Assembly: GCF_022808715.1 (NCBI RefSeq)
Contig: NZ_JAKZKX010000011.1
Span: forward strand, 1 to 39,715
Length of the DNA stretch: 39,715 nucleotides
Reading direction: 5' to 3'
DNA from: Fundidesulfovibrio agrisoli
GTDB lineage: Bacteria; Desulfobacterota; Desulfovibrionia; Desulfovibrionales; Desulfovibrionaceae
The position numbers were made by a program, and so were the translations under genes. Numbering within the stretch: position 1 is the stretch's first letter; every line of letters begins with the position of its first letter. A model generated the notes under the pieces. It was not told the origin of the DNA. It saw only the letters and a list, made by a program, of their open reading frames with translations, and did no database searches. Positions 1-39,715 of the stretch are shown piece by piece.

Positions 1-72
<72 letters not shown>

Positions 73-85
73 ATCGGCGTGATAA

Positions 86-125
86 AAGGCCCGTCCGGCA
101 GAACACCGGACGGGCCTTCTTCTTT
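86..125. terminator. Rho-independent terminator after the M16 peptidase
   Basis: A 13-bp perfect stem (86-98 with 106-118) encloses a 7-nt loop. On the minus strand it is followed by TTTTAT, about 30 nt past the stop of the peptidase gene. On the plus strand it is followed by a CTTCTTCTTTT tract, so it could work in both directions. Confidence 0.85.
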
Positions 126-147
126 TCGTCCGTACCTCGCGCGTGTT

Positions 148-3063
148 CTAAAGCGCGGAGGTGATCTCCATATCCGGCATGGCCTGGCGGGCCTGCTCCA
201 GGTTCTCCCTGGAGCCCAGCACCACCACGGGCGCTCCGGCGATGCCCGCGGCGATGGCTTTCCCGGCCTGGCGCAGCTGCGTAAGCGTGGTGCCCATCAC
301 CTCCTCGCGCAGGGCCTGCCTTGCCTCCTCGGTGTCGCGGCTCCAGTGGCGCACCAGGGCCACGTGCCCCTGGGCGTCGGGGAGCATGTAGGCGTCCAGG
401 TCGCCCACGGTGCCGATCACGGCGCGTTCAAGCTCCTCGGCGGGGATGTCCAGGCTGCCCAGGAAGTCCCCGGCTTCGGCGAAGGCCTCCAGGGTCTTGG
501 CGATGTTGGGGTCGCGGTAGGAGAGCATGGTCAGCAGGTTGGCGTGGCGGTCGAAGGTGCAGAACGCGCCGTAGGCTCCGCCGCGCACGCGCACGCGCTC
601 CCAGAGGTAGGCGTTGCGCAGGTAGCGGCAGGCCACCAGCATGGAGCCGTGGGGCGCGTAGCCGACCTCGGCAAGGTTGCGGGCCTGGGCCACGTAGTTC
701 ACCTGCACGGGCGCGGCCAGGCCCTCGCGGGCGGGCAGGGCGGGGGCGTCCCAGGCGGCGGGCGAGGCGGGCGCGCCCTGGGGCAGGCTGCCGATCATGT
801 CGCGCAGCGCGGGCTCGAACCCGCCGAAGTGGCTGGCGTCCAGGGTGACGTTGGCTTGCAGGCCCGAGGAGCAGAGCACCAGGCGGCGCAGCTCGTGCAG
901 ACCCTCGCGCAGCTTGGGCCAATGGGTGTCGAAGTCGGCGGCCCAGGCGCGCAGGCTCTCGATGCCCGTGAGGCCGGAGAGCAGCTCGTCCGCCAGGGAG
1001 GCCCTGCCGAAGCGGGAGCGCAACCGCCGCGCCGCGTAGGCGTGGCCGGAGGTGACCAGCCCGCGTTCGGCACGGGCCTTGGCCTCCAGGAGCATCTCCT
1101 TGAAGCGGGGCTCGTTGTCGAAGTTGGCGCGGGTCAGGGCGTCGCGCATGAGCTCCAGGAACTCGGGGGCGCGGTCCGGGGTGGCCTTGCCACCCAGCAC
1201 CATGCGGGATGACGCCACGCCTGGCCCGGCCCCGCGCACGGAGGTCATGGAGACGGAGGCCCCGATGCCGCCGGTCTTGCGGGCTACCCGGTTCAGGAAC
1301 TGGGCGAAGTCCTCGCGGTCGGTGCCGCACTCCACCAGGGCGCGCCCGAACAGCGGGACCAGGGGCAGCAGCTCGCGCGGCGTTCCGGCCATGTCGAAGG
1401 CCAGCTCCAGGTAGACCACGCCGTTGGTGGGCAGGTCGTGGAAGAAGAGGTCCGGGGCGCGCCAATCGGCCGGGATGGCCCGGTTGCGGGCGGGCAGGTC
1501 GGCCAGGTGCAGGTTGGGGATGGTGGCCAGGGCCTCGGGGGAGTCCGGGGTGTCCTGGAAGAGCTGGATGCGCCGGGCCAGATCCAGGGCGTGGGCGCGG
1601 GCCTCGGGGGTGAGCGCGGCTTGGGCCGCCTCCACGCGCTGTTTTTCCTCGTCCACCAGGCGCTGGGCCATGGCGGGGTCGGGCAGCAGGGCCACGTGGG
1701 CGCGGTGGGTGTTTTCGATGAGGTGCTCGGCCAGCAGCTTCTCGATGACCTTCTCGCCGGAGGCGATGCGGGCCTTGAGGGATTCCAGCGGGGCCTGGAA
1801 GCGGATGGGGGCCAGGGGGTCGCCGCCGTGCAGCCAGGTGGTCAGGGCGCGCAGCATGAGCGAGAGCCCGCGCGGGAAGGAGCCGGTGTTGTTCTCGCGC
1901 AGCCGGAACTCGATGGTGTTCAGGGCCGCCTCCACGTCCTCGGGGGCCACGCCCCGCTCCTGGATGGAGCGCAGGGTGTCGAGCACCAGGGCCTCGGCCT
2001 TGGGCAGGTCCTCGGGCATGACTCCCTTGAGGCCGATGGAGAAGACCATCTGGCGCAGCTCTGCCTCGAGGCCGCCGCCGGAGAGGTCCTCGCCCAGGCC
2101 GGAGGAGATGAGCGCCCGGCGCAGGGGCGAGCCGGGCAGGCCGATGAGCGTGTGCTCCAGCACGGCCAGGGCCAGGCCCAGCTCCATGTCGCGCACCTCG
2201 GGCAGCAGCCAGTTCACCGTGAAGTAGGCTTTGGGGGGAGGCGAGTCCTCGCGGGGGGCGGCGCAGGCGTAGGTGGCCTCCAGGCGGCGCGGCTCGCTGA
2301 AGCGGGGTTGCAGCGCGATGGCGGAATCCACCTGGATGCGGGTGTAGTCGCGCAGGTATGCGTCCAGGATCTCCAGGCGGCGCTGCGGGTCGTCGTCGCC
2401 ATAGAAGAAGAAGCGCGCGTTGGAGGGGTGGTAGTAACGGCTGTGGAAATCCTTGAACTGGGCGTAGGTCAGGTCGGGGATGTGGGCCGGGTCGCCGCCG
2501 GAGTCCACCCCGTATGCTTGATCCGGGAATACGCTGCGCTGGGAGAGTTCGCCCAGCAGGCTTTCGGGGGAGGAGTAGACGCCCTTCATCTCGTTGTAGA
2601 CCACGCCCTTGAACACGAGGCCGCCGTCCTCGGGGTGGAGGTGCCAGCCCTCCTGGCCGAAGATCTCCTCGGGGATGCGCGGGTGGAAAACCGCGTCCAG
2701 GTAGACGTCCACCAGGTTGTAGAAGTCGGCCAGGTTGGCGCTGGCCACGGGGTAGCAGGTCTTGTCGGGGTAGGTGAAGGCGTTGAGGAAGGTCTGCAGC
2801 GAGCTCTTGAGGAGCTCCACGAAGGGCTCCTTCACGGGGTAGCGCCGGGAGCCGCAGAGTACGGAGTGCTCCAGGATGTGGGGCACGCCGGTGGAATCGG
2901 CGGGCGGCGTGCGGAAGCTGACGCCGAAGACCTTGTTGTCGTCCGCGCAGGAGAGGGAAAGCAGCTCCGCCCCGGTGGGCTCGTGCCGGTAGAGCCTGGC
3001 CTGCATGTCGTATTCATCGATGCGCTGTTCGGTGACCAGCGTGAAACCGTATGTTTCGGGCAT
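148..3063 (-). CDS. M16C (PreP-type) insulinase-family metallopeptidase
   Basis: This is a 971-residue zinc peptidase of the inverzincin M16C group (presequence-protease/pitrilysin type), which degrades unfolded peptides inside a closed clamshell. The inverted zinc motif HxxEH is at residues 62-66 (H62, E65, H66), and the distal zinc-ligand glutamate is probably E158 in NEMKG. Length and the four-repeat architecture fit the family, whose members are near 970-1000 residues. No signal peptide is visible, so it is probably cytoplasmic. The ATG is preceded by GGGAG at suitable spacing. It is monocistronic: a terminator follows its stop and a divergent gene lies upstream. Family is certain; substrate is unknown. 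Confidence 0.93.
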   Translation of the reverse strand: MPETYGFTLVTEQRIDEYDMQARLYRHEPTGAELLSLSCADDNKVFGVSFRTPPADSTGVPHILEHSVLCGSRRYPVKEPFVELLKSSLQTFLNAFTYPDKTCYPVASANLADFYNLVDVYLDAVFHPRIPEEIFGQEGWHLHPEDGGLVFKGVVYNEMKGVYSSPESLLGELSQRSVFPDQAYGVDSGGDPAHIPDLTYAQFKDFHSRYYHPSNARFFFYGDDDPQRRLEILDAYLRDYTRIQVDSAIALQPRFSEPRRLEATYACAAPREDSPPPKAYFTVNWLLPEVRDMELGLALAVLEHTLIGLPGSPLRRALISSGLGEDLSGGGLEAELRQMVFSIGLKGVMPEDLPKAEALVLDTLRSIQERGVAPEDVEAALNTIEFRLRENNTGSFPRGLSLMLRALTTWLHGGDPLAPIRFQAPLESLKARIASGEKVIEKLLAEHLIENTHRAHVALLPDPAMAQRLVDEEKQRVEAAQAALTPEARAHALDLARRIQLFQDTPDSPEALATIPNLHLADLPARNRAIPADWRAPDLFFHDLPTNGVVYLELAFDMAGTPRELLPLVPLFGRALVECGTDREDFAQFLNRVARKTGGIGASVSMTSVRGAGPGVASSRMVLGGKATPDRAPEFLELMRDALTRANFDNEPRFKEMLLEAKARAERGLVTSGHAYAARRLRSRFGRASLADELLSGLTGIESLRAWAADFDTHWPKLREGLHELRRLVLCSSGLQANVTLDASHFGGFEPALRDMIGSLPQGAPASPAAWDAPALPAREGLAAPVQVNYVAQARNLAEVGYAPHGSMLVACRYLRNAYLWERVRVRGGAYGAFCTFDRHANLLTMLSYRDPNIAKTLEAFAEAGDFLGSLDIPAEELERAVIGTVGDLDAYMLPDAQGHVALVRHWSRDTEEARQALREEVMGTTLTQLRQAGKAIAAGIAGAPVVVLGSRENLEQARQAMPDMEITSAL

Positions 3064-3467
3064 TGTCGCTCCCTTTTATGAAGTTCGGATAAGATAACGC
3101 AGCGGGGCCGCAGAGGCAAAGGCCTGCGAATGCGCCGCGAAGAAATGCCGCAACCGCTGGATAGCGTTGCGGTTCCTTGGGTTGCGAGCCGCGTGCGGCC
3201 AAGGCGGATAAAAGCACGAAGCTTCGAAGTCAAATTCTTGCCAAATTTTAATGAATGCTCTAGAAAGGGAGCCGACAGGGAAAACCACTTGCCCCGCAGG
3301 TGAGTTTTTCTGTATGGTTATCGCGAGGAAACGCGCCGCCTCTGCCGTCCGGGCGCGTCCGGAACCCCCAGGCGGGCCCCGGGGTCGAAGGGCGGCGCGT
3401 GTTAACGGCTCTGAGGGTGGCTCAGTTTTTGAGACAATTCACTTTGATTTGGAAGGAGGACTTAGGC
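3064..3467. promoter_or_regulatory. Divergent intergenic region with leader of the VWA-OmpA gene
   Basis: This 404-bp gap separates two divergently transcribed genes. It is richer in A+T than its surroundings around 3225-3330. A possible plus-strand sigma-70 promoter is TTGCCC at 3289-3294 with TATGGT at 3313-3318 (18-bp spacing), which would give a leader of about 140 nt. A strong ribosome binding site GGAAGGAGGA lies at 3451-3460. No small gene is convincing here: the open frame beginning at 3300 is simply an upstream extension of the next gene and has no ribosome binding site. Confidence 0.4.
3411..3430 (+). other. Small hairpin plus T5 in the leader (possible attenuator)
   Basis: CTGAG (3411-3415) and CTCAG (3421-3425) form a 5-bp stem with a 5-nt loop, followed at once by TTTTT. 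It sits about 40 nt upstream of the start codon of the VWA-OmpA gene. The stem is short, so termination would be weak. It may be chance. Confidence 0.25.
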
Positions 3468-4499
3468 ATGAAGAAAATGCGCATCATCGTGGCCATGCTG
3501 ATCATGGCCCTGGTCGGCACGGCTCTTCCGGCCGCTGCCAAGAAGATGGTTCCCAAGGTCGACAACTTCATCCTGTTCGTGGACCACTCGAGCTCCATGG
3601 CGTTTTCCTACAAGGGACAGCGCTATGTTCAGTTCGGCGGCGTCTCCAAGATCATGATGGCCAAGTCCACCGTGGTCGAGCTCAACAAGCTCATCCCCGC
3701 CCTGCCCTACAAGGCCGGCCTGTACACCTTCGCCCCCTACAAGCAGTATGCGGGCATGGCTCCTTACGACAAGGCCGCCATGGACAAGGCCATCGCTCCC
3801 CTGTCCACCAACTATGAGGCCTATGGCCGCATGACCCCCATGGGCGTCGGCCTGAATGACCTCGACAAGGTCATCGGCGGCCTGTCTGGCAAGACCGCCG
3901 TCATCATCCTGTCCGACGGCGACTCCAACCTGGGCGTCGATCCCGTGGGCGTGGCCAAGCAGATGCAGGCCAAGTACGGCGACAAGATCTGCTTCAGCGT
4001 CATCAGCTTCGCCGACAACAAGCACGGCGAGCAGGTCCTGAAGGAAATCGCCGCTCTGTCCAAGTGCTCCTGCTTCGCCCTGGGCGAAGAGGTGCTGCGC
4101 AACCAGACCGCTCGCGAGAACTTCCTGAAGTGCGCCCTGTACGACTTCATCGACGACGAAGTGGTGATCTTCCGCTCCATCTACTTCGACTTCGACAAGT
4201 ACAACATCAAGAAGGAATTCATCCCCGTTCTTGACGAAGGCGTCGCCATCATCAAGTCCAAGCCCAACCTGGCCGTGATCCTCGAAGGCCACACCGACTC
4301 CGTGGGCACCGAGAAGTACAACATGGCTCTGTCCCTGCGCCGCGCCAACTCCGTGAAGGCCTACTTCGTGAAGAAGGGCGTGGACGCTGGCCGCATCACC
4401 GCCGTCGGCTTCGGCAAGGCCAACCCCCGCTACGACAACAAGACCGCCGAAGGCCGCAAGATGAACCGCCGCGTGGAGATCAAGTTCAAGTCGAACTAA
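3468..4499 (+). CDS. Exported VWA-OmpA family protein
   Basis: A 343-residue protein with a signal peptide (about 1-24, ending PAAA-KK), a von Willebrand factor A domain (about 33-215) and a C-terminal OmpA peptidoglycan-binding domain (about 235-340). The metal-ion-dependent adhesion site is intact: D39, S41 and S43 in DHSSS, T123, and D150 in SDGD. The OmpA domain shows the family residues D276 in GHTDS and R291. It is likely periplasmic or outer-membrane associated, tethering a protein-interaction module to peptidoglycan. The start at 3468 has the GGAAGGAGGA ribosome binding site and gives a proper signal peptide; longer readings do not. Codon use is strongly biased, suggesting high expression. 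The exact partner is unknown. Confidence 0.93.
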   Translation: MKKMRIIVAMLIMALVGTALPAAAKKMVPKVDNFILFVDHSSSMAFSYKGQRYVQFGGVSKIMMAKSTVVELNKLIPALPYKAGLYTFAPYKQYAGMAPYDKAAMDKAIAPLSTNYEAYGRMTPMGVGLNDLDKVIGGLSGKTAVIILSDGDSNLGVDPVGVAKQMQAKYGDKICFSVISFADNKHGEQVLKEIAALSKCSCFALGEEVLRNQTARENFLKCALYDFIDDEVVIFRSIYFDFDKYNIKKEFIPVLDEGVAIIKSKPNLAVILEGHTDSVGTEKYNMALSLRRANSVKAYFVKKGVDAGRITAVGFGKANPRYDNKTAEGRKMNRRVEIKFKSN

Positions 4500-4521
4500 C
4501 CTCCATCTAGCCTCGTGACAA

Positions 4522-4564
4522 AACCAGGCGGAGCCGTTAGGTTCCGCCTGGTTCTTTTTTTTTT
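4522..4564 (+). terminator. Strong intrinsic terminator between VWA-OmpA and LysM genes
   Basis: An 11-bp perfect stem (AACCAGGCGGA at 4522-4532 with its complement at 4542-4552) is followed by a T-rich tract of about ten residues. The ribosome binding site of the next gene (GGAGGGA) begins immediately after the T tract. Confidence 0.92.
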
Positions 4565-4576
4565 GGAGGGAGCGTC

Positions 4577-5389
4577 ATGAACAAGATTATCGTCCCTGCC
4601 CTGGCATTCTGCCTGGCGTTGTCCGGCTGCTCGATGTTTGGGGAGAAACCCCAGCCAGCCCCCGTGGTGGAGGTCAAGCCCGAACCCGCGCCCCCGCCGC
4701 CGCCTCCGCCGCCGCCCCCGCCGCTGACCCACACGGTCAAGAAGGGCGACACCGTGGCCGCCATCGCCAAGAAGTACGGCGTTCCCGCCTCCATCGTGCT
4801 CGCGGGCAACAACCTCAAGAGCGCGAAGGAAGTGAAGGCCGGGATGGTGCTGACCATCCCCGGCAAGACCGCCTCCCCGGCGGCGCCCACCCCCCTGTCC
4901 GCGGCCAAGGAGCCAACGGTCAAGGAACCCGCCGAACCCAAGGTGGGCAAGGGCAAGGGCTCCAAGTCCGATCCGTACGGCATCGAGTCCGCCACGGCCC
5001 CGGAGAAGGGCAAGAAGAAGTCCGGCAAGGTGGACGACGAGGCGACATTCGAGAAGATCAAGGCGGAGTTCCACGACTACGCCACCAAGTGGCTGCAGAA
5101 GTCCACCGCGCTTTCCCAGTCCAACAAGGACCGCAAGGAAGTGAAGCAGGAGGACGGGCGCTACGTGGCCAGCTATGGTGTGATCCTCATCAACACCATG
5201 CAGACCGAGGTCAAGCGCGTCGACTATGACGACACCCCCTACGTGGGCCACATCACCTACCAGCTGGAGATGCACCGCACCTACGGCAACACCGCCCAGG
5301 CGGCCCTGGCTTCCACCCAGGAAGAGGTGAAGCAGGAATCCATGCGCGAGATCTTCAGCTACTCCGGCAAGAAGCGGGCCTGGCGCTAG
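4577..5389 (+). CDS. LysM-domain lipoprotein
   Basis: A 270-residue predicted lipoprotein. The lipobox LSGC places the lipidated cysteine at C18. An uninterrupted run of 11 prolines follows (39-49), then a LysM peptidoglycan-binding domain (about 51-97: HTVKKGDTV, AAIAKKYGV, GMVLTIPGK). A Lys/Pro/Ala-rich linker runs to about 150, and a C-terminal domain of unknown family occupies 155-270. It probably links the outer membrane to the cell wall, like the peptidoglycan-binding protein encoded just upstream. The ribosome binding site is GGAGGGA, six bases before the ATG. Family assignment rests on the lipobox and LysM; the C-terminal domain was not recognised. Confidence 0.9.
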   Translation: MNKIIVPALAFCLALSGCSMFGEKPQPAPVVEVKPEPAPPPPPPPPPPPLTHTVKKGDTVAAIAKKYGVPASIVLAGNNLKSAKEVKAGMVLTIPGKTASPAAPTPLSAAKEPTVKEPAEPKVGKGKGSKSDPYGIESATAPEKGKKKSGKVDDEATFEKIKAEFHDYATKWLQKSTALSQSNKDRKEVKQEDGRYVASYGVILINTMQTEVKRVDYDDTPYVGHITYQLEMHRTYGNTAQAALASTQEEVKQESMREIFSYSGKKRAWR

Positions 5390-5420
5390 GCACAGGCAAA
5401 TCCGCAGGCGATTGGTTCAT

Positions 5421-5456
5421 AAGGCCCCCCGGTTCCCTCCGGCGGGGCCTTTTTCT
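5421..5456 (+). terminator. Intrinsic terminator after the LysM lipoprotein gene
   Basis: AAGGCCCCCCGG pairs with CCGGCGGGGCCTT (one bulge), followed by TTTTC. It lies 32 nt after the stop codon. Confidence 0.85.
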
Positions 5457-5616
5457 TGCGATTTACCTGGGCGAGTTGGGTATTTCCCCTGGTTCCAGCC
5501 TCAAACCCGAGGATTGACCGCCTGGATCAAGGAAAATCACGCCGTGATGAAATAATCGGCTTTCGGGGGATGTAATTTCTGGGGAAATGTGTATGATCGA
5601 AGCCAGTAAGAACTAT

Positions 5617-5627
5617 TCTTATTAAGA
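5617..5627. promoter_or_regulatory. A/T-rich palindrome upstream of the peroxiredoxin gene
   Basis: TCTTA-T-TAAGA is a perfect 11-bp palindrome in an A/T-rich patch 22 bp before the start codon, in an otherwise GC-rich genome. Its position and composition resemble PerR/Fur-type operators of peroxide-response genes, but it does not match the usual 15-bp PerR box well. A TATGAT hexamer at 5592-5597 could be a -10 box. Assignment to a regulator is inference. Confidence 0.35.
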
Positions 5628-5649
5628 TAAACATACACAGGAGGCTCCC

Positions 5650-6297
5650 ATGAGCTGCGAAACCACCACCCACTCCCACGAACATAGCCATGGCGGCTGC
5701 GAACACGCCCACGTGGGCAAGCCGGTGACCGATTTCACCGCCGATGTATTCGACCCGGAAGAGGGCTTCTTCGGCGAAATCAGCCTGGAGAAGCTCCGGA
5801 CGGAGAAGAAATGGACCGTGCTGTTCTTCTACCCGGCGGACTTCACCTTCGTCTGCCCCACGGAACTGGCCGACCTGGCCGTGAAACACCCTGGGCTCAA
5901 AGAGGCTGGCGTCGAGGTGCTCTCCGTCTCCACGGACACCAAGTTCACCCACATGGCCTGGAAGGGCAGCGAGCGCCTGTTGGAAGGCGTCCGCTACAAG
6001 ATGGTGGCCGACCCCACGGGCAAGCTCTCCCGCTACTTCGGCGTCTATGACCCGGATACCGGGCTGGCCTTGCGCGGCACCTTCATCATCAACCCGGACG
6101 GGGTGCTGGTCTCCTCCGAGGTGAACTTCTACAACGTCGGGCGCAACGCCGACGAACTCCAGCGCAAGATCGAGGCCAACCTCTACCTAATCGACCACCC
6201 GGCCGAGGCCTGCCCCGCCAAGTGGACCCCGGGCGGCAAGACCCTGACCCCCTCCGAGAAGATGGTCGGCAAGGTCTATGAGGCGCTCAACGGGTAA
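5650..6297 (+). CDS. Typical 2-Cys peroxiredoxin (AhpC/TSA family) with His-rich N-terminus
   Basis: A 215-residue cytoplasmic thiol peroxidase that reduces hydrogen peroxide and organic hydroperoxides. The peroxidatic cysteine is C69 in FTFVCPTE and the resolving cysteine is C188 in AEACPAKW, with the C-terminal GGKTL and helix typical of the Prx1/AhpC group. The unusual part is the first 22 residues, which contain six histidines plus C3 and C17, a possible metal-binding tail not seen in standard AhpC. The start codon is supported by AGGAGG at 5640-5645. It is probably monocistronic: terminators lie on both sides. The reductant partner (thioredoxin or AhpF-like) is not in the window. Confidence 0.94.
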   Translation: MSCETTTHSHEHSHGGCEHAHVGKPVTDFTADVFDPEEGFFGEISLEKLRTEKKWTVLFFYPADFTFVCPTELADLAVKHPGLKEAGVEVLSVSTDTKFTHMAWKGSERLLEGVRYKMVADPTGKLSRYFGVYDPDTGLALRGTFIINPDGVLVSSEVNFYNVGRNADELQRKIEANLYLIDHPAEACPAKWTPGGKTLTPSEKMVGKVYEALNG

Positions 6298-6327
6298 CGC
6301 TGTTTCATCCCCGAGGATTGCGTAATC

Positions 6328-6366
6328 AAGCGGGCTCCGGCGCAAGCCGGAGCCCGCTTCGGTTTT
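6328..6366 (+). terminator. Intrinsic terminator after the peroxiredoxin gene
   Basis: A 14-bp perfect stem (6328-6341 with 6346-6359) and a 4-nt loop GCAA are followed by CGGTTTTTAA. Confidence 0.92.
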
Positions 6367-6380
6367 TAAGAGGAAAATTG

Positions 6381-6409
6381 TTTACGCGACTAGACGACCG
6401 GTCTATTTA
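6381..6409 (+). promoter_or_regulatory. tetR promoter with overlapping operator
   Basis: A sigma-70-like promoter, TTTACG (6381-6386) and TATTTA (6404-6409) with 17-bp spacing, contains the operator at 6391-6405. The operator has inverted arms TAGAC/GTCTA around GACCG and an inner 8-bp palindrome GACCGGTC. Binding there would block RNA polymerase, consistent with TetR autorepression. Confidence 0.6.
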
Positions 6410-6416
6410 ATTCAAC

Positions 6417-6995
6417 ATGAAGCGCGACACCCGCCAGGAAATCATCGAAGCCGCCGCGCGGCTGATCCACATGCAGGGCTACACCGCCACCGGGATCAAG
6501 GAGATCGTGGAAGCGGCCAAGGTGCCCAAGGGCTCCTTCTACTTCTATTTCCCCTCCAAGGAGGCCCTGGGCCTGGCCCTTGTGGAGCATTATTGCGAGA
6601 TCGTGCGCTCGGGGTGGGAGCCGGTGCTCGCCGACGCTTCGACACCGCCGCTGGAGCGGTTGCGGAGGCTGTTCCTGGCGCGGATTCAATCGCGGGAGGA
6701 GGCGGGCTACGCCCTGGGGTGCCCCATCGGCGGGCTCGCGCAGGAGATGAGCGCTCTCTCCGGCCCCCTCCGTGAGCGGCTGCGCCAGGCCCTGGACGGT
6801 CTCACCGCCATGGTGCGCTCCCTGCTGGAGGAGGCCGCCCAGTCCGGGCTCCTGCCCCAGGGCATGGACCCGGCCACGGCCGCTGCCTTCATCGTGGACG
6901 CCTGGGAAGGGGCGCTGCTGCGCATGAAGGCGGACGCAGGCCCCGAGGCCTTGGATCGCTTCATGTCCGTTGTTTTCGACAGGCTGCTCGTGTAG
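6417..6995 (+). CDS. TetR/AcrR-family transcriptional regulator
   Basis: A 192-residue repressor-type regulator. The N-terminal helix-turn-helix (about 6-52) has the classic pattern: AAARLIHMQGY, TGIKEIVEAAKVPKGSFYFYFPSKEAL. The C-terminal ligand domain contains C60 and C102; C102 lies in the motif GCPIGGLAQE, which recurs in TetR proteins related to the electrophile sensor NemR. Redox or electrophile sensing is possible but unproven. An operator lies in its own promoter, and a second copy precedes the next gene, making a simple regulator-target pair. No clear Shine-Dalgarno precedes the ATG, so translation may start on a short or leaderless transcript. Confidence 0.88.
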   Translation: MKRDTRQEIIEAAARLIHMQGYTATGIKEIVEAAKVPKGSFYFYFPSKEALGLALVEHYCEIVRSGWEPVLADASTPPLERLRRLFLARIQSREEAGYALGCPIGGLAQEMSALSGPLRERLRQALDGLTAMVRSLLEEAAQSGLLPQGMDPATAAAFIVDAWEGALLRMKADAGPEALDRFMSVVFDRLLV

Positions 6996-7017
6996 CGTTT
7001 GTTTTTGGAGAACCAAC

Positions 7018-7032
7018 TAACCGACCGGTCTA
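7018..7032. promoter_or_regulatory. Second GACCGGTC operator, before the AhpD-like gene
   Basis: This 15-bp site shares the 11 bases CGACCGGTCTA with the operator at 6391-6405. Its left arm is degenerate (TAACC). It sits 17 bp upstream of the next start codon, overlapping the ribosome-binding leader. Only one other copy was noticed in the window, in front of tetR. Confidence 0.6.
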
Positions 7033-7049
7033 ATACTAGGAGGTATCCC

Positions 7050-7565
7050 ATGTTCCTGCTCGAAACCGTTGCCCCGGAAGCCGCCAAAGGCTTGATCGCC
7101 GACCTGTACGCCAAGTTCCCGCCGGAGATCGGCGTACCCAAGACCCTCCAGCTCATGAGCGCCAGCCCGGGCCTCATGGAGCGGCACCTGCAGGTGATAG
7201 ACTATTTCCGCAACCACAAGCGCCTGTCGCCCGAGTTTTTCACCGCCTTGCGCTACAGCGTGGCGGCCAAGGTGGGGCATGCGGCCTGCGAGGTGTTCAA
7301 CAGGGGCATTCTCAGCCGCATGGGCCTGGAGGACGAGCGCATCCGCAGGCTGGAGTGCGACCCCACGGCCGCCGGGCTGGACAAGGAGGAGGAGCAGCTG
7401 CTGCACTTCGTCCACAAGGTTGTGGACGAGCCCGCCTCGGTCACCGAAAAGGAGGTGAAGGCTCTTCGCAGCCTGGGCTTCAGCGACGCGGACATCCTGG
7501 ACGCCTGTTCCGCCGCTGCCAACATGGTGGCCTCCTCCGTGCTGTTCAAGGCATTTATCCGCTAA
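7050..7565 (+). CDS. AhpD/carboxymuconolactone-decarboxylase-like protein
   Basis: A 171-residue helical protein that resembles the AhpD-like/CMD superfamily: a helical core with AALRYSVAAKVGHAACEVF-type sequence at about residues 66-84, followed by helices and a conserved end. AhpD peroxidases use a CxxC pair; here only C80 occupies that place, so disulfide peroxidase activity is doubtful. The start at 7050 is set by AGGAGG at 7038-7043; the open frame upstream overlaps the operator and has no ribosome binding site. It lies 54 bp after tetR and carries the same operator, so it is the likely target of that regulator. Function is unknown. Confidence 0.75.
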   Translation: MFLLETVAPEAAKGLIADLYAKFPPEIGVPKTLQLMSASPGLMERHLQVIDYFRNHKRLSPEFFTALRYSVAAKVGHAACEVFNRGILSRMGLEDERIRRLECDPTAAGLDKEEEQLLHFVHKVVDEPASVTEKEVKALRSLGFSDADILDACSAAANMVASSVLFKAFIR

Positions 7566-7577
7566 CCTTCGCGCCGG

Positions 7578-7620
7578 AAAACAAAAGAGCCGTGGCCCTG
7601 GGGCCACGGCTCTTTGTTTT
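7578..7620. terminator. Bidirectional intrinsic terminator
   Basis: A long stem (AACAAAAGAGCCGTGGCCC paired with its near-complement around a TG loop) ends in TTTGTTTT on the plus strand and in T-rich sequence on the minus strand. It lies between convergent genes. Confidence 0.88.
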
Positions 7621-7664
7621 GGTGAGATATGCCGGGTAAGCGCCGCTTAGGCGCGGGCGTGTAT

Positions 7665-7700
7665 CGGTCAGACTCCTCCTAAAGACGCGGAGGCTGACCG
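7665..7700. other. Hairpin downstream of the flavoprotein gene
   Basis: CGGTCAG (7665-7671) pairs with CTGACCG (7694-7700), with a further CTCC/GGAG inner stem. It lies 20 bp past the stop of the minus-strand gene but has no T tract on either strand, so it is not a canonical terminator. Confidence 0.5.
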
Positions 7701-7720
7701 GTTTCCACTTGGCGGAGTGT

Positions 7721-8902
7721 TTAGCGCTCGGGGTGCTGGTCGCGGATGTCGCGCAGCAGCTTGAACGAGCGCATGCCGTGCACCATCTCCTGCAGCTTGT
7801 TTCCGCCCCCGCCCAGGAAGCCGCGCACGGGCAGCAGCGCTCCGTTGCGCACGAAGAAGTAGAGCAGCCGCCGCAGATGCTTCGACCAGGCCAGCTCCGT
7901 GAACACGGTACGCTTGAGCGCCCGCACGTAGTGCTCGCCAGCCGCTGCGCCGTTGCCTTGCGCAGCCAGCGCGGCCTTGGCCGCCAGCTCACCGGTGTGC
8001 AGGGCGTAGTGGATGCCCTCGCCGAAGAAGGGCTCCACCATGCCGCCAGCGTCCCCGGCCAGGAGCACGCGCCCTGAATAGGGCTTCTCCAGCCAGTTGC
8101 CGTAGGGCAGGGGGTGGCCTTTCACGGGCAGGCCATGTCCTTCGGGGATGCCCAGGAAGTCCAGGAAGTCGGCCAGGGCGTGGCGGAACTCGCCCGCGCG
8201 GTTGGCGCGGTACAGGCCGCCGATGCCCAGGATCACACGGTCGGAGTGGGGGAAGACCCAGCCGTACCCGGCGTGCACGAAGCCGGAGTAGATGGTGGGG
8301 AAGTCGGCCAGGATGTCCTCGTGCAGGCCGGGCTGATTCGCGATCCAGCCCCGCTCCAGGTAGATCTCCAGGCCCATGCCTTGTTCGGCGCGCCACAACT
8401 CGGGCTCGATGCCGCAGAAGGTGCGCACGGTGCTCAAAGCCCCGTCCGCGCCGATGATGTGCCCGGCGGTCAGCTCCCGCCCGGCGCTGGTGCGCACAAG
8501 CCCGCGCGCCGGGTCCACAAACTCCACGCCCTCGCCCTGCACAACCTCGGCCCCGGCTGCAACGGCCTGCTCCAGGCACCAGGCGTCGAACACGCGGCGG
8601 TCCACGAAGTGGAAGGGGTAGACCAGTTTTCCGCCGGAGAGGATCATCTCCCGGTGGCGGATGCGGAATTCGTGGCTGACGTGGTTGATGACGCCCTTCG
8701 CCACCAGTTCCTGCGCTGTGGCGCCGAACACGCGGCCCAGGGTGCGCACGGTCTTCCAGGTGAAGAGCCCGGCGCAAAGCTTGTCGCGCGGGAAGGCCTT
8801 GCGGTCGAGCACCAGCACGGAAGCGCCAGCGCGGGCGAGCACGGCGGCGGCGGCCGTCCCGGCGGGACCGGCCCCGGCGATGAGAACGTCGTAGTGTGTC
8901 AT
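7721..8902 (-). CDS. Geranylgeranyl-reductase-family FAD oxidoreductase
   Basis: A 393-residue flavoprotein of the geranylgeranyl reductase family, which saturates double bonds in isoprenoid chains. The N-terminus has the FAD-binding Rossmann motif GAGPAG (10-15) and the acidic end of strand 2 (VLDRK). A cysteine follows in KLCAGLF, the family's substrate-side motif, and the second FAD motif GDAGGMVEPFFGEGI is near residue 290. Bacterial relatives include ChlP/BchP and menaquinone-tail reductases; in a sulfate reducer, partial saturation of menaquinone-6 is the most attractive role, but that is inference. The start at 8902 was chosen because it begins directly before the nucleotide-binding strand. 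The neighbouring HAD gene is divergent. Confidence 0.85.
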   Translation of the reverse strand: MTHYDVLIAGAGPAGTAAAAVLARAGASVLVLDRKAFPRDKLCAGLFTWKTVRTLGRVFGATAQELVAKGVINHVSHEFRIRHREMILSGGKLVYPFHFVDRRVFDAWCLEQAVAAGAEVVQGEGVEFVDPARGLVRTSAGRELTAGHIIGADGALSTVRTFCGIEPELWRAEQGMGLEIYLERGWIANQPGLHEDILADFPTIYSGFVHAGYGWVFPHSDRVILGIGGLYRANRAGEFRHALADFLDFLGIPEGHGLPVKGHPLPYGNWLEKPYSGRVLLAGDAGGMVEPFFGEGIHYALHTGELAAKAALAAQGNGAAAGEHYVRALKRTVFTELAWSKHLRRLLYFFVRNGALLPVRGFLGGGGNKLQEMVHGMRSFKLLRDIRDQHPER

Positions 8903-8953
8903 CTTGCCCCCAGGAGGGCCTCCTGATACCCGGTTGCGCTGCGGGAGGCAACG

Positions 8954-9622
8954 ATGGAGAAGGTGACGCGCCTGCGCGCGGTGGTGTTCGATTTCGACGG
9001 CACGCTGGCCCGGCCCGCGCTCGATTTCGCGCTCATGAAGCGGCGCATCGGCGAGCTTGGGGCCGGTTACCCCTGCGGCAGGGCCGAACCCGGCCCCTTG
9101 CCCGCCTTGGAGTGGATCGAGCGATTGGCCGGGAGCATGGATGAAGGCCCCGCGGCAAGCTTCAGGCGGGCTGCCCACGCCATCATCGAGGAGATGGAGG
9201 CCGAGGCCGCCCTGCGCACCAGCCTGTTCGGTTTCACACGGCCCATCCTGGCGGGGCTCAGGCGGGTGGGCGTGGCCCCGGCGGTCATCACGCGCAACAC
9301 GCGGGCCTCGGTGGCGACGGTATTCCCGGACGCCGGGGAGTATCTCTCCGTGCTGCTCACCCGTGAGGACGTTGACGCCGTGAAGCCGGACCCGGCGCAC
9401 CTGCTGGCCGCGCTGGGCGGGCTCGGTGTGGGGCCGGAGGCGTCCCTGATGGTGGGGGACCACCCCCTGGACGTGCTCACCGCGCGTAGGGCAGGGGCCT
9501 TCGCGGCGGCGGTCGCCAGCGGTGAGACCGACGCCAGGACCCTTGCCGGCACAGGGCCGGACTTCCTGGCCGCCCACGCAGGGGAGTTGGTGGAGAGATT
9601 GGCCGCCGAAGGCTGGATTTGA
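8954..9622 (+). CDS. HAD-superfamily hydrolase (phosphoglycolate-phosphatase-like)
   Basis: A 222-residue haloacid-dehalogenase-family phosphatase. Motif I is DFDGT with D13 as nucleophile and D15 as acid/base, motif II is the threonine in ITRNT, motif III is K144 in VKPDP, and motif IV is GDHPLD with D169 and D173. The helical cap between motifs I and II marks subfamily IA, as in Gph and related phosphatases. The start is preceded by GGGAGG at 8943-8948. It is divergent from the flavoprotein gene with only 51 bp between them, so their promoters overlap. The substrate cannot be read from the sequence. Confidence 0.88.
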   Translation: MEKVTRLRAVVFDFDGTLARPALDFALMKRRIGELGAGYPCGRAEPGPLPALEWIERLAGSMDEGPAASFRRAAHAIIEEMEAEAALRTSLFGFTRPILAGLRRVGVAPAVITRNTRASVATVFPDAGEYLSVLLTREDVDAVKPDPAHLLAALGGLGVGPEASLMVGDHPLDVLTARRAGAFAAAVASGETDARTLAGTGPDFLAAHAGELVERLAAEGWI

Positions 9623-9678
9623 GGGCTACGCCCTTTGGGATCCCGAAAGAAGTACACAGCGGCAGGTTTGTTGTTGGA

Positions 9679-9769
9679 GTCTCCCCGGTGAGACCGCGCA
9701 GGGCGGCGCACGCCGATAAATTGGAAGAATATCGTCATGCGCCGCCCTGCGCGGCCTCACCGGGGAGAC
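9679..9769. repeat. 91-bp near-perfect palindrome
   Basis: Two 32-nt arms (9679-9710 and 9738-9769) are inverted copies with a single mismatch, A9693 against C9755. Read on the minus strand that position becomes a G-U pair, so the minus-strand RNA hairpin is fully paired. The 27-nt centre can form a further 5-bp stem CGATA/TATCG. There is no T tract. It lies between convergent genes and is the longest inverted repeat in the window. Confidence 0.9.
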
Positions 9770-9847
9770 AATACGGTTCACGGCGATGGCCCAATGCGGC
9801 GATCCGGGGCAAGGCCAGCTTGCCGGACGCGAAGCTAAAGGGGAGTC

Positions 9848-9912
9848 GAGAGGGATGAAATCCCTCTCGCGGGGTCCAGGGGGAGCGCCCCTGGCCGCCG
9901 GAGGCTCTTCCC
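9848..9912 (-). repeat. Twin-hairpin element, copy 1 (after rimO)
   Basis: In the sense direction of rimO it reads: GCCTCCGGCGG linker, stem CCAGGGG-5 nt-CCCCTGG (9876-9894), ACCCCGCGAG, then a 9-bp stem with 3-nt loop (9848-9868). It begins within a few bases of the rimO stop. It shares the GCCTCCGGCGGCCA motif with the copy near 24903 and the CCTGGACCCCGC motif with the copy near 30663. Confidence 0.8.
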
Positions 9913-9916
9913 GGCC

Positions 9917-11215
9917 TTACGCCAACGCCACCAGATCGTAGGTCTTGGCTTCCTCGATCAGGGCCTTGACCATGGCCCCGGGCTTGACTCCCGGGCCTGA
10001 TACGTAGGTCACGCCGTCGATCTCCGGGGCCTGGAACCAGGTGCGCCCCACGTGCAGCCCCGGCCACTCGGGGTGGGGGGCGTCCACCAGCACGTCCAGA
10101 CTCTTGTTCTCGAACCCGGAGAGCCACTCCTCCGAAATCTCGGCCTGCGCGGCCATGATCGCATCCTTGCGGCCCTGGCTGGTCTTGGCGCCCACCTGTC
10201 CGGCCATGGCGGCCGCGGGCGTGCCCTCCTCGCGCTGGTAGGCGAACACGCCCAGGTGCTGGAAGCGCACCTCCCGCACGAAATTGAGCAGGAAGTTGAA
10301 ATGCGTGCGCGTCTCGCCCGGATAGCCCACGATCAGGCTGGTGCGGATGGCCGCCTCGGGGAAGCGGGAGCGCACCAGGTCGATCACGCGCCTGGGGTCC
10401 TTGGCGAAGGGGCGGCCCATGGAGCGCAGGATGTCAGGGTGGGCGTGCTGCAGCGGGATGTCGAAGTAGGGCACGAAGGGCGGCCCGGCGTCCTTGAGGA
10501 AGTCCAGCAGTTCGGGGGTGAGCCCGGCGGGGTAGAGGTAGAGCAGGCGTAGCCGCTCCAGGCCGGAGAGGGGCAGCAGGGCTTCCAGCAGGGCGCGAAG
10601 GTCCTGCTTGGGGTCAAGGTCGTGCCCGAAGGCGGTGAGGTCCTGGGCCACCAGGATGAGCTCCTTGCGGCCGGTGGAGAGGATGTTTTCGGCCTCGCGC
10701 GTAAGTTCGGCCACGGGCGTGCTCTTGAGCGTGCCCCGGATGGAGGGGATGGTGCAGAAGCGGCACTTGTGGCGGCAGCCCTCGCTGACCTTGAGGTAGG
10801 CGTACCCGGGCGGGCTGGAGTGCATGCGCGCGGGCTTCCCGGCGGCGGCCCGGCCCATGGCCAGGGCGATCTTGGCGGGCCAGTCCGGCAGCTCGTGGGT
10901 GGTGAGCCAGAGGTCCACCTCGGGCATGGACTGGGCCAGCTCCGCGCCGTAGCGGCTCACCAGGCAGCCCGCCACGGCCAGCAGGGGCTTGGGCGTGAGG
11001 TTTGCGATGGCCTCGGCCGCGTCGAGGATTTCGGAGACGGACTCCTCCACGGCGGGGCGAATGAAGCCGCAGGTGTTCACCAGCACCAGGGCTGCGTCCT
11101 CGGGGCTGTCCACCGGGCGGGCGCGCCCGGGCAGGCCCCCCAGCAGGAATTCGGTGTCCACCAGATTCTTGGGGCAGCCAAGGGAAATCGTGTATACGGG
11201 GATTGTGTCGGCCAT
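9917..11215 (-). CDS. rimO: Ribosomal protein S12 methylthiotransferase RimO
   Basis: A 432-residue radical SAM enzyme that adds a methylthio group to the conserved aspartate of ribosomal protein S12. The N-terminal UPF0004 domain has three cluster cysteines, C14 (SLGCPKN), C49 (NTCGF) and C84 (AGCLV). The radical SAM cluster is C147, C151 and C154 in CRHKCRFC, and a C-terminal TRAM domain occupies about 370-432. The opening SLGCPKNLVDTE is diagnostic for RimO rather than MiaB. Length matches the family. The Shine-Dalgarno before the ATG is weak. It is followed immediately by a twin-hairpin repeat. Confidence 0.95.
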   Translation of the reverse strand: MADTIPVYTISLGCPKNLVDTEFLLGGLPGRARPVDSPEDAALVLVNTCGFIRPAVEESVSEILDAAEAIANLTPKPLLAVAGCLVSRYGAELAQSMPEVDLWLTTHELPDWPAKIALAMGRAAAGKPARMHSSPPGYAYLKVSEGCRHKCRFCTIPSIRGTLKSTPVAELTREAENILSTGRKELILVAQDLTAFGHDLDPKQDLRALLEALLPLSGLERLRLLYLYPAGLTPELLDFLKDAGPPFVPYFDIPLQHAHPDILRSMGRPFAKDPRRVIDLVRSRFPEAAIRTSLIVGYPGETRTHFNFLLNFVREVRFQHLGVFAYQREEGTPAAAMAGQVGAKTSQGRKDAIMAAQAEISEEWLSGFENKSLDVLVDAPHPEWPGLHVGRTWFQAPEIDGVTYVSGPGVKPGAMVKALIEEAKTYDLVALA

Positions 11216-11288
11216 GCGGGGCTTCTAGCAGCGAGCGGGCCAAAAAGCGAGGCGCGAGGCATGAGGGGGCCGGCGCGGGCGGCCCACG

Positions 11289-11317
11289 TTGATATCGCGC
11301 CCGGAACCCGCTAAATA
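11289..11317 (+). promoter_or_regulatory. Sigma-70-type promoter for the MscS operon
   Basis: TTGATA (11289-11294) and TAAATA (11312-11317) are separated by exactly 17 bp, about 55 bp upstream of the channel gene. It is one of the best consensus matches noticed in the window. Confidence 0.6.
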
Positions 11318-11370
11318 AGAATGAGAGGCGCAGGGAAAAAAGCCCCGCGCCCGGCTTTGGAGATTCCTAC

Positions 11371-13965
11371 ATGTCCATGACTTTCTTCCGTCGACGCCTC
11401 CTGATAACCGCCCTGTTCGCGCTGCTCGCCGCGGCGCAGCTTTGCAGCACCAGCTCCGCCCATGCCGAGGAGGCAGAGAACTGGAAGCTCATGCTCCAGC
11501 GAAACTACGAGGAGCTGCAATACCAGATCGAATACGTGGACGGCGTCTCCCAGACGCTGCCGGGCATGGTCAAGCAGACCCGGCAGGACCTGGCCTCCCT
11601 GCGCAAGAAGCTCGACGAGCTCATGGTGCTCGGGCGCGTGTCCGGCGGCAACCCCATGGAGCTGCGCGCCGTGCTGGCCGGGCTGGACATCCTCCAGGCC
11701 CGCGTCGAGGCCGTGACCCAGCCCTTCCAGAAGGCCGACTCCGACCTCAAGCGCTTCCAGGAGCGCCTGGGGGAGTTGGACGCCGAGTTCTCTCAGCAGG
11801 CCGCCGAGGGGCCGTCGCCTGAGCTCAACAAGTCCCTTGGCGACTTCCTGGGCGACCTGCGCAAGCTCAAGAACAAGCTGGGCCGCGTGAAGACCGTGCT
11901 GGACCAGGGGCTCAACCCCACGCGCGACCTCACCGCGGGCATCGGGCGCTCAGTCCAGACCGTCAAGGAGCGCATCCCCAGGGCCTGGAAGGACTACTAC
12001 TTCGCCTCCGGCAAGAGCCTGCTCTCCCTGGGGGCCTGGCAGGAGGCCATCCAGCACATGGGCAACCTGCCGCGCTACGTGGCCACCTTCGCCAACCTCT
12101 TCGACGCGGGCGACGGCCGCACCAAGGACCTGCTCACCCGGCTCCTGGGCCTGATGCTGGTGCTCGTGGGCGGCGCGGCGGTGGTGCTCAAGCGGCTGGA
12201 GAAGCGCTTCGGCGGGTTCAGGGCGGGCAGGCCGCTGGGCTCCCTGGCCTGGATCGGCGCGGGCGTGGGCGTGCTCTGGGCCACGGCGGGCGCGGGCTAC
12301 GTGCTGGTGCGCGCCGAGACCGGGGCCCTGGCCGAGGTGCTGATCTCCCGGGGCGTGCTGGGGCTCGCCTGGTTCCTGCATCTGCTGCGCTGCGGCGGCC
12401 TTGCCGGCCCCGCCGCCAAGCCCGAAACGGAACTGGTGGCAGACGCGCAAGCGGAGCAGGGCGGTTATGCGGACCAGGACGAGGCGGAAGCGTTCGCCGA
12501 GCAGCCCGACGCGGCCTGCGAGGGCGTGACGCCTCCGGCCGGGGCCGACGCTCCGGTGGAAACCGCGCCCGAAGCCTCCGCCGAAGCACAGCCGGTCGCC
12601 GAGGCCAAGCCCGCCAAGGCCCGCAGGCCGAAGAATCCCGTGGGCCTGGCCTGGGGAATGTTCACCCTGGCCGTGCTGCTGCAGATGCCCTGGCTGCCGG
12701 ACGCCTTCCGGGGCGGGGCCTGGGTGCTGGCCCTGTTCGCGGCCGGGTGGCTGGTGCGCAGGGGCGCGCCCAGGCGCGGGGCCGACGCGGTGTCGCGCCT
12801 GGCCGGGGCCGGCGGCTGGCTTTACCCGCTGCTGTGCCTGCCCGCGCTCTTCGGCTGGGTGAACCTGACCATGCTGGCGGCCGAAGGCTGGTTCATGGCA
12901 CTGGTGCTGCTGCAGGCCGGTCTGGCGCTCTACGGGCTGGTGGGCAGGCTGGCGGCCCGCCCCTCGGCGGACTTCACGGGCGAGGTGCTCCGGTCCTTGG
13001 CGGGTGGGCTGGCCCTGCCGCTGACGGTCATCGCCATGGCGGGCTGTTTCCTGTTCTGGCTGTCCCTGGCCATGGGCGGCAGCAGCGTGTTCCTCTCCGC
13101 GGTGAGCTCCGACGTGGGGGGCGAAGGCTTCAGCCTGGACCTCTGGCGACTGGCCGTGATCTTCATCGGGTTCTACCTGGCCCGCGCGGCCACCCGCGTG
13201 GCGGACAGGCTCATCGCGGAGCTGCCCGTGCGCCGGCCGGACCTGGAGCGCGGGGTGCTGAACCTGCTGGAGACCATCTCAACCTATGTGGTCTGGGGCC
13301 TGTACGTGCTCATCGCCCTGCGCCTGGCCGGGGCCAACTTCACCAGCCTGGCGGTGGTCGCGGGCGGCCTCTCCGTGGGTATCGGCTTCGGCCTGCAGAA
13401 CATCATCAACAATTTCATCTCCGGCCTGATCCTGCTCTTCGGGCGTAGCGTCCAGGCGGGCGACATGCTCCAGATCGGCGAAACCTGGGGCAAGGTGCAG
13501 CGGGTGAACATCCGCAACACCGTGGTGCAGACCCTCGACAACGCCACGCTGTTCGTGCCCAACTCCGACCTGATCGCCCAGAAGATCATCAACTGGTCCC
13601 ACAAGGACCGCCGCGTGCGCCGCCTGCTGGAAGTGGGCGTGGCCTACGGCTCGGACACGGCCCTGGTGCAGCGGCTGCTGCTGGAGGCCGCGAGCTCCCA
13701 CCCCAACGTGCTGGCGGAGCCCAAGCCCATAGTCTACTTCATCGCCTTCGCGGATTCATCGCTCAACTTCCGGCTGGGCTTCTGGGTCAACGACCTGGAC
13801 AACGCCGCCAGGACCAGCTCGGACATCCACCTCGCCGTGGACCGCGCCTTCCGGGAGAACGGGGTGGAGATACCCTTCCCGCAACGGGACGTGAACGTTA
13901 AGATGGCCAGCGGGAGCGAGGCGTCCCCGCCCTTCAGCCCCGACAAAGACGGAGGCCGGACATGA
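11371..13965 (+). CDS. Large MscS-family mechanosensitive channel protein
   Basis: An 864-residue inner-membrane channel. A signal sequence (about 1-32) precedes a periplasmic coiled-coil-rich region (about 33-230), then several membrane helices from about 255. A disordered Ala/Glu/Pro-rich segment (about 350-425) sits between helices. The MscS core is at about 640-845: the pore-lining helix shows AGGLSVGIGFGLQNIINN near 664-681, followed by FVPNSDLI in the beta domain. The layout recalls the large MscK/YbiO-like members, which release solutes under hypo-osmotic stress. GGAG lies 8 bp before the ATG; a second ATG two codons later is also possible. Its stop overlaps the start of the next gene (ATGA), implying coupled translation with a histidine kinase. 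Confidence 0.9.
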   Translation: MSMTFFRRRLLITALFALLAAAQLCSTSSAHAEEAENWKLMLQRNYEELQYQIEYVDGVSQTLPGMVKQTRQDLASLRKKLDELMVLGRVSGGNPMELRAVLAGLDILQARVEAVTQPFQKADSDLKRFQERLGELDAEFSQQAAEGPSPELNKSLGDFLGDLRKLKNKLGRVKTVLDQGLNPTRDLTAGIGRSVQTVKERIPRAWKDYYFASGKSLLSLGAWQEAIQHMGNLPRYVATFANLFDAGDGRTKDLLTRLLGLMLVLVGGAAVVLKRLEKRFGGFRAGRPLGSLAWIGAGVGVLWATAGAGYVLVRAETGALAEVLISRGVLGLAWFLHLLRCGGLAGPAAKPETELVADAQAEQGGYADQDEAEAFAEQPDAACEGVTPPAGADAPVETAPEASAEAQPVAEAKPAKARRPKNPVGLAWGMFTLAVLLQMPWLPDAFRGGAWVLALFAAGWLVRRGAPRRGADAVSRLAGAGGWLYPLLCLPALFGWVNLTMLAAEGWFMALVLLQAGLALYGLVGRLAARPSADFTGEVLRSLAGGLALPLTVIAMAGCFLFWLSLAMGGSSVFLSAVSSDVGGEGFSLDLWRLAVIFIGFYLARAATRVADRLIAELPVRRPDLERGVLNLLETISTYVVWGLYVLIALRLAGANFTSLAVVAGGLSVGIGFGLQNIINNFISGLILLFGRSVQAGDMLQIGETWGKVQRVNIRNTVVQTLDNATLFVPNSDLIAQKIINWSHKDRRVRRLLEVGVAYGSDTALVQRLLLEAASSHPNVLAEPKPIVYFIAFADSSLNFRLGFWVNDLDNAARTSSDIHLAVDRAFRENGVEIPFPQRDVNVKMASGSEASPPFSPDKDGGRT

Positions 13966-15158
13966 CCGACGACCCCATCCGCCCGGTAGCGGACGTGTGC
14001 GCCGAAGCCCTGCTCAGCGAACCCAGCCTGCTGACCTCGGTCATCGACCAGATACCCGACGACATCGTGGTGCTGGACGCGGGCGGCTGCGTGGTGGAGG
14101 TCAACCGCGCCGTGCTGGAACGCCTGGGCGGCGACCGGCGGAACTTCCTGGGCAAGGCCTGCCGCGAGGCCCTGAGCGGCTTCCAGGGCGTATGCGAGGC
14201 CAAGGAGGACCCCGCCCTGTGGGAGAGCGTGCGCACCGGCGGCAAGAGCGAGCAGGTGCAGACCGTGGTGGACGCCGAGGGCCGCATGCACACCTTCCGC
14301 GTCTACACCTACCCGGTCATGGACAGCGGGGGGAAGCTCTCCCACGTGGTGCTGCTGCGCCGCGACATCACCCAGCGCACCTACATGGAGCGCCGCCTGC
14401 AGCAGTCCGAGAAGCTGGCCGCCGTGGGCGAGCTCTCCACCTACGTGGCCCATGAGATCAGGAATCCACTCTTCGCCATCGCGGGGTTCGCCAACTCGTT
14501 GCTGCGCTCCGGCAACCTGGACGAGCGCGCCCGGGGCAAGGTCTCCATCATCCTGGAGGAGTCCAACCGGCTGGACAAGATCCTCAAAAGCCTCTTGAAT
14601 TTCGCCCGGCCCACCCAGGGCGCTGACGGGCAGATCGACGTGGCGGCCACGGCCGAGCAGACCATGGGTCTCATGGCCCTGGGCTGCCAGAAGCAGGACA
14701 TCGCCGTGCGCGTGGAGGTGGACTCCGGCCTGCCCCTGGTCAAGGGCGACCCGGACCTCATCAAGCAGTGCCTCATCAACATGGTCAAGAACTCCATGGA
14801 GGCCATGCCCGAGGGCGGGGAGCTCACCCTGCGCTGCTACCTGCGCCGGGGGCAGGTGGTCATGGAACTGGCGGACACGGGCAAGGGCATCCTGCCCGAG
14901 CATCTGGACCAGGTGTTCAACCCCTTCTTCTCCACCAAGGACAAGGGCTCCGGCCTGGGCCTGGCCATGACCCGCAAGATACTCGACGAGCTGGGCGGCG
15001 CGGTGGAGCTGGAGAGCGAGGTGGGCCGGGGCACGGTGGTGCGCCTGGTGATGCCGCCGGTGGACGCCGCGGTGGAAGAGAATCTGGAATCCTACGCCGC
15101 CCCGCGCCATGACGGCATCTGGCGCGGAGGCTCGGAAAACGGGGGAGGGAACGCATGA
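13962..15158 (+). CDS. PAS-domain sensor histidine kinase (NtrB-like)
   Basis: A 398-residue soluble histidine kinase. A PAS domain spans about 25-135, the phosphoacceptor is H164 in VAHEIRNPLF, and the ATPase domain has the N box NMVKNSMEAM (about 272-281), the G1 box ADTGKG and the G2 box GSGLGLAM. No membrane segments are visible, so it senses a cytoplasmic signal. The start codon overlaps the stop of the MscS-like gene by four bases and its own stop overlaps rdgB in the same way. No response regulator is adjacent; the partner must be elsewhere. The pairing with a channel suggests an osmotic or turgor role, but this is inference. Confidence 0.92.
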   Translation: MTDDPIRPVADVCAEALLSEPSLLTSVIDQIPDDIVVLDAGGCVVEVNRAVLERLGGDRRNFLGKACREALSGFQGVCEAKEDPALWESVRTGGKSEQVQTVVDAEGRMHTFRVYTYPVMDSGGKLSHVVLLRRDITQRTYMERRLQQSEKLAAVGELSTYVAHEIRNPLFAIAGFANSLLRSGNLDERARGKVSIILEESNRLDKILKSLLNFARPTQGADGQIDVAATAEQTMGLMALGCQKQDIAVRVEVDSGLPLVKGDPDLIKQCLINMVKNSMEAMPEGGELTLRCYLRRGQVVMELADTGKGILPEHLDQVFNPFFSTKDKGSGLGLAMTRKILDELGGAVELESEVGRGTVVRLVMPPVDAAVEENLESYAAPRHDGIWRGGSENGGGNA

Positions 15159-15754
15159 CGCAGGTGGTGCTGGCCACGCGCAACCAGGGCAAGGTGCGCG
15201 AGCTGCAGGCCATGATGGCCGGAATGGATGTCGAGGTTCTGGGCCTGGACCGCTTCCCCCAGATCGGCGAGATCGAGGAAACGGGCGATACTTTCGAAGC
15301 CAACGCCCGCATCAAGGCCCAGGCCGTGAGCCAAGCCACCGGGCTCATCGCCCTGGCGGACGACTCGGGCCTGGTGGTGGACGCCCTGGGAGGCGAGCCC
15401 GGGGTGCGCTCGGCGCGCTACTCCGGCGAGGGCGCCACGGACGCCTCCAACAACGAGAAGCTGCTGGCCGCCCTGGCGGACGTGCCCGAGGGCCAAAGGG
15501 CCTGCCGCTTCATCTCCGCCATCGTGGCCAGCCGCCCGGACGGGCGCGAGCTCACCACGCTCGGCGCCTGGGAGGGCCGCGTGGGCTTCGCGCCCAAAGG
15601 CTCCGGCGGCTTCGGCTACGACCCGCTGTTCATCGACGCGGAGCTGGGCCTCAGCGCCGCCGAGATGAGCGCGGAGCAGAAGAACGCCCGCAGCCACCGG
15701 GGCCGCGCCCTGCGCGCCCTGCTCAAGGACTGGGCCGGGTTCGCCCGCTCTTGA
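15155..15754 (+). CDS. rdgB: dITP/XTP pyrophosphatase (RdgB/HAM1)
   Basis: A 199-residue Ham1-family nucleotide pyrophosphatase that removes non-canonical purine triphosphates (dITP, XTP) from the nucleotide pool. Family signatures are VLATRNQGKVRE at the start, the metal-binding ADDSGL near residue 69, GGEPGVRSARYSG, the substrate-specificity segment GSGGFGYDP, and the end FAEMS-like AAEMSAEQKNARSHRGRA. Length is typical. The ATG overlaps the stop of the histidine kinase gene (ATGA), so it is translated by coupling. There is no functional link to its neighbours beyond shared transcription. Confidence 0.96.
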   Translation: MTQVVLATRNQGKVRELQAMMAGMDVEVLGLDRFPQIGEIEETGDTFEANARIKAQAVSQATGLIALADDSGLVVDALGGEPGVRSARYSGEGATDASNNEKLLAALADVPEGQRACRFISAIVASRPDGRELTTLGAWEGRVGFAPKGSGGFGYDPLFIDAELGLSAAEMSAEQKNARSHRGRALRALLKDWAGFARS

Positions 15755-15790
15755 CAGTTCCGTCGAATACTGGAACTGGCGGGTAGTTTT
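15751..15790 (+). promoter_or_regulatory. TTGACA box and inverted repeat before glmS
   Basis: A perfect TTGACA at 15751-15756 overlaps the rdgB stop, but no good -10 hexamer follows at 16-18 bp. The 7-bp inverted repeat CAGTTCC/GGAACTG (15755-15761 and 15772-15778, 10-nt spacer) directly follows. It could be an operator, or a weak terminator, since TTTTT occurs 8 nt later. Confidence 0.35.
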
Positions 15791-15816
15791 TCCACCCCAC
15801 CACAGAAGGATCATCC

Positions 15817-17640
<1,824 letters not shown>

Positions 17641-17650
17641 GGGCGGCGGG

Positions 17651-19135
17651 GTGCGGGTGATCCGTCCTGCGGCTCTGGCCGCGCGCCCGTTGCTGCTGGC
17701 GCTTTTCTTGGCCGCTCTGGGCCTGTGCCTGTGCGCGGGCCTCGGCTCCGGTTCCGCCTTGGCCGCCTCCGCCCCGGATGCGGCCAAGGCGTCCGGCCAG
17801 GCCAAATCCGCCAAGTCCGCCAAGGCGGACACTTCCACGACATCCGCCAAGACCCCAAAGGATGGCCAAGTCGGCAAGGCCGGCAAAGAGGCCAAGCCCG
17901 CGAAGCTCACCCCCGTCACGGACGTGCAGATCTGGTCCGGCAAGGACTATTCGCGCATCGCGGTGGTGCTCGCGGGCGAAGTGCAGCACCACTGGCAGCT
18001 CCTGCCGCCCGAGGCCTCCAAGGACGGGCTGCGCCGCCTCTACGTCGACCTGGACGACACCCGCATCAAGCCCGGCGTGCCCGGCCGCTTCGACGTGCGG
18101 GGCGACGTGGCCCGCAAGGTGCGCCTGGCCCCCTACAAGCCCGGCGTGACCCGGCTGGTGGTTGAGGTGGAGAACCTCAAGAACCAGCAGGTCTTCGTGC
18201 TGGAGAACCCCTACCGCATCATCGTGGACGTGCAGGGTCAGTCCGCCAAGGCCCGCGCCGCCGAAGACAAGGCCGACAAGGACAAGGCCGCATCGGGCAA
18301 ATCCGCCGAACCCCAGGCGCAGCCGAAGGGCAAGGGCAAAACGCAGGCAGCGCCCGAAGCAGCCGCTCAGGAGGCCGCACCCGCCGAGACCGCGCCCCTG
18401 TTGGCCACGCCGGGGCGCAAGAAGATGGCCCGCCAGCTGGTGGAGCAGCTGGGGCTCACGGTGCGCCGCGTCATGGTGGACGCCGGCCACGGCGGCAAGG
18501 ACCCCGGCGCCCACGGCGCGGGCGGCCTGGTGGAGAAGGACGTGAACCTGCGCATCGCCAGGCTGCTGGGCGAGAAGCTCGAGAAAATGGGCTTCGAGGT
18601 GCTCTACACCCGCACGCAGGACAAGTTCGTCTCCCTGGAGGGGCGCACCGCCATGGCCAACGCCCGCAAGGCCGACCTGTTCGTCTCCGTGCACTGCAAC
18701 GCGCACGGCGATCCCGGCTCCTCAGGGCTTGAGACCTACTCGCTGAACCTGGCCTCCACGCCCGACGAGGTGCGGGTGGCCGCTCGGGAGAACTCCGTGG
18801 ACCCCAGGCGCATCTCGGACATGCAGAAGATCCTGGACGAGCTCATGCACGCCTCCAAGCTGACCGAATCGCGCGATTTCGCCCGCGCGGCGCACGCCTC
18901 GGCCCTGAACCAGGCCAAGCGGGGCGGCTCCGCCCGGGACAGGGGAGTGCACGAGGCCCCGTTCTACGTGCTGCTGGGGGCCAAGATGCCCGCCATTCTG
19001 GTGGAGGTGGGCTACATCACCAACCCGGCCGAGGCCGCCCACCTGCGCAACGAGAAGTACCTCGACGGCCTGGCCCAGGGCCTCGCCGAGGGCGTGCGGG
19101 CCTACAAGCAGAAGATCGAACGCTTCGGCGGTTGA
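17651..19135 (+). CDS. AmiC-type N-acetylmuramoyl-L-alanine amidase with AMIN domain
   Basis: A 494-residue exported zinc amidase that cleaves the bond between MurNAc and the stem peptide, typically for daughter-cell separation. A signal peptide spans about 1-39. A Lys/Ala-rich linker leads to an AMIN domain (about 88-196), which directs such enzymes to the septum or envelope complexes. A second low-complexity linker (about 197-250) precedes the Amidase_3 domain (about 275-488). Zinc ligands are H280 (DAGHGG), E295 and H348 (VHCNAH); the catalytic glutamate is E452 (VEVGYITN). The start is GTG; a second GTG two codons on is possible. It starts 10 bp after glmS, so the two are co-transcribed in a cell-wall unit. 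Confidence 0.94.
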   Translation: MRVIRPAALAARPLLLALFLAALGLCLCAGLGSGSALAASAPDAAKASGQAKSAKSAKADTSTTSAKTPKDGQVGKAGKEAKPAKLTPVTDVQIWSGKDYSRIAVVLAGEVQHHWQLLPPEASKDGLRRLYVDLDDTRIKPGVPGRFDVRGDVARKVRLAPYKPGVTRLVVEVENLKNQQVFVLENPYRIIVDVQGQSAKARAAEDKADKDKAASGKSAEPQAQPKGKGKTQAAPEAAAQEAAPAETAPLLATPGRKKMARQLVEQLGLTVRRVMVDAGHGGKDPGAHGAGGLVEKDVNLRIARLLGEKLEKMGFEVLYTRTQDKFVSLEGRTAMANARKADLFVSVHCNAHGDPGSSGLETYSLNLASTPDEVRVAARENSVDPRRISDMQKILDELMHASKLTESRDFARAAHASALNQAKRGGSARDRGVHEAPFYVLLGAKMPAILVEVGYITNPAEAAHLRNEKYLDGLAQGLAEGVRAYKQKIERFGG

Positions 19136-19225
19136 GCCGCCCTTTCCCCCTGAAACATGTTCGCAACCTGAAGGGCGCGAACGGTCACACAAGCACCACA
19201 CCCCCGAAACAGACCCGCGCTAGCA

Positions 19226-19257
19226 CTGCCTATCGGTACTTCACCTACCGGAGGCAG
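19226..19257 (+). promoter_or_regulatory. Leader hairpin covering the ribosome binding site
   Basis: CTGCCT (19226-19231) and CGGTA (19234-19238) pair with TACCG (19246-19250) and AGGCAG (19252-19257), leaving only an AT/G internal mismatch and a 7-nt loop. The 11-bp stem contains the Shine-Dalgarno GGAGGC and ends two bases before the ATG, so the folded RNA should be poorly translated. Confidence 0.6.
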
Positions 19258-19259
19258 CC

Positions 19260-21083
19260 ATGCATCCACGATCCGACCAGACCCGCCGCGACATCTTCCG
19301 TCTCGAAAACAACGTCCGCCATCCCCTCGCGCGCACCGTGCTGCGCCTGGCGGGCAAACCCATCGCCAAGGCCCTGGGCCTCGACCAGCTCTCCCGCAGC
19401 TACAGCCGCATACCCGACCAGGCCACCGGCATGGACTTCTTGCACGGCCTGGTGGACGCCTTCGGCTTCAAGTGCAACGTTTCAAGCGAGGACCTGGCGC
19501 GCATCCCCGCCACCGGCCCCGTGGTGGTGGTGGCCAACCATCCCTTCGGGGGCCTGGAGGGCATCTTCCTGGCCGAGATGCTTCACCGCGTGCGCCCCGA
19601 CGCCAAGATCATGGCCAACCACCTGCTGGGCCGCATCCAGGAGCTGCGGGAGCTGTTCATCCTGGTGGACCCCTTCGGCACGGGGCGCGCCCTGGGGCGC
19701 AATATCGCCCCCCTGCGCGAGAGCATCGCCTGGCTGCGCGACGGCGCGGCCCTGGGCGTGTTCCCCGCGGGTGAAGTGGCCCACTTCAACGTGCGCGAGG
19801 GCAGGGTGGCCGAACCCAGCTGGAGCCCCTCCATCGCCAGGATCATCAAGGCCTGCGGGGCCACGGTGGTGCCGGTGCACTTCGCCGGGGCCAACGGAGC
19901 CATGTTCCACCTGGCCGGGCTGGTGCACCCCAGGCTGCGCACCATGCTGCTGCCCCGCGAATTCGTGAACAAGGCCCGCACCACCGTGGAGGTGCGCGTG
20001 GGCCAGCCCATAGCGTCCGCGCGCCTGGAGGAGCTCTCGGACAAGCAGGCCGCCGACTACCTGCGCCTGCACACCGAGATGCTCGGCGGCGGCAAGGCCC
20101 GCAAGAGCCCCTTCAGGAGCTTCCCCGTGCGCTCCATCAACCGCCAGGAAGCCCTCATCGCTCCGCTGGACCCCTCGCTCATGGAGGCCGAGGTGGCCCG
20201 CCTGCCCGAGGCGGCCCTGCTTTTGGAGAGCGGCGCCTTCAGGGTCTACGAGGCCCGCGCCAAGGACATCCCCCTGGTGCTCAGGGAGATCGGGCGGCTG
20301 CGCGAGGCCACCTTCCGCAAGGTGGGCGAGGGCACCGGCTCCTCCTGCGACCTGGACTCCTTCGACACGTTCTATTCCCACGTGTTCATCTGGAACGCCA
20401 AGGAGCGCGAGGTGGTGGGCGCGTACCGCCTGGGCCGCACGGACGAGATCCTGGCGGAGCGCGGACCAGCAGGGCTCTACGTGGGCACGCTCTTCCGGCT
20501 CAAGCCGCGCTTCCTGCACGAGCTCGGCCCCGCTTTGGAGATGGGCCGCTCCTTCGTTAGGGCCGAATACCAGAAGAGCTACAACGCCCTGCTGCTGCTC
20601 TGGAAGGGCATCGGCACGGTTGTGGCCCGGGAGCCCCGCTACCGTCGCCTGTTCGGCCCGGTAAGCATCACCAACGAGTACCAGACTGCCTCCCGCCAGC
20701 TCATCGCCGGGTATTTCGACTCCTGCGGGGAGAAGCCGGACCTCTCCCGCTTCGTGAAGCCCCGCAAGCCGCTCAGGGCGCCGGGCTGGCTGAAGCGCGC
20801 CGCCAAAACCCTGGTGGACGACGTGGAGCGCCTCTCCGAGCTGGTCAGCGCGGCCGAGCGCGACAGCAAGGGCATCCCGGTGCTCATGCGCCAGTACCTC
20901 AAGCTGGGCGGCAAGATCCTGGCCTTCAACGTGGACCCCGGCTTCAGCGACGCCCTGGACGGGCTCATCGTGGTGGACCTGCTCCACACCGAGCGCAAGC
21001 AACTGGAGCGCTACCTGGGCAAGGAGGGCCTGGCGGGCTTTCTGGCCTTCCATGACGACGGCGGATTCAAACGCAGTGCCTGA
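19260..21083 (+). CDS. Two-domain acyltransferase (LPLAT + GNAT), OlsF-like
   Basis: A 607-residue fusion of a PlsC-like O-acyltransferase and a GNAT N-acyltransferase. The N-terminal half (about 60-285) has the acyltransferase block with H94 in NHPFGGLEG; this variant replaces the usual HxxxxD by a HPxGxxE arrangement seen in hemolysin-like LPLATs. The FPAGEVAHF motif near residue 169 is the second conserved block. The C-terminal half (about 305-600) resembles OlsB-type N-acyltransferases (FRKVGEGTG, DLDSFDTFYSHVFIWN, EMGRSFVRAEYQ). Known OlsF proteins make ornithine lipids from ornithine and acyl-ACP; related enzymes make glycine lipids. Either amino-lipid is possible here. The gene is downstream of the amidase but has its own structured leader. 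Confidence 0.82.
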   Translation: MHPRSDQTRRDIFRLENNVRHPLARTVLRLAGKPIAKALGLDQLSRSYSRIPDQATGMDFLHGLVDAFGFKCNVSSEDLARIPATGPVVVVANHPFGGLEGIFLAEMLHRVRPDAKIMANHLLGRIQELRELFILVDPFGTGRALGRNIAPLRESIAWLRDGAALGVFPAGEVAHFNVREGRVAEPSWSPSIARIIKACGATVVPVHFAGANGAMFHLAGLVHPRLRTMLLPREFVNKARTTVEVRVGQPIASARLEELSDKQAADYLRLHTEMLGGGKARKSPFRSFPVRSINRQEALIAPLDPSLMEAEVARLPEAALLLESGAFRVYEARAKDIPLVLREIGRLREATFRKVGEGTGSSCDLDSFDTFYSHVFIWNAKEREVVGAYRLGRTDEILAERGPAGLYVGTLFRLKPRFLHELGPALEMGRSFVRAEYQKSYNALLLLWKGIGTVVAREPRYRRLFGPVSITNEYQTASRQLIAGYFDSCGEKPDLSRFVKPRKPLRAPGWLKRAAKTLVDDVERLSELVSAAERDSKGIPVLMRQYLKLGGKILAFNVDPGFSDALDGLIVVDLLHTERKQLERYLGKEGLAGFLAFHDDGGFKRSA

Positions 21084-21110
21084 TTAACGTTTTCGTAAAA
21101 AAATAATCAG

Positions 21111-21150
21111 GAGTCCGCCTGCGTAAGTTGTCGGACTCACTTGTTAATTT
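21111..21150. terminator. Possible weak terminator after the acyltransferase gene
   Basis: GAGTCCG (21111-21117) pairs with CGGACTC (21132-21138) around a 14-nt loop, followed by ACTTGTTAATTT on the plus strand. On the minus strand a run of seven T residues follows. The U tract on the plus strand is poor. Confidence 0.4.
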
Positions 21151-21192
21151 GCCTGGTCTTGAGGCTGGGGTGACTATGACGCATTTGGGGGA

Positions 21193-21221
21193 TTGCAAGT
21201 ATACATTTTTGTAGTTAGTAC
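21193..21221 (+). promoter_or_regulatory. Candidate promoter of the sigma-54 activator gene
   Basis: TTGCAA (21193-21198) and TAGTAC (21216-21221) are 17 bp apart; an alternative -10 is TATACA at 21200-21205. The 197-bp leader region is unusually A/T-rich for this contig. No GG-N10-GC sigma-54 promoter was found. Confidence 0.35.
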
Positions 21222-21280
21222 GGGGAAACGGGCATGGCCGCGCGGGGCGGCCGCCGACTCCATATTCGCTTGGAATTGCA

Positions 21281-22837
<1,557 letters not shown>

Positions 22838-22879
22838 GGCGTGGGCCGCAAGAGGCAGGAAAGGCCGCAGGCGGATGAC

Positions 22880-22930
22880 GCGGGGCTCCGCCCCGCACCC
22901 CGCAAGGGGGCGTGGCCCCCTTGACCCGCA
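22880..22930 (+). repeat. Twin-hairpin element, copy 2
   Basis: Stem 1 is GCGGGGC-TCC-GCCCCGC (22880-22896). The linker is ACCCCGC. Stem 2 is AAGGGGG-5 nt-CCCCCTT (22904-22922), followed by GACCCGCAA. It matches the copy at 30663 position for position outside the loops. It lies 42 bp after the activator stop, in the same orientation. Confidence 0.85.
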
Positions 22931-23050
22931 AATGGGGCGGGAAGGTGGATATTTGAACTTTCGCCATGCCTCGGGCCGTGAGGCGGGGCAGCGGGATCAG
23001 GCCAGACAAAGAGTGCGCGCGGGCATTGGCCCGCACTTCGGAAATACGGA

Positions 23051-23075
23051 AGGGGGCCTCGCGGCCCCCTCTTTC
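23051..23075. terminator. Hairpin between convergent genes, possible terminator
   Basis: AGGGGGCC (23051-23058) pairs with GGCCCCCT (23063-23070) around a 4-nt loop. CTTTCATT follows on the plus strand and TCCGTATTTC on the minus strand. It lies 27 bp past the stop of the amphi-Trp gene and may serve it. Confidence 0.55.
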
Positions 23076-23097
23076 ATTCGCGGCAGGTCTCGGCGGG

Positions 23098-23583
23098 CTA
23101 CAGCTCCACAGGCTTGACCCCGGCGGCCTCTTCGGTCTGGGGGGCATCCTCGGGCTTCTTCCCATGCTTCTTGTCGTGCATTTTCTCTTTCTTCTTCTCG
23201 GCCTTTTTGCCGTTCTTGCGCTGCTTCACCGGCTCGGGCTCCCCGGCGGGAGCGGCGGCCTGGACGGCCTCGCCCGGTGCGCAGGGTTCCTCCGCGGCGG
23301 CCTCGTGCGCGGCGGGCTCCGTGGCGCTTATGGTGAAATCGCCCGCGGGTACCTGCTCCGGGATCTCCTCCCACTTCACCTCCAGGCTGAACTTCTGCCT
23401 GCCCTTCTTGATGGCGGCCTCGATCTCGAAATCCATTCGGGTGGCGGGCTTGAGGGTGACGTATTCCGCGCCCTTGCGCAGGCAGATGGTGCCCGCCCGC
23501 AGGCTTCCGGCGAGGTCCGAGAGGATCTGCGCCAGGGCCTGGGGGTCCGTGACGCCGGAGATGGCGATGCTGGCTTTGCTCAT
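23098..23583 (-). CDS. Amphi-Trp domain protein with charged tail
   Basis: A 161-residue cytoplasmic protein. The first 85 or so residues resemble the amphi-Trp domain family of small proteins found in archaea and bacteria, with an alternating beta-strand core (LRAGTICLRKG, EYVTLKPATRMDFEIEAAIKK, FSLEVKWEE). The remainder is a low-complexity tail rich in Ala, Glu and Lys, including a lysine-rich stretch around 120-145. The molecular function of the family is not established. AGGAGC precedes the ATG at 23583. It starts 26 bp after a small DNA-binding-like protein on the same strand, and the pair is transcribed from the palindrome-controlled promoter upstream. Confidence 0.75.
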   Translation of the reverse strand: MSKASIAISGVTDPQALAQILSDLAGSLRAGTICLRKGAEYVTLKPATRMDFEIEAAIKKGRQKFSLEVKWEEIPEQVPAGDFTISATEPAAHEAAAEEPCAPGEAVQAAAPAGEPEPVKQRKNGKKAEKKKEKMHDKKHGKKPEDAPQTEEAAGVKPVEL

Positions 23584-23609
23584 GTATGGCTCCTGTGCTG
23601 TCGGCCGGT

Positions 23610-23885
23610 TCAGTCGGCCGTGTCTGGGGTGGCGTCCTGGCCGGAATCCGGGGACGGGGTTGCGGCGCGGCAGGGCCTGTCCTTGTTGGCGCGCTGCATT
23701 TCTTCGAGCTTCTTCTCGGCCTTGTGCAGGAACTTTTCGAGGGCCTTGTTGATGCACGTATCCACGTCGAGGCGTTTTTCGAACGAGCGGGAGAGCTCCC
23801 GCGCCTTGTCCAGGCGTTCGGCTGTGTCGACATAAACATTGAAAATCATGCGTTTTGTTTCGCGGTCGTTCTTGAATATGGACAT
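23610..23885 (-). CDS. Small ribbon-helix-helix-like protein
   Basis: A 91-residue protein with no firm family match. Its middle reads as strand-helix-turn-helix: MIFNVYV, then TAERLDKARELSRSF, then DVDTCINKALEKFLHKA, which is the pattern of ribbon-helix-helix DNA-binding proteins. The last 25 residues are disordered. GGGAG lies before the ATG at 23885. A 23-bp palindrome sits directly in its promoter, which would fit an autoregulator. It is followed after 26 bp by the amphi-Trp gene. DNA binding is inferred from predicted secondary structure only. Confidence 0.65.
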   Translation of the reverse strand: MSIFKNDRETKRMIFNVYVDTAERLDKARELSRSFEKRLDVDTCINKALEKFLHKAEKKLEEMQRANKDRPCRAATPSPDSGQDATPDTAD

Positions 23886-23899
23886 GGCTCCCTCTCAAA

Positions 23900-23948
23900 A
23901 TCCGTACAGAATTTGTACGGATCATACACAAACCGCAAAGCCCTGCAA
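23900..23948 (-). promoter_or_regulatory. Promoter with 23-bp palindromic operator
   Basis: On the minus strand, TTGCAG (23943-23948) and TATGAT (23921-23926) form a sigma-70 promoter with 16-bp spacing. The palindrome ATCCGTACA-N5-TGTACGGAT (23900-23922) begins inside the -10 box and covers the start site. The 9-bp arms are perfect. A dimeric repressor bound here would block transcription of the two small genes. Confidence 0.7.
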
Positions 23949-24011
23949 CCACCACCGGCCTTGACGCGGCAAGGCCCGGGGAACATGGAACCCGCAATGG
24001 AGGATACGCCG

Positions 24012-24230
24012 ATGGACGGTAAACTGGATATGATCTTCAAGGCGGCCGCGCTGGTGCTGCTGGCCATGCTGCTGCTGATCTACGCCGAGGGGCGCGATGT
24101 GGGGCGCTACGCCTACTTCCGGGACGGGGAGCTGGAGTTCGTGCTGGATACGAAGACGGGGGTGGTCTACCAGGGCGGCTACGCCATGAACCACCTCACC
24201 GGCAAGGAAGGGCCCGCGGCCAAGCCCTGA
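24012..24230 (+). CDS. Small single-pass membrane protein
   Basis: A 72-residue protein with one strong membrane helix (about 8-24, MIFKAAALVLLAMLLLIYA) and a short polar C-terminal domain. GGAGG at 23999-24003 stands 8 bp before the ATG at 24012; two upstream in-frame ATGs (23985, 23997) have poorer ribosome binding sites. Part of its leader overlaps the divergent promoter region of the small DNA-binding-like gene. Family not recognised. Confidence 0.6.
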   Translation: MDGKLDMIFKAAALVLLAMLLLIYAEGRDVGRYAYFRDGELEFVLDTKTGVVYQGGYAMNHLTGKEGPAAKP

Positions 24231-24249
24231 GGGGGGATATTCCGGAGAG

Positions 24250-24278
24250 AGCGGGCCGGACAGGGCGTCCGGCCCGCT
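24250..24278. terminator. Strong hairpin between convergent genes
   Basis: A 12-bp perfect stem (24250-24261 with 24267-24278) with a 5-nt loop, lacking a T tract on both sides. It lies 19 bp after one gene and 23 bp after the other. Confidence 0.5.
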
Positions 24279-24301
24279 GGAAAGGCTGGATGGCGGGGGG
24301 G

Positions 24302-24781
24302 CTACTGGTTGTTCATGATGCGCCAGGTGCCGTCGGGCTGGCGGCAGGCAGTGCCCCGTCCGGTCTCCTTCCTGCCGTCGATGTAGATGGACTGGGTGAA
24401 CTCGCGGCAGGGCGTTCCGTTGGGCTCGTAATAGGTGCGCTCGGGCGTGATGGTCGCCTGGCGGTTGGTGTTGGGGTTCTGCCACTGGGTCTGGCGGCGG
24501 TCGGGGCTGTTTTCCAGGGCGTAGGCCGCCTGCTTGCGGTCGTAGTCGTCCCAGAGGCTGCCCAGGTAGCCGCCCACGGCCGCGCCGATGATGACGCCCG
24601 CGATGGTGCCCATCACCCGCCCGGCGGGGTCGTTGCCGCCGATGGCTCCGCCTGCAACGCCGCCGGCGGCGCCGCCCGCGACCATGCCCACGTCGCGCTT
24701 GGTGATCTGGCCGTCGGGGGCGCAGGCGGCCAGCAGTTGCAGGGCGAGGGTGAACAGAACCAGCCTGGTAACGTACTTCAT
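24302..24781 (-). CDS. Glycine-zipper lipoprotein (17-kDa surface antigen type)
   Basis: A 159-residue lipoprotein. The lipobox LAAC puts the lipidated cysteine at C20. Two glycine-zipper segments follow (about 32-50 and 57-74, with repeated GGxxGGxxGG spacing), then a small C-terminal domain with the pattern YYEPNGTPCREFTQSI and GRGTACRQPDGTWRI, which matches the 17-kDa surface-antigen family of Gram-negative outer-membrane lipoproteins. The two cysteines in that domain could form a disulfide. AGGAGGA stands before the ATG. It is transcribed alone or from read-through of the DUF2156 gene upstream. Its role is structural or unknown. Confidence 0.88.
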   Translation of the reverse strand: MKYVTRLVLFTLALQLLAACAPDGQITKRDVGMVAGGAAGGVAGGAIGGNDPAGRVMGTIAGVIIGAAVGGYLGSLWDDYDRKQAAYALENSPDRRQTQWQNPNTNRQATITPERTYYEPNGTPCREFTQSIYIDGRKETGRGTACRQPDGTWRIMNNQ

Positions 24782-24902
24782 TACAATCCTCCTGTGAGAA
24801 ACTCTCAGCTTCTAACGCCAGTTCGGGCGGCTGGCTACTGAAACCGCGTTCATGTTGGCGCCGCTGAATACTCTCGCCGTGGGCGCGAAGCGCAAAAGGA
24901 TT

Positions 24903-24945
24903 CCAAAGGAACGAAGTTCCTTTGGCCGCCGGAGGCCTCAGCCTC
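24903..24945 (-). repeat. Twin-hairpin element, copy 5 (after the DUF2156 gene)
   Basis: In the sense direction of the gene it reads: GAGGC-4 nt-GCCTC, CGGCGG linker, then CCAAAGGAA-5 nt-TTCCTTTGG (24903-24925), followed by AATCC. The GCCTCCGGCGGCCA junction is identical to that in the copy after rimO. It begins 13 bp past the stop codon. Confidence 0.8.
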
Positions 24946-24958
24946 TCTGCTGTCCCGC

Positions 24959-25840
24959 CTATGCCGGATTCACGGTCACGGTGAACTTCTTCAGGAACGT
25001 CACAGGATTATAACTCATCTTGGCCTTGCGCAGGCCTTCGTCGCCCAGGTCCTGCTCGCGGTTCACGTAGGCGTATTCGCGGTCCAGGTTGTCCAGGAAC
25101 ATCTGGTTCACGGCCTGGTACACGCCCTTGAACGCGGTGTGCCCCTTCTCGAAGTGGATCACCAGCATGGAGTCGTCCAGGGCCTCGGCCACGGTGTAGG
25201 CGATCATGCGGCCCTCCACCCGGATGGCCCCGCCCAGCAGGTTGGGCAGGCGGTCCCAGTCCTTGACGACGCGGGCGATGGCCCGGTTTTCGGCCTCCAG
25301 GGTGGCGTCGCACTCGGCCTCGCGCCACTGGCACCACTCGAGCTGCATCTGGAGCACCTCCTCGATGCAGTCTGCGGAGAGGGGGCGGTAGTCGTAGTCG
25401 TAGGCCTTCATGAACTGCGAGAGCAGGTTCTTCTTCTTGTGGAAGCGGTTGCCGGAGAGGGCCACCAGCTCGGGCACGGAGTACACGTAGTCCCAGTGCT
25501 CGCGGGCCTCCTCGGCGTGGACGCGCCCGGGCATCGCCCCGGCCCAGATCTCGGCCAGGGCCTCGGGCACGCGGGTGAAGGTGCCGCCCTGGGCCAGGGT
25601 GGGGCAGCGGCTCCAGTCAACGTCGCGCCAGGGGCCGATGGGCGCCCAGTAGATGGTTTCGGGGCGGGTCTGGCGCAGCCACACGTGGGAGTCGCCGAAG
25701 GACCACTCCAGGCCGTACTCCTCGCACCAGCCCCAGAGGTTGGCGAAGGAGTAGTCCGAGGTGCGCTGCGGGCAGCCCGCAAGGCGGGCGAGGTAGTCCT
25801 CCCGCCTGTCGAGCGAGAGGGAGACGTAAGGCCTATTCAC
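24959..25840 (-). CDS. DUF2156 / phosphatidylglycerol lysyltransferase-domain protein
   Basis: A 293-residue soluble protein of the DUF2156 type, built of two GNAT-like folds and related to the catalytic half of MprF, which transfers lysine from tRNA to phosphatidylglycerol. Recognisable parts are the opening YSFANLWGWCEEYG, GNRFHKKKNLLSQF near the middle, and the ending REQDLGDEGLRKAKMSYNP. It lacks the membrane flippase half of MprF. The start is GTG at 25840, preceded by AGGAG; it overlaps the stop of the MATE gene by 8 bp, so the two are translationally coupled. Acceptor substrate is unknown; amino-acylation of a lipid or another small molecule is possible. Confidence 0.82.
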   Translation of the reverse strand: MNRPYVSLSLDRREDYLARLAGCPQRTSDYSFANLWGWCEEYGLEWSFGDSHVWLRQTRPETIYWAPIGPWRDVDWSRCPTLAQGGTFTRVPEALAEIWAGAMPGRVHAEEAREHWDYVYSVPELVALSGNRFHKKKNLLSQFMKAYDYDYRPLSADCIEEVLQMQLEWCQWREAECDATLEAENRAIARVVKDWDRLPNLLGGAIRVEGRMIAYTVAEALDDSMLVIHFEKGHTAFKGVYQAVNQMFLDNLDREYAYVNREQDLGDEGLRKAKMSYNPVTFLKKFTVTVNPA

Positions 25841-27212
25841 GAAAACTCCTGGGTTTTGTCATGGCGAACCGGGCCCAGTTCTTCACCCGGTAGACGACGA
25901 GCAGGGCCGAAGCCTGGAACGCCTGGGAAACAAGCATGGAAAGCCACACGCCGTCGGCGGTGCCCCAGGCCCGCCAGCCCAGCCACCAGGCCACGGGCAG
26001 GCGCACGCACCAGATGGAGACGGCGAACACGACGAGGTTGTACACCGTGGCCCCGGCCCCGGTCAAAGCTCCGGCAAGAATCATGCTGGTGCAGCTGAAG
26101 GGCGCGGCCACAAGGTTGTAGCGCAGGTAGGAGACGGTTTCGGCCGCCACCACGGGGTCCGGGGCCATGGCGGCGGAAAGTTCCGGCAGGAAGGGCCACA
26201 GGGCGAGCGCCAGCAGGCTCATGAGCCCCGTGCCCAGCAGCCAGATGCGATAGCCCATTCGTTTGGCCTCGGCCGGATCGCCCGCGCCCAGGGAGTGCCC
26301 CACCATGATCGAGGCCGTGAGGTTGAAGGCGAAGGCTGGCAGGAACACCCCCGATTCGATGCGCGCCCCGGCCGCGAAACCCGCCAGGGCCTCCACCCCG
26401 CCCGAGGGCAGCCCGCCGATGACGGCCAGCAGCACCATGTACCCCGAATGCCAGACCACCTGCATCAGCCCCGAAGGCAGGGCCACCTTGGCCATGTAGT
26501 ACCAGGCCCGGCGCACCCAGCGCAGCGGCGGAAACATGGATGCCTGCAGCAGGCCCGCCCGGCGCATGAGCCAGAAGTTGAGCGCCAGCCCGCCGGAGAC
26601 CGAGGCGAAGGTGCTCCAGGCCACGCCGATGTAGCCCATCTCCGGCAGGCCGAAGCGGCCCAGCCCGAGGCCCAGGTCCAGCCAGGCGTTCACCAGGCAG
26701 ACCAGGCCCATGGAGTAGAGCGGGGCCATGACCAGCTTGTGCGCGCGCAGCACCGCGCTGGTGATGATGAACAGGTAGTTGATGGGCAGGAGCCAGAGGA
26801 ACACGGTGAGTATTTCCCTGGTTGGGCCGAGCATGGGCGCGGGCACGTTGAGCAGGCCGAGGAAGCCGTCGCGCCAGGCCAGGCCTCCGGCCTGGGCCAG
26901 CGCGCCCAGGGCCGCGCCGGAGAGCAGGCACAGCCCGCCGTAGCGCGCCGCGCGCCTGAGCTTGCCCGCCCCCAGCGACTGGGAGAGCGCCGCCACCGAC
27001 CCGTTGGACACCGCGATGGCCACCGTGAGGAAGATGAACAGGGCCTGGGCCACCAGGCCCATGGCCGCCTGGGCCTCCCGGCCGATGCGTCCGCACACGG
27101 CCACGTCCGCGACCCCGATGAGGAAGTTGAAGACCATCATCAGGATCTGCGGCCAGGTGAGCTGCCAGATGGAGCGGTAGGGGCGTGAGGTGTCTATGTT
27201 CACGGGGTTCAA
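25833..27212 (-). CDS. MATE-family multidrug/metabolite efflux transporter
   Basis: A 459-residue inner-membrane transporter with about 12 membrane helices arranged as two MatE repeats. The opening helix reads LTWPQILMMVFNFLIGVADV, and similar hydrophobic segments follow to the end. MATE proteins export cationic drugs or metabolites in exchange for sodium or protons. The start is uncertain: TTG at 27212 is the longest reading, GTG at 27203 is more usual, and neither has a clear Shine-Dalgarno. It overlaps the downstream DUF2156 gene. Family is secure, substrate unknown. Confidence 0.92.
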   Translation of the reverse strand: MNPVNIDTSRPYRSIWQLTWPQILMMVFNFLIGVADVAVCGRIGREAQAAMGLVAQALFIFLTVAIAVSNGSVAALSQSLGAGKLRRAARYGGLCLLSGAALGALAQAGGLAWRDGFLGLLNVPAPMLGPTREILTVFLWLLPINYLFIITSAVLRAHKLVMAPLYSMGLVCLVNAWLDLGLGLGRFGLPEMGYIGVAWSTFASVSGGLALNFWLMRRAGLLQASMFPPLRWVRRAWYYMAKVALPSGLMQVVWHSGYMVLLAVIGGLPSGGVEALAGFAAGARIESGVFLPAFAFNLTASIMVGHSLGAGDPAEAKRMGYRIWLLGTGLMSLLALALWPFLPELSAAMAPDPVVAAETVSYLRYNLVAAPFSCTSMILAGALTGAGATVYNLVVFAVSIWCVRLPVAWWLGWRAWGTADGVWLSMLVSQAFQASALLVVYRVKNWARFAMTKPRSFRE

Positions 27213-27315
27213 GGCCTACGTAAGCGCGGGCGTGCGGTCAATGGGGGATCGCCCTCTGGGGCCGGGTGGGTCGACCGTGCTTCAGCCGGTGGCAGGCTTG
27301 TGCCGAGGTTTTAGT

Positions 27316-27333
27316 TATGTTAGCCCTAGCATA
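27316..27333. promoter_or_regulatory. Imperfect palindrome before the ModE-like gene
   Basis: TATGTTA-GCCC-TAGCATA has 7-bp arms with one mismatch and lies 27 bp before the start codon in an A/T-rich patch. Location and composition fit an operator for the ModE-like protein encoded next, but it is not the enterobacterial ModE box. Confidence 0.45.
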
Positions 27334-27359
27334 TATGTTTTTTTAGGGAAAGGTGACCA

Positions 27360-27746
27360 ATGGACGCACCCTACGCCGTGCTGCGCCTGCACACCTGGCT
27401 CGAAGTCCCGGAAGGGATGCTTTTGGGCCTGGGGCGGGCGGAGCTGCTGATGCGCATCGAGGAGACAGGCTCCCTCAACAAGGCCGCCCAGGTGATGGGC
27501 ATGTCCTACCGGGCGGCCTGGGGCAGGCTCAAGGCCAGCGAGGCCATCGTGGGCGAGCCCCTGGTGGAGAAGACCCCGGGCAACAAGGGTTTCGTGCTCA
27601 CCGCCCTGGGCAAGCGCCTGACCGTCGACTTCAAGTCCTGGCACGACGACGTGGAACGCTACGCCCTGGCCCGCGCCAGGGAGACGTTCCCATGGCCGGT
27701 GGAATCTTTCCAGACAAAGGAGAAGGAGCGCAATGCTCAAGGATAG
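27360..27746 (+). CDS. ModE-like winged-helix regulator (DNA-binding domain only)
   Basis: A 128-residue protein matching the N-terminal winged-helix domain of ModE: LGLGRAELLMRIEETGSLNKAAQVMGMSYRAAWGRLKASEAIVGEPLVE, then the wing at about 80-90. ModE controls molybdate uptake and Mo-enzyme genes, sensing molybdate through C-terminal MOP domains; these are absent here, so this form must sense something else or nothing. Stand-alone ModE-type regulators are known from sulfate reducers. Its stop overlaps the next gene by 14 bp. The molybdenum-type gene downstream supports a role in molybdenum or tungsten metabolism. Confidence 0.88.
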   Translation: MDAPYAVLRLHTWLEVPEGMLLGLGRAELLMRIEETGSLNKAAQVMGMSYRAAWGRLKASEAIVGEPLVEKTPGNKGFVLTALGKRLTVDFKSWHDDVERYALARARETFPWPVESFQTKEKERNAQG

Positions 27747-29358
27747 GCTTGTCTGCGGCCTCAGCCGGGCGGAATACGTGGAGCGGATCACCTGGTTCCA
27801 CAACTATGCAGCTCCCGGCCTGCTGGTGGGCGGGTTCATGGTGGACGCCGCGCGGCGCAGGCTGCCCGAGGGCACGCTCTTCGAGGCCGCCTGCGAGACG
27901 ACCTCCTGCCTGCCGGACGCGGTGCAGCTCTTCACCCCCTGCACCGTGGGCAACGGCTGGCTGCGGGTTCTGGATCTGGGCCGCTACGCCCTGACCCTCT
28001 ACGACAAGTACACCGGCCAGGGCTTCCGCGTTCACATGGACCCGGCCCTGCTCGGCCCCTACCCGGAGATCGCGGGCTGGTTCCTCAAGCGCACCCCCAA
28101 GGCCGAGCAGGACACCGAAGCCCTGGCGGACGAAATCTTCGAAGCCGGGGAGTCCATCCTCACGGTGCGCCGGGTGCAGGTTTCGGCCGCATACCTGGGC
28201 AAGAACCACAAGGGCTCCATCGCCGTCTGCCCGGCCTGCGGCGAGGCCTACCCGGCCAAGCACGGCGGGCTGTGCAAGGGCTGCCTGGGCGGCTCCCCGG
28301 TGCTGCGGGCCGAGGCCGCGCCCAGGCCCCGCGCGGTGCCCGTGGCTCAGGCCGTGGGCAGGCGCGCCCTGCACGACATGACCGAGGTGCAGCCCGGCGT
28401 CTCCAAGGAGGCCAGTTTCCAGCGTGGCCAGACCATCACCGCGGGCGACCTCTGCCGCCTGCAGCGCATGGGCCGCATGGAGGTGTTCGTGGAGGACGAG
28501 GGCGGCCCCGAGGCCGGGTTCGTCCACGAGGACGACGCCGCCACGGCCCTGGCCGGGGCGCTCTGCCAGGGCGGCGCGCTGGAGGCCGCGGGGCCACCGC
28601 GCGAAGGCAAGATCACCCTGTTGGCCGCCCGCGACGGCCTGTTCACCGTGGACGTGGAGCGCCTGCAGGCCCTGAACGCGCTCACCGACGTGGCCCTCTC
28701 CGTGCGCCACCACGGCAGCCTGGTCAAGGCCGGGGAGGCCGTGGGCGGGGTGCGGGCCATCCCCCTGCACCTGGACCGCGCCGTGCTGGACAAGGCCCTG
28801 GCCCTGTGCTCCGGGTCGCTCTTGCTGGATGTGGCCCCCCTGCGCCGTCTGCGCGCCGGGGCGCTCATCACCGGCTCCGAGGTGTTCACCGGACTCATCG
28901 AGGACAAGTTCGCCCCCGTGCTGGCCGCCAAGCTCCAGGCCCTGGGCTCGGAACTGGCCGAGGTGCGCTTCGCCCCGGACGACGCAGAGGCCATAGCCGC
29001 TGGCGCGCGCGAACTGCTCCGGAGCGGCTGCGAGCTGATTCTGACCACGGCGGGCATGAGCGTGGACCCCGGCGACGTGACCCGCAAGGGTTTGCAGGAC
29101 GCGGGCGTGAGCGGTGAGCTGTTCGGCATGCCCGTGCTGCCCGGCAACATGCTGCTGCTGGCCCGGGCCGGGACAGTGCCCGTGATCGGGGTGCCCGCCT
29201 GCGCGCTGTTCCACCAGGTCACCAGCCTGGACATCCTGCTGCCGCGCGTGCTGGCCGGGCAGGAGATCACCCGGGCGGACCTGGCCGCTCTTGGCCACGG
29301 CGGCTTCTGCATGAACTGCGTGCGCTGCTCCTTCCCGCATTGCCCGTTCGGCAAGTAG
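27733..29358 (+). CDS. FmdE-MoeA-type fusion protein (Mo/W cofactor related)
   Basis: A 541-residue fusion. The N-terminal FmdE domain (about 1-150) shows WFHNYAAPGLLVGGF and LPDAVQLFTPCTVGNG, as in the formylmethanofuran-dehydrogenase-operon protein E. A zinc ribbon follows (CPACGEAYPAKHGGLCKGC, about 164-182). The C-terminal half contains a molybdopterin-binding MoeA/MogA-like domain (about 375-515; GALITGSEVFTG, then TTAGMSVDPGDVT). The last 20 residues are cysteine-rich (CxxCxxCxxxxC) and may hold a metal cluster. It is probably involved in Mo- or W-cofactor handling for a formate- or formylmethanofuran-type dehydrogenase. Starts within the upstream ModE-like gene; AAGGAG precedes the ATG. 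Confidence 0.88.
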   Translation: MLKDRLVCGLSRAEYVERITWFHNYAAPGLLVGGFMVDAARRRLPEGTLFEAACETTSCLPDAVQLFTPCTVGNGWLRVLDLGRYALTLYDKYTGQGFRVHMDPALLGPYPEIAGWFLKRTPKAEQDTEALADEIFEAGESILTVRRVQVSAAYLGKNHKGSIAVCPACGEAYPAKHGGLCKGCLGGSPVLRAEAAPRPRAVPVAQAVGRRALHDMTEVQPGVSKEASFQRGQTITAGDLCRLQRMGRMEVFVEDEGGPEAGFVHEDDAATALAGALCQGGALEAAGPPREGKITLLAARDGLFTVDVERLQALNALTDVALSVRHHGSLVKAGEAVGGVRAIPLHLDRAVLDKALALCSGSLLLDVAPLRRLRAGALITGSEVFTGLIEDKFAPVLAAKLQALGSELAEVRFAPDDAEAIAAGARELLRSGCELILTTAGMSVDPGDVTRKGLQDAGVSGELFGMPVLPGNMLLLARAGTVPVIGVPACALFHQVTSLDILLPRVLAGQEITRADLAALGHGGFCMNCVRCSFPHCPFGK

Positions 29359-29374
29359 ACGGTATGGGAGCGGC

Positions 29375-30598
29375 ATGCTCCTGAGCTTGAAAATCGCCCT
29401 GCAGGCCCTGGCCACGCACAAGCTGCGCACGGCCCTGGCCATGCTGGGCGTTTTTCTTGGTGCCCTGGCCCTTACCGGTGTGCGCCACGTTTCCAAGGCC
29501 ATGCTGCGCCAGGCCGAGATAGAGGTCGAAAAGCTCGGCCCCAACCTCTTCGCCGTGCTGGCCGGGCAGGTGCGCTTCACCCGCGGCGGCGCGGCCCGCA
29601 CCCCCGGCGGGGCCAACACCTTCGCCCTGGAGGACGCCCAGGCCCTGATCCGCTCCCTGCCGGGGGTGGTCAAGGCCGTGCCCCTGGTGCTGCGCACCGT
29701 GCCCATCCGCAAGGGCAACACCACGGTGCAGGCCCAGCTTGTGGCCGCCTGGCCGGACTACCCGGCCGTGCGCTCCTTCCAGCCCGAGCTCGGGCGCTTC
29801 TACACCTGGCAGGAGGAGAACGAACGCGCCAAGGTGGTGGTGCTGGGCCTCAAGATCGCCCAGCGCCTCTTCGGCGACCCGCAGAAGGCCGTGGGCGAGG
29901 TGGTCTACATCTTCAAGGCCGGGCTCGTGGTGGTAGGCGTCATGGAGGAGAAGGGCGCGGACATCTCCGGCACCGACCAGGACGAGCAGATCTTCGTCCC
30001 GCTCTCAACCTACATGCGGCGCATGGCCAACCAGACCTGGGTCACCGGCGTGTTCATGCAGATGGCCGACGGCACGGACTTCGCCCGCACCAAGTCGGCC
30101 GCCACGGAGATCATGCGCCTGCGCCACAACATCACCGGCGGCAAGAAGGAGGACTTCTCCGTGCTCACCGCCGAGGACACCATGCAGCTCAAGCAGCAGG
30201 CCCTGGACCTGGTGGAGGTGCTTGGCATCATCAGCTCCACGCTCTCCTTCGCGGTGGGGGGGCTGGGCATCCTCTCCATCATGATCCTGCTGGTGAGGGC
30301 CAGGCGCCTGGAGATCGGCGTGCGCCGCGCCATGGGGGCGCGCAGGACAGACATCATGCGCCAGTTCCTGCTGGAATCGGGCATGATGAGCGCCGCCGGA
30401 GGCGCGGCCGGGGTTCTGGCCGCCCTGGGGCTGTTGACGGTGGTCTATTCCCTGGGCGGCTTCCCCTACGTCTACGACGGCTGGCTCATCGCGCAGGCCC
30501 TGGCCGGGTCGGCGCTGCTGGGCTTCGCCGCCGGGGCCTACCCGGCCTGGCAGGCCGCCAACGTGGAGGTGCTCCAGGTGCTGCGCGGGAAGGAGTAG
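29375..30598 (+). CDS. ABC transporter permease, MacB/FtsX type
   Basis: A 407-residue permease with one N-terminal membrane helix (about 17-38), a large periplasmic MacB_PCD domain (about 45-275) and three C-terminal helices forming the FtsX domain (about 284-307, 338-360, 370-390), including the signature RRLEIGVRRAMGARRTDI. MacB-type systems move substrates or signals using energy from a separate ATPase. No ATPase gene is beside it. It begins 17 bp after the FmdE fusion, GGGAG before its ATG, so it belongs to the same transcript. A twin-hairpin repeat follows. Substrate is unknown. Confidence 0.9.
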   Translation: MLLSLKIALQALATHKLRTALAMLGVFLGALALTGVRHVSKAMLRQAEIEVEKLGPNLFAVLAGQVRFTRGGAARTPGGANTFALEDAQALIRSLPGVVKAVPLVLRTVPIRKGNTTVQAQLVAAWPDYPAVRSFQPELGRFYTWQEENERAKVVVLGLKIAQRLFGDPQKAVGEVVYIFKAGLVVVGVMEEKGADISGTDQDEQIFVPLSTYMRRMANQTWVTGVFMQMADGTDFARTKSAATEIMRLRHNITGGKKEDFSVLTAEDTMQLKQQALDLVEVLGIISSTLSFAVGGLGILSIMILLVRARRLEIGVRRAMGARRTDIMRQFLLESGMMSAAGGAAGVLAALGLLTVVYSLGGFPYVYDGWLIAQALAGSALLGFAAGAYPAWQAANVEVLQVLRGKE

Positions 30599-30614
30599 GA
30601 GAGATTTCGGAAAT

Positions 30615-30631
30615 GCGGGGCTACGTCCCGC
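30615..30631 (+). repeat. Solo hairpin resembling stem 1 of the twin-hairpin element
   Basis: GCGGGGC-TAC-GTCCCGC folds with one G-U pair and has the same stem sequence as the first hairpin of copies 2 and 3. It lies 16 bp after the permease stop, 32 bp before copy 3. Confidence 0.6.
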
Positions 30632-30662
30632 GTCTCCCAGAGAGCAGGAGTGTTTTCTTGAT

Positions 30663-30717
30663 GCGGGGCGCTGCCCCGCGCCCCGCCAGGGGGATGATCC
30701 CCCTGGACCCCGCAATA
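30663..30717 (+). repeat. Twin-hairpin element, copy 3
   Basis: Stem 1 is GCGGGGC-GCT-GCCCCGC (30663-30679), then GCCCCG, stem 2 CCAGGGGGAT-G-ATCCCCCTGG (30686-30706), then ACCCCGCAA. It matches copy 2 along its length, with paired changes at the outer base pairs of stem 2. Confidence 0.87.
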
Positions 30718-30750
30718 ATCGGCCCGGGAGGCAAAGCCTCCCGGGCCGAT
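30718..30750. other. 15-bp perfect hairpin after twin-hairpin copy 3
   Basis: ATCGGCCCGGGAGGC (30718-30732) and its exact inverse (30736-30750) flank an AAA loop. It has no T tract. It lies directly after copy 3 in the gap between convergent genes and may act as a bidirectional barrier. Confidence 0.7.
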
Positions 30751-30801
30751 CATGTTCCGTGAGAACGCGATGCGCGCAGGCCGGAACGCGAAGCTACTTG
30801 G

Positions 30802-30858
30802 GGGTGCAGGGGCATCATGCCCCTGCCGGAGGGGTTCGGGGAGGCAGCGCCTCCCCGA
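30802..30858 (-). repeat. Twin-hairpin element, copy 4 (after the hybrid kinase gene)
   Basis: In the sense direction of the kinase gene: TCGGGGAGGC-GCT-GCCTCCCCGA (30836-30858), ACCCCTCCG linker, GCAGGGGCAT-G-ATGCCCCTGC (30806-30826), then ACCCC. It begins 21 bp after the kinase stop. Its first loop (GCT) and second loop (ATGAT centre) equal those of copy 3. Confidence 0.8.
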
Positions 30859-30879
30859 GAAAATATCATCCCGGCCGCC

Positions 30880-33723
<2,844 letters not shown>

Positions 33724-33881
33724 TCCTGGGTTCCTGGAACAAGTTGAAAAAGGCTGGTCAGGCTTTGCATATCATGTCCCGAAACATTTGGAAATGGTAG
33801 CCGGACGATCCGGCCCCGTGGCCCCTGTGCGCTCGGCGGTGTCGGCCGTTCGGAAAGAGGGCCTGCGGAAGCGCGGAGGGC

Positions 33882-34568
33882 TCATCCCTTCTTGATGGGG
33901 TCGATATGCCAGCGTTCGAAACCCTTGTCGTGCACGAGGCTCGTGTGGTGGGTGCCGAAAACGGCCATGAGCGAGCGCACCAGCCCGTGCATGCCGAACA
34001 GGGTGGGCTTGCGGGGGTCCGTGCGGACGAAGCTCTCGACGATCTGGCCCAGCTTGCCGGGGGCCTCCACCTCCAGCCCGCGCCAGTAGCGGAAGGAGGC
34101 CATGGCCAGGCCCGTATCCACCACGAACTCCAGGCTGGGCAGGGCGCCTCCCTGGCGCAGGATGGAGGCCGACTGCTTGAAGCGGGCGTCGATGTCGTCC
34201 CCCTGGGCCTTGGGGGCGATCTCCATGAGCACGGCCTGGACGTACCAGTCCAGGGCGGCGTCGAAGAGCGGGCGGTAGGCGTTGCGCAGGGAAGGGTCCG
34301 TACCGGGGGCGAAGTTCGGGCGCCCGAACTGGGGGTGGACCTGCTCGGCCAGCAGGGCGTGAACCATCTGGTGCAGGTAGCGCCCGAAGCTCGGGGTCTG
34401 GCCGGAGGACTCGCGCGGCCAGTACACCACGTGCTTGCGCCGCGCCGGGTCAGAGACGACCTCGAACATCTCGCGCATGAACTCCTCTTCGATTGGCCAG
34501 GTGAAGCGGGAGGTCAAGTTCGCGACGATGGTATTGCGCTCTTCGGCGGAGGGGCCGTGCTTGGCCAT
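33882..34568 (-). CDS. Conserved-looking hypothetical protein between HD-GYP and kinase
   Basis: A 228-residue soluble protein not assigned to a family. It is predicted mostly helical, without signal peptide or membrane segments, and has several aromatic and histidine residues (for example VVYWPRESS, RYLHQMVHALL, MHGLVRSLMAVFGTHH). AAGGAG stands 8 bp before the ATG. It lies 34 bp after the HD-GYP gene and before the hybrid kinase, so it may share that signalling pathway. The reading is supported by position, ribosome binding site and codon pattern, not by homology. Confidence 0.8.
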   Translation of the reverse strand: MAKHGPSAEERNTIVANLTSRFTWPIEEEFMREMFEVVSDPARRKHVVYWPRESSGQTPSFGRYLHQMVHALLAEQVHPQFGRPNFAPGTDPSLRNAYRPLFDAALDWYVQAVLMEIAPKAQGDDIDARFKQSASILRQGGALPSLEFVVDTGLAMASFRYWRGLEVEAPGKLGQIVESFVRTDPRKPTLFGMHGLVRSLMAVFGTHHTSLVHDKGFERWHIDPIKKG

Positions 34569-34602
34569 GCCGTATGCTCCTTCAGTGATTGGCCGCGCCT
34601 GG

Positions 34603-35829
34603 CTAAAGCAGATGGCGGGCGCTTATGCCGTGGGGCCTCGGGTCGACGATGCCCACGATGTTCACGGGCGTGGCCGGGGCGGGTCCGTCCTTGCCGGAGA
34701 GGTCCATGCTCACGGGGTGGACGGGGGACATGTCCTGGTCGAAGACGATGGTGATCTTGGGGCGCAGGGGCGTATCCGGGTTGGACTGGCAGACCACGGC
34801 GTGCTCCCCGGTGCTCAGGCGCACCAGGCTGCCCGCGGGGTAGATTCCCAGGCACTTGATGAAGCGGTCCAGCAGGGCCTGGCCGAAATCCTTCTCGCGC
34901 ATGGAGTACATTACGGAGAGCGCCTTGTCCGGCAGGAGCCTCTCCTTGTAGGGGCGGACCTGGGTCAGGGCGTCGAACACGTCGGCCACGGCCAGCAGCC
35001 TGCCGTGGAAGCATTGCTCAGCGCCCTTGAGCCCCTGGGGGTAGCCGGAGCCGTCGTGGCGCTCGTGGTGCTCGGCGATGCCGCGCAACACGTGCTCGGG
35101 CAGGGTCATGCAGCCGGAGATCACGGAGCAGCTCTCCACGGGGTGGCGCTTGAGCCTGGCGTACTCCTCGTCGGTGAGCCTGCCCGGCTTGTCCAGCAGG
35201 TCGCCCGGGGACAGGGCCTTGCCCACGTCGTGCAGCAGCCCTGCCACGGTCAGGTCGGTGACCTGGTTGCGCGAAAGGCCCAGGGAGTCGCCGAAGGCGG
35301 CGGCCGCCACGGCCACGCCCACGCCGTGGCGCACGGAGTAGCTGCCCGCGTCGTGGTGCTTGGTCAGGCAGATCAGGGCGTCGCGGTTGCGGGTGACCGA
35401 GGCGGCGATGTCGCGCGCGGACTCCAGGCATGGTCCCGGATCGATGGTGCCGCCGGAGGCCACGGCCTCCATGGCCCGGCCAAGGGCGGCCAGGGCCTTG
35501 CCCTGCACGGCCAGGGCCACCGGAAGCTCGTCCGCCAGGGCGGAGCTCTTGTTGCTGCGGAAGGTCCCCGCGCCGTCGCGCAGGGCCTCGTTGACGGCTT
35601 TCTCGATTGCGGCCCTGTCGTAGATGCGGGCCGAGGCCTCGTTGTGCAGGTTCCTGTCGGTTTCTATGAAAGCTTCGGCAAAACCCCCGGCGCGCACCTC
35701 GCGGATATGCTCTTCGGACCTGATGGGGCCTTCCTCGGCGTAGAGATAGGGATGGTCGAGCCAGGAGAGCCCTGTATCGACGATATACATGCCGACCTGG
35801 AGGTCGAAGATGCGCACCTTTTTAAGCAT
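34603..35829 (-). CDS. HD-GYP domain protein with DUF3391 (c-di-GMP phosphodiesterase)
   Basis: A 408-residue protein with an N-terminal DUF3391 region (about 1-125) and an HD-GYP domain (about 155-345). The metal-binding HD pair is H200-D201 in LLHDVGK, and the GYP motif is intact in HHERHDGSGYP (254-264). Such proteins hydrolyse cyclic di-GMP to GMP and influence motility and biofilm formation. The C-terminal tail (346-408) is a small beta-rich extension of unknown role. The ribosome binding site is weak. It is the first gene of a probable three-gene unit with the hypothetical protein and the hybrid kinase. Confidence 0.93.
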   Translation of the reverse strand: MLKKVRIFDLQVGMYIVDTGLSWLDHPYLYAEEGPIRSEEHIREVRAGGFAEAFIETDRNLHNEASARIYDRAAIEKAVNEALRDGAGTFRSNKSSALADELPVALAVQGKALAALGRAMEAVASGGTIDPGPCLESARDIAASVTRNRDALICLTKHHDAGSYSVRHGVGVAVAAAAFGDSLGLSRNQVTDLTVAGLLHDVGKALSPGDLLDKPGRLTDEEYARLKRHPVESCSVISGCMTLPEHVLRGIAEHHERHDGSGYPQGLKGAEQCFHGRLLAVADVFDALTQVRPYKERLLPDKALSVMYSMREKDFGQALLDRFIKCLGIYPAGSLVRLSTGEHAVVCQSNPDTPLRPKITIVFDQDMSPVHPVSMDLSGKDGPAPATPVNIVGIVDPRPHGISARHLL

Positions 35830-35905
35830 CGCGGCACAGTCTTGAAATTACGAATGTAAAGCACACTAGGCATGGGCGCAGTCGCACGTCAAGGGTCGCG
35901 CAGGG

Positions 35906-35987
35906 TCGGCCATCCCGCGAGGGCGGGCCTGCAACCCGGAGAGCGTCGCAATGATGCGTTTGGGGAACGAAGAATCGGCCATCCCGC
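35906..35987. repeat. Direct repeat of TCGGCCATCCCGC
   Basis: Two identical 13-bp copies start at 35906 and 35975, 69 bp apart, each followed by a G-rich GGGCGGxCC block. They lie in the 182-bp gap between the HD-GYP gene and the 3D-domain gene, which carries no open gene. Confidence 0.6.
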
Positions 35988-36011
35988 AGGGGGCGGCCCG
36001 GGGCAGGGGCT

Positions 36012-36482
36012 CTATTCCCAGGAGATGGTCAGCTCGCGCTTGCCCCACTGCAGGGCGCCGGCGTGGTCGCTGCCGAAGTATATGTCGATGGTCCTGGTGT
36101 GCCTGGGGCTCATGACGTCCATGACCACGAACTCGCCGAGGCCCTTGAGGCGGATCTTCTGGTCCAGGCGCAGGCCGTGGCTCTCCAGCAGGTCGGGCGA
36201 GACGGCGATGGCGTTGACCTGGTCGGTCAGCAGCGCGCCGTTGGCCGCCCGGGGCTTGGCCCGGGAGGAGCCCGCAACGCTCTTGGCGGAATAGGCCATG
36301 GCCGTTACGTCGAGGGTGTTGGTTTTCTCGGGGAGGGCGAAAAGCCTGGTGGGGGAGCAAGACAGGGTGGCAGGGTCTTGCTCCACCAGGCAGGCTGTCT
36401 TCTTGGCGCATCCCGGAAGGAGGAGGAGGCCAAGAACAAGGGCTTTTGCGGCCCACGCAAACGACAAGGAGGATGGCTTCAT
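36012..36482 (-). CDS. 3D-domain lipoprotein
   Basis: A 156-residue predicted lipoprotein. Starting at 36482 gives a compact signal peptide ending in the lipobox LPGC (C25). Longer readings (ATG at 36527, TTG at 36563) would bury the signal sequence. The C-terminal part matches the 3D (Asp-Asp-Asp) domain of peptidoglycan-active proteins: TAMAYSAKS, VNAIAVSPDLLESHGLRLDQ, FVVMDVM, TIDIYFGS. This fold is the catalytic unit of MltA-type lytic transglycosylases and YuiC-like hydrolases. It probably acts on cell wall in the periplasm. No good Shine-Dalgarno was found. Confidence 0.78.
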   Translation of the reverse strand: MKPSSLSFAWAAKALVLGLLLLPGCAKKTACLVEQDPATLSCSPTRLFALPEKTNTLDVTAMAYSAKSVAGSSRAKPRAANGALLTDQVNAIAVSPDLLESHGLRLDQKIRLKGLGEFVVMDVMSPRHTRTIDIYFGSDHAGALQWGKRELTISWE

Positions 36483-36615
36483 ACAGGCGGCGGCGGAGGA
36501 AACGCCGCGGCCTTCATCATTTGTCATGGTCAATCGTCTAGCAGGCCCCGGGAAACGGAGCAAGGCGCGCGGCGGTTTATGAACATCTTTTCATCCACGG
36601 GCGCCCAGGGCGCGC

Positions 36616-37644
36616 TCAGGCGCTGCCGAACCTGCCCGGCACCGTGGCCCCGCAGGCCTTGCAGCGGCCGTTCTCCAGCGTGCCCGCCACCACCGAGAAA
36701 CCCCGGCGCTCCAGAAGCGTCTTCCCGCAGGAGTGACAGACCGTGTTGTTGTGGGAGCCGGCGGGCATGTTGCCGATGTAGACGTACTCCAGCCCGGCCT
36801 CCTTGCCCAGGTCCCAGGCGGCCTCCATGGTGGAGGGCGGCGTGGGCGGGGTGCTCGGCATCATGAAGTCCGGGTGGAAGCGGGAGATGTGCCAGGGGGT
36901 CTGCGGCCCGAGCTCCCCCGCGATGAAGCGGGCCAGGTTGCCGAGCTCCTCCGGGGTGTCGTTGAGCCCGGGTATGACCAGGGTGGTGACCTCCAGCCAC
37001 CAGCCCAGCTTGCGCATGCGGATGAGGTTCTTCTTCACGGGCTCCAGCTTGCCGCCGCAGACCGTGTCGTAGAAGGCGGGGGTGAAGGCCTTGAGGTCTA
37101 TGTTGGCGGCGTCCACCAGCGGGCCGAACTCGTCCAGGCAGGCCGGGCTCATGAACCCGTTGGAGACCAGGATGTTCGCCAGGCCGAGCTTCTTGGCCTC
37201 CACGGCGGTGTCGCGCGCGAACTCGAAAAATATGGTGGGCTCGGAATACGTGTAGGAGACGGACCGGCATCCCGAATCGAGCGCCGTTTCCGCCAGGGCC
37301 CCGGGTTCGGCGGGTTGCCCCTTGATCGCCGCGCCGTGGCGCGGCGGCTGCGACAGGGTGTGGTTCTGGCAGAAGCTGCAACGCAGGTTGCAGCCCGGCG
37401 TGCCGAAGGAGAGCGTGGTCGTGCCGGGGAGGAAGTGGTAGAGGGGCTTCTTCTCCACCGGGTCGATGTTGAGCGCCGCCACCAGGCCGTAGACCAGCGT
37501 CAGCAGTTCCCCGTCCTTGTTGGTGCGCACCCCGCACAGCCCCCGCTCGCCCGGGGCGATGATGCAGAAGTGGCAGCACAGGTTGCAATGCACACGGCCG
37601 TCGTCCATGGGTTTCCAGAGAGAGGCGGGGTGGGTGGCGTTCAT
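36616..37644 (-). CDS. amrS: AmmeMemoRadiSam-system radical SAM enzyme (AmrS)
   Basis: A 342-residue radical SAM protein related to pyruvate-formate-lyase activases. The cluster cysteines are C85, C89 and C92 in CNLRCSFC. An N-terminal cysteine group (C20, C23, C24, C27, C37) and a C-terminal zinc-ribbon-like pair (CHSCG and CKACG near 305-332) are typical of AmrS rather than of true activases. In many genomes it occurs with AMMECR1 and Memo proteins, whose joint function is unknown; neither is in this window. GAGGAAGG precedes the ATG. The start overlaps the stop of a small exported protein (ATGA), so they are co-translated. Confidence 0.88.
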   Translation of the reverse strand: MNATHPASLWKPMDDGRVHCNLCCHFCIIAPGERGLCGVRTNKDGELLTLVYGLVAALNIDPVEKKPLYHFLPGTTTLSFGTPGCNLRCSFCQNHTLSQPPRHGAAIKGQPAEPGALAETALDSGCRSVSYTYSEPTIFFEFARDTAVEAKKLGLANILVSNGFMSPACLDEFGPLVDAANIDLKAFTPAFYDTVCGGKLEPVKKNLIRMRKLGWWLEVTTLVIPGLNDTPEELGNLARFIAGELGPQTPWHISRFHPDFMMPSTPPTPPSTMEAAWDLGKEAGLEYVYIGNMPAGSHNNTVCHSCGKTLLERRGFSVVAGTLENGRCKACGATVPGRFGSA

Positions 37645-38000
37645 TGTGGCCTTCCTCTTGGCGCCGGGTTGGGGGTGGGGCGGGGCTGCTGCTGCCCTGG
37701 AGGCAGATAGCCGTAGGGCTGCGTGTTCACTTGGGGATAGACGTAGATGGGGCCCACCTGGGGGGTCTGATCCTGGGCGGGGGCCTTGCGCGGGATGCTC
37801 ATCACGCTGTCGCCCTGGTCGTCCTGGCCGATGCGCATCTGGTCCGAGGTGGAAAAGGTGGAGGCAGGGCGGTCCCCGGCGTCGTCTCCCTGCGCGAAGG
37901 CGGGGGGAAGGCCCAAAAGTGGCGGCAGGGCGCAGAGCGCCAGCCAGAGGGTGATGGTCCGGGCCGCGAGCCCGGGGCGAAGGGCTGTCTCAGGCAACAT
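37641..38000 (-). CDS. Small exported Pro/Gln-rich protein
   Basis: A 119-residue protein with a long signal peptide (about 1-36, ending AFA-QG). The mature part is polar, rich in Asp, Gln and Pro, ending in PTPNPAPRGRP, with the central motif GPIYVYPQVNT. AAGGAGG stands 7 bp before the ATG. The stop overlaps the AmrS start by four bases. It could be periplasmic or surface-exposed. Family not recognised. Confidence 0.7.
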   Translation of the reverse strand: MLPETALRPGLAARTITLWLALCALPPLLGLPPAFAQGDDAGDRPASTFSTSDQMRIGQDDQGDSVMSIPRKAPAQDQTPQVGPIYVYPQVNTQPYGYLPPGQQQPRPTPNPAPRGRPQ

Positions 38001-38011
38001 GCAACGCCTCC

Positions 38012-38040
38012 TTGAATTTCGATGGCGGAAGGCTTAGGGT
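38012..38040 (+). promoter_or_regulatory. Candidate purM promoter
   Basis: TTGAAT (38012-38017) and TAGGGT (38035-38040) are separated by 17 bp, 32 bp upstream of purM and divergent from the small exported-protein gene. Confidence 0.4.
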
Positions 38041-38072
38041 GAGCCAATCACGAGCAAAGGAGCTTTCCAGAC

Positions 38073-39143
38073 ATGAGCGACCGCGCCGAGGCCTACCGCC
38101 GCGCCGGGGTTGATATCGTCGCCGCCTCGAATCTGGTGGACCGCATCAAACCCCTGGCCCAAGCCACGTTCAACAAGGGTGTCATCACCGATATAGGCGG
38201 TTTCGGCGGCCTTTTCAAACTCGATCTTCAGAATCTGGAGGAGCCGGTCCTGGTTTCCTCCACCGACGGCGTGGGCACCAAGCTGCTGCTGTCCTTCGAG
38301 TTCGACGGCCACTCCACGGTTGGCATCGACCTTGTGGCCATGAGCGTCAACGACATTCTGGTCCAGGGCGCCAAGCCCCTCTTCTTCCTCGACTACTTCG
38401 CCACCGGCAAACTCGACGTGGCCGTTGCCGAGCGCGTCATCAAGGGCGTTGCCCACGGCTGCACCGAGGCCGGATGCGCCCTGCTTGGCGGCGAGACCGC
38501 CGAAATGCCCGATTTCTACCCCCCCGGCCACTACGACCTGGCGGGATTCTGCGTGGGCATCGTGGACAACGCCAAGATCGTGGACGGCTCCTCCATCGGC
38601 ATAGGGGACTCCGTCATCGGCATCACCTCCTCCGGCCCGCACTCCAACGGCTATTCGCTGATCCGCAAGGTGCTGGCCGAGAGTGGGCTCTCCGGCTCGG
38701 ACCTGCTGCCCGGAGCCTCCCAGACCGTGGCCGAGGCCCTGCTGGCACCCACGCGCATCTACGTGAAATCCGTGCTGAACATCCTGCGGGATTTCCCGGT
38801 CAAGGGAATGTGCCACATCACGGGCGGCGGCTTCTACGAGAACATCCCCCGCATCCTGCCGCGCGGCGTGGCCGCCCACCTGAACATGGCCCACTGGCAT
38901 GTGGCCCCCGTGTTCAACTGGCTCAAGGAGGCGGGCAACCTGAGCTGGGGCGAGATGCTCCAGACCTTCAACTGCGGCGTGGGCTACGTCATGGTTGTGG
39001 ACAAGACCCTGGAGGAGGACGTGCTCAACCGGCTCAAGGCCCTGCACGAGCAGGCCTGGAAGATCGGCGAGATCGTCAAGCTGGCCGGGCCCGAGTCCGA
39101 GCGCGTGGTGGTGGACGTCCCCGGCGAGGGCGGCGCCTGCTGA
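38073..39143 (+). CDS. purM: Phosphoribosylformylglycinamidine cyclo-ligase
   Basis: A 356-residue AIR synthetase that closes the imidazole ring in purine synthesis, using ATP and formylglycinamidine ribonucleotide. The signatures are AYRRAGVDI, STDGVGTKL near residue 67, the AIRS core segment DLVAMSVNDILVQGAKPLFF, and GGGFYENIPRILP. Both AIRS domains are complete and the length fits the family. GGAG before the ATG supports the start. It is monocistronic, followed by a terminator. Confidence 0.97.
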   Translation: MSDRAEAYRRAGVDIVAASNLVDRIKPLAQATFNKGVITDIGGFGGLFKLDLQNLEEPVLVSSTDGVGTKLLLSFEFDGHSTVGIDLVAMSVNDILVQGAKPLFFLDYFATGKLDVAVAERVIKGVAHGCTEAGCALLGGETAEMPDFYPPGHYDLAGFCVGIVDNAKIVDGSSIGIGDSVIGITSSGPHSNGYSLIRKVLAESGLSGSDLLPGASQTVAEALLAPTRIYVKSVLNILRDFPVKGMCHITGGGFYENIPRILPRGVAAHLNMAHWHVAPVFNWLKEAGNLSWGEMLQTFNCGVGYVMVVDKTLEEDVLNRLKALHEQAWKIGEIVKLAGPESERVVVDVPGEGGAC

Positions 39144-39173
39144 ACGCCCTGATTCATGCCTCATGGAATGATG

Positions 39174-39209
39174 AAGCCCCCGGCCCCTTACGGAGCCGGG
39201 GGCTTTTTG
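39174..39209 (+). terminator. Intrinsic terminator after purM
   Basis: An 11-bp stem AAGCCCCCGGC/GCCGGGGGCTT with a 10-nt loop is followed by TTT. It starts 30 nt past the purM stop. Confidence 0.92.
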
Positions 39210-39257
39210 CCGCCGTATGGTCCTGGCGCGACCTGCCGCGCTGCATGAGGTGAGAAC

Positions 39258-39539
39258 GTGGATTGGGCCGTGTATCTGCTGAAATGTTCCGACGGAACGC
39301 TCTATTGCGGCATCACCCGCGATGTGGAGCGCAGGCTGGCAGAGCACAACGGCCTAAGCGCTGGCGGGGCGAAGTACACCGCGTCGCGCAGGCCCGTGGA
39401 GCTGGTGGCCGCCGTCCCCGCGCGGGACAGGGCCGAGGCCCTGCGCCTGGAGCTGCGCATCAAGCGGATGCGCCGGGCCGCCAAGCTCGCCTTCTTCATC
39501 CAGGCCGATATTGCTGCGGCGTCCCAGCCCGAGGGCTAG
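39258..39539 (+). CDS. GIY-YIG domain protein (UPF0213-like)
   Basis: A 93-residue single-domain GIY-YIG nuclease-like protein. The motif pair appears as VYLLKCSDGTLYCGIT (residues 5-20), followed by the arginine in DVERRLAEHN and a catalytic-type glutamate in LRLELRIKR. Stand-alone members have poorly known roles, possibly in DNA repair. The start is GTG, preceded by GAGGTG. Length is usual for the group. It has no clear operon partner; the purM terminator lies upstream. Confidence 0.85.
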   Translation: MDWAVYLLKCSDGTLYCGITRDVERRLAEHNGLSAGGAKYTASRRPVELVAAVPARDRAEALRLELRIKRMRRAAKLAFFIQADIAAASQPEG

Positions 39540-39652
39540 TGTCCCTTGGATTTCCAGCAGCCTCCGGTTTGGGGACCAGTCCTCCGGTGTCCGGAAATCA
39601 ATTTCCCCGTATTGCCGCGCTGAGACGCGCCGTCTCCCTGTGGAAACGCTGC
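39540..39652. other. Non-coding end region
   Basis: No gene, terminator or known element was identified. A 7-bp inverted repeat GATTTCC/GGAAATC (39549-39555, 39593-39599) and the short palindrome GGACCAGTCC are present but weak. Confidence 0.4.
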
Positions 39653-39715
39653 GGGGGGGGGGGGGGGGGGGGGGGGGGGCGCAGTGAGGCCCGCGGGCCC
39701 CCCCCCCCCCCCCCC
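39653..39715. other. Poly-G and poly-C runs at contig end (artefact)
   Basis: A run of 27 G (39653-39679) and a terminal run of 18 C (39698-39715) flank a short GC-rich stretch. Together with the poly-C at the start they point to an artefactual contig end. Confidence 0.85.

Follow-up and report, generated by a model that had tools for sequence, protein, structure and literature searches.

The closest described system is the BoxC repeat of E. coli and other proteobacteria, also known as the PIT element or TM_ECO (Holder et al. 2015, PMC4666352). The repeats reported here resemble it as short GC-rich multicopy intergenic sequences that combine a hairpin with a mirror third strand, and they are comparable to the BoxC loci, which are more rearranged between close strains, show no strand bias and have no adjoining transposase (PMC4666352). 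BoxC is present in 23 copies in MG1655 and in up to 143 in one genome, and follows the class II pattern CCCTCNCCC N3-6 GGGNGAGGG N3 GGGNGAGGG (PMC4666352). The MG1655 copies are nearly identical (PMC4666352), and thus leave little room to see co-evolution. Triplex formation by BoxC in vivo was reported to a minor extent or temporarily only, which we count against a triplex reading, and as we read that paper the importance of intrastrand triplexes in living cells is still open (PMC4666352).

Three other kinds of sequence share some of these features. H-DNA mirror repeats also contain a homopyrimidine tract with mirror symmetry, whereas here one strand makes a covarying hairpin as well, so that a triplex is possible within one strand. 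The REP/REPIN-RAYT elements (PMC3733652) are likewise dispersed small palindromes in inverted pairs, but for our repeats no RAYT was found in the genus, and they have a mirror tail and no GTAG/CGTC tag. Intrinsic terminators have a GC-rich hairpin 3' of the stop codon; the repeats differ from them in the absence of a U tract directly after the hairpin, in many antisense copies, and in sometimes lying alongside or beyond a normal terminator. No account of this repeat family was found in the literature searched, and Desulfovibrio does not appear in the main text of PMC4666352.

The window, that is, the whole 39,715-nucleotide stretch of Fundidesulfovibrio agrisoli DNA analysed, contains five elements: E1 (9848-9912), E2 (22880-22930), E3 (24903-24945), E4 (30663-30717), and E5 (30802-30858). 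A sequence-only reading had described them as twin hairpins on one common plan, placed in sense after stop codons and lacking T tracts. Strong hairpins are indeed present at all five places, and by our own gene calls all five follow the upstream stop codon in sense, at distances of 4 nt (E1), 42 (E2), 13 (E3), 64 (E4), and 21 (E5), with no T tract directly 3' of any of them. The single plan does not hold, as the repeating unit is one hairpin with a mirror tail: E1 consists of the head box GCCTCCGGCGG and two hairpins, E3 has one hairpin only behind the same head box, E2 and E4 form one further class, and E5 another. The features are as follows.

9828..9835, minus strand: E1 end tag GCTTCGCG
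9841..9869, minus strand: E1 second unit, hairpin CGAGAGGGAT-ttc-ATCCCTCTCG with mirror tail ACTCCC; 6 triplets; class I motif on the plus strand, 9841-9866
9871..9905, minus strand: E1 first unit, hairpin CCAGGGG-cgctc-CCCCTGG with tail ACCCC; 5 triplets; class I motif on the plus strand, 9871-9892
9895-9905, minus strand: E1 head box GCCTCCGGCGG, inside the first unit
22880..22901, plus strand: E2 first unit, GCGGGGC-tcc-GCCCCGC with tail ACCCC; 4 triplets past a one-base spacer; missed by the 5-triplet scan
22903..22927, plus strand: E2 second unit, CAAGGGGGC-gtg-GCCCCCTTG with tail ACCC; 4 triplets; missed by the 5-triplet scan
24884..24891, minus strand: E3 end tag GCTTCGCG
24896..24936, minus strand: E3, single hairpin CCAAAGGAAC-ttc-GTTCCTTTGG with tail AATCCTT; 7 triplets; class I motif on the plus strand, 24896-24922
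24926-24936, minus strand: E3 head box GCCTCCGGCGG
30663..30684, plus strand: E4 first unit, GCGGGGC-gct-GCCCCGC with tail GCCCC; 4 triplets past a one-base spacer with the given pairing
30686..30711, plus strand: E4 second unit, CCAGGGGGA-tga-TCCCCCTGG with tail ACCCC; 5 triplets; class I motif on the minus strand, 30688-30711
30720..30748, strand not assigned: central inverted repeat of the E4/E5 composite
30787..30794, minus strand: E5 end tag GCTTCGCG
30801..30826, minus strand: E5 second unit, GCAGGGGCA-tga-TGCCCCTGC with tail ACCCC; 5 triplets; class I motif on the plus strand, 30801-30824
30828..30858, minus strand: E5 first unit, TCGGGGAGGC-gct-GCCTCCCCGA with tail ACCCCTCC; 7 triplets past a one-base spacer; class I motif on the plus strand, 30829-30855

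Each unit has the order CCAGAGAGGG-loop-CCCTCTCTGG-ACTCTCCC, where the tail mirrors, rather than complements, the 3' arm of the hairpin. Read on the G-rich strand, this gives third strand, purine arm, loop and pyrimidine arm, the arrangement of a class I intrastrand DNA triplex (G.GC, A.AT, T.AT). Eight of the nine hairpin units in the window have 4-7 allowed triplets (six without a spacer, two with one spacer base); the ninth, the first unit of E4, has 4 once simple pairing is imposed, the free script having picked another pairing that gives 1. Values of 6-7 are confined to the E1 second, E3 and E5 first units, the remaining units having 4-5. For the two E2 units and the first E4 unit, which are the smallest, the mirror barely extends beyond C-runs, as any C-rich tail would give. 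No Rfam family matches within the window at gathering score. In a relative (G003) E3 is absent, and the E4/E5 composite there, as in the copies L024, L113, and L124, has a corresponding central repeat with terminator-like flanking A/T runs.

Genome scans used the published definition of three adjacent blocks with allowed triplets, stem 6-15 and loops 1-6 (PMC4666352), here with a hairpin loop of up to 8. In 828 kb, the scan with stem 6 detected intrastrand triplex motifs in the classification of Maher/Holder: 43 perfect class I motifs in intergenic regions, 1 in genes, and 1 in one shuffle. With stem 7 the counts were 26, 0, and 0, and with stem 8 and one bad rung allowed 27, 0, and 0; stem 5 gave 67 intergenic motifs, yet 9 genic and 20 shuffled. 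The class II scan (stem 8) tolerated one bad rung because BoxC has an in-stem mismatch; it recovered E. coli BoxC at its published place and found none in the 828 kb, which does not support membership in BoxC/TM_ECO, the sequence pattern itself having been run on the E. coli control only. The two families also differ in that the third strand lies 3' in BoxC (pyrimidine, purine, third strand) and 5' here, and in that the new family has another sequence, its own head box GCCTCCGGCGG and usual end tag GCTTCGCG, and one or two units per copy. Inverted pairs of units are spaced by 46 nt at three loci and by 65 nt at a fourth, and in the first 429 kb there are 32 paired intergenic hairpins, compared with 3-13 in 10 dinucleotide shuffles. 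The repeats constitute a new family of class I, whose function we infer; judged by the named relatives, its range would be the Desulfovibrionaceae.

Paired stem substitutions, already proposed from the window, are borne out in 143 distinct units from the genome of F. agrisoli and its relatives: pair 3 is AT in 72, GC in 59, CG in 7, TA in 2, and other in 3. At the orthologous E2 site CAAGGGGG/CCCCCTTG is replaced by CCAGGGGG/CCCCCTGG. Such changes had been taken to indicate selection on RNA folding, for which they are insufficient alone, and the tails favor DNA. At least 5 consecutive allowed triplets are found in 118 of the 143 units, and none in 10. At the level of the 47 stem-arm types the mean is 4.87 triplets versus 2.17 with permuted tails (permuted maximum 3.02, 0/5000 as high), and as a mirror of the 3' arm the tails of 43 types score 218 versus 167 permuted (maximum 189, 0/5000), or 153 versus 111 in the 29 informative types; these permutation tests take no account of descent. 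At 25 positions where the arms disagree, of which 11 represent the same A.C variant recurring at pair 4 and hence are not independent, the tail matches the 3' arm in 23 cases, neither arm in 2, and the 5' arm in none. A purine-motif DNA triplex on the opposite strand requires such tracking; a C-rich RNA triplex does not. A C-strand triplex, in which the tail would be the parallel complement of the 5' arm, scored above chance (4.22 versus 2.35), but at the disagreeing positions the 3'-arm mirror does better. The parallel-complement rule on all intergenic hairpins, with no family filter, is weak (38 runs of at least 5 versus 22 permuted).

In the long class D stems, with unbroken mirrors of up to 17 and 16 positions, the mirror scores 23.3 versus 17.3 permuted (maximum 19.3 of 300), and the third strand would change purine strand half-way up the stem, with G/A on the lower purine arm and, above it, G on C-G pairs and T on T-A pairs. 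Other relations of the class D tail to the 3' arm were rejected: a direct copy scored slightly above chance (14.6 versus 13.35 permuted, maximum 14.1), an inverted copy 10.3 versus 10.9, and a complement only 11.6 versus 11.3.

The motifs are intergenic and lie on the 3' side of genes. In three genomes, 36/81, 25/54, and 31/52 placed motifs fall in convergent gaps, which make up 25-28% of gap length, versus 5/81, 4/54, and 1/52 in divergent gaps (20-27%). The sequence-only reading was to be refuted by an absence of covariation in a wider alignment or by random orientation; the covariation is strong, the bias in orientation relative to genes weak. Head-box copies in co-directional gaps of the 828 kb are 10 sense and 12 antisense, a count that excludes class A, whose pattern found 1 copy and missed E2 and E4. 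A looser search gave 54 sense versus 31 antisense (p=0.017 over three genomes, no single genome significant), and the strict sense orientation of the window is therefore at most a weak bias genome-wide. A replication-strand bias, hinted at by runs of plus-strand matches, disappeared in the complete listing for genome G321 (41 forward, 58 reverse, interleaved). The earlier suggestion of a mobile repeat fits the turnover, since sites come and go between species: among 73 orthologous gaps compared with a relative of 93.3% mean amino-acid identity, 4 of the 7 recognised element sites are shared, 2 occur only in F. agrisoli and 1 only in the relative. Subtypes show expansions. As for MITE features, occupied and empty sites are observed; insertion ends and target duplications are not definable. 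No enzyme moving the units was found.

A role at RNA 3' ends, with the C-rich strand forming a transcript hairpin that either terminates transcription in the absence of a U tract or stops 3' exonucleases, accounts for the 3'-side placement, the enrichment in convergent gaps and the modest sense surplus. A T4 run within 12 nt follows just 2 of 26 sense or convergent copies, and 20 of the 26 have no terminator-like site before them or within 90 nt after. A 3'-end or termination role is thus possible, but as the explanation of the family it is unlikely: head-box copies are nearly evenly divided in orientation, some copies sit past a normal terminator (L113, L114, and L124), an RNA hairpin explains neither the mirror tail nor why it tracks the 3' arm, and a C-rich RNA triplex requires tracking of the 5' arm, seen at 0/25 positions.

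The disagreement data also agree with H-DNA, that is, a mirror repeat of 3' arm and tail selected in supercoiled duplex with the other hairpin arm incidental, since the two pyrimidine tracts must then mirror each other while the 5' arm is free. We nevertheless regard this as improbable, because the 5' arm is kept complementary via paired changes and mirror arms of 4-8 bp appear short to us. No likelier is dispersal by an IS200-like RAYT transposase, as for a REP/REPIN-type element, despite the many intergenic copies of short palindromic units in inverted pairs. Y1_Tnp (PF01797), matched in 7 of the 24 genomes searched, was not found in any of the 7/7 genomes of the genus searched, in G321 or in the single-contig G329, leaving RAYT mobilisation unsupported in the genus; no GTAG or CGTC tag is present at the palindrome end, where the head box and usual end tag are found, and the mirror tail is no REP feature known to us.

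The elements are therefore best described as what is probably a dispersed DNA repeat family with a class I intrastrand triplex core motif. When single-stranded, the G-rich strand could form a hairpin with one purine and one pyrimidine arm; the segment preceding it on the 5' side, complementary to the tail, could then occupy the major groove in antiparallel orientation as third strand (G.GC, A.AT, T.AT). Such a triplex may form in cells, with selection acting on the DNA strand, and the folded strand may be recognised or copied by host machinery as units disperse or as one converts another at a site already occupied. At gene ends insertion would be tolerated, and a polymerase-stalling structure might also be of use there. 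To our knowledge, no template copying produces mirror copies, so the repeated re-matching suggests preservation of the three-stranded fold itself. A bolder proposal, toward which we lean somewhat less than away, is that the family records natural selection for a cellular DNA triple helix, the long class D members representing an evolutionarily maintained alternate-strand triplex that might serve as a spreading substrate or a gene-end roadblock.

The family thus offers a large set of short repeats, in a group of sulfate-reducing bacteria, whose arms have co-evolved as if one strand folds three-stranded. Its 47 stem-arm types, most with a matching third strand, amount to a natural compensatory-mutation experiment, and it supplies test sequences, namely variants with mismatches, one site with a type swap, and presence/absence pairs, in a group that has culturable members.

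Each of the five intergenic elements E1-E5 lies 4-64 nt downstream of the stop codon of a gene in the same sense, as the sequence-only reading had it, once the intervals are folded and genes are predicted by a compact dicodon-based finder. The window is the 39.7-kb start of contig C3 in a 3.94-Mb genome, which we sampled over 828 kb (the window and 40 further stretches). Over the initial 429 kb of this genome, intergenic paired hairpins number 32 versus 3-13 in ten dinucleotide shuffles, and Rfam had no match anywhere in the window. Box CCTCCGGCGGC occurs 52 times in the sample, 45 of them non-genic, and a few of these 45 have no element. The copies fall into classes of different anatomy.

Classes of the repeat family and their copies in the window
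Class A (E2, 22880-22930; E4, 30663-30717): GCGGGGC hairpin, CCCCGC, hairpin, ACCCCGC
Class B (E3, 24903-24945): GCCTCCGGCGG, single hairpin, tail, then often GCTTCGCG
Class B2 (E1, 9848-9912): as class B but with two hairpins
Class C (E5, 30802-30858): GGGGAGGC hairpin, ACCCC(T/A)CCGGC, hairpin, ACCCCC, usually GCTTCGCG
Class D: long stem topped by GAAAC(C)TTT, long tail

Since one- and two-hairpin copies exist, the twin hairpin first proposed as the family unit is not borne out, and the unit is a hairpin plus its tail. E4 and E5 are a single composite around a central inverted repeat, and this A-repeat-C arrangement recurs between convergent genes at loci L024, L113, and L124. E1 adjoins a radical-SAM/TRAM protein (Pfam), the nearest named records of which come from Desulfovibrio-type bacteria (best 63% identity); these names suggest that the family is Desulfovibrionaceae. 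Beyond E2, still within its gap, lies a canonical-looking intrinsic terminator hairpin (23048-23073).

After each hairpin the reversed 3' arm recurs as the tail, as in CCAGAGAGGG..CCCTCTCTGG ACTCTCCC, CCGGGAGGGG..CCCCTCCCGG ACCCTCCC, and CCAGGAGGGGG..CCCCCTCCTGG ACCTCCCC, which span different genera. We scored this mirror rule on 314 loci with 323 boxes GCCTCCGGCGG, of which 250 passed the hairpin filter and the remaining 73 were left out, yielding 143 distinct units and 47 types of 3' arm. Over the 43 types with at least six positions, the mirror score reached 218, and permutation gave a mean of 167 (maximum 189 of 5000); the 29 types in which a T is informative scored 153 versus 111 (maximum 129). 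At 25 positions with a mismatch or wobble between the arms, the tail agrees with the 3' arm in 23 cases, the 5' arm in none, and neither in 2; 11 disagreements are a single A.C variant that recurs at pair 4, and thus the independent cases are fewer than 25. A covarying family is upheld, and at E2 our genome and its relative G003 differ by a compensatory pair, but the tail's adherence to one arm speaks against the proposed selection on RNA folding. One and the same hybrid of two stem types, with an A.C mismatch, recurs in different genera as class B units CCAAAGGG..CCCTCTGG ACTCCC (our genome, L035, and L053), as if 5' and 3' halves had recombined at the loop.

Among 348 genomes of the order, 110 match the stem-top pattern of class D; G322 has 133 copies and G329 has 138, counted on one strand of a hairpin that matches on both. 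Forty elements were extracted with a C-rich-tail filter and 39 scored, one C-only tail being dropped and a few rows with a palindromic stem read the wrong way being kept. As a mirror of the 3' arm the tail scores 23.3, versus 17.3 when tails are swapped at random among elements (maximum 19.3 of 300), and the longest unbroken mirrors span 17 (L319) and 16 (L334) positions. As a direct copy of the 3' arm it scores 14.6 versus 13.35 permuted (maximum 14.1), slightly above chance, and as an inverted copy 10.3 versus 10.9.

Class D substitutions
Y=C: C 273, T 11, A 3, G 1, gap 3
Y=T: T 128, C 31, A 15, G 3, gap 1
Y=G: A 24, C 22, G 9, gap 1
Y=A: A 137 of 138

Many T-to-C and G-to-A cells arise because the tail lacks one T where purine switches to pyrimidine (TTTG over TTCA), and the 'C over G' reading therefore rests in part on allowing a shift. 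An independent sign is the number of C before the tail A-run, which tracks the stem: two or more letters in 10/10 CC stems (including one CG and one GCC) and in 3/23 C stems (p=3e-6; 33 of 40 elements readable). On the class D G strand, the third strand might cross over and lie on the purines of the opposite arm.

To our knowledge, mirror copies are made by no copying process, and three-stranded DNA demands a mirrored pyrimidine tract; for these reasons we read the family as triplex. In the nomenclature described by Holder et al. (2015; PMC4666352), class I has the order third strand, purine, pyrimidine, with purine-motif triplets G.GC, A.AT, and T.AT, so that the C-rich strand of the sequence-only reading is class III and its complement class I. 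The class I third strand pairs by this code with the purine strand (PMC4666352), here the complement of the 3' arm, in agreement with the tail's tracking of that arm; T.AT likewise accounts for A frequently standing over T in the first tail positions. At least five consecutive triplets were found in 118 of 143 units and none in 10, and the type-level mean was 4.87 triplets versus 2.17 permuted (maximum 3.02 of 5000). Scoring the 5' arm instead brings 102 of 143 units to five triplets, and thus the two readings part only where the arms disagree. Since RNA is described as not forming purine-motif triplexes (PMC4666352), DNA is more likely than RNA to be the molecule under selection.

Perfect class I motifs in the 828-kb sample, counted as intergenic/genic/one dinucleotide-shuffled copy, amount to 67/9/20 with stem 5, 43/1/1 with stem 6, and 26/0/0 with stem 7. 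When one bad rung is tolerated in a stem of 8, class I gives 27/0/0 and class II 0/0/0; the same scan finds the E. coli BoxC copy at 4,314,285, as class II. In the window, the perfect 5-triplet scan detects six motifs, all within E1, E3, E4, and E5, and none at E2. Scored singly, 6 of 9 hairpin units have 4-7 triplets with no spacer; one spacer base is needed in the first units of E2 (4 triplets) and E5 (7), and the first E4 unit has 4 by its simple pairing, the scoring script having paired it differently. Taken alone, neither E2 nor the first unit of E4 would be convincing as a triplex motif.

The box pattern, counted as matches without a hairpin check, has 112 copies in our genome and 32-149 in all six other genomes of the genus searched. 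It is patchy in the family (28/59 genomes, ours included), rare in other families of the order (4/24 genomes, 1-4 matches each), and outside the family is found once or twice in 9/286 genomes of the phylum. The GGAGG subtype is expanded in all 14 genomes of genus g25 (10-158 copies), which named loci with this subtype (L042, L051) suggest to be Solidesulfovibrio; G280, of another genus, has 18 and all others 0-8. Several contigs of our genome have a head-box copy in roughly their first 300 bp (C4:169, C5:67, C10:302, C11:268, C13:192, C15:144, C19:157), which suggests that the assembly breaks at longer identical repeats surrounding these copies.

Comparison with G003 (110 orthologues, 93.3% mean amino-acid identity) covered 73 orthologous gaps with seven recognised element sites, four shared, two in our genome only (E3 and one other), and one in G003 only. 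At E1 the flanks are kept and the hairpin types differ, each with its own matching tail. The gap before E1 contains a large inverted repeat (9679-9710 and 9738-9769, 32-bp arms, one mismatch), and because most of 9623-9820 is missing from the G003 gap (87 versus 294 bp), this would seem to be a separate insertion specific to the lineage, or else a stretch that G003 has lost. The G003 gap orthologous to 30599-30879 carries about three imperfect tandem copies upstream of a class A element, with a unit containing GAGAGCGGGATTGTT(T)GCAGGATAC.

By a loose finder, divergent gaps hold 5/81 placed motifs in our genome, 4/54 in G030, and 1/52 in G321 (stretches picked because they contain copies), versus 27, 20, and 20% of gap length; convergent gaps hold 36/81, 25/54, and 31/52 versus 25-28%. 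Matches inside genes (124, 30, and 18) were taken for chance, and 14, 5, and 0 at stretch edges were left unplaced. Sense orientation, true of all five window elements, is at most a weak bias in co-directional gaps (25:15, 17:8, and 12:8; total 54:31, p=0.017). Strict head-box copies split into 10 sense and 12 antisense, with 10 convergent, none divergent, 6 at edges, and 1 genic. All five class C copies are convergent. Of 26 copies that are sense or convergent, 6 have a terminator-like site before them or no more than 90 nt after. At L015 (13382-13415) an antisense class B copy lies 8 nt upstream of a called start codon, where GGAGG of the head box could be a ribosome-binding site. Near class B units in L011, L111, and L116 another repeat recurs next to inverted arms; its core resembles GTTCTTCAAATACAGC and reads GTTGTTC in L011.

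Intrastrand triplex repeats are already known as a kind. BoxC of E. coli, for which Holder et al. (PMC4666352) cite earlier tests with a polymerase block in vitro and no promoter or terminator activity, is class II, whereas the family here is class I, with no class II motif in 828 kb. The open-access literature searched contained no report of a class I family whose third strands co-evolve. A Y1 transposase was found in none of seven genus genomes searched, nor in single-contig G329. Most likely, the family is a dispersed DNA repeat whose conserved form would be the folded G strand, whose units would spread or convert by some machinery, and whose copies would be retained at sites where insertion does no harm. 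The repeats might also function at gene ends by making polymerases stall between convergent genes.
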